A stretch of 56,299 bases of DNA, taken from the NCBI GenBank assembly GCA_003141555.1, contig PLMN01000032.1:931-57229 (forward strand), in the 5' to 3' direction. Position numbers and translations under genes: made by a program. This DNA comes from Candidatus Aminicenantota bacterium (GTDB lineage Bacteria > Acidobacteriota > Aminicenantia > Aminicenantales > UBA4085). Below are positions 1-56,299 of this stretch, one piece after another (the stretch's first letter is position 1; each line of letters begins with the position of its first letter). The notes below the pieces were generated by a model. That model was not told where the DNA came from, made no database searches, and saw only the letters and a list, made by a program, of their open reading frames with translations.

Positions 1-1716
1 TACACAACTTTCGGTTATATCTCAATCCCCGGTCAAAATATCACTATTCCGAGACGAAAAATCATTCTCGCATGCGTCCGCAAATGGTTAAGGAAAGGCG
101 GTAGCGTTTGTATCGGCGTGCATACTATATCTTTTATATTCGATCCCCATTTATCTTGGACAGAAACGGATCCCGGATCTGGAAATTCGGTCACTATTTA
201 TTCAGCCATATTGGATTTGAACGAAATTAAGGAACTCCGTGGACTATGGTTCGAAGCAAAAGCTATTTTACAAAAAAGCGAGATTCAAAACTGGCCACGG
301 CTATTTGATATACTAAATAGTCTCATTCATCCCTACGTTATGCGCGGACGAGTGCCGGACGATATTATTAAAGAGTGTAAAGCTCTTGCACACGAAATTA
401 TTAAAGATCTTTCCGGCATAGCGCAAAATGAGATTGGAGTACTTGCCGAACTTAGGGAAAGTGCAAGAATATTGGGCGTTGATCTTGATGTCCAAGTCGA
501 AACAATATTTGATATTCTTTATCCTAGGCGAGATATAAAAGCTGATTGGAAGGAAGAACAAGAAAAACAAAGAATTGCCGTCGAAACTCTTTTCAAAGTT
601 TGGGAATTTAGACCAATCGCGCAAGTTGCGGACGACCTAGTTCGACTTGAAAAAGCCGCTAACGTCGTTTCTAGTAATCGTTGGCAACGCTGGCCCGCTT
701 ATCTTTGTCAGTTATTTTCCCAAAAATGCGATAAACCTAGCATATGGATTGATTGCCTTATTGAGCGATGTTCGATGCCAGATCTTGTGTATCCATTTCT
801 CGCGAGGTGTTTTGAGATATCCGATCCATTATGTGAAAAGATCGTTACTAAATGCATTAGTATTTCTACATACCGCGCTGTTGGAATAAGCATAATATTG
901 AAAATGCCAATTCCTCCAAAAAGTTACCTCAAGCTTATTTGGGATCAATTGGGAGATTACTCTCAACTATTAGAAACTCTAATAATTCGAAAAGAAATAT
1001 CTGACGATATCTTAAGAATGCTATTACTACATGATGATGTGCGAGTCGCCGAAGCAACTGCGATTGAAATGTGGGAAGCTGGACGAAATCCTAGGATTCC
1101 GGAAAGAATAAATAGCGAATGGCGAAAAACCGTTATCCGAATCAGGCCAGAACACGATTGCCTACCAGAGATACTTCAATCTGATTCGGAGTTGGCGTTT
1201 GAGTGGCTAAAATCTCATCTTGCTGGCGAGGAACTAAACCTGTTTCGTAATGAAGAGTCCTTCAATAAAATATTAGCTTCATTGTCAAAAGACCAAAGAA
1301 ATATTCTGTTAATGACCATAAAGGACACTGGAGTTTACAGATCATCGAATTTAATAATAGGGCTTATAGGAGGCGATGTTGAGCTTTACAGGATCTTACT
1401 CGCAAGAGGCGATCTGCGTGACTATCACCTCGCTCCGTTAAGGGGACTATCGGCAGATACACTTTCTCAAATGGCTGGAGAAGCTAACTCATATTGTGAT
1501 CTTGAAAAGATATCGCAGGCCGTATTTGGGGGGTCTTGGTTTTGGCATGGGAAAGAATCTACCTATTGGGAAAGCCGACTCGAGAAGTACATGCAATGGA
1601 AATCGCATCCTGACGAACTAGTCAGACGAATCGCGGGCGAAATAGTGAAAATGGTCGAGTGGCGGATTAGAGATGCTATCGAAAGAGAGCAACATGAAGA
1701 AGTATATGGACGCTAG
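1..1716 (+). CDS. C-terminal part of a large alpha-helical (HEAT-like) protein, 5' end outside window
   Basis: The reading frame is open from the first base, so the protein starts before the window. The GTG at 118 lies inside the open frame and is probably not the true start. At least 571 residues are visible. They are rich in Leu, Ile and Glu, alternate in amphipathic helices, and look like HEAT- or ARM-type repeats; I see no catalytic motif. Base composition is far more AT-rich than the genes to its right, and the stop is followed within 45 bases by a half-tRNA, which places it at the end of an inserted element. Large helical-repeat C-terminal regions of this kind occur in STAND-type defence ATPases, but the N-terminal part that would decide this is not in view. 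I do not recognise the family. Confidence 0.6.
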   Translation, partial: YTTFGYISIPGQNITIPRRKIILACVRKWLRKGGSVCIGVHTISFIFDPHLSWTETDPGSGNSVTIYSAILDLNEIKELRGLWFEAKAILQKSEIQNWPRLFDILNSLIHPYVMRGRVPDDIIKECKALAHEIIKDLSGIAQNEIGVLAELRESARILGVDLDVQVETIFDILYPRRDIKADWKEEQEKQRIAVETLFKVWEFRPIAQVADDLVRLEKAANVVSSNRWQRWPAYLCQLFSQKCDKPSIWIDCLIERCSMPDLVYPFLARCFEISDPLCEKIVTKCISISTYRAVGISIILKMPIPPKSYLKLIWDQLGDYSQLLETLIIRKEISDDILRMLLLHDDVRVAEATAIEMWEAGRNPRIPERINSEWRKTVIRIRPEHDCLPEILQSDSELAFEWLKSHLAGEELNLFRNEESFNKILASLSKDQRNILLMTIKDTGVYRSSNLIIGLIGGDVELYRILLARGDLRDYHLAPLRGLSADTLSQMAGEANSYCDLEKISQAVFGGSWFWHGKESTYWESRLEKYMQWKSHPDELVRRIAGEIVKMVEWRIRDAIEREQHEEVYGR

Positions 1717-1756
1717 ATCTTATACGTCTAATATGGGTAGGGGTGAGGACGGTCGG

Positions 1757-1800
1757 TTCTCAGCCATCAGACCGCGGTTCGAATCCGCGTAGCGCTACCA
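1757..1800 (+). tRNA. 3' half of a tRNA gene (Glu-CTC-like), probable attachment site remnant
   Basis: The segment reads as a 7-base anticodon loop with CTC in the anticodon position, the 3' anticodon strand CCATC, a 4-base variable region, a perfect T arm (CGCGG / TTCGAAT / CCGCG), the 3' acceptor strand TAGCGCT, discriminator A and an encoded CCA. The matching 5' acceptor strand, D arm and a pairing 5' anticodon strand are absent upstream, where the sequence is AT-rich coding DNA instead. This is the usual result of a tyrosine-recombinase element integrating into the 3' half of a tRNA gene, with the intact tRNA at the other end of the element. The Glu identity is provisional because half the molecule is missing. 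Confidence 0.6.
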
Positions 1801-1807
1801 TGCGCCC

Positions 1808-2654
1808 ATGACGAAGTCTCCGGCTCATCCTCCGCTCGCCGCCCCATCGGGCGCACGCCTGCCCGTGCTTTTCCTTGGCCCCGGGACCCCGATGAATGCC
1901 ATCGAAGACAACGCGTTTTCCCGAGCCTGGAGCGCCGCCGCCGCGTCCCTGCCCAACCCCCCGCGCCGTTCTCTGCGTTTCGGCCCACTGGGAGACGGAG
2001 GGGACGCTCATGACGGCCATGGACCGGCCGCGGACCATCCACGACTTCGGCGGGTTTCCCGACGAGCTCTATGAAGTCGAATATCCCGCGCCGGGAAGCC
2101 CGGGGCTGGCCCGGGAGACCGTTCTGACCGCCCCGAAAGCTTCGATCGGCGAGGATCGGGAATGGGGCTTGGACCATGGCTGTTGGAGCGTCCTGAGGCG
2201 GATGTATCCTCGGGCCGACGTGCCCATCGTCCAGCTGAGCCTGGATTACACGAAGACGCCGCAGGAGCATTATGCCCTGGCTAAGCAGCTGGCCCTCCTT
2301 CGGCGCCGGGGCATCCTGATCGTGGGCAGCGGCAACCTGGTCCACAATCTCGGCCGCATCTCGATCCCCAGCGGCGATCCGGACGATTTCAACGCGCCCT
2401 TCGGGCTCGATTGGGCGATCGAGGCGAACGAGCTGTTCAAGAAGCTGATCCTAGCCGACGACCATGCGGCCCTGGCCGATTACCGCGCGCTCGGCAAGGC
2501 CGCCCGGCCGGCCGTCCCCACGCCGGAGCACTTCCTGCCGGCGCTCTACGCGGTCGCCCTGAGGGACGAGGGTGAATCCGTGGCCTTTTTCAACGACGCG
2601 GCCGTGGCGGGCTCGCTGACCATGACCTCGTTCAAAATTACAGGCGCCGATTGA
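1808..2654 (+). pseudogene. 4,5-DOPA extradiol dioxygenase (DODA/YgiD family), frameshifted
   Basis: Two frames together spell a DODA-type ring-opening dioxygenase. The first part, from ATG 1808, contains MNAIEDNAFSRAW. After a run of six C at 1957-1962 the reading continues in another frame with VLCVSAHWET, TIHDFGGFP, a GSGNLVHNL region and TPEHFLP. One more C in the run would restore a single frame. The family motif LFLGHGSPMN reads LFLGPGTPMN here, so the first metal-binding His is Pro. His in SAHW, LVHNL and PEHFL are kept. Frameshift plus ligand loss suggests a decaying gene, although a homopolymer sequencing error could explain the frameshift alone. It begins 7 bases after the half-tRNA. 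Confidence 0.75.
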
Positions 2655-2678
2655 CAGGTCCGCGGCTCTTGGGATAGT
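2651..2678 (+). promoter_or_regulatory. sigma70-type promoter for the Asp-box protein
   Basis: TTGACA at 2651-2656 and GATAGT at 2673-2678 are separated by 16 bases. The -35 box overlaps the stop of the preceding pseudogene. A strong AGGAGG at 2694-2699 sits 7 bases before the ATG at 2707. Confidence 0.45.
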
Positions 2679-2706
2679 TTCATGTCAGGATCCAGGAGGA
2701 CCTGCC

Positions 2707-5700
2707 ATGACCTACAAGAAAAAGTTCGCCCTTTCCATTCTCGTGCTCCTCGCGGCCGGCGCCATCGGCGCCTTGGCCCAAACCATTGACGCCGGGGCTT
2801 TCGGCGGGATGCGCTGGCGCTCGATCGGCCCCCTGCGGGCGGGCCGGACGCGGGCTTTAGCCGGCGTCCCCTCCCAGCCGAGCGTTTTCTATATCGGCGT
2901 CTGCAACGGCGGAGTTTGGAAGACCAATGACTATGGCCGCACCTGGACGCCGATCTTCGACGACCAGTCCACGGGCTCGATCGGGGCGGTCGCGGTCGCG
3001 GAATCCGATCCGAACATCGTCTATGTCGCCAGCGGTGAAGGCCTGCAGCGGCCCGATCTCTCGGTAGGCGACGGAATCTACAAGTCCTCCGATGCGGGCA
3101 AGACCTGGACGCATCTCGGCCTGCGCGACGGCCAGCAGATCCCGCAGATCATCGTCGATCCGCGGAATCCCGAACGGGTGTTCGTCGCCGTCCTCGGCCA
3201 TCCCTACGGCCCCAACGAGGAGCGGGGGATTTTCCGCTCCCTGGACGGAGGACGGACCTTCCAGAAAGTCCTCTATAAAGATGAAAACACCGGCGGTTCC
3301 GAGCTTGCCTTCGAGCCGGGCAACCCCGACGTGGTCTACGCCTGCCTCTGGGAATCCCGCCAGGGCCCTTGGGAAAACGCGGCCTGGAGCGGCCCGGGCG
3401 GCGGGATCTTCAAGTCGACCGACGGTGGGACGACCTGGCGGCAGCTCGCCAACGGCCTGGGGACGGGAGCGGAGGGCGTCGTCCAGGCCAACCTGGCCCT
3501 CGCCCCGAGCAATCCGAAGCGCATCTACGCGGCGATCGCCGTTGGGCGCAGCGTGGGAATCTATCGTTCGGACGACGCGGGCGAGACCTGGGCCCGGGCT
3601 ACTCAGGATGCGCGCCAGGCCGCCCGGATCGGCGGCGGCGATCTTCCCCGTCTCGCGGTCAGCCCGAAGAACCCGGATGTCGTCATCATCGCCGGCACGG
3701 TGAGCTGGAAGTCGGTCGACGGGGGCAAGACCTGGTTCGCGTTCCGGGGCGCCCCCGGCGGCGACGACTATCAGAATGTCTGGATCAACCCGAACAATCC
3801 CGACATCATCTTCGAGACGAGCGACCAAGGGGCGATCATCACCGTCAACGGCGGCCAGAGCTGGAGCTCCTGGTACAACCAATCGACCGCCCAGCTTTAC
3901 CATATCGCGGCCGACAACGATTTCCCGTACCGCCTCTACAGCGGGCAGCAGGAAAGCGGCTCGGCGGGCGTCGCCAGCCGGGGCAATGACGGCCAGATCA
4001 CGATGCGCGAATGGCATCCGGTCGGTGTGGACGAATACGGCTACGTCGCTCCCGATCCGCTCGATCCGAACATCATCTACGGCGGCCGGAGCGTAGTCCG
4101 CTATGACCGGCGGACCGGCCAGGTGCAAAGCGTGGGGCCCAATCCTGTCCGCGGCGCCGGCGGCGGCGCTCGCACCGTGCGCACCCAGCCCTGCCTGTTC
4201 TCGCCCGTCGATCCCCATATCCTCTATTCGGCCTCGAACACGCTCTGGAAGACCGCGGACGGCGGCCAGAGTTGGACGCAGATCAGCCCGGACCTGACCC
4301 GGAAAACGTGGGACGTCCCGGCCAATGTCGGCAAGTACAAGGACACCGACGCGGCCAAGCCCGGCCAGAAAGGGGTCATCTACGCGGTCGGCCCGTCTTA
4401 CCTCGACGTCAACCGCCTCTGGATTGGCACGGACGACGGCCTGATCTATCTGACGGTCGACGGCGGCGCGAATTGGAAGGACGTCACGCCGGCCGAGCTC
4501 AAGCCCTGGGCCAAAGTGTCGATCATCGACGCCGGCCGGTTCGACGCGCAAACGGCCTATGCGGCCGTCAACACCCTCCGGCTGGATGACATGCAGCCGC
4601 ACATCTACCGGACCCACGATGGCGGCAGGACCTGGGCGCAGATCACCGGCGGCCTGCCCGACAATGCGCCGGTGAACGTCGTCCGCGAGGACGCGAAGCG
4701 TAAAGGCCTGCTCTTCGCCGGCACGGAGCGCGAGATCTACGTCTCCTTCGACGACGGCGACCATTGGCAATCGCTCCGGCTGAACATGCCGGCCACGTCG
4801 ATGCGCGACCTGATCATCAAGGACGACGATGTCTGCGTGGCGACGCACGGCCGGGGGTTCTGGATTCTCGACGACATCACCCCCCTCCGCCAGCTCAAGG
4901 CGGACGCCCTGGCCGCGGACGCTTATCTCTTCGCCCCCCAGGACGCAATTCGCGTCCGGTGGAGCATGAATTCCGACACTCCGATTCCGCCCGACGAGCC
5001 GCGCGGGGAAAATCCGCCGGACGGGGCGGTCATCGATTACATCCTGAAGGCCGACGCCCCGGGCCCGGTGACGCTCGAAATCCTCGACGGCGGGGGCCGG
5101 GTCATCCGGCATTACGCCAGCACCGACCCCGTCGAAAAGCTGGACCCGGCCGCGACACCGGTGCCGTTCTACTGGTACCGGCCGCCCCAGATCCTGTCCG
5201 CGGCGGCCGGCATGCACCGCTTCACCTGGGATATGCACTACCAGGGTTTGGGAGCGGGCGGCCGGGGCGGGCTGCCCAGCTCGGCCGTGCCCTATAACAC
5301 GGTGCCGTCTCCGAACGCCCCTTGGGCGGCCCCCGGCAAATACACCGTCCGCCTCACGGTGAACGGCAAGATCTTGACCCAGCCGATCGTGGTGAAGATG
5401 GATCCGCGGGTGAAGACCCCGGCCGCCGGCATCGGTCAGCAGTCCGACCTCTCCAAGCAAATGTACGACGGCGTCCTCGACAGCCAGGCCGCGCTCCGCC
5501 AGCTGCGCGCGATCCGCGCCCAGGTGAAGGCGGTCCAAGAGAAGGCCGGCCAGAGCCCGGCCGCTCAGGCGCTGGCTGACTTCGACAAGAAGGCCGCGGC
5601 CCTCGAGGGCGGCGGAGGCGGCGCGGGCGGCGGAATGCGTGGAGGGGGAGGCGGATTCGGGCCCGGCGCCGGGGGAGGCGGGCCGGATACGCTGGCTGGA

Positions 5701-5907
5701 ATCGGCAGCTCGCTCACCTCGCTGATGAGCGTCCTGCAGGGCGCCGACGCCGCGCCGACGAGCCAGGTTCTCGCGGCCGTCGCGGACCGCCAGAAGGCGC
5801 TCGCGGGCCTCATGGCCAAATGGGCCGCGCTCAAGGCGCAGGACCTGGCGGTCTTAAACACCCAGCTCAAGGCGGCTCATCTGCCGGCCGTCGAAATCAA
5901 GGATTGA
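2707..5907 (+). CDS. secreted sortilin/VPS10-type Asp-box beta-propeller protein
   Basis: The 1066-residue product starts with a clear signal peptide (about residues 1-25, ending GALAQ). About eleven Asp-box (BNR) motifs of the S/T-x-D-x-G-x-T-W type follow, for example KTNDYGRTW, KSSDAGKTW, KSTDGGTTW and RTHDGGRTW, spread over roughly residues 35-690 and consistent with one or two large propellers. A beta-sandwich-like region with FTWDM follows, then a helical tail interrupted by a glycine-rich linker (about residues 965-1000). Such proteins are annotated as glycosyl hydrolases or sortilin-like proteins, but no sialidase-type active site is evident, so binding or peptidase-associated roles are equally possible. 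The start is set by AGGAGG. It is followed 16 bases later by an exported M28 peptidase, which suggests co-expression in extracellular protein turnover. Confidence 0.85.
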   Translation: MTYKKKFALSILVLLAAGAIGALAQTIDAGAFGGMRWRSIGPLRAGRTRALAGVPSQPSVFYIGVCNGGVWKTNDYGRTWTPIFDDQSTGSIGAVAVAESDPNIVYVASGEGLQRPDLSVGDGIYKSSDAGKTWTHLGLRDGQQIPQIIVDPRNPERVFVAVLGHPYGPNEERGIFRSLDGGRTFQKVLYKDENTGGSELAFEPGNPDVVYACLWESRQGPWENAAWSGPGGGIFKSTDGGTTWRQLANGLGTGAEGVVQANLALAPSNPKRIYAAIAVGRSVGIYRSDDAGETWARATQDARQAARIGGGDLPRLAVSPKNPDVVIIAGTVSWKSVDGGKTWFAFRGAPGGDDYQNVWINPNNPDIIFETSDQGAIITVNGGQSWSSWYNQSTAQLYHIAADNDFPYRLYSGQQESGSAGVASRGNDGQITMREWHPVGVDEYGYVAPDPLDPNIIYGGRSVVRYDRRTGQVQSVGPNPVRGAGGGARTVRTQPCLFSPVDPHILYSASNTLWKTADGGQSWTQISPDLTRKTWDVPANVGKYKDTDAAKPGQKGVIYAVGPSYLDVNRLWIGTDDGLIYLTVDGGANWKDVTPAELKPWAKVSIIDAGRFDAQTAYAAVNTLRLDDMQPHIYRTHDGGRTWAQITGGLPDNAPVNVVREDAKRKGLLFAGTEREIYVSFDDGDHWQSLRLNMPATSMRDLIIKDDDVCVATHGRGFWILDDITPLRQLKADALAADAYLFAPQDAIRVRWSMNSDTPIPPDEPRGENPPDGAVIDYILKADAPGPVTLEILDGGGRVIRHYASTDPVEKLDPAATPVPFYWYRPPQILSAAAGMHRFTWDMHYQGLGAGGRGGLPSSAVPYNTVPSPNAPWAAPGKYTVRLTVNGKILTQPIVVKMDPRVKTPAAGIGQQSDLSKQMYDGVLDSQAALRQLRAIRAQVKAVQEKAGQSPAAQALADFDKKAAALEGGGGGAGGGMRGGGGGFGPGAGGGGPDTLAGIGSSLTSLMSVLQGADAAPTSQVLAAVADRQKALAGLMAKWAALKAQDLAVLNTQLKAAHLPAVEIKD

Positions 5908-5923
5908 AGGGGAGGGGATTCCG

Positions 5924-7465
5924 ATGAAGACTTTCCGCAACGCCGTCCTGGCCCTGCTGCTGCTCGCCTCGTTTGCCGCCCCCTCGCTCAACGATCCTCT
6001 TCAGGTGGACTGGGACATGGTCGCCAAGATCCGGGAGGAGGGGTTCCAGCGCTCCCAGGTCATGGACATCGTGGGCTATATGACCGACGTCCTCGGCGCC
6101 CGCCTGACGCTTTCCGAGCACATGAAGAGAGCCCAGGTCTGGGCCCGGGACAAGATGGAAAAAGCCGGCCTGGTGAACGCGGTCATCGAGCCTTTCATGG
6201 ACTACGGCGCCGCCTGGGACAACGAATATTTCTCGATCCACATGCTCGAGCCGGATTATCAGTACATGATGGGCTATCCGCTGGCCTATACGCCGGGCAC
6301 GAACGGGAAAATCATCTGTCCGGCCATCATCGTCAACGTCCAGACGAAGGCGGACCGGGAGAAGTACAAGGGCAAGCTGAAAGGCGTGGCCGTCCTGGCC
6401 TCGCCGCCCGTGGACCTCAACCCCACGGCCATGCCCCAGGACGTCACGCGCCGGACGGACGAGGACCTCAAGAAGCTCGAGGGGGCCATCACGCCCCAGG
6501 CCTCGCGGGCTGCGGCCCCCGCCGCCGTGCCCCCCAATCCGGAGCTCCTCAAGGCCGAGGAGAAGATCGATTTCTACAAGTCCGAGGGCGCGCTGGCGGT
6601 CCTCCAATGCGAAAGCGGCTCCTTCGGGTTCGTGCGCGGCTTCAGCCGTCCGGGCGCCAACGCGGATCACTGGTCGCGGGAAAAGGATCTGGCCTCGATG
6701 CCCATTATCGCCGTCACCCCGGAGCACTACAATCGGATGTACCGCATCCTGAAGCGGGAGATCCCGGTCAAAATCGATCTCGAGGTCAGAAACCGCATCG
6801 GCGAGGACGTGGAGAAAGCCTGCAACGTGATCGGCGAGCTCCCCGGCTCCGACCTCAAGGACGAGGTGGTGATGATGGGGGCCCATTTCGACAGCTGGCA
6901 CTCGAGCTCGGGGGCGAGCGACAACGCCGCCGGCTGCGCGGTCGCCCTGGAGGCGGCTAGGATCCTCAAGGCCGTCGGAGCGAAGCCCCGGCGGACGATC
7001 CGGGTCGCGTTCTGGGGCGGGGAGGAGCAGGGCATCCACGGCTCGCGGGAATACGTCGCGAAGCACTTCGGCGACGCCAAGGCCGGCTTCAAGCCCGAAT
7101 ACGACAAGTTCTCGGTCTACTTCAACCAGGATTATGGGGCGGGGGCGTACCGGGGCGTGAACCTCCAGGGTAACGAGTACGTCCGGCGCATCTTCGCCGA
7201 GTGGATGAAGCCTTTCCACGACCTTGGCTTCACCACGCTGGCCATCCAGAGCGTCGGGAGCACGGACCATGTCTCCTTCGACCGGGTCAACCTCCCCGGC
7301 TTCCAGTTCCTGCAGGACGGCGTCGGATTCGGCGGCCACGCCAACATGGATTTTTACGACACGCTCGTTCCCGAGGACCTCATGAAAAATGCCGTCATCA
7401 TGGCCTCCTTCGCCTATCACGCGGCCATGAGCGACGCCCGGATCCCGCGGAAGACGATCCAGTGA
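5924..7465 (+). CDS. exported M28 family zinc metallopeptidase
   Basis: This is a 513-residue protein with an N-terminal signal peptide (hydrophobic stretch about residues 7-20). The two-zinc aminopeptidase site of family M28 is complete: His and Asp in MGAHFDSWH (about 320), bridging Asp in GASDNAAG (about 331), Glu-Glu in FWGGEEQG (about 366), Asp in YFNQDYG and His in STDHVSFD. A PA-like insert with a Pro/Ala-rich segment lies before the catalytic domain. Expected activity is removal of N-terminal residues from peptides, in the periplasm or outside the cell. The gene follows the Asp-box gene by 16 bases with its own GGGGAGG-type ribosome site, so the two are probably one transcript. Confidence 0.9.
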   Translation: MKTFRNAVLALLLLASFAAPSLNDPLQVDWDMVAKIREEGFQRSQVMDIVGYMTDVLGARLTLSEHMKRAQVWARDKMEKAGLVNAVIEPFMDYGAAWDNEYFSIHMLEPDYQYMMGYPLAYTPGTNGKIICPAIIVNVQTKADREKYKGKLKGVAVLASPPVDLNPTAMPQDVTRRTDEDLKKLEGAITPQASRAAAPAAVPPNPELLKAEEKIDFYKSEGALAVLQCESGSFGFVRGFSRPGANADHWSREKDLASMPIIAVTPEHYNRMYRILKREIPVKIDLEVRNRIGEDVEKACNVIGELPGSDLKDEVVMMGAHFDSWHSSSGASDNAAGCAVALEAARILKAVGAKPRRTIRVAFWGGEEQGIHGSREYVAKHFGDAKAGFKPEYDKFSVYFNQDYGAGAYRGVNLQGNEYVRRIFAEWMKPFHDLGFTTLAIQSVGSTDHVSFDRVNLPGFQFLQDGVGFGGHANMDFYDTLVPEDLMKNAVIMASFAYHAAMSDARIPRKTIQ

Positions 7466-7494
7466 AATGGTGAGCGGGGCTTTGTCGTGATAGA

Positions 7495-8958
7495 ATGACG
7501 GTGCGCCCGGAGTCCGCCACCCCCATGTCCGAAGAAAGCCTGCCCGCCGACTCCCTCCCCGCGAAAGGGAAGAAATCCGCGGCGGGGAATTCCGTCCTCG
7601 CCGCCACCTTCCTGGCCGGCCTGAAGCTCGTCGTCGGCCTGGCGACCGGAAGCCTGGGCATCCTGGCCGAAGCCGCTCATTCGGCGCTCGACCTGGTCGC
7701 GGCCGTCGTGACGTTCCTGGCCGTCCGCGTCTCGGACAAGCCGGCCGACCGGGAGCATCCTTACGGCCACGGCAAGATCGAGAACTTCTCGGCGCTCATC
7801 GAGACCGTCCTCCTGTTCGTGACCTGCGCCTGGATCATCTACGAGGCCGTCGAGAGGCTCTTTTTCAAGCCCGCCGCGATCGATCCCAGCCTCTGGGCCT
7901 TCCTGGTCATGGCCGTCTCGATCGCGGTCAACGTCAGCCGGTCGCGGATGCTCTACCGCGTGGCCCGCAAATACCGGAGCCAGGCCCTCGAGGCCGACGC
8001 CCTCCACTTCTCGACCGACGTCTGGAGCTCGTACGTGGTCATCGGCGGCCTGGTCCTGGTCTGGCTCGGGAAAAACGTCTTCCCTCGCCACGGGGCGCTC
8101 CTCCAGAAGGCCGACGCCTTGGCCGCCTTCGGCGTGGCGCTCATCGTCCTGTTCGTCAGCTATCGCATGGGTAAGCGGACGATCGATGTCCTCCTCGACC
8201 GGGCGCCGGACGGGCTGGCCCCCAGGATCCGGGAAGCCGCCGCCGGGGCGGAAGGCGTTATGGGCGTCGGTCATGTTCGCGTCCGCCGGTCCGGGCCGTC
8301 GGTCTTCGTCGACCTGACCGTCGACGTCGACCGGAACCAGTCGTTCGAGCGCACCCACCGCATCGCCGAGGCCGTCGAGGGCCAAATCCGGAAGATCGCC
8401 CCGGGCGCGGACGTGGTCGTCCACACCGATCCCCGCGAGGTCGAGCGCGAGACCATGGCTCGCCGCATCCGGGCGGTAGCCTACCGCCGCCAGATGAGCA
8501 GCGTCCACAACATCACCATGCACGAGGAAAAAGACCGGGTTTACGTCGATCTCCACCTCGAGGTGGACGACAACCTGTCGCTCCAGCAGGCCCACGACCT
8601 GGCCTCCCAAATCGAGCGGGACCTGCAGGAGGATATGCGCCAGATCGAAAGCGTGACCACGCATCTCGAATCCCGCGGCACGGGCGTTGACGACGGCGTG
8701 GACGTGACCAGGCGGGAACCGGCCCTGGTCGCCCGGATCGTGGCCCTCACGAACGCGATCGTCGGGGCGCCGAGCTGCCACAACGTCACGATTCGCCGGT
8801 ATGGCGAGACGCTCTCGGTGGCCCTCCATTGCACCTTTCCCGAGGAGCTCTCGATCGTCCAGGTGCACGATGTCTCCACCCGGATCGAACAGGGATTGAT
8901 GAAAAAAATACCGGGATTAGACCGGGTCCTGGTCCACGAGGAACCTCACGAGCGGTGA
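7495..8958 (+). CDS. cation diffusion facilitator (zinc-type) with three cytoplasmic domains
   Basis: This CDF transporter has 487 residues, long for the family (about 300). The membrane domain carries HxxxD motifs at H62/D66 and H171/D175, the HD-HD pattern of Zn/Cd exporters, and the conserved HPYGHGKIE loop at 88-96. After the last transmembrane helix there are three successive copies of the ferredoxin-like dimerisation domain (about 238-318, 322-395 and 407-485), each with the V-D-L-x-x-x-V-D and H-x-x-x-x-x-x-I pattern, where most members have one. Proton-driven efflux of divalent metal across the inner membrane is expected. The start may be ATG 7495 or ATG 7525; neither has a strong ribosome site. 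The 3' end overlaps the convergent RodZ-like gene by 13 bases. Confidence 0.88.
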   Translation: MTVRPESATPMSEESLPADSLPAKGKKSAAGNSVLAATFLAGLKLVVGLATGSLGILAEAAHSALDLVAAVVTFLAVRVSDKPADREHPYGHGKIENFSALIETVLLFVTCAWIIYEAVERLFFKPAAIDPSLWAFLVMAVSIAVNVSRSRMLYRVARKYRSQALEADALHFSTDVWSSYVVIGGLVLVWLGKNVFPRHGALLQKADALAAFGVALIVLFVSYRMGKRTIDVLLDRAPDGLAPRIREAAAGAEGVMGVGHVRVRRSGPSVFVDLTVDVDRNQSFERTHRIAEAVEGQIRKIAPGADVVVHTDPREVERETMARRIRAVAYRRQMSSVHNITMHEEKDRVYVDLHLEVDDNLSLQQAHDLASQIERDLQEDMRQIESVTTHLESRGTGVDDGVDVTRREPALVARIVALTNAIVGAPSCHNVTIRRYGETLSVALHCTFPEELSIVQVHDVSTRIEQGLMKKIPGLDRVLVHEEPHER

Positions 8959-9539
8959 CGGCGGGAAGCGCCCTCGGGCGGGGGAGGCGAGGTCTTCTCC
9001 TTCCAGGCGTTGTAGCGCCGGAGGTAGTCGTCCGCGACCTTGACCGGGGGGAGGCCCAGGAAGGCGGCGTAGGTCCGGAGCTGGGCTCTGAGGTAGATGG
9101 CTTCGGGGAGGGTTTCAAACCGCTCGGCCTCGAGGTTGTTGAGCAGCTCGAGGCGCAGCTTCAGCTCCTTGGAGAGCTCGTTCAAGGAGACGTTCTTCGC
9201 GTCGCGGGCCTTGCGCAGGCGGGGGCCGGAATAGACGACGGCGGCCGGGTCCTCCGGCTCCGAGAGCTTCTCCTCAGCCGCCTCGGCCGAGAACAGCGGC
9301 TCGGTCCGGGACGCTTCGGGCGCCCGAGAGGCCAGGATTTTCGCGTAGGCCTCCTCGATCTGCTCGAGGATCTTCTTTTTCTTCTTGTCGGTGAATTCCT
9401 CGCCGAGGGGCTCGAGGACGATCGATTCGCCGGAATATAGCTTCTTCAGGCGGAGGTGGGAGTTGTGGACGTCGCGGAGGGGGGCGTCGGGCGGCAGCTC
9501 CAGGACGTCGTAGAGCTTCTTCAGGTCATCTTTCGGCAT
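8946..9539 (-). CDS. J-domain-like / RodZ-type helix-turn-helix protein
   Basis: The 197-residue cytoplasmic protein has two parts. Residues 1-75 look like a J domain (LYDVLELPPDA start, charged helices), but the HPD tripeptide needed to stimulate DnaK is absent. After a linker, residues 106-185 form a Cro/C1-type helix-turn-helix of the RodZ/YfgA kind (LRKARDAKNVSLNEL and YLRAQLRTYAAFLGLP). Unlike RodZ there is no transmembrane helix and no periplasmic domain. Start and stop overlap with the upstream ATPase gene (TGATG), so the pair is translationally coupled. The context suggests an adaptor that ties the MinD-like ATPase to DNA, membrane or another protein; that role is inference. Confidence 0.7.
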   Translation of the reverse strand: MPKDDLKKLYDVLELPPDAPLRDVHNSHLRLKKLYSGESIVLEPLGEEFTDKKKKKILEQIEEAYAKILASRAPEASRTEPLFSAEAAEEKLSEPEDPAAVVYSGPRLRKARDAKNVSLNELSKELKLRLELLNNLEAERFETLPEAIYLRAQLRTYAAFLGLPPVKVADDYLRRYNAWKEKTSPPPPEGASRRHRS

Positions 9540-10477
9540 CAGGCGACTCCCGGTATGTCGATGTCCGCGCTTTTGATCAGGTTCTCGGTCAGGATCTCGA
9601 TCTCCTTGGCGCAGCCCGTGGCCAGATAGTTCAGCATGAACGGCTTGCGCTCGCGGACCGACTTCCAGACCGCGTCGCTGTATTCGACGTAGCCGGAGTA
9701 GTGGATCGGGATCCCCAGGTATTTCATCATCACGCTCTTGATGGATGCCCCGAGCTGGACGTCCTGGTTGTTGCGGACCATGTTGAGCACGAGGTGGATC
9801 TGGAACGACGACAGCTCGTGGTCGAGAATGGTCCCGATATAGGAAAAGCTTTCCCGGAGATAGTCGATCAGCTCCTTCAGGTTGACGATACCGTAGCTCT
9901 GCCGCCGGTCCCAGATGTGCTGGACGATCTCCTTGAACCCATATTCCTTGAGGGTCATCTTGACCTTGCGGAAGAGGGAATTCTTGATGAAATGGTACAT
10001 GTTCTCGATGGCGATAACCTCGGGCACGAGGACGACGATCATTTTATCGGCGATCAGGAAGGTGTCCAGGGTGTTGTTGTGGCTCCCGGCTCCCAGGTCG
10101 ACGAGGACGGTCTGGGCATTGAGCTTCATGATCTGGCGGAAGAGCTTGAGCTTCTGGGAGAAGGTGATCTTGTCCGAGGCCATGGAGTGAATGTCGCCCG
10201 TGATCAGGGACATGTTCGGCATCTCGGTCGGGACGACGAGATCGCCGAGAGAGGCGCCCATCTCGAAGAAGCTGGTCAGGGATTTCTGGGGCCGGCTGAT
10301 GCCGAAGAACGTATGGAGGTTGGCCCCGCCGATGTCCATGTCGACGAGGACGACCTGGCGGCCTTTCCGGGCGAGGTAGGTTCCGGCGCTGCTGGTGATG
10401 AAGGTCTTGCCCGTGCCTCCCTTGCCGCCGCCGATGGCCCAGATTTCGCCTTCCTTGACTTTACTTTTCGGGGCCAT
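9539..10477 (-). CDS. MinD/ParA superfamily ATPase, FlhG-like
   Basis: The 312-residue P-loop ATPase has a deviant Walker A motif, GGGKGGTGKT (residues 16-25), a switch region VDMDIGGANLH and a second VDLGAGSHNN, all typical of the SIMIBI MinD/FlhG/ParA group. The remainder is mostly helical without a clear membrane-targeting tail. Members of this group position division, flagellar or chromosomal complexes through ATP-dependent dimerisation. No flagellar or division genes are nearby, so the function is open. The one-base TGATG overlap with the downstream J-like/RodZ-like gene argues that the two proteins work together. The upstream 130 bases (10478-10609) hold no gene. Confidence 0.8.
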   Translation of the reverse strand: MAPKSKVKEGEIWAIGGGKGGTGKTFITSSAGTYLARKGRQVVLVDMDIGGANLHTFFGISRPQKSLTSFFEMGASLGDLVVPTEMPNMSLITGDIHSMASDKITFSQKLKLFRQIMKLNAQTVLVDLGAGSHNNTLDTFLIADKMIVVLVPEVIAIENMYHFIKNSLFRKVKMTLKEYGFKEIVQHIWDRRQSYGIVNLKELIDYLRESFSYIGTILDHELSSFQIHLVLNMVRNNQDVQLGASIKSVMMKYLGIPIHYSGYVEYSDAVWKSVRERKPFMLNYLATGCAKEIEILTENLIKSADIDIPGVA

Positions 10478-10609
10478 ATCCGCTCATTTTCCGCCAAATT
10501 TGATTAAAACCAACAATATACGAATTCCGCTTCCTCGTCAACTTGGGAGGGGCCGGGCGGACCGGACGATCCCGGCAAATCCCGGCCCCGAGCTCACGGG
10601 GATATCCCC

Positions 10610-11103
10610 TCAAGGCGCCACTTTCCCGTCGTGGCGCGAATCCTTGAAGTTGAACACCTCGCAGCCCGGCGCGCTCACCTCCAGGATCTCGGTCCCTATC
10701 CAGCCGTGCCAGCTCTTCCCGGGCAGGACGGGCACGACCCCCACCGCTACGGATCGGGCCGGGATATCGACGGAACCCTCAGCCCAGACGCCGCCGCTTT
10801 CGTCCGGACCAATTCGACGGAGTCGCGGTAAATCGCCGCCAGCGCGGGCGCGACCGGGCCGCGCATCTGCCAAACCGCGATCTTCAGCCCCGGCTTCCTT
10901 TCGTGCACGGCCTTCAAGATCGCCGCCGAGTGCCGGTCGATTCCGCCGTCGTAATCCCAGCCGAACTCGTCGATCGAGATTACGGGGTTCGGACAGCCCG
11001 CGAAGTCGAGGCTCAGCAAGACGTCCGCCGCCTCGTCGACGCTCATGACCGACACGGCAATTGCCGACGCCACGATCACCCTGGGCCTTCTTCTCACACG
11101 CAT
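10610..11103 (-). pseudogene. exported hypothetical protein, frameshifted near its middle
   Basis: From ATG 11103, preceded by AAAGGA, a frame with a signal-like N terminus runs through DEFGWDYDGG, SAAILKAVHERKPGLKIAVWQMRG and IYRDSVELV before stopping at 10747. In the adjacent frame, starting at about 10800, a coherent continuation appears (GGVWAEGSVDIPARSV, VVPVLPGKSWHGWIG, EILEVSAPGCEVFNF) and ends at 10610. A single indel around 10795-10815 would join them. The first half resembles exported sugar- or peptide-acting hydrolases seen with GH-type TIM barrels, but no catalytic pair can be assigned. It is either a real pseudogene or a sequence error. Confidence 0.45.
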
Positions 11104-11205
11104 GGATTCGTCCTTTTCCGAAATCGGGCTTCGCCAGCCCAGACTTTGGATGACGGTCAATGGCTGGCACGGGATACCGAGCTTGTTTATGCCTGGCTGC
11201 GGCGG

Positions 11206-11967
11206 TTAGAATCGCACCCTCAGACCGAATCCGCCGGGATAAGGGCCGAAAGAGAGCCTGCGTTCTCCCGGCGGCTCGAGATAGGTGCCCTGTTTTCCCA
11301 AGTATTGAATCTCGTAATTTTCGAGGTCGGAGATGGCGCGGCGGGGCTGGGTGTAAATATTCAGGAGCGAAACGGCCTCGCCGCTGGCAAAGGTGAGAAG
11401 GCCGTCAGACCATGGACGATTGAATGCCAAGACCGTCACCAGGCTTGCGAGCGCGTTGGCCCCTAAGTTGAGCAAATGAGTCATCCAGCCGCGTCCGTCC
11501 CTCTCTCGTCGGGCGCATTCGCGGAGAAGATCCTCGGCCTTCTGCAGCTTGAACCGGCGCTCCTCGGAAGTCCCCTCGGGCATGGCGCGCAACTTCGTGG
11601 GGCCATTAGCCGGAACGAACGGATCGATGAGGAGGCCGCCGACCCCGAGGGCGAATGTCGCGCCCCCGACCAGCATGTCCTCCGCAAATCCTCTGTCGGA
11701 GACCTTGCGCTGCGTCAAGGGGTCCACCTTCTGATCGTTCCAATGGGCCGCAGCGAGACTCCCCATCACGATGGCCCCCGCCGAGTATCCGGAGATCCAG
11801 CCGTACCACCAGACCTTGGCCGAGGATTGTCCGGCATGGAGCGCGTTTTCGATGAAGCCCAGCCTTTCCTTGACCCGCTCATCCTCAAGAGCTTGCTTCT
11901 CCTGCGGATAGGCCATGCCCAGCGAAATGATAAGGATCATCAAGGTCGCACAGGTTAGTCTATTCAT
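11206..11967 (-). CDS. exported hypothetical protein ending in a beta-barrel-like C terminus
   Basis: ATG 11967, preceded by GGGCGGGG, is preferred over a TTG five codons upstream. The product is about 253 residues with a signal peptide (MILIISLGMAYPQ) and two or three hydrophobic, glycine-rich segments (GYSAGAIVMGSLAA, VGGATFALGVGGLL, LGANALASLVTVLAF). Its last residues, GFGLRVRF, end in Phe as many outer-membrane proteins do. I do not recognise the family. A 170-base region to 12137 separates it from the divergent next gene and should contain both promoters. Confidence 0.6.
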   Translation of the reverse strand: MNRLTCATLMILIISLGMAYPQEKQALEDERVKERLGFIENALHAGQSSAKVWWYGWISGYSAGAIVMGSLAAAHWNDQKVDPLTQRKVSDRGFAEDMLVGGATFALGVGGLLIDPFVPANGPTKLRAMPEGTSEERRFKLQKAEDLLRECARRERDGRGWMTHLLNLGANALASLVTVLAFNRPWSDGLLTFASGEAVSLLNIYTQPRRAISDLENYEIQYLGKQGTYLEPPGERRLSFGPYPGGFGLRVRF

Positions 11968-12136
11968 TTTGTCCCCGCCCAATGTATCACTCTCGGAGTC
12001 GATTTTTCAATCTCTTGGGTGCGGCCTCCCTTGCCCGGGGGGCGGAGATCCGGGGCCGCGGCTTGAAGATCTCCCTTCGGAGATGGTACATTAATGAAGG
12101 GACGTCCATTCCCATTTGCCGGGTTTATCAGGAAAC

Positions 12137-13189
12137 ATGAAACGCTATATCGTTCGAGTCCGGAACGGCAGCGCCTTGACATGTGCCTTCTTGATACCGC
12201 TTCTGGCCTTAGCCGGTTCAGGACAGCGGCGATGGCCGGCTGGCAGCGAAAAGGCCGTCGACGCGTTCCATGCGCTTTTCCCCTCGGCCGAGCTCGAAGG
12301 TATCAGTCCGCCGGGTCCCGGAGATCCGGCCGTCGCGATCCACAATGCCCGGCTCTACTGGATCCTGCATTTCCGGGACAAGGGCCGGCCGAAGGATGCC
12401 TTGATCGCCCCCGACGGCCTTCTTGTCCGGACGCAGGAAACCGTCCCGCTGGCCGCCCTGTCTGATCTCCTCGTCCAGGCCATCAACAAGGAGGCGGCGA
12501 TCGGCACGCTCGTCAAGGTCCAGGCGCAGACTACCTATGCGACGCTGAAATATGTCGCCGCGGACGTCCCCCGCTCTTTCTATGGCGCGGACGTCGAGAA
12601 AGAGGGCCGGACGCTCAAGGTCAACGTCCGCCCCGATGGAAGCGCCGACGCCCCCATGGACGGGATCGATTCCGGCCTCCTTGAGGGCGGCCCGCCTTAT
12701 CAGGAATCGCCCGCGCTCCGGGCCAGACGGGACGAGGTCCCCATCCCCGAGGCCGCGGCGCGGGCGGTCCGGGCGGTGAAGGACGCTCTTCCCGGTGCGG
12801 TTGTCCAGGATATCCGGCAGACGATCTACGACGACAGATCGGGGCATATCGAAATCGCGGCCTATGAAATCGACGTCGACGTGGAGGGGAAGCCCAAAAC
12901 CGTCCCCGTGACGCCAGAGGGGGTCGTGGTGTATCTAACGCTGCCGGTGAAGCCCGATGATGTTCCGTCCCGGGTCCTGGCCGCGATCGCGGCGAAGGTT
13001 CCCGGCGGAACGATCAAACGGGTTGTCCGGCAGGATGTGCTCACCGTCCCCAAGTTCGTGCCGCTCGAGCAATCCCGGTTCGCCTACGTCGCTGAAATCA
13101 AGACATCCTTCCTGAGAAGGAGCCAGTTCCTGCCCTTCTCGGCCGAAGGCCGGCTGCTCGAAATCTTCCGTCGGAGGCCTCGTCCCTGA
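12137..13189 (+). CDS. exported PepSY-like hypothetical protein
   Basis: Start ATG 12137 is chosen because AGGAAAC precedes it and because it gives a clean signal peptide (MKRYIVRVRNG then a hydrophobic run to ALAGSGQ); an ATG 21 bases upstream lacks both. The 350-residue product contains two or three copies of an alpha-beta unit of the PepSY type: a helix such as AVRAVKDALPGAVVQDI followed by strands like IAAYEIDVDVEGKPKTVPVTPEG. PepSY domains bind or inhibit peptidases or sense the periplasm, but no precise role can be assigned. It stands alone between a divergent exported gene and tRNA-Gln. Confidence 0.55.
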   Translation: MKRYIVRVRNGSALTCAFLIPLLALAGSGQRRWPAGSEKAVDAFHALFPSAELEGISPPGPGDPAVAIHNARLYWILHFRDKGRPKDALIAPDGLLVRTQETVPLAALSDLLVQAINKEAAIGTLVKVQAQTTYATLKYVAADVPRSFYGADVEKEGRTLKVNVRPDGSADAPMDGIDSGLLEGGPPYQESPALRARRDEVPIPEAAARAVRAVKDALPGAVVQDIRQTIYDDRSGHIEIAAYEIDVDVEGKPKTVPVTPEGVVVYLTLPVKPDDVPSRVLAAIAAKVPGGTIKRVVRQDVLTVPKFVPLEQSRFAYVAEIKTSFLRRSQFLPFSAEGRLLEIFRRRPRP

Positions 13190-13306
13190 AAAAGGTCTCC
13201 CTACAAGTCAACTCGCTTTTTTTGAGTTTCTGCAGAGATTCCTTCCCGGCTACTTTGAAGGAATTCAGATTATACGAAATCAGGGGAAAAATGGGGGAGG
13301 GGAGAG

Positions 13307-13377
13307 CTGGGAAGCAAGGATTCGAACCTTGATTGCATGATCCAGAGTCATGAGTCCTGCCGTTGGACGACTTCCCA
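13307..13377 (-). tRNA. tRNA-Gln (CTG anticodon)
   Basis: On the minus strand all arms fold: acceptor TGGGAAG/CTTCCCA, D arm GTCC-AACGGCA-GGAC, anticodon stem CATGA/TCATG with loop CTCTGGA (anticodon CTG), 4-base variable region, T arm CAAGG-TTCGAAT-CCTTG and discriminator G. The U1-A72 pair and G73 fit glutamine tRNAs. CCA is not encoded and must be added by the CCA enzyme. Confidence 0.95.
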
Positions 13378-13442
13378 ACGAGGCGCTATCATAATAAATC
13401 CCGCGGCGATTTTCAAGCCGGAACATCGAAAAACCCGCCGGA

Positions 13443-14234
13443 CTAATCGAACGCGGGCGGCGGCGAAGCCGTCTTGTGTCCCCAGGTGACTTCGTATTCC
13501 ATCCCCCGCACCCTGAATTCCCGGACCAGGCGGCGGGCCATGTCCTCGAAGAATGCCGGCCGGAGCGCGTATTCGAGGCCGTGGCGCCGATAGAACGCCT
13601 GGACCGTATCGACGTAGTTCAGCCGGTCGATCAGGACGCGGTCGGCTCTCCCCTGGAGGGCGGCGGCCAGGGCTTCGGGATTCCCGGGCAAGATGGGCCC
13701 GACGAACGCGAACGTCCGCAGACCGTTCGCCTTCAGGATGGAGAGCGCCTCGAGCCGCTCCGCGACGCTCGACGCCCCGGGCTCGAATAGGCGGGCGATG
13801 CGCTCGTCGTCGGTCGTGATGGTGAATCCGGCTTCGAACTCGGCGAAGCGGCGGAACACGTCGATGTCGCGCAGCAGGAGGGCCGATTTGCTCTGGACGC
13901 TGACCGGAAACGCGTGGTCGGCGAGGATCTCGAGGCAGTCGCGCGTGAGGCGGTACTTCTCTTCGACGGCCTGATAAGCGTCGCAGACCGACGACACCCA
14001 GACGATGCCCTTTTTGGCCCGCGCGGCCTGCTTGGCCAGGACCTCGACGGCATTCTTCTTAACGTCCACGAACGTCCCCCATGGCTCGGCATGGCCCGAA
14101 TAGCGCGGCATGAACAGCCGGGCGTAGCAGTACCGGCAGCCGACCTGGCAGCCGGTGTAGGCGTTGACGCAGTAGTCGTAGATCTTGGATTTGTTGAGGA
14201 TACTCTTCGCGGCGACTTCGGCGATCGTGACCAT
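13443..14234 (-). CDS. radical SAM protein, spore-photoproduct-lyase-like (SPL/Rv2578c type)
   Basis: The 263-residue protein has a radical SAM cluster motif spaced C29-x3-C33-x2-C36 (GCQVGCRYCYARL). That is the SPL-type spacing and is followed by the Tyr-Ala-Arg typical of this subgroup. It binds one 4Fe-4S cluster and S-adenosylmethionine and makes a 5'-deoxyadenosyl radical. Downstream features include SVQSKSALLLRD and a TITTDDE strand of the partial TIM barrel. The substrate is unknown for most small members; DNA photoproduct repair has been suggested only by similarity. It is transcribed divergently from the MFS gene with a 49-base gap. Confidence 0.8.
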   Translation of the reverse strand: MVTIAEVAAKSILNKSKIYDYCVNAYTGCQVGCRYCYARLFMPRYSGHAEPWGTFVDVKKNAVEVLAKQAARAKKGIVWVSSVCDAYQAVEEKYRLTRDCLEILADHAFPVSVQSKSALLLRDIDVFRRFAEFEAGFTITTDDERIARLFEPGASSVAERLEALSILKANGLRTFAFVGPILPGNPEALAAALQGRADRVLIDRLNYVDTVQAFYRRHGLEYALRPAFFEDMARRLVREFRVRGMEYEVTWGHKTASPPPAFD

Positions 14235-14283
14235 GGTTGATTTCGATCCGGGTTCATTCTAATATCTAGCCCTTCGCGCGGCA

Positions 14284-15462
14284 ATGACCAAGTCCAACAA
14301 AGCGCTCGTCCTGGTTTCGGCCTCGATCCTGCTCGGGGCTTCGGTCTGGTTCACGGGCACGGCCGCGGCGGCGGTCCTCAAGCTGCGCTGGCATCTGACC
14401 GAGGTGGAGGCGTCCGGGCTGACGATCGCAGTCCAGGCGGGCTTCATCGCCGGGACCCTCCTCTACGCCGTCCTGAACGTGGCCGATCTCTTCCGGACGC
14501 GGACCGTGTTCTTCGCCTCGGCGGTCGGAGCGGCGCTTTTCAACGCCGGCTTCGCCCTCCTCTCGAACGGACTGGGTTCGGCCGTGGTCCTGCGCTTCCT
14601 GACGGGCGTCATGCTCGCGGGCGTCTATCCCGTGGCCATGAAGATCGTGGCCCAATGGTTCAACGAGCGGATCGGCTGGCGGCTGGGGCTGCTGCTCGGC
14701 GCCATGACCTTCGGCACGGCCACGCCCCACTTCCTGCTGTCGATCGGCGCGGCCCCGGACTGGAGGGCCCTGACCCTCATCGCCTCCGGGCTCTGTGTCG
14801 CGGGCGGGGCGATCGTTCGTTTCGTCCTGACCGACGGCCCATATCTCCGGGAGACGCCCCGCTTCGATCCGCTCGAGGCCTTCCGCATCTTCCGCTACCG
14901 GCCGTTCCGCCTCCAAGCCGTGGGCTATTTCGGCCACATGTGGGAGCTCTACGCCTTCTGGTCGCTCCTCGGATCGTTCCTGGCCGCGGACGCGGGGACG
15001 CGGCCGCCTCTCGCCGCGGCGCGCATCCCGGCCGTCGTTTTCCTGACGATCGCCCTCGGCGTCCCGAGCTGCATCCTCGGCGGATGGGTCTCGCGCCGGA
15101 CGGGGGAGAAGGCCGTGGCCCTGGCCTCGCTCGCCGCGAGCGGCACGTTCTGCGCCCTGTCGCCGCTCCTGTTCGGCCTGCCGGCGGGCGTCCTGGTGCC
15201 GCTCCTCCTCATCTGGGGATTCTTCGTCGTGTCCGATTCCCCCCAGTTCTCGGCCCTGGCGACCCGAACGTGCCCTCCCGAATACACGGGCACGGCGTTG
15301 ACCATCCAGAACGGCATCGGGTTTGCGGTCACCGTGGTCTCCATCCCGTTCATTGCCTGGGTCTCGAAGCACGTCGGCTGGCGCTGGGCGTTCTCCTTCC
15401 TGACGATCGGCCCGCTCGTCGGCGCCTGGTCGCTCGCGCGCCTGAGGATCGGGCGGGGCTGA
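14284..15462 (+). CDS. major facilitator superfamily transporter
   Basis: This is a 392-residue inner-membrane protein with about 12 hydrophobic helices. The usual MFS signatures are weak, but the layout is clear: an N-terminal six-helix half, a short cytoplasmic loop around residues 185-215 (LRETPRFDPLEAFRIFRY), and a C-terminal half ending in a WRWAFSFLTIGPLVGAW helix pair. The sequence resembles nitrate/sugar-phosphate-type or YNFM-like carriers more than drug pumps. The substrate cannot be told from sequence. It converges on the acetate permease gene, and a GC-rich hairpin lies between the two stops. Confidence 0.8.
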   Translation: MTKSNKALVLVSASILLGASVWFTGTAAAAVLKLRWHLTEVEASGLTIAVQAGFIAGTLLYAVLNVADLFRTRTVFFASAVGAALFNAGFALLSNGLGSAVVLRFLTGVMLAGVYPVAMKIVAQWFNERIGWRLGLLLGAMTFGTATPHFLLSIGAAPDWRALTLIASGLCVAGGAIVRFVLTDGPYLRETPRFDPLEAFRIFRYRPFRLQAVGYFGHMWELYAFWSLLGSFLAADAGTRPPLAAARIPAVVFLTIALGVPSCILGGWVSRRTGEKAVALASLAASGTFCALSPLLFGLPAGVLVPLLLIWGFFVVSDSPQFSALATRTCPPEYTGTALTIQNGIGFAVTVVSIPFIAWVSKHVGWRWAFSFLTIGPLVGAWSLARLRIGRG

Positions 15463-15475
15463 CGCGGTGGGAAGG

Positions 15476-15513
15476 AAAAAAGCGGGAGGCGCCTCCGGAA
15501 GAAGCGCCCCCGC
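15476..15513 (-). terminator. rho-independent terminator of the acsA-acp-kbl-satP operon
   Basis: Arms at 15482-15492 and 15504-15513 pair over 10 bp (GCGGG-GGCGC with GCGCC-CCCGC, one bulged A) around an 11-base loop. On the minus strand the hairpin is followed directly by six T (complement of A at 15476-15481). It lies 8 bases after the permease stop. Confidence 0.75.
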
Positions 15514-15520
15514 CGGGAAA

Positions 15521-16096
15521 TTACATCCGGCTTTCGCCGATAGGCAGAATAGGCCGTCCCTTGCCTTCGTTCAGGACTTCGGCCATGGCCAGGTAGACGG
15601 CCGACAGGCCGCAGACGATGCCTTCGACGCCGGCGATCGTCCCAATCTCGGCCGATCCGGTCCAGTCGCGGGCGGCCAGTAGGCAAAACAGCACCGTCAG
15701 GCTCAGGAATACGAACTGCAGGACGCGGTTCTTGCCGAACGTTCCGAACCACATAAAAAAGGTGAACACGCCCCAAAGGGCCAGATACCAGCCCATGAAG
15801 GCCTCCGGGGTCTTGCCGCCCGCCGGGCTGTTCAGTCCGGGGATGAGCCAGGTCGCCACGAGCGACAGCCAGAACAGCCCGTACGAGGTGAAGGCCGTGG
15901 TGCCGAACGTGTTGCCTCTCTTGAACTCCATGACGCCGGCGATGACCTGGGCGATCCCTCCGTAGAAGACGCCCATGGCGAGGACCATGGCGCTCAGGGG
16001 GAAAAGCCCGGCGTTGTGGATGTTCAGCAGGACGGTGGTCATGCCGAAGCCCATCAGGCCGAGCGGCGCGGGATTGGCGAACTTCGCTTCCGTCAT
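15521..16096 (-). CDS. satP: acetate/succinate uptake transporter (AceTr family, SatP/YaaH type)
   Basis: The 191-residue membrane protein has six hydrophobic helices and the family signature NPAPLGL near the N terminus (residues 8-14), followed by FGMTTVLLN. The SatP/Gpr1/FUN34 family carries acetate and related short acids, usually with protons. Length matches the bacterial members (about 190). It is the last gene of a minus-strand run with the ligase, acyl carrier protein and acetyl-CoA synthetase genes, 42 bases after the ligase stop, and is followed by a terminator. The context supports acetate import or export linked to the synthetase. Confidence 0.88.
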   Translation of the reverse strand: MTEAKFANPAPLGLMGFGMTTVLLNIHNAGLFPLSAMVLAMGVFYGGIAQVIAGVMEFKRGNTFGTTAFTSYGLFWLSLVATWLIPGLNSPAGGKTPEAFMGWYLALWGVFTFFMWFGTFGKNRVLQFVFLSLTVLFCLLAARDWTGSAEIGTIAGVEGIVCGLSAVYLAMAEVLNEGKGRPILPIGESRM

Positions 16097-16138
16097 CGTC
16101 TTTAAGGCTCGGAGTCCGGATCCTCGTTCCCGGCCGGG

Positions 16139-17386
16139 TCACATGCCGTAGCGGTCGATGATCTCCTGGCGCGTCTTGCCCAGGATCTCGAACTTCTTCC
16201 CGACCTTCGTGAATGCCGCGAGGGCCCGGTCCAGGTGATGGAGCTCGTGCCCCGCCGAGAGCTGAGTCCGGATGCGGGCTTGGCTCTGGGGGACGACGGG
16301 GAAGAAGAACCCGACCGCGTAGATGCCCTCGTCGTAGAGCGCCCGGGAGAAGTCCTGGGCCAGCTTGGCGTTGAAGAGCATGACCGGCACGATCGGCGTG
16401 TCGCCTTCCTTCAGGACGAATCCGGCTTCCTGCAGCCCCTTGCGCCAGTAGGCGGCGTTCCGCTCGAGCTTGTCGCGGAGCTCGGTCGAGCGGGTCAGGA
16501 TGTCGAAGACCTTGAGGACTCCGGCCACGACGACCGGGGCGATGGTGTTCGAGAAGAGGTACGGCCGCGCCTTCTGGCGGCACATCTCGACGAGCTCTTT
16601 GCGGCCGGACACGCAGCCGCCGGTCGCCCCGCCGAGGGCCTTGCCGAACGTGGTCGTGATGATGTCGATCTTGCCCAGGACGCCGTATTTCTCGTGCGTC
16701 CCGCGCCCGGTCTTGCCGATGAAGCCCGTGGAGTGCGAATCATCGACGAGGAGCATGGCGTCGTACTTTTCGCACAGGGCGACCATCTCGTCGAGCTTGG
16801 CCGTGTCGCCGTCCATGGAGAAGACGCCGTCGGTGATGACCAGGCGCAGGCGGCGATCCTGGTGCATCTGGAGCTTCTGCTCGAGATGGGCCATGTCCGA
16901 GTGCTTGAACGTGTCCGGCATGGCGCCGCAGAGGCGGATGCCGTCGATGAGCGAGGCGTGGACCAGGCGGTCCGAAATCATGACGTCATCCTTGGTCAGG
17001 ACGGCCTCGAACACTCCGGCGTTGGCGTCCATGCACGAGGGGAAGAGAATCGTGTCCTCGGTTCCGAGGAATTTGGTCGTCCGCGCTTCCAACTCCTTGT
17101 GGATGTCCTGGGTTCCGCAGATGAACCGGACCGAGGACATGCCGTAGCCGCGGGTCTTGAGCCCCTCGTGGGCCGCCGCGACGACCTCGGGGTGGCTCGA
17201 CAGCCCGAGGTAGTTGTTGGCGCACATGTTGATGACCTTGCGGAGCGAGGAGCCCTCCGGGAACTCGACCTCGATGTCGGCCGCCTGGGGCGAGTGGATG
17301 AAGCGCTCTTGCTTGAAGATGCCGGCGTCCCGGAGGCCCTGGAGGATCCCCTTGTAAGTGTCGCGCGTCTTGTCGGGATATGCCAT
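16139..17386 (-). CDS. kbl: 2-amino-3-ketobutyrate CoA ligase / alpha-oxoamine synthase
   Basis: The 415-residue PLP enzyme of the alpha-oxoamine synthase group shares long blocks with glycine C-acetyltransferase: CANNYLGL, SSVRFICGTQD, HASLIDGIRLC, TDGVFSMDGD, VDDSHSTGF and TTFGKALGGATGG, where K249 forms the PLP Schiff base. KBL converts 2-amino-3-ketobutyrate and CoA to glycine and acetyl-CoA, the second step of threonine breakdown; an SDR-type threonine dehydrogenase lies at 23.2 kb. It starts 5 bases after an acyl carrier protein gene. That is unusual for KBL and is seen instead with acyl-ACP-using relatives such as bacterial serine palmitoyltransferases, so a longer-chain acyl donor cannot be excluded. 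Confidence 0.82.
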   Translation of the reverse strand: MAYPDKTRDTYKGILQGLRDAGIFKQERFIHSPQAADIEVEFPEGSSLRKVINMCANNYLGLSSHPEVVAAAHEGLKTRGYGMSSVRFICGTQDIHKELEARTTKFLGTEDTILFPSCMDANAGVFEAVLTKDDVMISDRLVHASLIDGIRLCGAMPDTFKHSDMAHLEQKLQMHQDRRLRLVITDGVFSMDGDTAKLDEMVALCEKYDAMLLVDDSHSTGFIGKTGRGTHEKYGVLGKIDIITTTFGKALGGATGGCVSGRKELVEMCRQKARPYLFSNTIAPVVVAGVLKVFDILTRSTELRDKLERNAAYWRKGLQEAGFVLKEGDTPIVPVMLFNAKLAQDFSRALYDEGIYAVGFFFPVVPQSQARIRTQLSAGHELHHLDRALAAFTKVGKKFEILGKTRQEIIDRYGM

Positions 17387-17391
17387 GGGAC

Positions 17392-17643
17392 TCAGGCCTG
17401 GGTGAATCTTCGGACCAGGATGGCGATCTTATCGACCGTGTCGAACGCTTCGGGGGTGGCTTGGTCGTCGGGGATCGAAATCTTGTATTTGTTCTCCAGG
17501 AAGCGCTTCAAGGAGACCATGGAGAAGGAGTCCACGATCCCGCCCGAGATGAGGGGGGTATCGTAGGCGAGGGGATCGGCTCCATCCTCGAGATACTCCG
17601 CCGTGACGTACTTGAGGACGATGTCTTTGAGTTCGTCGGCCAT
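17392..17643 (-). CDS. acyl carrier protein
   Basis: The 83-residue acidic, helical protein has the phosphopantetheine site in GGIVDSFSMVSL; Ser39 is the expected attachment residue. AAGGAGC precedes the ATG. Stop and start of the ligase gene are only 5 bases apart, so the two are translationally linked. It is not beside fabD, fabG or fabF, so it is not the housekeeping fatty-acid ACP by context. It may carry an acyl group made by the neighbouring AMP-forming ligase and used by the PLP enzyme, which is inference from gene order. Confidence 0.85.
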   Translation of the reverse strand: MADELKDIVLKYVTAEYLEDGADPLAYDTPLISGGIVDSFSMVSLKRFLENKYKISIPDDQATPEAFDTVDKIAILVRRFTQA

Positions 17644-17724
17644 GATGATGCTCCTTGTCTGTATAATCTCGTCACCAGCATGAAGCCCCCAAAAAAGCGG
17701 GGCCGCGGCCGGTGCGGCGTAAGC

Positions 17725-19428
17725 TCAGTCGTTCTCGAGAGTCGATGTATCACCGATCTCTTCGCCCCATTCCTTGGCCTTGAGGATGCGGCGCATGATC
17801 TTGCCGCTCCGCGTCTTGGGCAGGGCGTCCGAGAAAGTGATCTCCTGGGGCATGGCCAGGGGCGAGAGCTTCTTGCGGATGAAGTTCATGATCTCGAGGT
17901 CGAGGTCGGCGCTGGGCGTGAAGCCCGGCTTGAGCGTCACGAAAGCCTTGACCACTTCCATGTTGATCGGGTCGGGCTTGCTGACGACGGCCGACTCGGC
18001 GATGGCCGGGTGCTCAAGCAGGGCCGATTCGACCTCGAAGGGGCTGACGAGGTGGCCGCCGGTGTTGATGATATCGTCGTCTCGGCCGACGAACCAGAAG
18101 TAGCCCTCCTTGTCGATGCTGGCCCGGTCCCCGGTCATATACCAGCCGTTCTGGAACTTCTTCCGGTACGTCTCCTCGTTGTTCCAGTAGGTGCGCATCA
18201 TCGCCGGCCAGCCCGGCCTGATCCCGATCAGGCCGATCTTCCCGGTTTCGGCGTAGGGCTCGTAGGTCTTGGGATCGAGGACCGTGGCCCGGATGCCCGG
18301 GAAGGGCTTGCCCATGGAACCCGGCTTGATCTTCATGTCGGGGTAGTTGGTGATCATGATCGAGCCGGTCTCGGTCTGGAAGTACGTGTCCAGGAACGCC
18401 TTGCCGAACACCCGCTCCGACCAGATGACGGCCTCGGGGTTCAGGGGCTCGCCGACGCTCGCCAGCTGGCGGAGCGAGGACAAATCGAACTTCTTGACGA
18501 TCTCGTCGCCGGCCTTCATCAGGGAGCGGATGGCCGTCGGGGCGGAGTACCAGTTGGTGATCCGGTGCTTCTCGATGAACTTGTACCAGGCCTCGGCCGA
18601 AAAGCCGGCGTCCATCACGCACTGGGTGACGCCGAGGCTCCAGGGGGCGATGATGCCGTAGGACGTGCCGGTGACCCATCCGGGATCGGCCGTGCACCAG
18701 TAGATGTCGTCGTCGCGGATGTCGAGCACCCACCGGGCGGTCATATACTGGGAGATGAGCGAATAATGGACGTGTTTGACGCCTTTGGGCTGCCCCGTGG
18801 TGCCCGAGGTGTAGTGGAGGAGCGAGGGGGTTTCGGCCTCGGACGGATAGGCGTCGAACGTCTCGACGGGATCGGCTTTCTCCAGGGAGAAGGCGACGTC
18901 GCGGTCCTTGAGAGGGGCCTTTCCGTCATGATCGACGATGATGATGTGCTTCAGGTTCGGCAGCTTGTCGAGGATCTTGCGGACCTTGGGGGCGTGCTTT
19001 TTCTGGGTGATGACGGCCGACGTCTGGGCGTTGTCCAGCCGGACGAACAAGGACTCATCGCCGAAGGCCGAGAACAAGGGCTGGGCGATGCCGCCCATCT
19101 TGAAGATGCCCAGGAGCCCTATATACAGCTCGGGGATCTTGTCCATGAACAGGCAGATCCGATCCTGCGGCTTGAGGCCCAGACCCTGGAGGAAGACGGC
19201 AAACGTGTTGCTGAGCCGCCGGACGTCATGGTAAGTGTACGTTTTGGCGGCGCCGGACGCGCTTTCCCACACGAGAGCGGTCTTATCGCCCTTGCCCCGG
19301 GCGCAGATGCGGTCGGAGCAATACCAGCCGATGTTCAAGGGCTTTCCCGGCTGGAATTCGAGCTCCTTTTCGGCTACGGACCAGGTGAAATCCTTGTAGC
19401 GTTCCTCATAGGATCCGATATTCGACAT
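17725..19428 (-). CDS. acsA: AMP-forming acetyl-CoA synthetase
   Basis: The 567-residue ANL-superfamily enzyme makes acyl-CoA from acid, ATP and CoA through an acyl-adenylate. The adenylation motif HYTSGTTGQPKGVKH, YFQTETGS, the WYMTGDRAS/GRDDD pair and the C-terminal KTRSGKIMRR lysine motif are all present. The overall sequence (ITNWYSAPTAIRSL, CTADPGWVTGTSYG) follows the Bacillus AcsA type, so acetate is the likely substrate, though short- or medium-chain acids are possible. It is first in the run with acp, kbl and the acetate permease gene. It has its own sigma70 promoter and AAAGGA ribosome site. In reverse or forward it links acetyl-CoA with acetate. Confidence 0.88.
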   Translation of the reverse strand: MSNIGSYEERYKDFTWSVAEKELEFQPGKPLNIGWYCSDRICARGKGDKTALVWESASGAAKTYTYHDVRRLSNTFAVFLQGLGLKPQDRICLFMDKIPELYIGLLGIFKMGGIAQPLFSAFGDESLFVRLDNAQTSAVITQKKHAPKVRKILDKLPNLKHIIIVDHDGKAPLKDRDVAFSLEKADPVETFDAYPSEAETPSLLHYTSGTTGQPKGVKHVHYSLISQYMTARWVLDIRDDDIYWCTADPGWVTGTSYGIIAPWSLGVTQCVMDAGFSAEAWYKFIEKHRITNWYSAPTAIRSLMKAGDEIVKKFDLSSLRQLASVGEPLNPEAVIWSERVFGKAFLDTYFQTETGSIMITNYPDMKIKPGSMGKPFPGIRATVLDPKTYEPYAETGKIGLIGIRPGWPAMMRTYWNNEETYRKKFQNGWYMTGDRASIDKEGYFWFVGRDDDIINTGGHLVSPFEVESALLEHPAIAESAVVSKPDPINMEVVKAFVTLKPGFTPSADLDLEIMNFIRKKLSPLAMPQEITFSDALPKTRSGKIMRRILKAKEWGEEIGDTSTLEND

Positions 19429-19464
19429 GACACGTCCTTTAAAAGGCTTTGAATGAGACAGGGG

Positions 19465-19492
19465 ATTATATAAGAATCGCCTGAAAAGTCAA
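19465..19492 (-). promoter_or_regulatory. sigma70 promoter of the acsA operon
   Basis: On the minus strand TTGACT (19487-19492) and a consensus TATAAT (19465-19470) are 16 bases apart, about 37 bases before the acsA start codon. Confidence 0.7.
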
Positions 19493-19519
19493 AGCCCGGC
19501 AGGGGAGGGCCGGCCAGGC

Positions 19520-19548
19520 TTGACATGGGGCCGCCTTTCGGGTATCGT
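19520..19548 (+). promoter_or_regulatory. sigma70-like promoter and leader of the SpoIID gene
   Basis: TTGACA (19520-19525) and TATCGT (19543-19548) are 17 bases apart. They lie back to back with the acsA promoter in the 249-base divergent region. The leader to 19677 holds an AT-rich stretch, then a 7-bp stem (19634-19640 with 19658-19664) just before the start codon. Confidence 0.5.
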
Positions 19549-19671
19549 AAAGCCAACCGCATCACTCAGCACCCAATATATAGTATAAATTTTTTTGTGA
19601 GGTACAATATCTTGAGCTATGAAGACATTTGGTCGACCCGGCGAAACGGCGCGCCGTCGGGTTGTTAGGGG

Positions 19672-19685
19672 TCGGGCATGCCCGA
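19672..19685 (+). promoter_or_regulatory. perfect palindrome enclosing the SpoIID start codon
   Basis: Fourteen bases, TCGGGCATGCCCGA, are their own reverse complement, with the ATG at 19678 in the centre. The AGGGG ribosome site lies just upstream and a 7-bp hairpin just before that. The palindrome could influence initiation or bind a dimeric regulator, or may be chance in GC-rich DNA. Confidence 0.3.
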
Positions 19686-21894
19686 GACCATGAAGCGCCA
19701 CGGAAAATTCTTTCTCCTCGCCTTCCTTGGCCTGTTCTTTTTCGGGGCCAGGCCCGAGGAGTTCGCCCGGGACAACGTCTTTTTCCAGGGGTTCCTCATC
19801 CAGAAGCCCGTCATCCGGATCGCCCTGGGCGTCAACGTGGAAGACGTCGAGATCCACGCCGCCTCAGGCATGAAGGTCTATCAGGTCAGCGGGAGCTATA
19901 AGCTCATGGCCGAGGATATCTCCGAGGTCAGGGTGAAAGGCCAAAAAGACAAGTTGAGCGAGAAATTCACCGTCCAGGCGGCCCAGTCGAGAAAGCGGGA
20001 GGATGCCGAGGACGAGGCCAAAACCCTCAAGGCGAAGATCGGCAAGCGGGTTTACGTCGCCCAGGACGCCAAGGACGACTTGGTCGGTGTTTATCAGGTC
20101 CGCGTCGGCGATTTTCTAACCCGGACCGACGCCCTGGATTGCATCAAGGAGCTGACCAAGCTCGGATACAAGGAAGCCTGGATCATCCGCGACGAGGTCA
20201 CCGAACCGACCACGAAGCCGCGATGGGTCCTGCTTAACGGGGAGCTGATCAACTTGAGCGCCGAAACCGCGCTCTATTTCATCCCGTCCACGCCCCAGAG
20301 CTACCTTGCCTATGGAGGCCGGAGCTACCGCGGAATCTTCGTCCTGCGCGGCAGCCGCCGGGGCATCCTCCTGATCAACATCCTGAACATCGAGGACTAC
20401 CTGCGGGGCGTGGTCCCCGGAGAGCTCTCTCCCTATATCTATCCCGAGCTCGAAGCCCAGAAAGCCCAGGCCGTCGCCGCCCGGACCTACGCCCTGAAAA
20501 ACACCGGCCAATTCGAGGAATTCGGGTTCGACCTGTACGCCACCCCGACCTCTCAGGTGTATGAAGGCCTGAGCATCGAGCATCCCCTCAGCTCCCAGGC
20601 CGTCGACGAGACCCGGGGAGAAGTGGCGGTTTACGCCGGCAAGCTCATCAACGCCCTTTACATGAGCACCTGCGGCGGCATGACCGAGGACGCCGAAGCC
20701 ATGTTCGAGGGGAACCCGGTGCCGTATCTCAAGGCGACGGAATGCGTTTACGAGAACGAGGAGGAATGGCAGGTCCGTGCGTCGGCCGTCCTCCCGGCCG
20801 TCATGTTCTCGGGCGTGAACGCCTCTCCGAAGCTCGCCCTGCTCATGGCCCTGGACGTCATCCCTTACACGGCGGACGCCGCGGCGTTCGGCGAGACGGC
20901 GGCCCCCGCGGAAACCGCGGAGTCGGTCCGGAAGGCGGCGGCCCTCCTCGGCAAGAAGGGAGAGAAGATCGGGACTCCCCCCTCCGTGATGAGCCATGCC
21001 GCCTTCGCCCGGCTCGTGGTCGACGGCTTCGAGTGGCAGGACCGCGTCCAGAACCTCCTCGGGAAGAGCGAGGCCGACCGGATTACGAGGGACATGACCG
21101 GGCTCAAGGCCGAGGAAAAAGGTGCCCTGACCTATTTCCTCGTCACCGGGATCTATCCGGACACCAAGGAAATCGGCGACAAGTCCCGGCCCTTGACCCG
21201 GGCCGAGGCGGGGTTCTATCTGGCTAAGGTCCTCGCGACCTACAAGGATTTCACCCACCAGGGATACATTAAGTCCGTTGCCAAGGACAAGATCGAGGTC
21301 ATTGAGGACAAGGAGAAAAAGTCCATCGATCTGGCCCCCAACCTGTTCGCGATTCTCGGGCAGGAAGACAGCCTGACCTTCGTCCCGACCCTCGACCTTT
21401 CGGGCGGCGACGTGGTGAAATGGGTTGAAAGCGCGGGCCGGATCCGGCTCCTCCAGGCGATCGTCCCGTCGCTCGGCAACATCCTCGACCAGGCCTCGCC
21501 GTTCCATCGTTGGCAGGTCCGAATCTCCCGGGAGGATCTCGAATCCCGGATCAACCAGTATTATCCGGTGGGGCCGCTCGTCGACGTCGTCCCCTTGAAG
21601 CGGGGGAAATCCAAGCGGGTCGTCGATGCGGCGATCATCGGCCGCGAGAGCCAGGTCCACGTCACCGGCCTCAAAATCCGCCAGGTCCTCAACCTCCGCG
21701 ACAACCTCTTCGTCGTCGACCGCGAGGTGGACGCGGACGGGCACCCGACCCATTTCGTCTTCTCGGGCAAGGGCTGGGGCCACGGGGTCGGCCTGTGCCA
21801 GATCGGCGCGTTTCGCATGGCCCAGGAGGGCGCGGCCTACGCCGACATCCTGAAAAAATATTACAAGGGGATCAAGCTCGAAAAGAAGTATTGA
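19678..21894 (+). CDS. SpoIID/LytB-domain exported protein with SPOR-like region
   Basis: The 738-residue protein has an N-terminal hydrophobic export signal (about 10-24), a SPOR-like segment (YQVRVGDFLTRTDALDCI, about 139-175) and a SpoIID/LytB domain. The catalytic Glu of the SpoIID family is E249 in GVVPGELSP, followed by AQAVAARTYALKN and STCGGMTEDAE. The C-terminal motif GKGWGHGVGLCQIGA is typical. SpoIID enzymes are lytic transglycosylases that cut peptidoglycan lacking stem peptides. The roughly 300-residue insertion between TECVYENEEEW and the final GWGHGVG part is larger than in spore proteins. In a non-sporulating bacterium a cell-wall remodelling or division role is likely. The alternative start is ATG 19690. 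Confidence 0.85.
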   Translation: MPETMKRHGKFFLLAFLGLFFFGARPEEFARDNVFFQGFLIQKPVIRIALGVNVEDVEIHAASGMKVYQVSGSYKLMAEDISEVRVKGQKDKLSEKFTVQAAQSRKREDAEDEAKTLKAKIGKRVYVAQDAKDDLVGVYQVRVGDFLTRTDALDCIKELTKLGYKEAWIIRDEVTEPTTKPRWVLLNGELINLSAETALYFIPSTPQSYLAYGGRSYRGIFVLRGSRRGILLINILNIEDYLRGVVPGELSPYIYPELEAQKAQAVAARTYALKNTGQFEEFGFDLYATPTSQVYEGLSIEHPLSSQAVDETRGEVAVYAGKLINALYMSTCGGMTEDAEAMFEGNPVPYLKATECVYENEEEWQVRASAVLPAVMFSGVNASPKLALLMALDVIPYTADAAAFGETAAPAETAESVRKAAALLGKKGEKIGTPPSVMSHAAFARLVVDGFEWQDRVQNLLGKSEADRITRDMTGLKAEEKGALTYFLVTGIYPDTKEIGDKSRPLTRAEAGFYLAKVLATYKDFTHQGYIKSVAKDKIEVIEDKEKKSIDLAPNLFAILGQEDSLTFVPTLDLSGGDVVKWVESAGRIRLLQAIVPSLGNILDQASPFHRWQVRISREDLESRINQYYPVGPLVDVVPLKRGKSKRVVDAAIIGRESQVHVTGLKIRQVLNLRDNLFVVDREVDADGHPTHFVFSGKGWGHGVGLCQIGAFRMAQEGAAYADILKKYYKGIKLEKKY

Positions 21895-21927
21895 TCCCCG
21901 TCGGGATTTTGATAATAATGAGGCGCC

Positions 21928-23208
21928 ATGGCCCATGCCTCCTCGAAATCGGGTTATGCGGAGCTCGTCAAGCGGCTGAACCGCTTTCCGCAGGGCGCGC
22001 CTCCCTCGGACCTCCTCAACAAGATTCTCGGCCTCCTTTTCAGCGAGCGCGAGGCGGCCCTCGTCGCCCTCCTGCCCATCAAGCCCTTCACCGCCGAGAC
22101 GGCGGCGCGCGCCTGGAAGATGAGCCTGGTCGAAACCCGGAAAGTGCTGGACGGCCTCTCCTCGCGGGCCATCCTCCTGGATATCGCCGGCCGGCGGCGA
22201 ACCTACTATGTCCTCCCGCCCCCCATGGCCGGGTTCTTCGAATTTTCGATGATGAGGACGCGGGGAGACGTCGACCAGAAGCTCCTGGCCGAGCTGTATT
22301 ACCAATACATCACCGTCGAGGAGGATTTCATCAAGGCTCTCTTCGTCCGGGGCGAGACCCAGCTCGGCCGGACGTTCGTCCACGAGCCGGTGGTGACCAA
22401 CGAGGACGCGCTCCACGTCATGGACTACGAGCGGGCGAGCGAGGTCATCCGGACGGCGTCCCACCGCGGGGTCGGGATGTGCTATTGCCGCCACAAGATG
22501 GATCACCTGGGGAAGGCCTGCTCCGCGCCGATGGACATCTGCCTGACCTTCAACACCACGGCCGCGTCCCTCATCCGGCACGGCTACGCCCGCTCCGTCG
22601 ACGTCGCGGAGGGGATGGATCTCCTCCGGCAGGCCTATGATCAAAACCTCGTCCAGTTCGGGGAGAATGTCCGGAAGCGGGTCAGCTTCATCTGCAACTG
22701 CTGCGGCTGCTGCTGCGAGGCGATGATCGCCGCCCGCCGGTTCGGGATTCTCCGCCCCGTCCACACGACGAATTTCGAGCCCGAGGTTCTGGAGACGTGT
22801 TCGGGCTGCGGCGACTGCGTCGCGGTCTGCCCGGTCGAGGCCATGAGCCTGGTCTCGGCCAACGACCCGGCCCACCCGAAGCGGAAGAAGGCCAAGCTGG
22901 ACGCGTCGGTCTGCCTGGGTTGCGGGATCTGCGTCCGGACGTGCCTCAAGACGAAAAGCCTCCGCTTGAGGCGGCGCGCCGGGCGGGTGATCACGCCCCT
23001 CAATTCGACCCACAAGGCCGTCCTCATGGCCATCGAGCGGGGAAACCTTCAGAACCTGATTTTCGACAATCAAGCGCTGGCCAGCCACCGGGCGATGGCC
23101 GCCGTCCTGGGCGTGATCCTCAAGCTCCCGCCTCTCAAGCAGGCGCTGGCCGGCCGCCAGCTCAAGTCCCGCTATCTGGACGCCCTGATCGAGAAATTGA
23201 AGCTCTGA
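21928..23208 (+). CDS. iron-sulfur protein with two 4Fe-4S ferredoxin clusters and N-terminal winged helix
   Basis: The 426-residue protein opens with a helical region resembling a winged helix (about 1-90). A cysteine group follows (MCYCRHKMDHLGKAC, FICNCCGCCC), then two ferredoxin cluster motifs, CSGCGDCVAVCP and CLGCGICVRTC. Similar fusions are annotated as 4Fe-4S binding proteins of unknown redox partner. Electron transfer is likely; the extra Cys group may hold another cluster or zinc. It lies 34 bases after the SpoIID gene on the same strand and converges on the threonine dehydrogenase gene. Confidence 0.8.
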   Translation: MAHASSKSGYAELVKRLNRFPQGAPPSDLLNKILGLLFSEREAALVALLPIKPFTAETAARAWKMSLVETRKVLDGLSSRAILLDIAGRRRTYYVLPPPMAGFFEFSMMRTRGDVDQKLLAELYYQYITVEEDFIKALFVRGETQLGRTFVHEPVVTNEDALHVMDYERASEVIRTASHRGVGMCYCRHKMDHLGKACSAPMDICLTFNTTAASLIRHGYARSVDVAEGMDLLRQAYDQNLVQFGENVRKRVSFICNCCGCCCEAMIAARRFGILRPVHTTNFEPEVLETCSGCGDCVAVCPVEAMSLVSANDPAHPKRKKAKLDASVCLGCGICVRTCLKTKSLRLRRRAGRVITPLNSTHKAVLMAIERGNLQNLIFDNQALASHRAMAAVLGVILKLPPLKQALAGRQLKSRYLDALIEKLKL

Positions 23209-23231
23209 GCGTCCCTTCCCGGGCGCCGGGT

Positions 23232-24212
23232 TCAGTAATTCAGGCGGCCTTCGGCGTGGCGCCGGGAGAGGACATCGAGCATGTCCTTGACCATGCCTTT
23301 CAGGTCGTAGGCGGGGTTCCAGCCCCATTCCTTCCGGGCGGCTGAATCGTCGATCGAGGTCGGCCAGCTGTCGGCGATGGCTTGCCGGAAGTCGGGCTTG
23401 TAGTCGACGGCGAAGTCGGGGATGTGGACCTTGATCTCGGCGGCGAGCTCGGCCGGCGTGAAGCTCATGGCCGCCAGGTTGAAGTCGGTGTGGTGGCGGA
23501 GCCGCCCGAAATCGGCCGCCATGAGCTCGGTCACGGATTTGAGGCAGTCGGGCATGTACATCATGGGCAGGCGCGAATCCTCGCGCAGGAAGCAGGTATA
23601 TCTCCGGTTCTTGACGGCTTCGTAGAAGATGGCGACGGCGTAGTCCGTCGTCCCCCCTCCGGGGAGGGTCTCGTGGCTGATGATCCCGGGGAAGCGGCAG
23701 CCGCGCACGTCGACATTGAACCGCCGGACGTAATAATCGGCCAGGAGCTCGCCGGCCACCTTCGTCACGCCGTACATGGTCTTGGGCCGGAGGATGGTCT
23801 CCTGGGGCGTGTTTTCGCGCGGCGTCTCGGGCCCGAAGGCGGCGATCGAGCTGGGGATGAAGATCCGGGACAGGGCGAGCTCTCGGGCGGTCTCCAGGAC
23901 GTTGTAGGTGCCGTTGATGTTGATGTTCCAAGCCAGCTGCGGGTTCTTTTCGCCGGTCGCCGAGAGGATGGCGGCCATGTGATAGATCGTGCCGACGTCG
24001 TACTTGCGCGCGACCTCCATGATCCGGTCCCGCCGGGTGACGTCGCAGAGCTCGAAGGGGCCGGATTCGCGAAGAGCCGGGTCGGACAGGGGCTGGATGT
24101 CGGTTGCGACGACGAGGGAATCCCCGTGCGCCCGGCGAAGGATCTTGAGAAGCTCCGTGCCGATCTGGCCGGACGCGCCGGTGAGCATGATGCGTGTCTT
24201 GGTGTTGGTCAT
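23232..24212 (-). CDS. L-threonine 3-dehydrogenase, SDR (epimerase-like) type
   Basis: The start is ATG 24212, which begins MTNTKTRIMLTGASGQIG with the NAD-binding glycine motif; the frame extends upstream without a sensible start. The 326-residue protein is an extended SDR with the catalytic Tyr-Lys in MYGVTKVAGE and Ser in IPSSIAAFG. The segment SHETLPGGGTTDYAV is characteristic of the SDR-type threonine dehydrogenases of bacteria and Thermoplasma and separates them from sugar epimerases. It oxidises threonine to 2-amino-3-ketobutyrate with NAD+, the substrate of the KBL enzyme encoded at 16.1-17.4 kb. Confidence 0.88.
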   Translation of the reverse strand: MTNTKTRIMLTGASGQIGTELLKILRRAHGDSLVVATDIQPLSDPALRESGPFELCDVTRRDRIMEVARKYDVGTIYHMAAILSATGEKNPQLAWNININGTYNVLETARELALSRIFIPSSIAAFGPETPRENTPQETILRPKTMYGVTKVAGELLADYYVRRFNVDVRGCRFPGIISHETLPGGGTTDYAVAIFYEAVKNRRYTCFLREDSRLPMMYMPDCLKSVTELMAADFGRLRHHTDFNLAAMSFTPAELAAEIKVHIPDFAVDYKPDFRQAIADSWPTSIDDSAARKEWGWNPAYDLKGMVKDMLDVLSRRHAEGRLNY

Positions 24213-24300
24213 GTGAACGTCTCGATCTCCGATGATGATGATGGCCTGGATAAGATGAAATCCCCTTATAACATAGCGAATATTTGAAATCAAACGCCGG

Positions 24301-25050
24301 ATGGGTGATACTAGTCTCGAAATGAGTCCATCGAACAAAGAGAGAATCGCCCTGGTCACGGGCGCGGGGAGGGGCCTGGGGCGGGAAATCGCGCGGGCCC
24401 TCGCCGCGGCCGGGGCGGCCGGCGTGGCGGTCCATTATCTCCGCGACCGGGCGGCCGCCGAAGAGACGGCGCGCGCCGTCCGGGCCGAGGGCGCCGAGGC
24501 GTTCGTCCTTCGCGCCGATCTCACCCGCGAGCGGCAGGCCGAATCGCTCTTGGGGCGGGTCGAACGCCGATTCGGCCGCGTGGACATCCTGGTGAACAAC
24601 GTCGGCCCGATCCTCATGAAGCCCTGGGCCGAGCTGACGGCTGCGGACTGGACCGGGATGTTCCAATCCGTGCTCGAGAGCGCCTTCCTGGGCATGAAGG
24701 CCGCCTTGCCCGGGATGCGCGGCCGGGGATGGGGGCGGATCGTCAACATCGGCTACAGCCGGGCCGAGCAGCTCGTCGCGTTTCCGACCATCGCCGCCTA
24801 TGCCGCCGCCAAGACCGGACTTCTCATTCTGACCCGTACCGCGGCCGCGTCCGAGGCCGGGTCGGGCGTCACGATCAACATGGTCTCGCCCGGGCTCTTG
24901 GAGGGCGGGCGGCTGCCGGCCGGGTCGATCCCCCGCCGAGCCCTGGGGACCTATGCCGACGTGGCGAAGGCCGTCCGTTTCCTGGCTTCCGAGGATGCCG
25001 GCGCGATCACGGGCACGAATCTCATCGTGGCCGGAGCCTGGAAGATGTAG
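24301..25050 (+). CDS. short-chain dehydrogenase/reductase (FabG-like)
   Basis: The 249-residue classical SDR has cofactor motif TGAGRGLG, NNVGP, a catalytic YAAAK with an upstream NIGYS Ser, and the C-terminal GTNLIVAGAW. The substrate is not evident; FabG-like acyl reductases and sugar dehydrogenases share this layout. NNVGP instead of NNAG is a variant seen in some branches. The alternative start is ATG 24322, and the 88-base gap to the divergent threonine dehydrogenase gene contains the start region. There is no adjacent fatty-acid cluster. Confidence 0.82.
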   Translation: MGDTSLEMSPSNKERIALVTGAGRGLGREIARALAAAGAAGVAVHYLRDRAAAEETARAVRAEGAEAFVLRADLTRERQAESLLGRVERRFGRVDILVNNVGPILMKPWAELTAADWTGMFQSVLESAFLGMKAALPGMRGRGWGRIVNIGYSRAEQLVAFPTIAAYAAAKTGLLILTRTAAASEAGSGVTINMVSPGLLEGGRLPAGSIPRRALGTYADVAKAVRFLASEDAGAITGTNLIVAGAWKM

Positions 25051-25117
25051 CCGGCCGCCCGGCTCCTTTGTCTTTTCATCTGAAAAAGTCCATAATATCC
25101 CCCCGAGGATCGACCCG

Positions 25118-25801
25118 ATGCCCCAAAACCCGGTAGCCGCCGAAACGACGGAAAAATTCGATTACCGGAAGTCTGTCCAGAAGATCGAGGACAAATACAT
25201 CTTAGCCTTCCTGAGGATCGACAAATACCTCAACCGGCCGATTGCATCGCTGATCGTCCGGGCGGTCTTCAGGACGGGCGTCACCCCCAACCAATTGACC
25301 TACCTGGCATTCGCCCTCGGGTTGGCCTCGGCTTATTTCTTTTCGCGGGGGACGGTTTCGGCCTTCCTCGTCGGCGGCATCCTGATCCAGGCTTCGTCCA
25401 TCATGGACAATGCCGACGGGATGCTGGCCCGGGCCCGGGATCAGATGAGCGAATTCGGGGCCCAGCTCGACATCTACCTCGACCGGGTGAACGAGTTCTT
25501 CCTTGTCACCGGCGTCGTGCTCGGCGAATACCGCTACCAGGGGAATGTCACGACGCTGATCCTGGGGTTCGCGGCCATGGGGATCTATTTCCTCCAGGTC
25601 ACCCTGTTCTACCTGACCAAGAATTTCGACCGGGATTTTCAAAAGGGGGAGACCGGGGAGCTGCGGAGCTGGATGCTATTCGCCATCTTCCTCGCCGGCA
25701 TCCTGAACCGGCTGACGGTGGGAATCCATGTCTTCTTCTTCCTCGGCGTCGGCGTCGTCCTGGCCCAAATGATCAACTTCTTCCTCAAGAGGAAGAGCTG
25801 A
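25118..25801 (+). CDS. CDP-alcohol phosphatidyltransferase family membrane protein
   Basis: ATG 25118 (MPQNPVAAE) is the start; the frame is open further upstream but without supporting sequence. The 227-residue membrane protein carries the complete family signature D-x2-D-G-x2-A-R-x8-G-x3-D-x3-D (DNADGMLARARDQMSEFG then QLDIYLD). It transfers a phosphoalcohol from a CDP-alcohol to a second alcohol, as in phospholipid or inositol-phosphate synthesis. The exact substrates cannot be told. About six hydrophobic helices follow the signature. It is 17 bases before an exported hydrolase gene. Confidence 0.85.
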   Translation: MPQNPVAAETTEKFDYRKSVQKIEDKYILAFLRIDKYLNRPIASLIVRAVFRTGVTPNQLTYLAFALGLASAYFFSRGTVSAFLVGGILIQASSIMDNADGMLARARDQMSEFGAQLDIYLDRVNEFFLVTGVVLGEYRYQGNVTTLILGFAAMGIYFLQVTLFYLTKNFDRDFQKGETGELRSWMLFAIFLAGILNRLTVGIHVFFFLGVGVVLAQMINFFLKRKS

Positions 25802-25818
25802 CCGCGCCGGAGACCATC

Positions 25819-27177
25819 ATGAAACGCCCCGTTCCGTTCCTCCTCGCCGCCCTGTTCGGCGCCCTCCTCGTCCCCGCCTTGCGGCCGCAAGCTGCGGCCG
25901 AGGACGAGCTCGCCCTCAAGGCCCGGGCTTTTGTGGCGGCGCTGGCGAACAGCGAATTTGACGCGGCCGCGAAGGATTTTGACGCCGCGATGGTCAAGGC
26001 CCTCGGCCCGGACAAGCTGGCCGATCTCTGGAAGAAGCTCCAGGACCAGGCGGGCCCGTTCAAAGCCCAGATCGGCGCCCGCCGCGAGAAGCTTGGGGCC
26101 TACGACATCGTCCGGGTCACCTGCGAATTCGAAAAGAGCCGCTTGGATGCCCGGGTCGTCTTCGGCAAGGACGGGCGCATTTCCGGGCTCCAGTTCGTGC
26201 CGACCCGGCCGCCCGCCTTCTACGCGCCGCCGAAGTACGCCGATCCCTCCTTGTTCGAGGAACGCGAAATCACGGTCGGCGAGGGCGAATGGGCGCTGCC
26301 CGGGACGCTCGCCGTTCCCAAGGGGAGCGGACCGTTCCCGGCGCTCGTCCTCGTCCACGGCTCCGGCCCCAATGACCGGGACGAAACCCTCGGCCCGAAC
26401 AAGCCGTTCAAGGACCTGGCCTGGGGACTGGCTTCGCGCGGGATCGCCGTCCTCCGCTACGAAAAGCGCACCCGGCATTATGCGACGAAGCTTGCGTCCG
26501 ACCGCAAGCTCCTGGCCCGGCTGACCGTGAAGGAAGAAACGGTCGACGACGCCCTGGAAGCCGTCCGGCGGCTGAAGGCGACGGCCGGGATCGACCCGAA
26601 TCGGGTTTTCGTTCTGGGGCATAGCCTGGGCGGGATGCTCGTCCCGCGGATTGCCCTGGCCGGGGAAAGCCTGGGCATCGCCGGTTTCGTGAGCATGGCC
26701 GGGCTGACCCGGCCGGTTGACGAGACGATCCTCAGGCAGATGACTTATCTCCTGAGCCTGGACGGATCGCTGTCCGCGGACGACAACAAGCAGCTCGACG
26801 TCATTCGGGCCCAGATCGCGCGGATCAAGGCGCTTCGGGACTCCGATATCGGGAGCGCGGATATGATCATGAACGCCGCGCCGGCCTATTGGCTCGACCT
26901 CAGGGCCTACGATCCGCCCGCGGTGGCGCTCAAGATGACGAAGCCGCTCCTCATCCTCCAGGGGAGCCGGGATTACCAGGTCACGGTGGACGATTTCGAG
27001 AATTGGAAGAAGGCGCTCGCCGGGAGACCGGGGGTCGAGTTCAAGCTTTACGAGAAGCTGAACCACCTCTTCTTCGAGGGCCAGGGGTTCCCAACCCCCG
27101 ACGAATACACGGCGGCCAATGTTTCCGTGGCCGAATACGTAGTGGCGGACATCGCCGCCTTTGTGGCAAAGTCCTAG
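25819..27177 (+). CDS. exported alpha/beta hydrolase with N-terminal DUF3887-like domain
   Basis: The 452-residue protein has a signal peptide (PVPFLLAALFGALLVPAL). Residues about 30-125 fit the DUF3887 fold often placed before peptidase-like hydrolases. A serine hydrolase follows: oxyanion LVHGSGPNDRD, nucleophile in VLGHSLGGM, acid in LQGSRDYQV and His in LNHLFFEG. Esterase or acyl-peptidase activity in the periplasm is likely. The next gene starts 9 bases after the stop and encodes a beta-lactamase-fold protein, so the two are one transcript. Confidence 0.85.
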   Translation: MKRPVPFLLAALFGALLVPALRPQAAAEDELALKARAFVAALANSEFDAAAKDFDAAMVKALGPDKLADLWKKLQDQAGPFKAQIGARREKLGAYDIVRVTCEFEKSRLDARVVFGKDGRISGLQFVPTRPPAFYAPPKYADPSLFEEREITVGEGEWALPGTLAVPKGSGPFPALVLVHGSGPNDRDETLGPNKPFKDLAWGLASRGIAVLRYEKRTRHYATKLASDRKLLARLTVKEETVDDALEAVRRLKATAGIDPNRVFVLGHSLGGMLVPRIALAGESLGIAGFVSMAGLTRPVDETILRQMTYLLSLDGSLSADDNKQLDVIRAQIARIKALRDSDIGSADMIMNAAPAYWLDLRAYDPPAVALKMTKPLLILQGSRDYQVTVDDFENWKKALAGRPGVEFKLYEKLNHLFFEGQGFPTPDEYTAANVSVAEYVVADIAAFVAKS

Positions 27178-27186
27178 GGAAGGGGC

Positions 27187-28665
27187 ATGATCCTAAAAAA
27201 TCCGAGGGGATGCGCGGGCCTGGTTCTGGTCCTGGGTTTCCTGTTTCCCGCCTGCGACGCCCGGCAGGCGCTGACGAACAAGCGGATCGCTGCCACGGAG
27301 CACGGGCTGAGGCGCGCGGTCTACCTGAAAGGCCTGAGGCCCGAGAAGCTATCCCTTCTCGACCGGATGAGGTTCTATAATGTTCCCGGCGTCAGCCTGA
27401 CCGTCATCGACAAGAACGCCATTGAATGGAGCCGGACCTACGGCGAGAAGGACGCGCTGATCCACCAGCCCCTGACGCGCGAGACGATGTTCCAAGCCGG
27501 GGCCTTCAGCCAGATGATGACCGCGGCGGCCGCCCTCAAGATGGCCGAGGGGGGAAAAATCGATCTGGACGCCGACATCGGCTCTCTGCTCAAATCCTGG
27601 CGGCTTCCCCCTCCGGCGGATACGGGCCTGAAATCCAGGATCACCCTCAGGTCCCTTCTCACCCACAGCGCCGGATTGTCGGAGTATGTCTATCTCGGCT
27701 ATCCCCAGGGAGATCCTCTGCCGAGCCTCGCTCAGATTCTCGACGGCGAGCCGCCGGCCAACGGCGGTCCCGCCTGGGCATCCAGCCGGAAAGGCTCGGC
27801 TCTCCGGACCCGGTACTCCGAACCCGGCTATCTCGTAGCCGGCCAGGCTTTGGCCGACGCCTCCGGAATGCCGTTCTCCGGCCTGATGGACGCCTCGATC
27901 ATCGGTCCCCTGGGCCTCAAGAACAGCACGTTCGCTCTGCCTTTGCCGGACGACCTGCGGGCCCGGATCGCGACGGGGCACACGAGGGAAGGCCAGCCGG
28001 TCAAAGGCTTCTGGAACAATTACCCGGAGGCGGCGGCCAAGGGGCTGTGGACGACCCCTGACGATTTCGCCGCGTTCCTCCTCGACCTCCTCGGCTCGGC
28101 GGCCGGCTCGCCGGGCAAGATCCTGTCCCAGGCCGCGGCCCGGAACATGCTCAGCGCCCAGGTCGAAAGCTACGGCTTCGGCTTCATCGTCGAGGGAAAG
28201 GGCGACGACATCCTGTTCGATCTCCGGGGCAAGACGCACGGCTTCACCTGCTTCCTGGCCATCTATCCGGCCAAGGGACAGGGCGCCGTGATCATGACGA
28301 ACAGCGAGAACGGCTTCCTTCTCATCCAGGAAATCATGGCCGGGCTCTCGGAGGCTTACGGCTGGGCCCATTACAAACCCGAGGAAAAGAGCGTGCTCCG
28401 GCTCGATCCCGCGGCCTACCAGGATTTTTCGGGCACGTACGAGGTCCATCCGAACTATCGCCTCGACGTGACCTCCGAGGACTACTATCTCGTCATCCGG
28501 CCGACGGGCCAGGCGGCGACGAAGTTCTACGCCGAGAGCCAGACGCTGTTCTATTCCACGGACCCCTATGTCCGCATCCAGTTCCTGCGGAACAAGGCGG
28601 GCAGCGTGGACAGCCTGGTCCTCTGGCAACAGGACTTCGAGCTCGAAGCGAAGAAAGTCAAATAG
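27187..28665 (+). CDS. class C beta-lactamase-fold exported protein, catalytic residues lost
   Basis: The 492-residue product follows the serine beta-lactamase/esterase family closely (TRETMFQAG, LRSLLTHSAGL, GPLGLKNSTF, GLWTTPDDFAAF, GAVIMTNSENG). The SxxK motif that carries the nucleophile reads A106-F-S-Q109, the second motif Y-S-N/G reads YSEPGY, and the third, FGHGG, reads FDLRGK. Ser, Lys and the His-type motif are thus all changed, so it is probably a pseudoenzyme. An N-terminal hydrophobic segment ending PAC (C23) suggests a lipoprotein. It overlaps functionally with the hydrolase gene 9 bases upstream and may act as a binding partner. Confidence 0.8.
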   Translation: MILKNPRGCAGLVLVLGFLFPACDARQALTNKRIAATEHGLRRAVYLKGLRPEKLSLLDRMRFYNVPGVSLTVIDKNAIEWSRTYGEKDALIHQPLTRETMFQAGAFSQMMTAAAALKMAEGGKIDLDADIGSLLKSWRLPPPADTGLKSRITLRSLLTHSAGLSEYVYLGYPQGDPLPSLAQILDGEPPANGGPAWASSRKGSALRTRYSEPGYLVAGQALADASGMPFSGLMDASIIGPLGLKNSTFALPLPDDLRARIATGHTREGQPVKGFWNNYPEAAAKGLWTTPDDFAAFLLDLLGSAAGSPGKILSQAAARNMLSAQVESYGFGFIVEGKGDDILFDLRGKTHGFTCFLAIYPAKGQGAVIMTNSENGFLLIQEIMAGLSEAYGWAHYKPEEKSVLRLDPAAYQDFSGTYEVHPNYRLDVTSEDYYLVIRPTGQAATKFYAESQTLFYSTDPYVRIQFLRNKAGSVDSLVLWQQDFELEAKKVK

Positions 28666-28732
28666 CCCCGGCCCGCATCCTTGCTTTTTGGGCGGCAAAA
28701 TATGAAAATGTTTTTCCGCATGAAGGAGGACC

Positions 28733-29128
28733 ATGATGAAATCCCTGATTCAATTCATCTCCCGGCTTCTCATCTCCTTGATCTTCCTGGTCCTCGGGAT
28801 TCAAAAGCTTCTGCACTTCGCCCAGACCGAGGCCACCATCACCCAGCACGGGCTGCCCATGGCTAAATTCTGCGCGGCCGGGGCGATCTTCCTCGAGATC
28901 GTGGGCGGGCTGGCCCTGATCTTGGGGATCAAGGCCAAGCCGGTGGCGCTCGTTTTGGCTGTCTATCTCGTGCCGACCACGCTCATCTTCCACGGCCATA
29001 TCGGGGACCCGGCGATGCTCATTCAGTTCCTGAAAAACCTGGCCGTCATCGGCGGCCTGCTGTTGATCTACGCCTTTGGCGCCGGGGACATCACCCTGGA
29101 CAAGACGCTGAAGATCGGGAAGTCGTGA
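28733..29128 (+). CDS. DoxX-family membrane protein
   Basis: The 131-residue, four-helix inner-membrane protein has the DoxX pattern (RLLISLIFLVLGIQKLLHF, MAKFCAAGAIFLEIVGGLALILG, PTTLIFHGHIGD). AAGGAGG lies 5 bases before the ATG. DoxX proteins are linked to quinone-dependent oxidation or stress responses, but single-gene members have no fixed role. The phosphofructokinase gene starts 26 bases after its stop. Confidence 0.85.
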   Translation: MMKSLIQFISRLLISLIFLVLGIQKLLHFAQTEATITQHGLPMAKFCAAGAIFLEIVGGLALILGIKAKPVALVLAVYLVPTTLIFHGHIGDPAMLIQFLKNLAVIGGLLLIYAFGAGDITLDKTLKIGKS

Positions 29129-29154
29129 GCGGGGCGGCCCGCGGGAGCAGATCC

Positions 29155-30261
29155 ATGTCCACGATCCGGAAAATCGGGATTCTGACCGGGGGCGGCGACT
29201 GCCCGGGCATCAACGCCGTCATCCGGGCCGTCGCCAAGAAAGCCCTGCTGGAGTTCGGCCTGGATGTCGTCGGGATCGAGGACGGGTACGAGGGGCTGAT
29301 CCACAACCGTTTTCGCAGCCTCGGGGCCAACGAGGTTTCCGGCATTCTGACGATCGGCGGGACGATCCTCGGCACGTCGAACACGTCAAACCCCTATGCC
29401 TACGCCGTCTCGAAAAACGCCGCAGACGAAGTCGTTTTCGCCGACGTCTCCGGGACCGTACGGGAAAACGCCCGGGCCCTGGGTCTCGATGCCCTGGTCT
29501 GCATCGGGGGCGACGGGACGCTCGGCATCGCCGCCCGGCTGATGACCGAAGGCATTCCGGTCGTGGGCGTGCCCAAAACGATCGACAACGACCTCCGGGG
29601 GACGGAGCGGACGTTCGGGTTCGACACGGCCTGCGCCATCGCCACCGAAGCCATCGACCGGGTCCACACGACCGCCCAGTCCCACCACCGGATCATGATC
29701 GTCGAGGTTATGGGCCGGCGCGCGGGCTGGATCGCGCTTTACGCGGGCGTGGCCGGCGGGGGTGACGTCATCCTCATTCCAGAAATCCCCTACGACCTGG
29801 AAGCGATCGGGGCCAAGATCGAAGAACGGCGGGCGGACGGAAAGCGCTTCAGCATCGTGGTCATCGCCGAGGGCGCCAAGCCCGCTGGGGGCGAGGTCGT
29901 CGTCAAGCGGATCGTGGCCGACAGCTCCGATCCCGTCCGCCTGGGCGGCGTCGGGTTCGTCCTGGGCAGCCAGCTCGAGCGCCTGACCGGGAATGAGACC
30001 CGGACGGTCGTCCTCGGCCACCTCCAGCGGGGCGGATCGCCGACGGCCTACGATCGGGTGCTTGCCACCCAGCTCGGCGCGGAGGCCGTCGACCTAATTA
30101 TGCACGGGGAATTCGGGCGGATGGCCGCCGTCCGCGGCGACGAGGTCACGAGCTGCCCGCTCGAGGTCGTGATCGGCGGCCCGCGCCTTGTCCCTCTCGA
30201 TCATCCCCTGATCGCCGCCGCGCGGGGGCTCGGGACGAGCTTCGGGGATTTAAAGCGGTAA
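29155..30261 (+). CDS. pfkA: 6-phosphofructokinase
   Basis: ATG 29155 is preferred to GTG 29125 because the family N terminus starts with [16 protein letters not shown]. The 368-residue enzyme phosphorylates fructose 6-phosphate. It has GGDGT, where Gly is the ATP-type residue, combined with PKTIDND, where Lys is the residue found in PPi-type enzymes and in the mixed branch. Other conserved parts are [12 protein letters not shown] and [15 protein letters not shown]. The phosphoryl donor therefore needs an assay. It is in a row with DoxX and cyclophilin genes and is the only glycolytic gene in the window. Confidence 0.88.
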
Positions 30262-30283
30262 AGCAATAAAGGAGCGTGCATCC

Positions 30284-30772
30284 ATGGTGAAAAAACAGTG
30301 GGCCGCGGCGCCGGCCATGACCATCGATCCGAAGAAACGCTACACGATCAAAATCGAGACGAACCGGGGAACGATCGAGCTGGAGCTCGCGCCCGAGCAC
30401 GCCCCGAAAACCGTGAACAATTTTGTCTTCCTGGCCCGGGAGGGCTTCTATGACGGCGTCCGATTCCACCGTGTGATCGCCGATTTCATGATCCAGGGCG
30501 GGGATCCGACCGGCACGGGCCGGGGCGGCCCCGGCTACACGTTCGAGGATGAGTTCAAGGGCAATCCCCTGAAGCACGAACGGTGCGTCATTTCGATGGC
30601 CAACGCCGGCCCGGGCACCAACGGTAGCCAGTTCTTCATCACCCACTCGCCCCAGCCCCATCTCAACGGCAAGCACACCGTCTTCGGGAAGGTGGTCAAA
30701 GGCCAGGAGGTCGTCGATACCGTCCGGTCGGGCGATGTCATGACTAAGGTGACCGTCAGCGAGGAAGCCTAA
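30284..30772 (+). CDS. cyclophilin-type peptidyl-prolyl isomerase
   Basis: The 162-residue single-domain cyclophilin contains the active-site blocks [39 protein letters not shown] and FEDEF. It has no signal peptide, so it is a cytoplasmic isomerase assisting folding. GGAG lies 8 bases before the ATG, and the start is 22 bases after the phosphofructokinase stop. Confidence 0.92.
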
Positions 30773-30815
30773 AGAGGAAATAAGGAAACGGGTATTGCGT
30801 CACCGATTAACAATT

Positions 30816-30923
30816 CTCAGGCCGCGTCGCGGCCCGCGCGCTTCCGTTCCTTGAAGTCGATCATCTTCTGCATCTTTGACCCAAAATTGCCGATAGGAAG
30901 GATGCAAGAATTCGGTAATCGGC
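30816..30923 (-). repeat. remnant of a second typA locus (3' end plus 5' flank, middle deleted)
   Basis: Bases 30816-30860 match the last 45 bases of the intact typA region (33065-33109) with one mismatch. Fourteen bases later, 30875-30923 matches 34974-35022, upstream of typA, with 6 mismatches in 49. The roughly 1.86 kb of typA that should lie between is missing. It is thus a duplicate whose interior has been deleted. The rest of the 298-base gap between the cyclophilin and glycosyltransferase genes shows no gene. Confidence 0.75.
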
Positions 30924-31070
30924 TTCTACCCGGAGAATTCGGAAATAGAAGCATTTTTTAGATCGCGCGCGGGAATCCACAACCTCGGCGAGAGGTCGAT
31001 ATTGGAGGCCATTCTCTCGGGTTGACGCGGACGGATTCCAGGACATAAGATAGGCAAACCAGGCGAGGCG

Positions 31071-32792
31071 ATGGGGATTAAAAATATACTTTCTCTTTCC
31101 GGCGGCAAGGATCGCCGACCCGACGTGGTCGCGATTTGCGTCCTCGCGGGTCTTTGGATTGTCGCCGCGATCCTTGTCAATCCGCTCGGAAATTTTCCCC
31201 TCCATGACGACTTCATTTATGGAAAATCGGTCAGGCAACTCATTGACACCGGTCGGTTCCATCAGCCCTATTACGGGCAGATGAACATTATTTTCCAGAT
31301 TTATTGGGGCGCTCTTTTCTGCCTGCCGTTTGGCTTTTCGTTTACGGCGCTCAGGATGTCCACGCTCGCGTTGGGGCTCCTCGGAATTCTTGCGACTTAT
31401 GGGCTTCTCCGGGAAATACGGGCTCGCCCCGCGATAGCGCTCCTCGGAGCCGCATTGATAGCCTTGAATCCCGTCTACCTTGGGGCGGCGAATACGTTTT
31501 TGACCGATGTCCCTTTTTATTCCCTTTTTGTCCTTTCCTTGATTTTCTTCGTCCGCGGGCTGCGCTTGGACCGGCCTTGGATGTTCGCCGCCGGCTGGGC
31601 CGCCGCCGCCGCCGCTCTCATGATCCGCCAATTCGGGCTTGTGCTTTTTATCGGCTTCGGATGCGCGTATATCTTCAAAAAAGGAATAAAGCTGAAGAGG
31701 ATTGCGACGGCGGTTCTTTTTGTCGTCTCCGGCCTGGGCCTTCAATATTTTTATCAGGTCTGGCTGCGGTCGACGGGACGTATATCAGCCTTTTACGGGA
31801 ATCCCCTAGGGGATATCGGAAAAATCGTGAATGCGGGCGTCTGGGCCTACACCGTCACATTTCTGAAAATGGCCTTGGTGGTTGCCATCTATTCAGGGAT
31901 GTTCTTGCTCCCGTTCCTCGTCCTTGTGGCGTATCGCCAATACGGTTCCTGGTCGGGCCGGCAACGACGCTGGAGGGTAGGTTTTCTCGTGATTTTCACC
32001 GGGATAATGTTTATTGGATTTTTGCGTTACGAGATCTGGATGCCGTTCACGAACAACACGATGTCCGAAATCGGTGTGGGCCCCCTTTTGCTTCGCGATA
32101 CCACGTTCGGGATGACGAATTTGCCGGTCCCTCTGGCGCTGAGATTCGCCTGGAAGATCTTGACCGTCCTCGGCATTGTCGGCGCGGGGCTGATTTTCGA
32201 GTATCTGTTTCTCGCTGCCCGCCGGCTCTTCTCGAGGAGCCGGACATCTTCGGCGCCGGCGAAATGGAGCGTAGCTCTTATCCTGGTCACGTCCTTTATC
32301 TATTTTCTGACGATCCTTCCCCAGACCTTTTTCGACCGCTATCTTCTTCCGCTTTGGCCGCTATTCTGCGTTTTGGCCGTCTTGGGTTCGGCGGATGCCG
32401 GAACCGAGCGAAAGGCGCGGCGGATCATTCCTGTTTCCCTCATTCTTCTTATTCTCTATGGCCTATTTGCCGTCGGGGCGACGCACGACTATCTCCACTG
32501 GAATCGTGTCCGGTGGGATGCGTTGGACGGTTTGATGAATAGCTCCCACGTTCCACCCAATCGGATCGACGGCGGTATGGAATTCAACGGCTGGTATCTC
32601 TATAAATTGGTTTACGATCCTAAACCCGGAAAGAGCTGGTGGTGGGTCGCGGAGGACGATTATTCGATTGCCTTTGGCCCGATCCCCGGGTATCAGACGG
32701 AAAAAAGCTATCGTTTGAACCGCAGGCTGCCTTTTGGTCCGGCCCAAATCCTCGTCCTGCACAAGGCGCCGACCGGCTCTCTTCCCAAATAG
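31071..32792 (+). CDS. GT39-like membrane glycosyltransferase (ArnT/PMT type)
   Basis: The 573-residue protein has about 11-12 hydrophobic helices. After the first helix the luminal loop carries FPLHDDFIYGKSV, the Asp-Asp motif of GT-C enzymes that use lipid-phosphate sugars. The C-terminal part is soluble (about 480-573). It would move a sugar from a polyprenyl-phosphate donor to lipid or protein on the periplasmic side. It has slightly lower GC and codon use than its neighbours. It stands alone between the typA remnant and a gene fragment, which suggests it arrived by insertion at a rearranged site. Confidence 0.8.
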   Translation: MGIKNILSLSGGKDRRPDVVAICVLAGLWIVAAILVNPLGNFPLHDDFIYGKSVRQLIDTGRFHQPYYGQMNIIFQIYWGALFCLPFGFSFTALRMSTLALGLLGILATYGLLREIRARPAIALLGAALIALNPVYLGAANTFLTDVPFYSLFVLSLIFFVRGLRLDRPWMFAAGWAAAAAALMIRQFGLVLFIGFGCAYIFKKGIKLKRIATAVLFVVSGLGLQYFYQVWLRSTGRISAFYGNPLGDIGKIVNAGVWAYTVTFLKMALVVAIYSGMFLLPFLVLVAYRQYGSWSGRQRRWRVGFLVIFTGIMFIGFLRYEIWMPFTNNTMSEIGVGPLLLRDTTFGMTNLPVPLALRFAWKILTVLGIVGAGLIFEYLFLAARRLFSRSRTSSAPAKWSVALILVTSFIYFLTILPQTFFDRYLLPLWPLFCVLAVLGSADAGTERKARRIIPVSLILLILYGLFAVGATHDYLHWNRVRWDALDGLMNSSHVPPNRIDGGMEFNGWYLYKLVYDPKPGKSWWWVAEDDYSIAFGPIPGYQTEKSYRLNRRLPFGPAQILVLHKAPTGSLPK

Positions 32793-32805
32793 AGTTCCGC
32801 GGGCT

Positions 32806-33039
32806 TCAATTCTCCAGGAGAAGGGACGATAGCTGCTTTGCAGGGATTCTTTCTTTCCCGAAAATGGCGGCACGATTCATCAGGTTCGATCCTTGTTCGT
32901 TGAGCGGATCGGCCGGATAAATGCCTAAAGACTCGCCGATGACAATGATATGGCACTTGTCGACGGTCACTTCAAGCGAAAGCAGCCCGGGCGGAATTCG
33001 ATAAAGCGCAAAGCGCTTATCTTCAATGCCTGCTCGGCC
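32806..33039 (-). pseudogene. C-terminal fragment of an unknown protein, no start codon
   Basis: The minus-strand frame from 33039 to the TGA at 32806 encodes 77 residues with protein-like character (RFALYRIPPGLLSLEVTV, CHIIVIGESLGIYPADPL, RAAIFGKERIPAKQL) but is preceded directly by TAG and has no start near its beginning. It looks like the tail of a gene whose front was lost when this site was rearranged. I do not recognise the family. Nothing else is visible in the gap 32793-33065. Confidence 0.45.
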
Positions 33040-33065
33040 CTAATATCTTTTTAAAACCCGCTCGC

Positions 33066-34883
33066 TCAGGCCGCGTCGCGGCCCGCGCGCTTCCGTTCTT
33101 TGAAGTCGAGGATTTTCTTCCGGATGCGGAGGGATTGCGGGGTGACCTCGAGCAGCTCGTCGTCGTTGATATAGTCCATGAACTGATCCAAGGCCAGTTT
33201 GACGGGCACGTCGATCTTGGCGGCGATATCCGAGGTGGAGGAGCGCATGTTGGTCAGATGCTTCTCCTTGGTGGGATTGACTTTCAGATCTTCGTCGCGC
33301 ATGGTCTCGCCGACGATCTGGCCGACGTAGACATTGTCTCCCGGCGAGACGAACAGTCGGCCCCGGTCCTGGATGCTCGCCACGGCATAGGTGGCCACGG
33401 TTCCGGTGCGATCGGACACGAGGACGCCGTTGCGGCGGCCGGCGATCTTTCCCGCCCACTCCCGGTAGCCGAGATAGGTATGGGCCATGACGCCGTTGCC
33501 CTTGGTCTGGCTCAGGAATTCCGGACGGAAACCGAACAGGCCCCGCAGAGGAACGGTGTAGGTCAGGCGGACGTAGGTCCCCTTGAGGTCGATCATCTTC
33601 TCCATCACGCCCCGGCGTTCGCCGAGCATGGAGATGACGCCGCCGGCGTTCTCCTTGGGCACATCCAGCACCAGGGTCTCGTAGGGCTCGAGGAGGTTGC
33701 CGCCCTTCCGGCGGGTGATCACTTGGGGCATCGAGACCTGAAACTCGTAGCCCTCGCGGCGCATCTGTTCGATCAGGACGGCCAGCTGCAGCTCGCCGCG
33801 TCCGGCGACGGTGAACCGGTCCGGCGAATCGCTCCATTCCACGGAAATGGAAACGTTCGTCCGCAATTCCTTCTGGATCCGATCCCGGAGCTTGCTGGAC
33901 GTGACGTATTTGCCCTCCCGGCCGCCGAACGGGCTGGTGTTGACCATGAACATCATGGACACGGTGGGCGGCTCGATGAAGAGGATGTCCAGACGGACGG
34001 GCCTCTCGGGGTCTCCGATGGAGTCGCCTATGGTGATGGCCGGGATCCCGGCGAAGGCGAAGATCTCGCCCGCCTCGACGGCCGCCGTTTCCTTGCGGTC
34101 CAGCCCTTCGAAGACAAACAGCTTCTGGATCTGTCCCAAAGCCTGCTGGCCGCCCTCGGAAAAGACCGCGACCTCGTCGCCGGGCTCGATCCGCCCCCCG
34201 AAAAGCCGGCCGATGCCCAGGCGGCCGATGTAGTCGTCGTGGGCGATGTTGGTGATCAGGGCGGACATCGGGCTCTTCCGGTCGTAGTCCGGCGGCGGCA
34301 CCTTTTTGAGAATGGTCTGGAAGAGCGGGATCAAATCCCGGGCCGGGCCGTCGGGATCGAGGGCCGCTCTTCCTTCCCGGCCCGACGCGTAGACGATGGG
34401 GAAATCCAGCTGGTCCTCGTTCGCCTCCAGCTCGACGAACAGATCGAACGTCTCGTTGATGACCTCCTGGATCCGGGCGTCCGGGCGGTCGATCTTGTTG
34501 ATGACGACGATCGGTCGGAGGTCGAGCTCCAACGCCTTCTTGAGCACGAACCGGGTCTGGGGCATGGGGCCTTCGGAGGCGTCGATGAGGAGGAGGACGC
34601 CGTCGACCATCCGGAGGACGCGCTCGACTTCCCCGCCGAAGTCGGAGTGGCCCGGGGTGTCGACGATATTGATTTTGACGCCCTTCCAGACGAGGGACAT
34701 GTTCTTGGAGACGATGGTGATGCCGCGCTCGCGCTCGAGGTCGCCGGAATCGAGAATGCATTCGCCCATCTGATCGATGTTGCGGAACAAATGGCACTGC
34801 CGCATCATGGCGTCGACCAGGGTCGTCTTGCCGTGATCGACATGGGCGATGATGGCCACGTTGCGGATGTCTTTTCTATGCAC
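33066..34883 (-). CDS. typA: ribosome-associated GTPase TypA/BipA
   Basis: The 605-residue translational GTPase matches TypA length. G motifs are HVDHGKTTL (G1), RERGITI (G2), VDTPGHSDFGGEVER (G3), NKIDRPDAR (G4) and YASG (G5). The EF-G-like domains and the C-terminal TypA domain (SDRTGTVATYAVASIQDRG, TKEKHLTNMRSS) follow. It helps 50S assembly and growth under stress. A consensus TATAAT lies 53 bases upstream of the ATG. Its 3' end and upstream flank are duplicated at 30.8 kb. Confidence 0.95.
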   Translation of the reverse strand: MHRKDIRNVAIIAHVDHGKTTLVDAMMRQCHLFRNIDQMGECILDSGDLERERGITIVSKNMSLVWKGVKINIVDTPGHSDFGGEVERVLRMVDGVLLLIDASEGPMPQTRFVLKKALELDLRPIVVINKIDRPDARIQEVINETFDLFVELEANEDQLDFPIVYASGREGRAALDPDGPARDLIPLFQTILKKVPPPDYDRKSPMSALITNIAHDDYIGRLGIGRLFGGRIEPGDEVAVFSEGGQQALGQIQKLFVFEGLDRKETAAVEAGEIFAFAGIPAITIGDSIGDPERPVRLDILFIEPPTVSMMFMVNTSPFGGREGKYVTSSKLRDRIQKELRTNVSISVEWSDSPDRFTVAGRGELQLAVLIEQMRREGYEFQVSMPQVITRRKGGNLLEPYETLVLDVPKENAGGVISMLGERRGVMEKMIDLKGTYVRLTYTVPLRGLFGFRPEFLSQTKGNGVMAHTYLGYREWAGKIAGRRNGVLVSDRTGTVATYAVASIQDRGRLFVSPGDNVYVGQIVGETMRDEDLKVNPTKEKHLTNMRSSTSDIAAKIDVPVKLALDQFMDYINDDELLEVTPQSLRIRKKILDFKERKRAGRDAA

Positions 34884-34935
34884 GAAAACTCCTCGGGGTT
34901 GGTTGTCCGTCCGGAATGGGCGGACGTAACTATCT

Positions 34936-34941
34936 ATTATA
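34936..34941 (-). promoter_or_regulatory. -10 box of the typA promoter
   Basis: A consensus TATAAT on the minus strand (34936-34941) lies 53 bases before the typA start. A -35 box is weak (TGGCCT about 19 bases upstream). An inverted repeat GTCCG/CGGAC surrounds the likely leader (34908-34925). Confidence 0.4.
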
Positions 34942-34973
34942 ACTTATCGACCCCATCGAGGCCAGCGCTCGTT

Positions 34974-35022
34974 TTTGACCTAAAATTGCCGAGAGGAAGG
35001 ACGCCGGAATTCGGTGATCGGC
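34974..35022 (-). repeat. 49-base element between helicase stop and typA promoter, duplicated at 30.8 kb
   Basis: It is 88% identical to 30875-30923. On the minus strand it can form a GCCGA/TCGGC stem around a 25-base loop followed by AATTTT, which could act as a weak terminator for the helicase gene ending at 35042. In the other copy the stem is extended by one T-A pair. Confidence 0.5.
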
Positions 35023-35041
35023 CCCAATGACTATCGTAAGA

Positions 35042-36349
35042 TCAGGCCCCGCGCCGCTGGACCGTAGCCCAGGTGGATCCCCATTTTCCGTTGCCCTGCT
35101 TTACGAAGGGAATGGCGGACGGGCGGCGATCTTCGGCGGGCTTGGTCTTTTTCCGGTCTTGTTTCTTGTCCTGGCGCTTCTGCGGCTGGCGTGGGGCGCG
35201 GGCGTCGGCCTCGCGGTCCGGCCTCGGCTGCTGATAGTCGAAGCCCGACAGCGTGCGGCGCTCCACCTTTTCGCCGAGGACGCTCTCGATGGCCAGAACC
35301 ATATCCCCGTCTTCGCGGGTCATGAATGTGAAAGCGTCGCCGGTCTTGGCGGCGCGTCCCGTCCGGCCGATCCGATGCGTATAGGCGTCCACGGTATCGG
35401 GCATGTCGTAGTTGATGACGTGGGAGATGCCGGAGACGTCGATCCCGGGGGCCGCGAGGTCGGTCGCGACGAGGATCCGGAACGAACCGTCCCGGAACCC
35501 GTCGAGGGCGGCCTGCCGCCTGTTTTGGGACAGGTCCCCCTGGACGGAGGCGGCCTTGTAGCCGTCGCGCCGCAGCTGCTCTCCCACGCGCTTGGCGCGG
35601 TGATCGGTCCGGGTGAAGATCATGACCGAGCCGGTGTCGGCGTGGCGCAGCAGCTCGAGAAGGAGCGGCGCCTTCAGGCGCTGTTCGATGGGATAAAGAG
35701 CGTGCGCGACGGAGTCGTGTGGCGCAACGTGGTCGGCCTGGACCGTGACCGGGTCGCGCAGAATATCCTGCGCCAGGAGGCTGATATCGTCGAGCATGAT
35801 GGCCGAAAACAGAAGCGTTTGCCGCTCGGAAGGAACGTGCTTGAGGATCTCCCGGACGGCGGGGAGGAAGTCCAGGCCGGACATGCGGTCCGCCTCATCG
35901 AGGACGAGAACCTCGACGTGCGACAAATCGATCGAGCGGTGATTGATGTGGTCGAGCAGCCGGTCCGGACAGGCGACGACGATCTCGACGCCGCTGCGGA
36001 GGTTCCGGACCTGAGGGCTCAGGCCGACGCCGCCGTAGAGCGTCGTGCTTCGGAGGCGGGTCTGCTGTCCCAGGCTGACGAAGGCCTCGTGGATCTGCTC
36101 CGCCAGCTCGCGCGTCGGGGCGATGACGAGGGCCCGGACGTGGCCGCGCGAGCCCTGAATCAGGCGCTGGAGGATGGGCAGGGCGAAGGCCGCCGTCTTG
36201 CCCGTTCCCGGCTGGGCCAACCCTATGACATCCTGTCCCTTGAGGGCCGGCGGAATCGCCTGTTCCTGGATTGGCGTCGGAGTAATATAGCCCGCGGCTT
36301 TAATACCGGCGTCGACGGCGGGATGGAAGTTGAAATTTCGGAATTCCAT
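35042..36349 (-). CDS. DEAD-box RNA helicase, RhlE-like
   Basis: The 435-residue ATP-dependent RNA helicase shows Q motif YITPTPIQEQAI, Walker A AQPGTGKT, PTRELAEQ, DEAD in VLDEADRM, and motif VI HRIGRTGRA, followed by a basic C-terminal tail rich in Lys, Arg and Gln. Motif III reads SAI rather than SAT; mutations of this motif can uncouple ATP hydrolysis from unwinding in other members. Expected roles are RNA decay and ribosome assembly. GCAGGAG lies just before the ATG. The 206-base gap to 36555 is AT-richer and should hold its promoter, but I cannot fix one. Confidence 0.9.
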   Translation of the reverse strand: MEFRNFNFHPAVDAGIKAAGYITPTPIQEQAIPPALKGQDVIGLAQPGTGKTAAFALPILQRLIQGSRGHVRALVIAPTRELAEQIHEAFVSLGQQTRLRSTTLYGGVGLSPQVRNLRSGVEIVVACPDRLLDHINHRSIDLSHVEVLVLDEADRMSGLDFLPAVREILKHVPSERQTLLFSAIMLDDISLLAQDILRDPVTVQADHVAPHDSVAHALYPIEQRLKAPLLLELLRHADTGSVMIFTRTDHRAKRVGEQLRRDGYKAASVQGDLSQNRRQAALDGFRDGSFRILVATDLAAPGIDVSGISHVINYDMPDTVDAYTHRIGRTGRAAKTGDAFTFMTREDGDMVLAIESVLGEKVERRTLSGFDYQQPRPDREADARAPRQPQKRQDKKQDRKKTKPAEDRRPSAIPFVKQGNGKWGSTWATVQRRGA

Positions 36350-36555
36350 GAATACTCCTGCTTTTTTCTTTCGATTCTGCGTTCGGGGGGTAAAAGCCAG
36401 TCGTATTCGGGGATTAATGGGGCGTGGTTTTCATCCTGGGAAGCAGTCCTAGACTCCTAGTTTAGCCGTTTTGGGGAAATTTAGCAAGTTGATATTATTA
36501 GAGTTACGGCACGTCGAGCTTGGCTTTGACAAGCCGATCGAGGCTGATTCCGTCT

Positions 36556-38346
36556 TCAGCGGCTCTTGTTGTTTCTCAGGATTTCGGCCAGGATCGGGGC
36601 GAGCTTCTCTCCGGCCGCCTTGTTCCCGTCAAGGTTGGGGTGGACGCCGCCGGCCGCGGAATAATGTTTTTCGGGGAGGATCCAGCCGGTCGTGTCGACG
36701 TACTTAATGAGCGCGTCTCCGCTCTGTTCAACGGCGGACCGGATCGCCGCTTCCTGGGCCCCGTTGAACGGCCGCAGGCAGATGATCCGGGCGGCGGGAT
36801 AAGCCTCGCGGATCACCCGCAGATACTGGCGATAGAGGGGCTGGAACACGTCCTGGGGCGCCCCGCCGTCGTTGCAGCCCATGTTGATGACGACCACGTC
36901 GGGCTTGGGCAGTGATTCGATCGGCGCATCGGCCCAGATGAAGGGAAAGCTGCGGATCGCCGGAGGGACGCCGCCGTGGCCGTTGACCGTCAATCCCAAC
37001 CGGCCGAAGCCCACCAGGCGCGGCTCGGCGCCGACGCTCAAAGCGCTTTGATAAGCCCATGTGCGCCGTCCGTCGCTTGTTTGCGGCCAATTGTCCCGGG
37101 TCACTTTTTTCGGGTCGTCGGGAGTCGAAACGAGCACGCCCTCGGTGATGCTGTCGCCCAGATACTCGATCAGCGCGGCGGGCCGGGCGGGGGCCGGCAG
37201 GAGCCCGGCGTCCTTTGCCGGAGTTACCCCGCGAAAAACGATCGATCCGACGAGCGGCGCCTCCCAGCGGTTTTCCCATTCGCGGAAGCCCTTGACCACA
37301 AGCCGCAGGGCATGGGGGCCGGAAGGCAGATCGGCCGGTGAAACGGACAGGGCTTCGGCCGGGCGGACGACCCGCCATTCTCCTTCATCCACCTGCAGCC
37401 ACAGCGAGGGGAAGCTCTCGGTGTAATGAGCGATAGAAAAATGGAGGGTCAGATTGACGCCCTCGAACCGGAGCAGGATCGTGCTTCCGGTGTTGACCGT
37501 GATCGCCCCCGAAGAAGAAGCGTTCCGCAGGTCCCAACGCCCCCAATATTGAATTCTCGAATCATTCGCCGCGACGGCCGGAGCGGCGGGCTCCGCGGCC
37601 TCCAGGATCCGGCTCATCGGCACACCGAGCGCCCGCAGGATCGAGGCCCCGATCAGGAAATCGCCCGACGGCTTCATGTGGACTCCGTCCGAGGTCGGGT
37701 GAAAATCCGGGGCGCCTCCCGACTGCGCGGCCTGGAGGACGAAATTGAACACGTCGTTCAGATCGACCATGTGGACGCTCTCCCGGCGGGCCAGGTCCCG
37801 GACGGCCTGGACATAGGGCTCCAAGGCGCGATTTTCCGGCGAACGGAGATTCTCGTGAATCACCGTCGGCGTCAGCAGGTAGATTTCGGCCCGGGTCGAT
37901 GACTTCAACGTCCGGACCATTTCGGTCATCAGCCGCGTGTAGGTTTCCAGATCGACGCCCCGGGAGGGCGTGTAGGAAAACGAATGCCAGACGTCGTTGA
38001 TCCCGCACGAGATCGTGACGATCGTCGGCTTTCGATCGATCACGTCGTGCTGCAAGCGCGCTTTCATGTCCGGCGATTTGTTGCCGCTGACGCCGGCGTT
38101 GATGATGTCCACCTTGAGATCGGGATAAAACCGGTCCAGGACCTTTCGGATGAAAGCCTGATAGCCGCCCGCTTCGGTGATGCTGTCCCCCAGCGTCACG
38201 ATTCGGTCGCCCGTTTTAAGGCCGAGCCGGCCGGGGCTTTCGTCGCGGCCCCCGGCTAGGGCGCCGAATGGGGCGAACAGGAATGAAGCAAGAAAAACCG
38301 CTTGGAACCGGCGGATGCTCCGGCGGCGGGCGGATATCGTTCCCAT
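36556..38346 (-). CDS. exported protein with two SGNH hydrolase domains around a jelly-roll (CE2-like)
   Basis: The 596-residue protein has a signal peptide (FQAVFLASFLFAPFGALAG). The first SGNH domain has the Ser in TLGDSITEAG (S55), Gly in NAGVSGN, Asn in SCGINDVWH and His in DGVHMKPSG. A beta-rich region (about 250-370) resembles the carbohydrate-binding part of CE2 esterases. The second SGNH domain has Ser in YLGDSITEG (about 398), Asn in NMGCNDGG and His in GGVHPNLDGN. Both sites appear complete. Deacetylation of plant or microbial polysaccharide is likely. It is followed by a beta-helix/GH43-like gene on the same strand, 25 bases from that gene's stop. Confidence 0.85.
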   Translation of the reverse strand: MGTISARRRSIRRFQAVFLASFLFAPFGALAGGRDESPGRLGLKTGDRIVTLGDSITEAGGYQAFIRKVLDRFYPDLKVDIINAGVSGNKSPDMKARLQHDVIDRKPTIVTISCGINDVWHSFSYTPSRGVDLETYTRLMTEMVRTLKSSTRAEIYLLTPTVIHENLRSPENRALEPYVQAVRDLARRESVHMVDLNDVFNFVLQAAQSGGAPDFHPTSDGVHMKPSGDFLIGASILRALGVPMSRILEAAEPAAPAVAANDSRIQYWGRWDLRNASSSGAITVNTGSTILLRFEGVNLTLHFSIAHYTESFPSLWLQVDEGEWRVVRPAEALSVSPADLPSGPHALRLVVKGFREWENRWEAPLVGSIVFRGVTPAKDAGLLPAPARPAALIEYLGDSITEGVLVSTPDDPKKVTRDNWPQTSDGRRTWAYQSALSVGAEPRLVGFGRLGLTVNGHGGVPPAIRSFPFIWADAPIESLPKPDVVVINMGCNDGGAPQDVFQPLYRQYLRVIREAYPAARIICLRPFNGAQEAAIRSAVEQSGDALIKYVDTTGWILPEKHYSAAGGVHPNLDGNKAAGEKLAPILAEILRNNKSR

Positions 38347-38371
38347 CTTGGTCTCCTTTCGAGATGCGGCT

Positions 38372-40363
38372 TCAGCGCGTCCGTCGTGCGGATCCCGCCC
38401 CCGCGCTTCCCCAATCGGGAATGCCCGGCGTCTTGAACCAGGATTCCAGGAAAGCGGCCAACGGGCCGGGATAGACCGCCTTTTTGAGATTCACCCAGGT
38501 CCGCTGGTCGCCGTCGGCGAAGTAGAGGATGGTCCGGCCGCTCTCCTCGGCCAGCTCCGGATCGGAGGCGTTGATGCCCTCGTCGAGCCCTTCCGGCGTC
38601 AGCACGGGATTCGCGGCGCTCAGCTCCCAATGGACCAGGTCCCGGGAGCGGGTGATATACGTTTCGAAAAACCAGCGCGGCGTCCGCTGTTCCAGATACA
38701 GTACGTAATAGAAGCCGTTCGCGTAGCGGATGCAGGGACAGGCCGTATAGCGGTTGGTGCCGAAGGTCGCCTCGGGCAGCTTGACCCACGTCCGAAGGTC
38801 CTTGGACCGGGCGAATTTAATGGTAAAGGGCGGATATTGGGCATCGTCGGATTCATAGGCCAGAATGAATCCGTCCGGCCCGAGGCAGACCGACGAATTG
38901 AAGAGCCCCTCGTGATCGCCCCTGATGATCGGCTCCGACGTCCAGGTCCGCAGGTCGCGCGAACGGAACAAGGTCACGTCGCGCCAGCCCGCCGATTCCC
39001 AGCGCGAGGCGAAAACCAGGGCTTCACCCTCATGGACGAAGATGGAAGCCAGTCCGTAGCCCTCGGCAAACCTAGCCCGGATCCGGCCGGACGCAGCCTC
39101 GCGGATCTCGAGGTGGAAATCCGCGGCCGTTCCGCCGGCGGCCGGGCGGATGCATTCCAGATAGGCCGGGGTTCCCTCCCAAGTGAGGGGAGCCATCTCA
39201 CACAAATCGGCCTTGACGAACTCGCGCGAGACGTACGGCGTCTTGCGGTGGGGCAGGGGAGGGGTGATGGACTGGAAAACATCCACGGGCCAGCCGGACA
39301 GCCGTTCGATGCCTTTGGGCGCTTCCTGTTGGAATTGAATATAAGCTTTGACGTCGCCCTTGACCGTAGAGCCGATGTCTCCGACCGTGTCCTTCTTGAC
39401 GATCACCCCGAAGACCTTGTAGCCCATCATCGTCGTGTCCTCGAGGTCCACATGCAGGAGCTTCCCTTCCTGGACGCTTTGGATGATGCCGTCGGTCGGC
39501 GTGCCCGCCGGCTGCGAGAAGTTGAGCGTCACCAGGCGGCAGCGGGCGACCTTGATCCGGGTGAAGGTATGGAAACCGAAGTTGCTCGCCTTGAGCGAAC
39601 ACTGCGGGCCGACCAGGACGCAATCCTCGAAGACGACGTCGGGCCGGGAGGGCATCGCCTCATTCTCGACCCGGCAGTAGGCCCCCGACGTATCGCCCCA
39701 GAAATCCAGGGCCCAGAGATGGCAGCGGCGAAAGGTGATCGGCTCGTCCGGCCGGGAAAGGCAGCTGGCCACCCCGCCGCCGAAGGCCCGGCCGATGCCG
39801 ACGCAATCCTCCACGAGGACGGAGAACGGCTTGACCTGGTCGGTCAAATCGAAAAAGATGCCCCCGTCGCCGCCGGTCACGTAGAGATTCGCCAGACGCC
39901 AGCGGTCCCAGCCGATGGCCGAGAAGGTGGCTTCCTTGTGTTCGGGCGACCAGCCCTTGGCGTAAGACCGGATCGGCCCCCACCAGTCATAGGACTTGAA
40001 GCCTTTCAGCCCGGGATCGCCCGCATCGATCACCACCGGGCCGGTAGAACCGGACCCGAGCATCCCGTCCACGTCGCCGACGAGCTCGTTATAGCGGCCC
40101 GCGGCCCCCTTTTGGGCCGGAAAAAGCATGGCCTCGAAATACGTGTCGGGCCGGAGGATGATCCGGTGGCCGCCCTGTTCGTCGGGAACGGCGGACAAGG
40201 CCGCTTGGACGGTCGTATAGGCCCGGGCCCAGGAGGATCCGTCGGAATTGTTGCCGAGCTTGGAAACGTAGAGGGTTCTCCCCGCCGGCTCCGCCGCCGC
40301 CGCAAGAACCGCCAATCCAAATCCCAGGAGAATCATGGCCGCCGTTCGCCGGATGATGATCAA
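38372..40363 (-). CDS. exported beta-helix plus GH43-like five-bladed protein
   Basis: The start is a TTG at 40363: AGGAGG (40373-40378) lies 9 bases before it and it yields a compact Arg-Arg signal peptide ending in LAVLAAAAEPAG; no ATG further upstream has such a site. The 663-residue product has a right-handed beta-helix-like half (GRTLYVSKLGNNSDG, IDAGDPGLKGF, FRRCHLWALDFWG) and a second half with bladed repeats such as SKDLRTWVKL and SRDLVHWELS, as in GH43/GH32-type propellers. Individual catalytic residues cannot be assigned by eye. The role fits polysaccharide depolymerisation alongside the SGNH and GH3 genes. Confidence 0.65.
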   Translation of the reverse strand: MIIIRRTAAMILLGFGLAVLAAAAEPAGRTLYVSKLGNNSDGSSWARAYTTVQAALSAVPDEQGGHRIILRPDTYFEAMLFPAQKGAAGRYNELVGDVDGMLGSGSTGPVVIDAGDPGLKGFKSYDWWGPIRSYAKGWSPEHKEATFSAIGWDRWRLANLYVTGGDGGIFFDLTDQVKPFSVLVEDCVGIGRAFGGGVASCLSRPDEPITFRRCHLWALDFWGDTSGAYCRVENEAMPSRPDVVFEDCVLVGPQCSLKASNFGFHTFTRIKVARCRLVTLNFSQPAGTPTDGIIQSVQEGKLLHVDLEDTTMMGYKVFGVIVKKDTVGDIGSTVKGDVKAYIQFQQEAPKGIERLSGWPVDVFQSITPPLPHRKTPYVSREFVKADLCEMAPLTWEGTPAYLECIRPAAGGTAADFHLEIREAASGRIRARFAEGYGLASIFVHEGEALVFASRWESAGWRDVTLFRSRDLRTWTSEPIIRGDHEGLFNSSVCLGPDGFILAYESDDAQYPPFTIKFARSKDLRTWVKLPEATFGTNRYTACPCIRYANGFYYVLYLEQRTPRWFFETYITRSRDLVHWELSAANPVLTPEGLDEGINASDPELAEESGRTILYFADGDQRTWVNLKKAVYPGPLAAFLESWFKTPGIPDWGSAGAGSARRTR

Positions 40364-40522
40364 TGTCCTCGACCTCCTGGAGAGATCAGATCTTGATGAT
40401 CTCCCATTTTTATTTTGTTCAAGAATATAAGTCCCCCGGGCCCTTGTCAATTAAATGGAACCGTCCCCTTTTTCATCCCCTTTTTCATTTTCGTGGGATT
40501 TTCGGGGACGCCCTTGGCGTCC

Positions 40523-40551
40523 TTGACACCATCCGGAACGAAACCTATTCT
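40523..40551 (+). promoter_or_regulatory. sigma70-type promoter for the lipoprotein and GH3 genes
   Basis: TTGACA (40523-40528) and TATTCT (40546-40551) are 17 bases apart. The start at 40643 lies about 92 bases downstream. It is divergent from the beta-helix gene. Confidence 0.55.
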
Positions 40552-40642
40552 TATCTAAGGCAATGCCGGCACCGGCGATGCCGTGCCGCCTTTCCGCCCG
40601 ATTTTAGTTTCGATACGGGGCGATCCCCACAAGGAGAGGAAC

Positions 40643-41221
40643 ATGTTCAAAAAGCTTGCGATCCTGGGATTGATCCTCCTGGTCGCGGCGTTCGCCGCAT
40701 GCGAGCGCGAGGATAAACGCGAGGATAAGCGCGAGGATAAAAAAGAACGTTCGACCTCTTGGATGGACACACTCAAGAGCTACATTCCCGCCCTCGGGCA
40801 CCGCAATTGGATCATCGTCGCGGATTCGGCCTTTCCCCTCCAGATCAGCCCCGGCATCGAGACGATCGTGACGAACGAAGACCATTTCGCCGTTTTGGAG
40901 AAGGTCCTCAAAGCCGTCGACCAGGCCAAGCACCTGCGCCCGAAGGTCTGGCTCGACAAGGAGCTCGCCTACGTCACCGAAGATCTTGCGCCGGGGGCCG
41001 ATGATGCCCGCCATCGGCTGGATGAAATGCTCAAGAGCAGGGGAGCGGCGCCGGTCCTCCACGAGGAGCTCATCGCCCGCCTCGACCAAGCCGGAAAGGC
41101 TTTCAAGATCGTCATGGTCAAGACGACCCTGGCCGTCCCTTACACGACCGTCTTCCTGGAGCTCGACTGCGGCTACTGGAAGCCGGAGGCCGAAGCGAAG
41201 ATGCGGGAAAGGATGAAATGA
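40643..41221 (+). CDS. lipoprotein with RbsD/FucU-like domain
   Basis: ATG 40643 is chosen because AAGGAGAGGAAC precedes it. The signal MFKKLAILGLILLVAAFAAC ends in a lipobox Cys, so the protein is lipid-anchored. A charged linker with a three-fold repeat (EDKR units) follows. Residues about 45-192 resemble the RbsD/FucU sugar mutarotase fold (GHRNWIIVADSAFPLQ, TVFLELDCGYW). RbsD and FucU interconvert sugar anomers in the cytoplasm; a periplasmic, lipid-anchored version next to a GH3 glucosidase suggests handling of released monosaccharides. The catalytic His of RbsD may correspond to the His in LGHRNW. Confidence 0.7.
   Translation: MFKKLAILGLILLVAAFAACEREDKREDKREDKKERSTSWMDTLKSYIPALGHRNWIIVADSAFPLQISPGIETIVTNEDHFAVLEKVLKAVDQAKHLRPKVWLDKELAYVTEDLAPGADDARHRLDEMLKSRGAAPVLHEELIARLDQAGKAFKIVMVKTTLAVPYTTVFLELDCGYWKPEAEAKMRERMK
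40706..40741 (+). repeat. three tandem 12-base units in the lipoprotein linker
   Basis: CGCGAGGATAAA, CGCGAGGATAAG and CGCGAGGATAAA follow one another and encode repeated REDK. Copy number changes would keep the frame and change linker length. Confidence 0.8.
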
Positions 41222-41238
41222 TCCATGAGGAGAAATCA

Positions 41239-43893
41239 ATGAACATCCACATATCTCCTCTAAGACGGCGGGGACTCCTGATGGCGGGGATCTTGCTCAT
41301 CGGCTTTGCCTGCGGCAAGGGACCGCTCCCGTATCAAAATGCCAAACTCGGCTTTGCGGACAGGACGGAAGATCTTCTCACCCGTCTGACCCTTCAAGAA
41401 AAAGTGGACCTGCTCCGCTACGACTCCCCGGCCATCGGCCGCCTGGGCATTCCCGCCTACAATTGGTGGAACGAATGCCTGCACGGCGTGGCCCGCTCCG
41501 GACTGGCCACCGTCTTTCCCCAGGCGATCGGCCTGGCCTCCATGTGGGACCGGGACGAAATGGGCGCCATCGCCGATGCCATCTCGGACGAAGCCCGGGT
41601 CAAATACCACGAATACGCCGGCCGGGGCAAACGGGGCATCTATCAGGGGCTGACCTTCTGGTCCCCCAACATCAACATCTTCCGCGACCCCCGCTGGGGA
41701 CGAGGCATGGAAACCTACGGCGAAGACCCCTATCTCACCGGCGAGCTGGCCGTCCCGTTCGTGAAGGGCCTGCAGGGCCATGACGCCAAATACCTCAAGC
41801 TGGTCGCCACGGCCAAGCACTTCGCCGTGCACAGCGGTCCCGAATCCACCCGCCATACCTTCGATGCCCGGCCTTCCGCCCGCGACATGGCCGAAACCTA
41901 CACCCCGCACTTCGAAAAAGTCGTGAAGGAAGCCGGCGTCTACTCCGTGATGTGCGCCTACAATGCCGTGTACGGGGCGCCCTGCTGCGGCAACAAATTC
42001 CTTGACGACCTGCTCCGCAACAAATGGAAGTTCCAGGGCTACATCGTTTCCGACTGCTGGGCCATCCACGATTTCTTCGAAAAAAACGCCCATCACGTGG
42101 TGGAAACCAAGGAAGAAGCGGCCGCTATGGCCCTGAAAGCCGGGACCGACCTGAACTGCGGAGACAGCTATCCCGCCCTGGTCAATGCGGTGAAACAGGG
42201 ACTCATCACCGAAAAGGAAATCGACGTGTCCGTGCGCCGGGTTCTGTTGGCCCGGATGAAGCTCGGCCAGTTCGACCCGGACGCGGACGTGCCGTATTCC
42301 TCCATTCCCTTCAGCGTGGTGGACAGCAAGGACCACCAGGCCCTGACCCTCGACGCCGCCCGCAAATCCATGGTCCTGCTGAAGAACGACAACCGGACCC
42401 TGCCGCTCAGCAAGGAGATCAAAAAGCTGGCCGTGATCGGTCCGAACGCCGATGACCTCGAAGTGCTCCTCGGCAACTACAATGGCTACCCCTCCAGCCC
42501 GAAGACCGCTCTCACCGGCCTCCGGGAGAAGCTCCCCGCCGCTCGCGTCGACTTCGCTCTGGGCTGTCCGCTGGCTGCGGGCCTTCCCTGCTTCGAGGCG
42601 CTGCCCTCCAAGTATCTCTACACCGACGAAACCCTGCGGCAGCACGGCCTCCAGGCCGCCTATTATGACAACAAGGACTGGAAGGGCACCCCGAAGCACG
42701 CCCGCATCGACGCCAACGCGGACTTCGTTTGGCGGACCAAGGCTCCGTTCGATGACCTGGCCTACGATCAGTATTCCGTCAAATGGTCGGGCGTTTTGGT
42801 CGTGCCCGAAACCGGCACATATGCCCTCGGCGGCGAAGGGTTCTCCGGCTTCAACCTCACCCTCGACGATAAGCTCGTTACCAAGTGGAACAGCGAACAC
42901 CACCCCCACAAGGAATACGAAATGATGACCCTCGAGGCCGGGCGGAAATACCGCATCCGGCTCGAATATTTCCAGGACAACACCGAATACGCCATTATGC
43001 GCCTGCTATGGAGCGCCCCCCGGCCCAACCTGAAAGAGGAAGCCCTGGCCCTGGCTCGAAGCGCCGAGGCCGTGGTGCTCTGCATGGGACTCAGCCCCCT
43101 CCTCGAAGGCGAGGAAATGAAAGTCAAGGTCGAAGGATTCGCGGGTGGCGACCGCCTGGACGTCAAGCTGCCGGCCGTCCAGAGCGAGCTCATCCGCGAA
43201 ATCCAAAAGCTGGGCAAACCCACGGTCCTCGTCCTGTTCAACGGCAGCGCCCTGGCCTTTCCCTGGGAAAAGGAAAACGTCCCGGCCATCGTGGAGGCCT
43301 GGTATCCGGGACAAGCGGGCGGCGCCGCCCTGGCCGACGTTCTCTTCGGCGACTACAACCCCTCCGGCCGGCTGCCGCTGACGTTCTATAAGTTCATCGA
43401 TCAAATACCGCCATTCAGCGAATACGACATGACCGGCAAGACCTACCGGTTTTTCAAGGGCGAGCCCGAGTATGAATTCGGGTACGGCCTGAGCTACACG
43501 ACCTTCGAGTACTCCGGCCTGCAGGCTCCGGCCAATATTTCGGCCGGAGACCCCATTCCGCTGACGGCTACGGTCCGCAATACGGGCGCCAAGGAGGGCG
43601 ACGAAATCGTACAGCTCTACGTCTCCCTGCCGGATTCAAAATTCCGAGTTCCGGAACGGTCTTTGCAGGGCTTTCAGCGGGTCCATCTCCAGGCGGGCGA
43701 AAGCAAGACGGTGGAATTCAGCTTGAAGCCCGCTCAAATGGACGCGTTTGACGACAATGGCGCACCGTGGGTGCTTCCCGGCCGGGTCGTGGTTTCCATC
43801 GGAGGGAGCCAGCCGGGCGAACAAGCCGTCACCGGCAAGCGGGTGGTGCAGAAGACGGTGAACGTGGCCGGAAGCCTGGGTTTGCCGGACTGA
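41239..43893 (+). CDS. GH3 beta-glycosidase with PA14 insert, probable lipoprotein
   Basis: ATG 41239 is preferred to ATG 41218 because GAGGAG precedes it by 6 bases. The 884-residue product begins with a hydrophobic segment ending IGFAC, a likely lipobox. The GH3 N domain carries WWNECLHGV, KHFAVHSGPE, MCAYNAVYG and the nucleophile Asp272 in GYIVSDCWAI. The GH3 C domain is split by a PA14-like insert (about residues 465-610), and a fibronectin-III-like tail follows. The closest function is beta-glucosidase or beta-xylosidase acting on short oligosaccharides. It overlaps the lipoprotein stop region and completes the saccharide locus that starts at 36.5 kb. Confidence 0.92.
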   Translation: MNIHISPLRRRGLLMAGILLIGFACGKGPLPYQNAKLGFADRTEDLLTRLTLQEKVDLLRYDSPAIGRLGIPAYNWWNECLHGVARSGLATVFPQAIGLASMWDRDEMGAIADAISDEARVKYHEYAGRGKRGIYQGLTFWSPNINIFRDPRWGRGMETYGEDPYLTGELAVPFVKGLQGHDAKYLKLVATAKHFAVHSGPESTRHTFDARPSARDMAETYTPHFEKVVKEAGVYSVMCAYNAVYGAPCCGNKFLDDLLRNKWKFQGYIVSDCWAIHDFFEKNAHHVVETKEEAAAMALKAGTDLNCGDSYPALVNAVKQGLITEKEIDVSVRRVLLARMKLGQFDPDADVPYSSIPFSVVDSKDHQALTLDAARKSMVLLKNDNRTLPLSKEIKKLAVIGPNADDLEVLLGNYNGYPSSPKTALTGLREKLPAARVDFALGCPLAAGLPCFEALPSKYLYTDETLRQHGLQAAYYDNKDWKGTPKHARIDANADFVWRTKAPFDDLAYDQYSVKWSGVLVVPETGTYALGGEGFSGFNLTLDDKLVTKWNSEHHPHKEYEMMTLEAGRKYRIRLEYFQDNTEYAIMRLLWSAPRPNLKEEALALARSAEAVVLCMGLSPLLEGEEMKVKVEGFAGGDRLDVKLPAVQSELIREIQKLGKPTVLVLFNGSALAFPWEKENVPAIVEAWYPGQAGGAALADVLFGDYNPSGRLPLTFYKFIDQIPPFSEYDMTGKTYRFFKGEPEYEFGYGLSYTTFEYSGLQAPANISAGDPIPLTATVRNTGAKEGDEIVQLYVSLPDSKFRVPERSLQGFQRVHLQAGESKTVEFSLKPAQMDAFDDNGAPWVLPGRVVVSIGGSQPGEQAVTGKRVVQKTVNVAGSLGLPD

Positions 43894-44141
43894 TCCGCAG
43901 CCAGGATATATTCAACGAACATTCCGGGACGGCCATCGTCGTGGCCATTACCAGCCGGCCGCAGCGGGCGGGATTCCCACTGACCCTGAAGCTCTCCGAG
44001 GCCGGCCTTCCCAAAGAATCCTGGCTCAAGATCAGCCAGGTTCGGACTCTTTCCGTCGAGCGGATCGGCGAACGGATTGGTCGGATTGATGTCGAAATGC
44101 TCGCCCGCGTCCTCGAAGGATTCATCGAGATCTGCGGCTGA
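43890..44141 (+). pseudogene. 5'-truncated MazF/PemK-type toxin gene
   Basis: Directly at the GH3 stop, another frame reads the last two thirds of a MazF-family ribonuclease: RSQDIFNEHSGTAIVV, AITSRPQRAGFPL, SWLKISQVRTLSVERIG and a final helix LARVLEGFIEICG, then TGA at 44139. The N-terminal part of MazF that carries the start and RGDIWLV-like strand is missing, replaced by the GH3 gene end. No start codon is usable. It is a remnant, probably made when the defence island inserted or lost DNA at this boundary. Confidence 0.7.
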
Positions 44142-44147
44142 AAATGA

Positions 44148-44252
44148 CGGGTTCCTGATTTCGAGCCCGACCGGAGAACCATCACCGGGGCATACACCTA
44201 TTGGGGCAATTGGGCAACGTATAACTACAAGCTCGGGGCGACGAAGAAATAG
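44148..44252 (+). pseudogene. short C-terminal gene fragment of unknown family
   Basis: After a TGA the same frame as the truncated mazF reads on through TITGAYTYWGNWATYNYKLG to a TAG at 44250. The aromatic, beta-strand-like composition resembles the tail of an exported protein, but no start or family can be given. The rest of the gap to 44363 shows nothing. Confidence 0.3.
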
Positions 44253-44363
44253 CCGGCGATTCGCGAGAGAGTTGCCCCGACGTTTGTCAATGAAATCCAG
44301 CGAATCTGACAAGGACTTTTGCGGAATTAGCAATTTCTCATAAGCACATAGGCCAAAGTCGGG

Positions 44364-44391
44364 TTGACAATATTTCTCCCCGGGTGATAAT
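44364..44391 (+). promoter_or_regulatory. sigma70 promoter of the type I restriction genes
   Basis: A perfect TTGACA (44364-44369) and GATAAT (44386-44391) are 16 bases apart. The hsdR start ATG at 44455 lies about 63 bases downstream. Confidence 0.7.
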
Positions 44392-44454
44392 CTCGATGCA
44401 TGTAATCGGGGGTGCGATTACCGAAAATGCCAAAGGCCGCCGACTAAATCATAA

Positions 44455-46992
44455 ATGCCGAATAAAGAAGCCGCGGCCCGGATCAAGATCAACAAACTGC
44501 TCGAAGCGGCGAGTTGGCGCTTCTTTCCGGACGGCGGCGTGCCGGCCAACATCTGCCTCGAATCCGCTACTAAAATCAAATGGTGCGATCTGGACGCGCT
44601 CGGCGAGAACTTCGAAAAGACGAAGAACGGGTTCATTGATTTCCTCCTCCTCGACGCCAAAGGCTTTCCGTTCATCGTCCTTGAGGCAAAATCGGAGGAT
44701 AAAAGCCCTCTCGTCGGCAAAGAACAGGCCCGCAAATACGCTCGCGCCCAGAACTGCCGCTTCGTCATCCTCTCCAACGGCAACCTGCACTATTTCTGGG
44801 ACTAGGAACGCGGCAATCCCTACCTCATCACATCCTTCCCGACGCCCGATTCGGTGAACGGCTACCGGCAGATCACTCCAAACCCGCAGCGCCTCATCGA
44901 TGATCTGATCGGTGACGATTACATCGTCCTGACCCAGCGTCCCAATTACCAGTCCGAGGCCGCGTATCGCAACGAATCCGATCGCCCCGCCTATATCCAG
45001 GCCAACAAGCTCTGCTTCCTGCGCCCCTATCAGCTGAAAGCCATTCATGCCCTCCAGCGCGCGGTGAAGGATGGCAAGGACCGCTTCCTCTTCGAGATGG
45101 CGACCGGCACGGGCAAGACGCTCACGGCCGCGGCCGTCATCAAGCTCTTTCTCCGGTCCGGCAACGCTCGCCGCGTCCTCTTCCTCGTCGACCGCCTCGA
45201 GCTCGAAAATCAGGCGCTCAAAGCCTTCAAGGGGCTGCTGGCCGCGGATTTCAAGACCGTTATCTACAAAGAAAACCGCGACGATTGGCGCCGCGCAGAA
45301 ATCGTCGTCACCACCGTCCAGTCCCTTCTTTCCGACAACAAATATCAGCGTTTCTTTTCGCCGACCGATTTCGATCTCGTGATATCCGACGAGGCCCACC
45401 GCTCCATCGGCGGCAACGCCCGCGCCGTCTTCGACTATTTCATCGGCTACAAGCTCGGCCTCACCGCCACGCCCCGCGACTACCTCAAGAAAATCGACCC
45501 ATCCGGCCATAACGTTCGCGATCCCCGCGAGCTCGAGCGCCGCCTTCTTCTCGACACCTACCGTACCTTCGGCTGCGAGAACAGCCAGCCCACCTATCGT
45601 TATTCGCTGCTCGACGGCGTGAAGGAAGGCTACCTCATCAATCCTACGGTCGTCGACGCCCGCACCAACATCACGACCGAGCTGCTCTCCAAGCAGGGCT
45701 TCATCGTCTCTTTCACCGGCGACGACGGCGAGGACAAGCAGGAATCCTTCGAGCATACCGACTTCGAGAAGCGCTTCTTCTCCGACGCGACCAACCAGCT
45801 CTTCTGCAAGACCTTCCTGGAAAACGCCCTGCGCGATCCCGTTTCCGGCGAAATCGGCAAGTCGATCATCTTCGGCGTCAGCCAGAACCATGCGGCCAAG
45901 CTGGCCCAGATCCTCAACCAGATGGCCGACCGCATGTTCCCCGGCAAATATCAGTCCGACTTCGCCGTCCAGGTCACCTCGCAGATTCCCGACGCCCAGC
46001 AGTTCACCATCAACTTCGCCAACAACAACCTGATGGGCTCGGGCAACTTCCTGCCCGCCTACAAGACCAGCAAGGCGCGCGTCTGCGTGACGGTCGGCAT
46101 GATGACCACGGGCTACGACTGCACCGACATCCTCAACCTCGGCCTGTTCCGGCCGATTTTCTCGCCGACCGATTTCATCCAGATCAAGGGCCGCGGCACC
46201 CGCAAACACAACTTCCTCGAACAGCTTTTCGACGAAGGCCTCAAGGACGCCGTCAAGGATCCACGAAAGAAGGCCTTCAAGCTCTTCGATTTCTTCGCCA
46301 ATTGCGAATACTTCGAAGAGAAGTTCTGCTACGACGAAATCCTGAAGCTCCCGCGCCTCGCCGCGAAGGGGAAAGGGGAGGGGGCCGACGGCTCCGTCAT
46401 AATCCCCGGCACTTACGACCACCAGGGCCCGGACCTTATTTCTCGTATCACCGAACAAGCCGTCGGCCCCGAGGGCATGAAGATCGACCGCATGTTCTTC
46501 GAGAAATTCGAGGACACCGTCCGCGAGAATAGAATCATCGCCACCGCCGTCGAAGCCGGCCAATGGGACCGGGTCATCGACTACGTCAACCGGGAAGTCT
46601 TCGACAAGCCCGAGGAGTATTACAACCTCGAGAAGCTCCGCAAATCCGCCGCCGCGGACCGGCGCCTGACCCTGCGCGAGATCCTCGAGAAGATCTTCGG
46701 CCTCATCCCGCGCTTCAAGTCCAAGGACGAGCTGCTCGAGGAGGAGTTCGCCAAGTTCGTCGCCGACGCCAAGCCCACGGAAGCTGAAGCGATCCCGGCG
46801 ATCAAGACCTTTTTCAAGGCCTATGTCACTAGCGACAAGGTGCGCGACATCATCGAGAGCAAGGACTTCACCGATCTGGCCACTAATCCCGCCTTTTCCA
46901 CCCGCGACTTCAAGGCCGTGCCCGCGAAATACCGCACGCTCATCCCCGAATACGTCAAAGATTACGTCCCGCTGAACCAGTTCGCCGCTTAG
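44455..46992 (+). CDS. hsdR: type I restriction endonuclease subunit HsdR, interrupted by an in-frame amber codon
   Basis: One frame of 845 codons plus stop encodes HsdR, except for a single TAG at 44803-44805 (codon 117, after LHYFWD and before ERGNPYLI). Before it is the complete nuclease core: D62 in GFIDFLLL and E77-x-K79 in VLEAKSED. After it are the helicase motor (MATGTGKTLTAAA, SDEAHRS, GRGTRKHN) and the C-terminal helical part. GTG 44854 or later could restart translation. The result is either a dead enzyme, a split nuclease plus motor pair, or one that depends on read-through. HsdR cuts unmodified DNA after ATP-driven translocation with HsdM and HsdS, encoded just downstream (26-base gap). 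Confidence 0.85.
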
Positions 46993-47017
46993 AGGCCGCC
47001 TAAAGCAAAGGACCGAC

Positions 47018-49519
47018 ATGCTCGATACCGATACCAAGCGCCGCATCGACACCGCCCGCGACATCCTCGTCGGCAAAGTGCCCGATCCCAAGAGCCAGGT
47101 CGAGCAGATCACCATCGCCCTGATCTACAAGTTCATGGACGACATGGACGCCGAGAGCGAGGAGTTCGGCGGGAAGCGCAAGTTCTTCGCCCGCGAATTC
47201 GCCCGCTACGGCTGGGCCAAGCTCATGCGCTCCGGCCTGGGCGGCCACGAGACGCTGAACCTCTATGCCGAGGCCATCGCCAAGATGCCGGAAAACCCCG
47301 GCATCCCGCCGCTCTTCCGCGACATCTTTAAGAACGCTTATCTGCCCTACCGCGATCCCGAGACACTGCGCGCCTTCCTCAAGGTCATCGACGAGTTCAC
47401 CTACGACCACTCCGAGCGCCTCGGCGATGCCTTCGAGTATTTGCTCTCCGTGCTCGGCTCCCAGGGCGATGCCGGCCAGTTCCGGACGCCGCGCCACATC
47501 ATCGATTTCATGGTCGAAATCGTCGATCCCAAGAAGACCGAGACCGTGCTCGACCCGGCCTGCGGCACCGCCGGATTCCTGATCTCGTCCTACAAGCACA
47601 TCCTCAAGGCCAACACCGACGCCAAAGGCAACAGCACCCTGACGCCCGACGAAAAGAGCCGCCTCGCACGGAACTTCACGGGCTACGACATCTCGCCCGA
47701 CATGGTCCGCTTGTCGCTCGTGAACCTATATCTGCACGGCTTCGCCGACCCACACATTTACGAGTACGATACCCTCACCAGCATGGACCGCTGGAACGAA
47801 TATGCCGACGTGATCCTCGCCAATCCGCCCTTCATGTCGCCGAAAGGCGGCATCAAGCCCCACAACCGTTTTTCGGTTCAGTCCAAACGCAGCGAAGTGC
47901 TGTTTGTGGACTACATGGCTGAGCACCTCACGCCCAACGGCCGCGCGGGCATTATCGTGCCTGAGGGGATCATCTTCCAAAGCCAGACAGCTTATAAGCA
48001 ACTGCGCAAGATGCTGGTTGAGGAGTATCTCGTCGCCGTCGTCTCGCTTCCGGCGGGCGTATTCAATCCTTATTCTGGCGTGAAGACTTCGATATTGATT
48101 CTCGATAAGTCATTGGCCAAGAAGGCCAACACCATCGCCTTCTTCAAGGTTGAGAACGACGGCTTTGGCCTTGGTGCCCAAAGGCGGGAGATTGAGAAGA
48201 ACGATCTGCCCCAAGCTCGAGCCGCGATCAGCGAATACCTTCGCCAGGTGCGGGCGGGGGAATTGGCCGAGGGATTCAAGCCAACCCTTGGGCAGATTGT
48301 CGAAAAGCTTAAGGTTTCATCCAATGGCGAGTTCAACCTAGGCGGGGAGCGATATAGGCAGGCAATAGCGTACAGTCACGTTTTTCCGTTGGTGAGGATC
48401 GGCGACATATGCGAAATCAACCCACCCAAAAGCCAATTGGCCGAGTTGCCGCCTGATACAAGTGTTTCGTTCGTGCCAATGGCAGATCTAAACGAACACC
48501 GCATAACATTCCAACCCAGTGAAGAGAAGCGTCTTTCTGAAGTATCGGCCGGCTACACTTACTTTGAAGAAAACGATATTCTTCTCGCAAAAGTGACGCC
48601 TTGCTTCGAGAACGGGAAGGCAGGCATAGCGCGGAGTCTCCAAAATGGGATCGGATTCGGTTCTAGCGAGTTTTATGTTTTACGACCGACTAGCCAGGTT
48701 CTACCTGAGTGGATTTATTTTTGCGTGACGCATCCATTGTTTAGAGATGCTGCCATCGCCAAAATGACTGGAACCGGCGGGCTGCAACGCGTTCCAAAAA
48801 GTTATATTGTAAACTTTCAGATTCCCCTGCCGCCTCTACCGGTACAGAAGAAAATCGTGGCTGAGATCGAGGGCTACCAGAAAGTCATCGACGGCGCCCA
48901 CGCAGTTATTGAAAACTACCACCCCCACATTCCTATCCACCCCGACTGGCCAATCGTGTCACTTGAAGAAATATGCGAGATCATGCGGGGCAAATTCTCT
49001 TATCGCCCGAGAAACGAACCCAGATTTTATGGCGGCAAATATCCGTTCATTCAAACTGGCGACATCGTTCGGGCTAACGGCGGGAAGATAGCCTACACGC
49101 AAACTCTAAATGAGGAAGGGCTTTCAGTGAGTAAGTTGTTTCAACCGCCCATAGTTGTGATTTCGATTGCAGCGAATATCGGAGACACTGCCGTTCTCGA
49201 CTTTCCATCATGTTTTCCCGACAGCGTTGTCGGTCTAATTCCAAAGGACGTAGTAGATGCCCACTTCTTGGAATTGGCCATGCGGACAAAAAAGCAATAT
49301 CTGAACGATATCGCGCCGCAAGCAGCGCAGAAAAACATCAATATTGAGATTCTGCGAACTGTTAAGATTCCTATTCCACCTCTCGCCACGCAACAAGCCA
49401 TCGTAGCCGAGATCGAAGCCGAGCAAGCTCTTGTCGCGGCCAACCGCGAGCTGATTGCGCGCTTTGAGAAAAAGATTCAAAACACTCTTGCCCGCATCTG
49501 GGGGCAGGATAACCAATAA
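47018..49519 (+). CDS. fused type I methyltransferase and specificity subunit (HsdM-HsdS)
   Basis: The 833-residue protein joins HsdM and HsdS, normally separate. HsdM part: N-terminal helical domain, SAM motif DPACGTAGF (179-187) and catalytic NPPF (269-272), which marks N6-adenine methylation. HsdS part from about residue 455: two target recognition domains (about 460-600 and 640-785) split by the conserved helix IVAEIEGYQKVIDGAHAVI and closed by IVAEIEAEQALVAANRELI. The two recognition domains are visibly AT-richer than the conserved helices and the HsdM half, a sign of recognition-domain exchange. Recognition sequence is unknown. AAAGGA precedes the ATG. Confidence 0.92.
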   Translation: MLDTDTKRRIDTARDILVGKVPDPKSQVEQITIALIYKFMDDMDAESEEFGGKRKFFAREFARYGWAKLMRSGLGGHETLNLYAEAIAKMPENPGIPPLFRDIFKNAYLPYRDPETLRAFLKVIDEFTYDHSERLGDAFEYLLSVLGSQGDAGQFRTPRHIIDFMVEIVDPKKTETVLDPACGTAGFLISSYKHILKANTDAKGNSTLTPDEKSRLARNFTGYDISPDMVRLSLVNLYLHGFADPHIYEYDTLTSMDRWNEYADVILANPPFMSPKGGIKPHNRFSVQSKRSEVLFVDYMAEHLTPNGRAGIIVPEGIIFQSQTAYKQLRKMLVEEYLVAVVSLPAGVFNPYSGVKTSILILDKSLAKKANTIAFFKVENDGFGLGAQRREIEKNDLPQARAAISEYLRQVRAGELAEGFKPTLGQIVEKLKVSSNGEFNLGGERYRQAIAYSHVFPLVRIGDICEINPPKSQLAELPPDTSVSFVPMADLNEHRITFQPSEEKRLSEVSAGYTYFEENDILLAKVTPCFENGKAGIARSLQNGIGFGSSEFYVLRPTSQVLPEWIYFCVTHPLFRDAAIAKMTGTGGLQRVPKSYIVNFQIPLPPLPVQKKIVAEIEGYQKVIDGAHAVIENYHPHIPIHPDWPIVSLEEICEIMRGKFSYRPRNEPRFYGGKYPFIQTGDIVRANGGKIAYTQTLNEEGLSVSKLFQPPIVVISIAANIGDTAVLDFPSCFPDSVVGLIPKDVVDAHFLELAMRTKKQYLNDIAPQAAQKNINIEILRTVKIPIPPLATQQAIVAEIEAEQALVAANRELIARFEKKIQNTLARIWGQDNQ

Positions 49520-49576
49520 GTGAATCATTAGCAGAATGAAGCGAACCAAGTGACTAGCGCTAGGTCGTGAACCAAT

Positions 49577-50446
49577 ATGAGAAAAAAACCGTTTTATTCT
49601 GTTAGGACTGGTAAAAATCCGTTGTCTGCGCACTTTGATTTTGTAACTCTCAAAGAGCTCTTTAAAAATATCTTCGTACACTTCGAGGATGAAGGCTACT
49701 TTCAAGAGGCGCTTGGATTTGATTGTGTTGATTCTGGTTTCATTGCGGGTGCATTGGGCCATGACCTTGCAGGTACTCTGCTCCTGGAGTTGCGGAAAAA
49801 AGATCTAACTCCGATCAGAACTAGGATCGAATATTATTCCGAAGACGACCTTTTCGACATTATCGAATTTCTGTACGAAAACTGCTCGAAGCCTGTTAAG
49901 CGCCACTATCATAGTTACAGTGATTGTGGTTGGCATTGTGAAACTTTTGATCGCGAACTAGGACGCCAGGAATATCGCGAGAAAATTAATAGTGTCCTTG
50001 CAGTATATGAACGTGGATACGAGCTCTCTTTCGATGGCGAGCTTATGGGTAAGGCCGATTCGGGGCTTGAAAAACTCCTTGATGCGCCGTTGCCACCCTA
50101 CGATCCAGATAATATCTCTGCAAGAGTCGAGGCGGCAAAGCTCAAATTCTTGAGATATCGATCATCAATGGATGAGCGGCGAGATGCAATTCGAGATTTG
50201 GCGGATGTCCTGGAATATCTTAGGCCAAAACTTAAAAAAGCCATAACGGCAAAGGATGAAGATGATCTTTTCAATTTGGCGAATAACTTTGGCATCAGGC
50301 ACCATAATTTAAAGCAAAAAACTGGATATGATAAACCGATATGGTACAGTTGGATGTTCTATTATTATTTAGCTACCATTCATGCGGGAGTCCGACTAAT
50401 TGAACGGCTTGAGTCACAGTGCTCTAAAGTCGGGAAGATAAAGTAA
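49577..50446 (+). CDS. AbiJ/HEPN-like putative abortive-infection protein
   Basis: The 289-residue protein has an N-terminal region resembling the AbiJ N-terminal type 4 domain (DIIEFLYENCSKPV, GRQEYREKINSVLAVYERGY). A helical C-terminal region contains NNFGIRHHNLKQKTGYDKP followed by a hydrophobic helix; the Arg-His-His cluster is the likely HEPN-type ribonuclease site. Such proteins act in phage-triggered cell arrest. It is 57 bases after the restriction genes and AT-rich. I recognise the family only by pattern, so the family name is provisional; the context (restriction system before, DUF262 and AIPR after) supports a defence role. Confidence 0.55.
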   Translation: MRKKPFYSVRTGKNPLSAHFDFVTLKELFKNIFVHFEDEGYFQEALGFDCVDSGFIAGALGHDLAGTLLLELRKKDLTPIRTRIEYYSEDDLFDIIEFLYENCSKPVKRHYHSYSDCGWHCETFDRELGRQEYREKINSVLAVYERGYELSFDGELMGKADSGLEKLLDAPLPPYDPDNISARVEAAKLKFLRYRSSMDERRDAIRDLADVLEYLRPKLKKAITAKDEDDLFNLANNFGIRHHNLKQKTGYDKPIWYSWMFYYYLATIHAGVRLIERLESQCSKVGKIK

Positions 50447-50518
50447 TGAAGGAAGATCAATAGCCTTGAATAATCTTCAACGCATAAAGGCGTAAGCTTA
50501 TTTAGCTGAAGGTGATAA

Positions 50519-51199
50519 ATGAAACGCGGAGAGAGCATCAAGGCGCTATTGCGGAAGGTAAATAAGGACCTAGCCGAATTACATACTGTATATGAAACAT
50601 CCCTTCATGATGAGCATGTCAATGAGGAATTGAAGATTGCAATAAAAAATATATTCGAAAACCTACGTTCATGTTTAGATTATTTAGCTCAAGAAATTTA
50701 TGAAGTATTTTGGGGCATTGAAAAGAAGCCTGAACGACTTTATTTTCCTATACGCTCAACGGCAAGTAATTTCAATCAGGCAATCGAGAATGATTTTCCA
50801 GAATTACCCAAAAAGTCAAAAGCGGTGTTCGATATTCTAGAAGCAGTGCAACCTTATAGGGATCCTTGGCTTGGGCAATTCAACAGGCTAAATAATTACA
50901 ATAAGCATCAAGATCTTGTCGAGCAAACCCGGACCGAAATGAGACAGGTCAAGGTTTCGCGCGGCGAAGGCTCTGTTAGTTGGGGCCCCGGCGTGACATT
51001 TGGTTCGGGGGTAAGTATTTTGGGTGTTCCCATCGATCCTAGAACCCAGATGCCAGTCCCTAATACAATCGCGAAAACTGAAGTAAATATTTGGGTGGAC
51101 TTTAAATTCAGAGAGATAGATCAGTCAGTCCTTCCCTTTTTGCAATTATCGCTGCAGAAAGTAGAGAAAATATTCCGAGATCTAGAGGCTTACATTTAA
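50519..51199 (+). CDS. helical hypothetical protein, possible HEPN-like
   Basis: The 226-residue protein begins with a long helical region containing NIFENLRSCLDYLAQEIYE and a later FNRLNNYNKHQDLV. The pair of an Arg-rich helix with Asp and a conserved N-x-x-N-K-H resembles the HEPN-like helical proteins often found in defence islands, but the R-x4-H catalytic pair is not certain. The C-terminal third is beta-rich with a glycine stretch (SWGPGVTFGSGVSI). I do not assign a function. It lies 72 bases after the AbiJ-like gene and 81 bases before the DUF262 gene, with GCGGAGAG near the start. Confidence 0.5.
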   Translation: MKRGESIKALLRKVNKDLAELHTVYETSLHDEHVNEELKIAIKNIFENLRSCLDYLAQEIYEVFWGIEKKPERLYFPIRSTASNFNQAIENDFPELPKKSKAVFDILEAVQPYRDPWLGQFNRLNNYNKHQDLVEQTRTEMRQVKVSRGEGSVSWGPGVTFGSGVSILGVPIDPRTQMPVPNTIAKTEVNIWVDFKFREIDQSVLPFLQLSLQKVEKIFRDLEAYI

Positions 51200-51280
51200 T
51201 GGCTACCATATCGTTCCGGCAGATCGTTTACCGCGGTCGCCCGATGAAAGACGTTAAAAACAGTTTGGAGCAAAAATAAA

Positions 51281-52981
51281 ATGGAATACATTCCAGTTCG
51301 AGTTAGCGATATTATCCGGCAAGTAAATCATGACATCTATTTACCAGCTATCCAGCGCGAATTTACCTGGGGTACCGACCGCGTTGAGCGATTATTCGAC
51401 TCAATCATGGCCGATTTTCCTATCGGCTCTTTTCTGTTTTGGCGACTTGAGCAGAAGAATAAAGACGAGTGGCCGATTTATGAATTTGTGAGGGAATTCG
51501 ACGCAGAATTTCCTCATAATCGTCTTGCGAACATGGCTGGAATCACTAAGGATATCACCCTCGTCCTTGATGGACAGCAAAGAATCACATCGCTTTCAAT
51601 CGGTCTGCGAGGCTCATTTCGGTTTTTTCACTACCGCTGGAAAAAGACCCGGCTCTATTTGAACCTATTGAAACCGGCTATGCCAAATGATGATAACCCA
51701 GAAGAACTGACATATGGCTTCTCTTTTCGAGAAAGTCCCGAATCAGATGGTGTAACGCCGCAGCTTTGGTACTTGGTTGGGCGAATTCTGGACTATGAAG
51801 ACGCCGAAGATGCAAAATTAGATATGAAGCAACAACTAGCGGTGTTATCAGAAGAACAGCGAGATAACGCTAACAAGCTTATTGGTCGATTGCACAACCG
51901 AATCCATACAACACTCGTTGGCAACTATTTTATGGAGAAGTCTCAAGACTATGAAAAGGTATTAGAAATCTTCGTGCGGGCCAATTCAGCGGGACAGCCG
52001 CTTGAGTACTCTGATCTTTTACTAGCTACTGCCACTGCAAAATGGGAGACTTTGGACGCCCGCAGCGAAATCCATAATTTCACCGATTCGCTCAACGAGC
52101 TCGGCAATGGATATAGCTTTGGCAAAGACTTTGTACTGAAGGCTTGCCTTTACCTCAGCGAGAACCTGCCGATCCAATATAAAGTCAAGAACTTCACGAG
52201 AAAGAACCTACGAATTATCGAAGGTAATTGGGAGCAAGTTAAGGACTATCTTTCGACGACGATACGGCTTATAGCCCGCTTTGGTTTTAACGCCAAGAAT
52301 GTTGTTGCCCCCCTTGCGTTGCTGCCAATCGCATTCTACCTAATGAAGCGTGGCAACTCCTCTTTCGATAAATCCTCCAGGGCGGAAGACGCCGATACGC
52401 AGATCGCCATTCGAAAATGGTTTATCTTTTCAACACTCAAGAATGCTTTTGGCGGTTCGTCTGACACAACATTGACTCGGCTGCGAGAATTATTGAACAA
52501 TTGCGATCCCACGAAATCGTTTCCTTCCGAGATTCTTTATAGGTCGCTGGAAATCGAGCCTCGACTTAATGACGCTGAAATCGATCGTATTATGGGCTAT
52601 GGATATCAAGGCCGCTACACCTATCTCGTTTTATCGTTACTCTACCCTGACCGAGATTGGAAAGATGCAATTTTTCATGAGGATCACATTTTTCCAAAGT
52701 CTGAGTTTCAGGTACGGTCCTTAAAGAAACGAGAATACGATGAAACGAAGATTCTATCCTATATGTCAAAATACAACATCCTTTCCAACCTTCAATTGCT
52801 TACAGATAACGAGAATATTTCGAAAAACGCGACGCCATTTGACGAATGGATTCAAACGCGAGAAATAATGTTTCGCAAACGTCATCTAATTCCAGATCTC
52901 CCGAGCTTCGGGTTTGACAACTTTGAAGAGTTCTCTAAAGCCCGGACTGCCCTGATCGAGGCAGAGCTGAAGAAACTATAG
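51281..52981 (+). CDS. DUF262/HNH protein, GmrSD-like type IV restriction enzyme
   Basis: The 566-residue protein has an N-terminal DUF262 domain (ParB/sulfiredoxin-like) with YLPAIQREFTW and the signature DGQQRITSL (97-105). Its C-terminal domain carries FHEDHIFPKSEF (about 464-475), the His-Asp-His core of an HNH nuclease like DUF1524/GmrD. GmrSD enzymes cut glucosylated or otherwise modified phage DNA in a nucleotide-dependent way. The single-chain form is common. The next gene, AIPR family, starts 41 bases after the stop, so the two may be co-expressed. Confidence 0.85.
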   Translation: MEYIPVRVSDIIRQVNHDIYLPAIQREFTWGTDRVERLFDSIMADFPIGSFLFWRLEQKNKDEWPIYEFVREFDAEFPHNRLANMAGITKDITLVLDGQQRITSLSIGLRGSFRFFHYRWKKTRLYLNLLKPAMPNDDNPEELTYGFSFRESPESDGVTPQLWYLVGRILDYEDAEDAKLDMKQQLAVLSEEQRDNANKLIGRLHNRIHTTLVGNYFMEKSQDYEKVLEIFVRANSAGQPLEYSDLLLATATAKWETLDARSEIHNFTDSLNELGNGYSFGKDFVLKACLYLSENLPIQYKVKNFTRKNLRIIEGNWEQVKDYLSTTIRLIARFGFNAKNVVAPLALLPIAFYLMKRGNSSFDKSSRAEDADTQIAIRKWFIFSTLKNAFGGSSDTTLTRLRELLNNCDPTKSFPSEILYRSLEIEPRLNDAEIDRIMGYGYQGRYTYLVLSLLYPDRDWKDAIFHEDHIFPKSEFQVRSLKKREYDETKILSYMSKYNILSNLQLLTDNENISKNATPFDEWIQTREIMFRKRHLIPDLPSFGFDNFEEFSKARTALIEAELKKL

Positions 52982-53022
52982 AATTACTTTGACCCATCTT
53001 AAGAAAGATTAGAGGTAGAAAT

Positions 53023-54795
53023 ATGGTAATCACTGATCGCGATATTGATCAAGCGTTTTCGGATCTCAAACAAACTTGCGGAGGAGTCCGCAACGACTAC
53101 TTTGGCCTTTTATATATAGAGAAAGAATTTGGCGTCGAACGCGATCGAGCTATAGCCAACGTCGCTTTTGGCGGAAATGACTACGGAGTCGATGGGTTCC
53201 ATTTCGATTATGAACGGCGCAATCTTTATCTATTCCAATTCAAGTATTCAGATTCGCACGCACAGTTCAAGTCGTCGTTTACCAGGCTTATCGATGCCGG
53301 CATGGAGCGCATTTTTGGAGCACAAAGCCAAGATCAACTACAGAATCAGCTATTACTTCAGATCAAGAGCTGTCTAATCCACAATGAAGCGGTTATAGAT
53401 CGAGTCTGTATTCACTTTGTGTTCACTGGCGATCCAGCGGACGCTGAGCGAAGTCAGGTACTTGATAAGCTACGTGAGGACTTGGAGAACAAAAAGTACC
53501 TTATCGATCAGCGCCTCGGTCGGCCTGTCACACTCGTTATCGAATTTCGATCAGCGCGAACTCGCAAGGTCAGCCCGACGACTCATCTCCGAAAGACGCA
53601 TACTTATCCCGTTCAACTTGACCAGACCGTGACACGGACCGGACCGAACGGCGAGAGCATGAGAATTGGATTTATCCGGCTTGTAGATCTAGACGCGATG
53701 TATCGGGAAATGGGCCAGCGGTTTTACGAGCGGAACATCAGAGCCGCATTACCGGAGTATGAAGCCGTCAATCGATCTATCCAGCAATCTCTCAAGCGAA
53801 TTATAATTGATGAGAAGGAAGATGCAGCTGTCTTCGCTTTTAACCATAACGGCGTAACTCTCTTTGCCGAGGCGCTGAGCCAGATAGACACTCAGTTTCA
53901 GATCACCGAGCCACGCCTCCTAAACGGTGCTCAGACGGTAACCACGTTCTCGAGATTCCTGAAGGCGAACGAAGGCAATAATCTTTTAACACGGCAAAAA
54001 AGTGTACTTCAATCTGTCCGTGTATTGTGCCGTATTATCACTAACGCTCTTCCGGAGTTTGTCACAACCGTCACGATTAACAATAATCGTCAAAACCCGG
54101 TTGATCCGTGGAATCTTCATGCGAACGATATGATCCAGCTTGAGATACAGGATAAATTTCTTAATGATTTGAAAATTTACTATGCGCGTCAGGAGCGGGC
54201 ATTTGAAAATTTAAGCGATGAAGATCTGGAAGAACAGGGTATTACTGGGTACAAGGCTATTGAGTTAATCCGACTTGCACGCACGTTTCTTGTAAGCGAC
54301 GGCGAAGTTGATAAACTTTCGCGGTTCCGTGATGTATTCGAAGATGATCGAATTTATAGCCAGGTTTTCAATCAAAATCGGGTTAGGGCAGACTCCCGCA
54401 AAATACTCCTTTGCTACAAAATTCAGTTTCGAATTGGGCGCCTTGCAAAGGACATAGTAGATAAGGGCTCGAACAAATATGCTTATGTACAGCGCGCAAG
54501 AAACTTGCTATGGGCACTTCTTTGTCAGGCGATCCTGAATGATCCAAAGCTCGAGGATTACGCTGAGGAGTTTGGACGTGGGCTCAGTCTCGAAGCCCAA
54601 TATACAGAGTGGCTTTCTGGCTTAGCAACCACCCGGTGCCGCTTCATCTTGTCGGATCTTGTCGAGGATAAGTTATACGCACCTAAAGCAGCCGAGGGAA
54701 ACTTCAGTTTCATGCGGACAAACGCCGCTTACAAACGCTCAATGGAGATTGCGTACAAACGCTTTCATTGGGTGGAGATGCATTTGAATAGGTAA
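53023..54795 (+). CDS. AIPR-family abortive-infection protein
   Basis: The 590-residue protein contains at the N terminus FGGNDYGVDGFHFD followed by NLYLFQFKYS, with Asp57, Gln72 and Lys74 in the arrangement of a PD-(D/E)xK-type nuclease. The central part has the AIPR pattern (FYERNIRAALPEYEAVN, FAFNHNGVTLFAEAL, LLNGAQTVTTF, TVTINNNRQNPV). AIPR proteins block phage growth at a cost to the cell in some systems; the mechanism is not settled. GTAGAAAT precedes the ATG. It follows the DUF262 gene and is low-GC. Confidence 0.85.
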   Translation: MVITDRDIDQAFSDLKQTCGGVRNDYFGLLYIEKEFGVERDRAIANVAFGGNDYGVDGFHFDYERRNLYLFQFKYSDSHAQFKSSFTRLIDAGMERIFGAQSQDQLQNQLLLQIKSCLIHNEAVIDRVCIHFVFTGDPADAERSQVLDKLREDLENKKYLIDQRLGRPVTLVIEFRSARTRKVSPTTHLRKTHTYPVQLDQTVTRTGPNGESMRIGFIRLVDLDAMYREMGQRFYERNIRAALPEYEAVNRSIQQSLKRIIIDEKEDAAVFAFNHNGVTLFAEALSQIDTQFQITEPRLLNGAQTVTTFSRFLKANEGNNLLTRQKSVLQSVRVLCRIITNALPEFVTTVTINNNRQNPVDPWNLHANDMIQLEIQDKFLNDLKIYYARQERAFENLSDEDLEEQGITGYKAIELIRLARTFLVSDGEVDKLSRFRDVFEDDRIYSQVFNQNRVRADSRKILLCYKIQFRIGRLAKDIVDKGSNKYAYVQRARNLLWALLCQAILNDPKLEDYAEEFGRGLSLEAQYTEWLSGLATTRCRFILSDLVEDKLYAPKAAEGNFSFMRTNAAYKRSMEIAYKRFHWVEMHLNR

Positions 54796-55109
54796 GGTGT
54801 AACACTATGAATCTTCAATTATTACAGAGGACGGGGGAGCCGTCTTAGTCTATCGGGCAAGAAGAATTTGGGCGTGGATCGGTCTGAGACTTCCCCGAAA
54901 GGTTATAGCCCTGACTTCGCGCACTGGCAATAATATTTGCGGATAAGTTCCCTTGTGGTGCTTCAATTTCGGAAGTCAAGCAACATATTCATTCTAAATG
55001 CAATAACTTTATATTGCGGGCCGATTTTTCTTCCTTCCAAACCGTAGTCTAAGTGGATTGTGATATAATTAAAACAATCTGAGCGTCTTATCATAAATGG
55101 AGAGAAGAA
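54796..55109 (+). other. 314-base intergenic region, no gene
   Basis: The stretch is AT-rich in its second half. A short open run ending SPDFAHWQ and TAA (about 54840-54930) has no start and is probably chance or a worn fragment. The only firm element is the extended -10 promoter near its end. Confidence 0.5.
55061..55069 (+). promoter_or_regulatory. extended -10 promoter of the Ntn-hydrolase/toxin operon
   Basis: TGATATAAT is an extended -10 (TG-n-TATAAT) with TATAAT at 55064-55069. No good -35 is seen, as is usual for such promoters. The ATG at 55110 lies 40 bases downstream. Confidence 0.55.
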
Positions 55110-55931
55110 ATGTCGTTGGGTATCGCATTTAAGGGCCCGGAGGGAATCGTATTGGCGGCCGATAGCCGTGTCACTTTGAATGCGGAAATAACCAGGGGCA
55201 CAGAAAAGATCATTCTCCCGTCGACGTTCGATAATGCTACGAAGCTACTGAGGTTTCAAGGCCATAACTATGTAGGGGCTGTGACCTATGGCGCCGGAGC
55301 GATCGGCGGTAGGGCGCCCCGCACGGCACATAGCTTTCTTCCCGAATTTGAACGTGAATTGGCCCAAAAAAAGACCGAACGAATTCCTGTTGAGCAATTT
55401 GCGGGAATTCTGAGTAAATTCTTTCTCGAACGATGGGAAGAATCTAGAAGTGATGCGCCTCAAAATGCCGATATGATATTTCTCATCGGCGGATTCGATG
55501 CCGACGCGCCTTATGGCCGCGTGTTTCAGTTTGCAATTCCCGGCTCTCCGAAGCCCGTCGAACAACAAATCGGCGAATTCGGATTGACCTGGGGGGGACA
55601 GTTGGGCTATACCTCACGCCTCATCAAGGGGATGGATCCTCAGCTACCGGCGTTGGTTCAGAGACATCTTGGATTATCCGATAAACAGAACGAAGATCTG
55701 TCCAGGTTCCTGGAATCTGAATTGTCGCTCAGAATTCCCTATCAATTCCTTCCGTTGCAAGACTGCGTCGATCTCGCAATTTTCTTGATTCGTACCAGTA
55801 TCGAAATTCAGACTTGGCTTATCGATATCAGGGGAGTAGGGGGGGCCATAGACGTTGCAACGATAACGCGTACCGAAGGATTCCAGCCCATCCAGCAGAA
55901 GGCGATCGTCGGCCAAAGGACGAGAGTCTAA
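55110..55931 (+). CDS. proteasome-like Ntn hydrolase with N-terminal Ser
   Basis: The 273-residue protein opens MSLGIAFKGPEGIVLAADSR. If Met is removed, Ser2 takes the place of catalytic Thr1 of the proteasome beta subunit: counted from it, Asp17, Arg19 and Thr21 of VLAADSRVT fall exactly in position, and a Lys in NATKLLRF (K45) matches Lys33 after an 11-residue insertion. A GAVTYGAGAIGG strand-turn corresponds to the Gly47 oxyanion region. It is longer than HslV (about 175) with a C-terminal helical extension. No Clp, HslU or Mpa-type ATPase is nearby. The TAA stop overlaps the AAGGAG of the next gene, so it is coupled to the putative antitoxin and MazF genes. Confidence 0.75.
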   Translation: MSLGIAFKGPEGIVLAADSRVTLNAEITRGTEKIILPSTFDNATKLLRFQGHNYVGAVTYGAGAIGGRAPRTAHSFLPEFERELAQKKTERIPVEQFAGILSKFFLERWEESRSDAPQNADMIFLIGGFDADAPYGRVFQFAIPGSPKPVEQQIGEFGLTWGGQLGYTSRLIKGMDPQLPALVQRHLGLSDKQNEDLSRFLESELSLRIPYQFLPLQDCVDLAIFLIRTSIEIQTWLIDIRGVGGAIDVATITRTEGFQPIQQKAIVGQRTRV

Positions 55932-55941
55932 GGAGAAAACC

Positions 55942-56142
55942 GTGTCTTGCGAAACATCTCAGGCCAGTTCAATGGATTGGTTGGGAAGAAACGATTATAT
56001 ACGTATTTCGTCGTCAAATTATTTTGAAATTCAGACTACGAGTATCTCCGAAAGACAACTCGATCAGGATTTAGCTCTCGAACTCAAAAGATGGGATCAT
56101 CTGAGCGACGAAGCTCTCCGAAGATTCGAAGAAATCCTTTAA
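55942..56142 (+). CDS. small putative antitoxin
   Basis: The 66-residue protein starts at GTG 55942, fixed by AAGGAG 6 bases upstream that overlaps the preceding stop. It is charged, with a C-terminal amphipathic helix (DLALELKRWDHLSDEALRRFEEIL). I do not recognise a known antitoxin fold. Its size and its place 7 bases before a MazF-type gene make an antitoxin role the simplest reading, which is inference. A Met at codon 11 is an alternative start. Confidence 0.5.
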   Translation: MSCETSQASSMDWLGRNDYIRISSSNYFEIQTTSISERQLDQDLALELKRWDHLSDEALRRFEEIL

Positions 56143-56149
56143 ACGATTC

Positions 56150-56299
56150 ATGGCCCGCGGCGATATCTGGCTGGTTGAATTCCCTTCTCCCGAAGGAGCA
56201 CTAGCACACGAACAGATTGGCGATAGGCCGGGTATCGTCGTTCAAACGGATGCCGGTGACCAGCGGTTGCCGACAACGCTGGTGTATAAGGATGTTCGC
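56150..56299 (+). CDS. MazF/PemK-type toxin, 3' end outside window
   Basis: Fifty codons from ATG 56150 read MARGDIWLVEFPSP, then GDRPGIVVQTDAGD. The RGDIWLV strand and the RPGIVVQ-type strand are typical of MazF endoribonucleases, where the Arg near strand 2 helps catalysis. MazF toxins cut mRNA at short sites when the antitoxin is lost. It follows the small putative antitoxin by 7 bases. It differs from the truncated mazF at 43.9 kb, so the two are not halves of one gene. Confidence 0.75.
   Translation, partial: MARGDIWLVEFPSPEGALAHEQIGDRPGIVVQTDAGDQRLPTTLVYKDVR

Follow-up and report, generated by a model that had tools for sequence, protein, structure and literature searches.

HsdM and HsdS together suffice for type I methylation, and a type I enzyme that lacks its motor can neither translocate nor cut. 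The described type I HsdRs, among them V. vulnificus HsdR (3h1t), EcoR124I HsdR (2w00) and the EcoAI/FtnUII family, place a nuclease with PD-(D/E)xK motifs ahead of that motor. The name 'Type IMS' has been proposed for an HsdM-HsdS fusion that works with a separate HsdR, the named example having been engineered from EcoKI (PMC3510504). Strains of Mycoplasma agalactiae with a disrupted hsdR retain type I methylation (PMC9465063), and a truncated hsdR has been found in S. epidermidis (PMC6918075).

We analysed a stretch of 56,299 nucleotides (the window) from contig PLMN01000032.1 of a Candidatus Aminicenantota bacterium, which carries a cassette of two genes, hsdR and hsdMS (Table 1). Together they encode the features of a type I restriction-modification (R-M) system: a PD-(D/E)xK nuclease with an SF2 motor, an N6-adenine methyltransferase and target recognition domains (TRDs). 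The HsdR resembles that of V. vulnificus in sequence (E 4e-30) and in nuclease fold (Z 14.5), and has the same nuclease-motor order and motifs as the other type I HsdRs, but is interrupted by TAG at codon 117. It scores 212.7 bits against an NCBIfam EcoAI/FtnUII cut-off of 550, and thus represents a related but distinct HsdR family. As in Type IMS, HsdM and HsdS form one polypeptide, of 833 aa and with two TRDs, and hsdR is separate, although the fusion here is natural. Like M. agalactiae PG2, the locus combines an intact methylation unit with an hsdR that is disrupted; the PG2 lesion, however, consists of 2 nt inserted into a poly(A) tract and could phase-vary (PMC9465063), whereas the lesion here is a point nonsense codon at a site with no such tract. 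We consider it probable that hsdR of this cassette was recently inactivated by a nonsense mutation, leaving methylation only. A preliminary description of this DNA had proposed a point nonsense mutation beside an intact methyltransferase, with a harmless methylation-only state, and this is still the best supported reading.

A single amber codon in an otherwise intact hsdR

Codon 117 is the sole internal stop in the 845-codon frame (...TTC TGG GAC TAG GAA CGC GGC...), which is otherwise intact, as the preliminary description had stated. The frame is colinear over its full length with intact proteins of ~845 aa (75-85% identity), and Pfam places HSDR_N_2 5' of the stop and ResIII/DEAD 3' of it, making the identity of the gene firm. 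The sequence encoded by the 728 codons past the stop is up to 86% identical to homologues, and thus the continued open frame is not due to chance. An 888-aa antisense open frame (window 44449-47115, - strand) also spans the whole of hsdR; given the homology on the + strand, it probably results from the high GC3 (0.83) of the codon usage. Elsewhere in the window, a 1516-aa open frame (20116-24666, - strand) overlaps the + strand ORFs 19678-21894 and 21928-23208.

Table 1. Features of the hsdR-hsdMS cassette, in window positions
Feature	Position	Strand	Basis
hsdR, whole frame of 845 codons, start ATG 44455, terminal TAG 46990-46992	44455..46992	+	Frame reading
hsdR 5' part, 116 codons; PD-(D/E)xK nuclease domain minus its final ~25-30 residues, ending at TAG	44455..44805	+	HSDR_N_2 at 56-116; 3h1t fold match
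Amber codon 117 of hsdR; column is Leu in 82/82 scored relatives	44803..44805	+	Frame reading, alignment
Remainder of hsdR, 728 codons, terminal TAG: end of nuclease domain, SF2 helicase/translocase motor, C-terminal part	44806..46992	+	Pfam, relatives
First possible in-frame restart past TAG: GTG, V134; no Shine-Dalgarno	44854..44856	+	Frame reading
hsdMS, 833 aa, intact: fusion of N6-adenine methyltransferase and a specificity part with two TRDs	47018..49519	+	Pfam, motifs

The partner gene shows no comparable damage. HsdMS matches Pfam N6_Mtase and two stretches of Methylase_S, the motifs NPPF and DPACGTAGF are visible, and none of 198 near-invariant HsdM columns deviates in the window copy, in agreement with the earlier claim that the methyltransferase part is intact. 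Forty relatives encode hsdMS full length in one frame, and an hsdMS homologue is found at 76 of the 84 loci with a relative of hsdR, some of these loci ending too early to show one. The hsdMS of one relative, L034, is 99% identical to the window across hsdM residues 1-116 and 55% identical, in another frame, over the rest, and is either mosaic or frameshifted. Downstream of hsdMS lies a defence island (49577-55931). It holds two ORFs without Pfam matches, of which the first matches PDC-S32 weakly, together with a GmrSD_N protein that is a HEC-05 candidate (E 4e-181) and an AIPR/AbiU protein. None of its genes was found at the loci of the relatives.

Position of the stop in the nuclease fold

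The nuclease core residues D62, E77 and K79 were found where the preliminary description had placed them, and are followed by a QxxxY motif (Q91-Y95). A full-length AlphaFold2 model of HsdR was set aside (mean pLDDT 51), and we used a model of the N-terminal 200 residues, built with relatives but leaving out a plasmid-derived one (pLDDT 76.5). The match of this model to the 3h1t nuclease domain extends over residues 1-146, and that to EcoR124I HsdR over residues 1-142 (Z 8.2). In the model, codon 117 falls between predicted strands 112-116 and 123-125, inside the C-terminal hairpin of the nuclease fold. Thus, besides the motor, the stop would remove the last stretch of the nuclease domain. The earlier statement that it lies exactly at the nuclease/helicase boundary is thus not right: all catalytic motifs precede it, but the nuclease fold continues to about residues 140-146.

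With the catalytic nuclease motifs all before the stop and the helicase motifs all after it, the gene might encode a true two-peptide enzyme whose nuclease and motor are made separately and assemble, as the preliminary description had suggested. The position of the stop alone tells little, since, of all possible substitutions that create a stop in such a gene, about 12-14% lie in the interval from the last nuclease motif to the motor in any case. The cut, moreover, would separate two strands of the nuclease fold, and no relative is split at codon 117. The first possible restart, the GTG in Table 1, lies 48 bases past the TAG, so the residues between the two would be lost, and it has no Shine-Dalgarno sequence before it, only CCTTCCCGACGCCCGATTCG upstream. 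We regard a two-peptide enzyme as extremely improbable.

Relatives, selection and the origin of the stop

Scanning one genome for each species yielded 80 close relatives, drawn from many phyla, and a genome search added more. In the comparison with relatives proposed earlier, column 117 is leucine, encoded by CTG (34), CTC (27), CTT (12), TTG (4), TTA (3) or CTA (2), in all 82 relatives that could be scored, and a stop in none of them. One more distant relative has methionine there. Six matches from a phylum-wide search had no internal stops, no close copy was found in the same-genus genomes searched, and within this genome (33 contigs, 3.79 Mb) we found no second close hsdR copy able to complement the first.

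Broken hsdR copies are not rare: they occur, at differing sites, in a small part of the family. Three relatives carry independent single lesions, a TAG at codon 516 (L052), a TAA at codon 99 (L068) and, in L006 (G025:C16), the loss of codons ~130-567, the motor region, the two ends lying in different frames. A further relative (L053) seemed to be without the nuclease part, but its upstream sequence is masked as N. One unannotated relative (L159) aligns in two pieces on E. coli plasmid CP057768 (3647-8275 and onward). This type of hsdR, 65% identical, is carried on E. coli IncF plasmids and is followed there by a methylase of 677 aa, shorter than the hsdMS of 833 aa, and by an SMC-like gene. 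Of 5426 complete E. coli genomes, 77 have close copies, in every case on a plasmid.

The preliminary description derived the stop from one base change, TTG to TAG. This is possible, as L034, at 82% the relative closest in nucleotide identity, has TTG at column 117, one step from TAG, but it is unproven. The commonest codon among relatives, CTG, is two steps away, and the 75 other leucines of the window hsdR are encoded only by CTC, CTG and CTT. As the gene never uses TTG for these, a two-step change from CTG to TAG is also plausible.

The same codons bear on whether the TAG is fixed at all. The genome is an assembly in 33 contigs, 97.4% complete and 2.3% contaminated, and there is no decay near the stop, as might be seen if the TAG were an error of consensus or assembly, or a strain polymorphism collapsed into one assembled genome. 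Starting from CTG, however, two adjacent bases would have to be wrong, and no other similarly broken gene was noticed in an unsystematic look through the window. We think it unlikely that the stop is unfixed.

Selection on hsdR was assessed by pairwise pN/pS and a conserved-column test. Against the nearest relatives, pN/pS ranges from 0.17 to 0.24 for the nuclease part and from 0.16 to 0.22 for the motor, within the 5-95% ranges of 1299 relative pairs (0.11-0.27 and 0.13-0.28, respectively). Such normal values fit a recent stop, and fit equally well a gene that works by read-through or a stop that is unfixed. Of 59 near-invariant nuclease columns, 2 deviate in the window hsdR, a count tied for second highest of 81 (median 0); after the nuclease part, 4 of 334 do. 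This is a slight sign of relaxed selection, and little signal would be expected if the stop is recent.

Recoding and the expected state of the cassette

No recoding machinery is visible in the genome. A covariance-model search recovered 45 tRNAs (genome 97% complete), with anticodons read by ARAGORN; none carries CUA, and tRNA-Ile(GAU) and tRNA-Ala(UGC) were unseen, so that the set falls slightly short of complete. Thus, the check for an amber suppressor tRNA proposed in the preliminary description came back negative. In whole-genome family searches RF1 is present above its cut-off, and all matches to PylS fall below theirs. TAG terminates 9 of the 38 window ORFs in a mechanical list, hsdR itself being among the TAG-ending genes.

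tRNAs of the tRNA-Gln(CUG) type can suppress UAG weakly, and one is encoded within the window. Low-level read-through could yield a little full-length HsdR, the stop acting as a dampener or switch on restriction. The hsdR frame and selection on it are intact either side of the stop, and it has been proposed that bacterial genes under purifying selection can be read through at in-frame stops (PMC7918605). On the other hand, there is no CUA tRNA and RF1 is present, the RNA 3' of the stop folds no better than shuffled sequence (z +0.5 to +1.9), and none of the relatives shares the stop. These observations disfavour the read-through switch raised earlier, and we judge such a role of the stop quite improbable. 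That the amber codon holds HsdR at a trace level by read-through, for a mostly methylation-only state with residual restriction, is in our view very improbable. Neither recoding nor a two-peptide enzyme has positive support.

Under the preferred reading, inactivation by a nonsense mutation, the change at codon 117 would have struck hsdR in a mobile cassette of hsdR and fused hsdMS. Translation would halt after a 116-residue fragment that keeps the catalytic motifs in an incomplete nuclease fold. Without a motor there would be neither translocation nor cutting, while the HsdMS, complete as judged from its sequence, most likely still methylates its target. With the motor absent and HsdMS complete, the locus would be restriction-off and methylation-on. 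Methylation without restriction is the likely state, as HsdM and HsdS suffice for it and hsdR-disrupted strains with active methylation are known (PMC9465063).

A restriction gene broken by a stop beside an intact partner methyltransferase is a well-known kind of event. This locus adds one type I R-M cassette that may have been caught soon after restriction loss, with its methyltransferase seemingly intact, and carries little weight alone. It also shows the need to consult relatives first when hsdR of an assembled genome contains a stop codon, and only then to propose a split enzyme or recoding.
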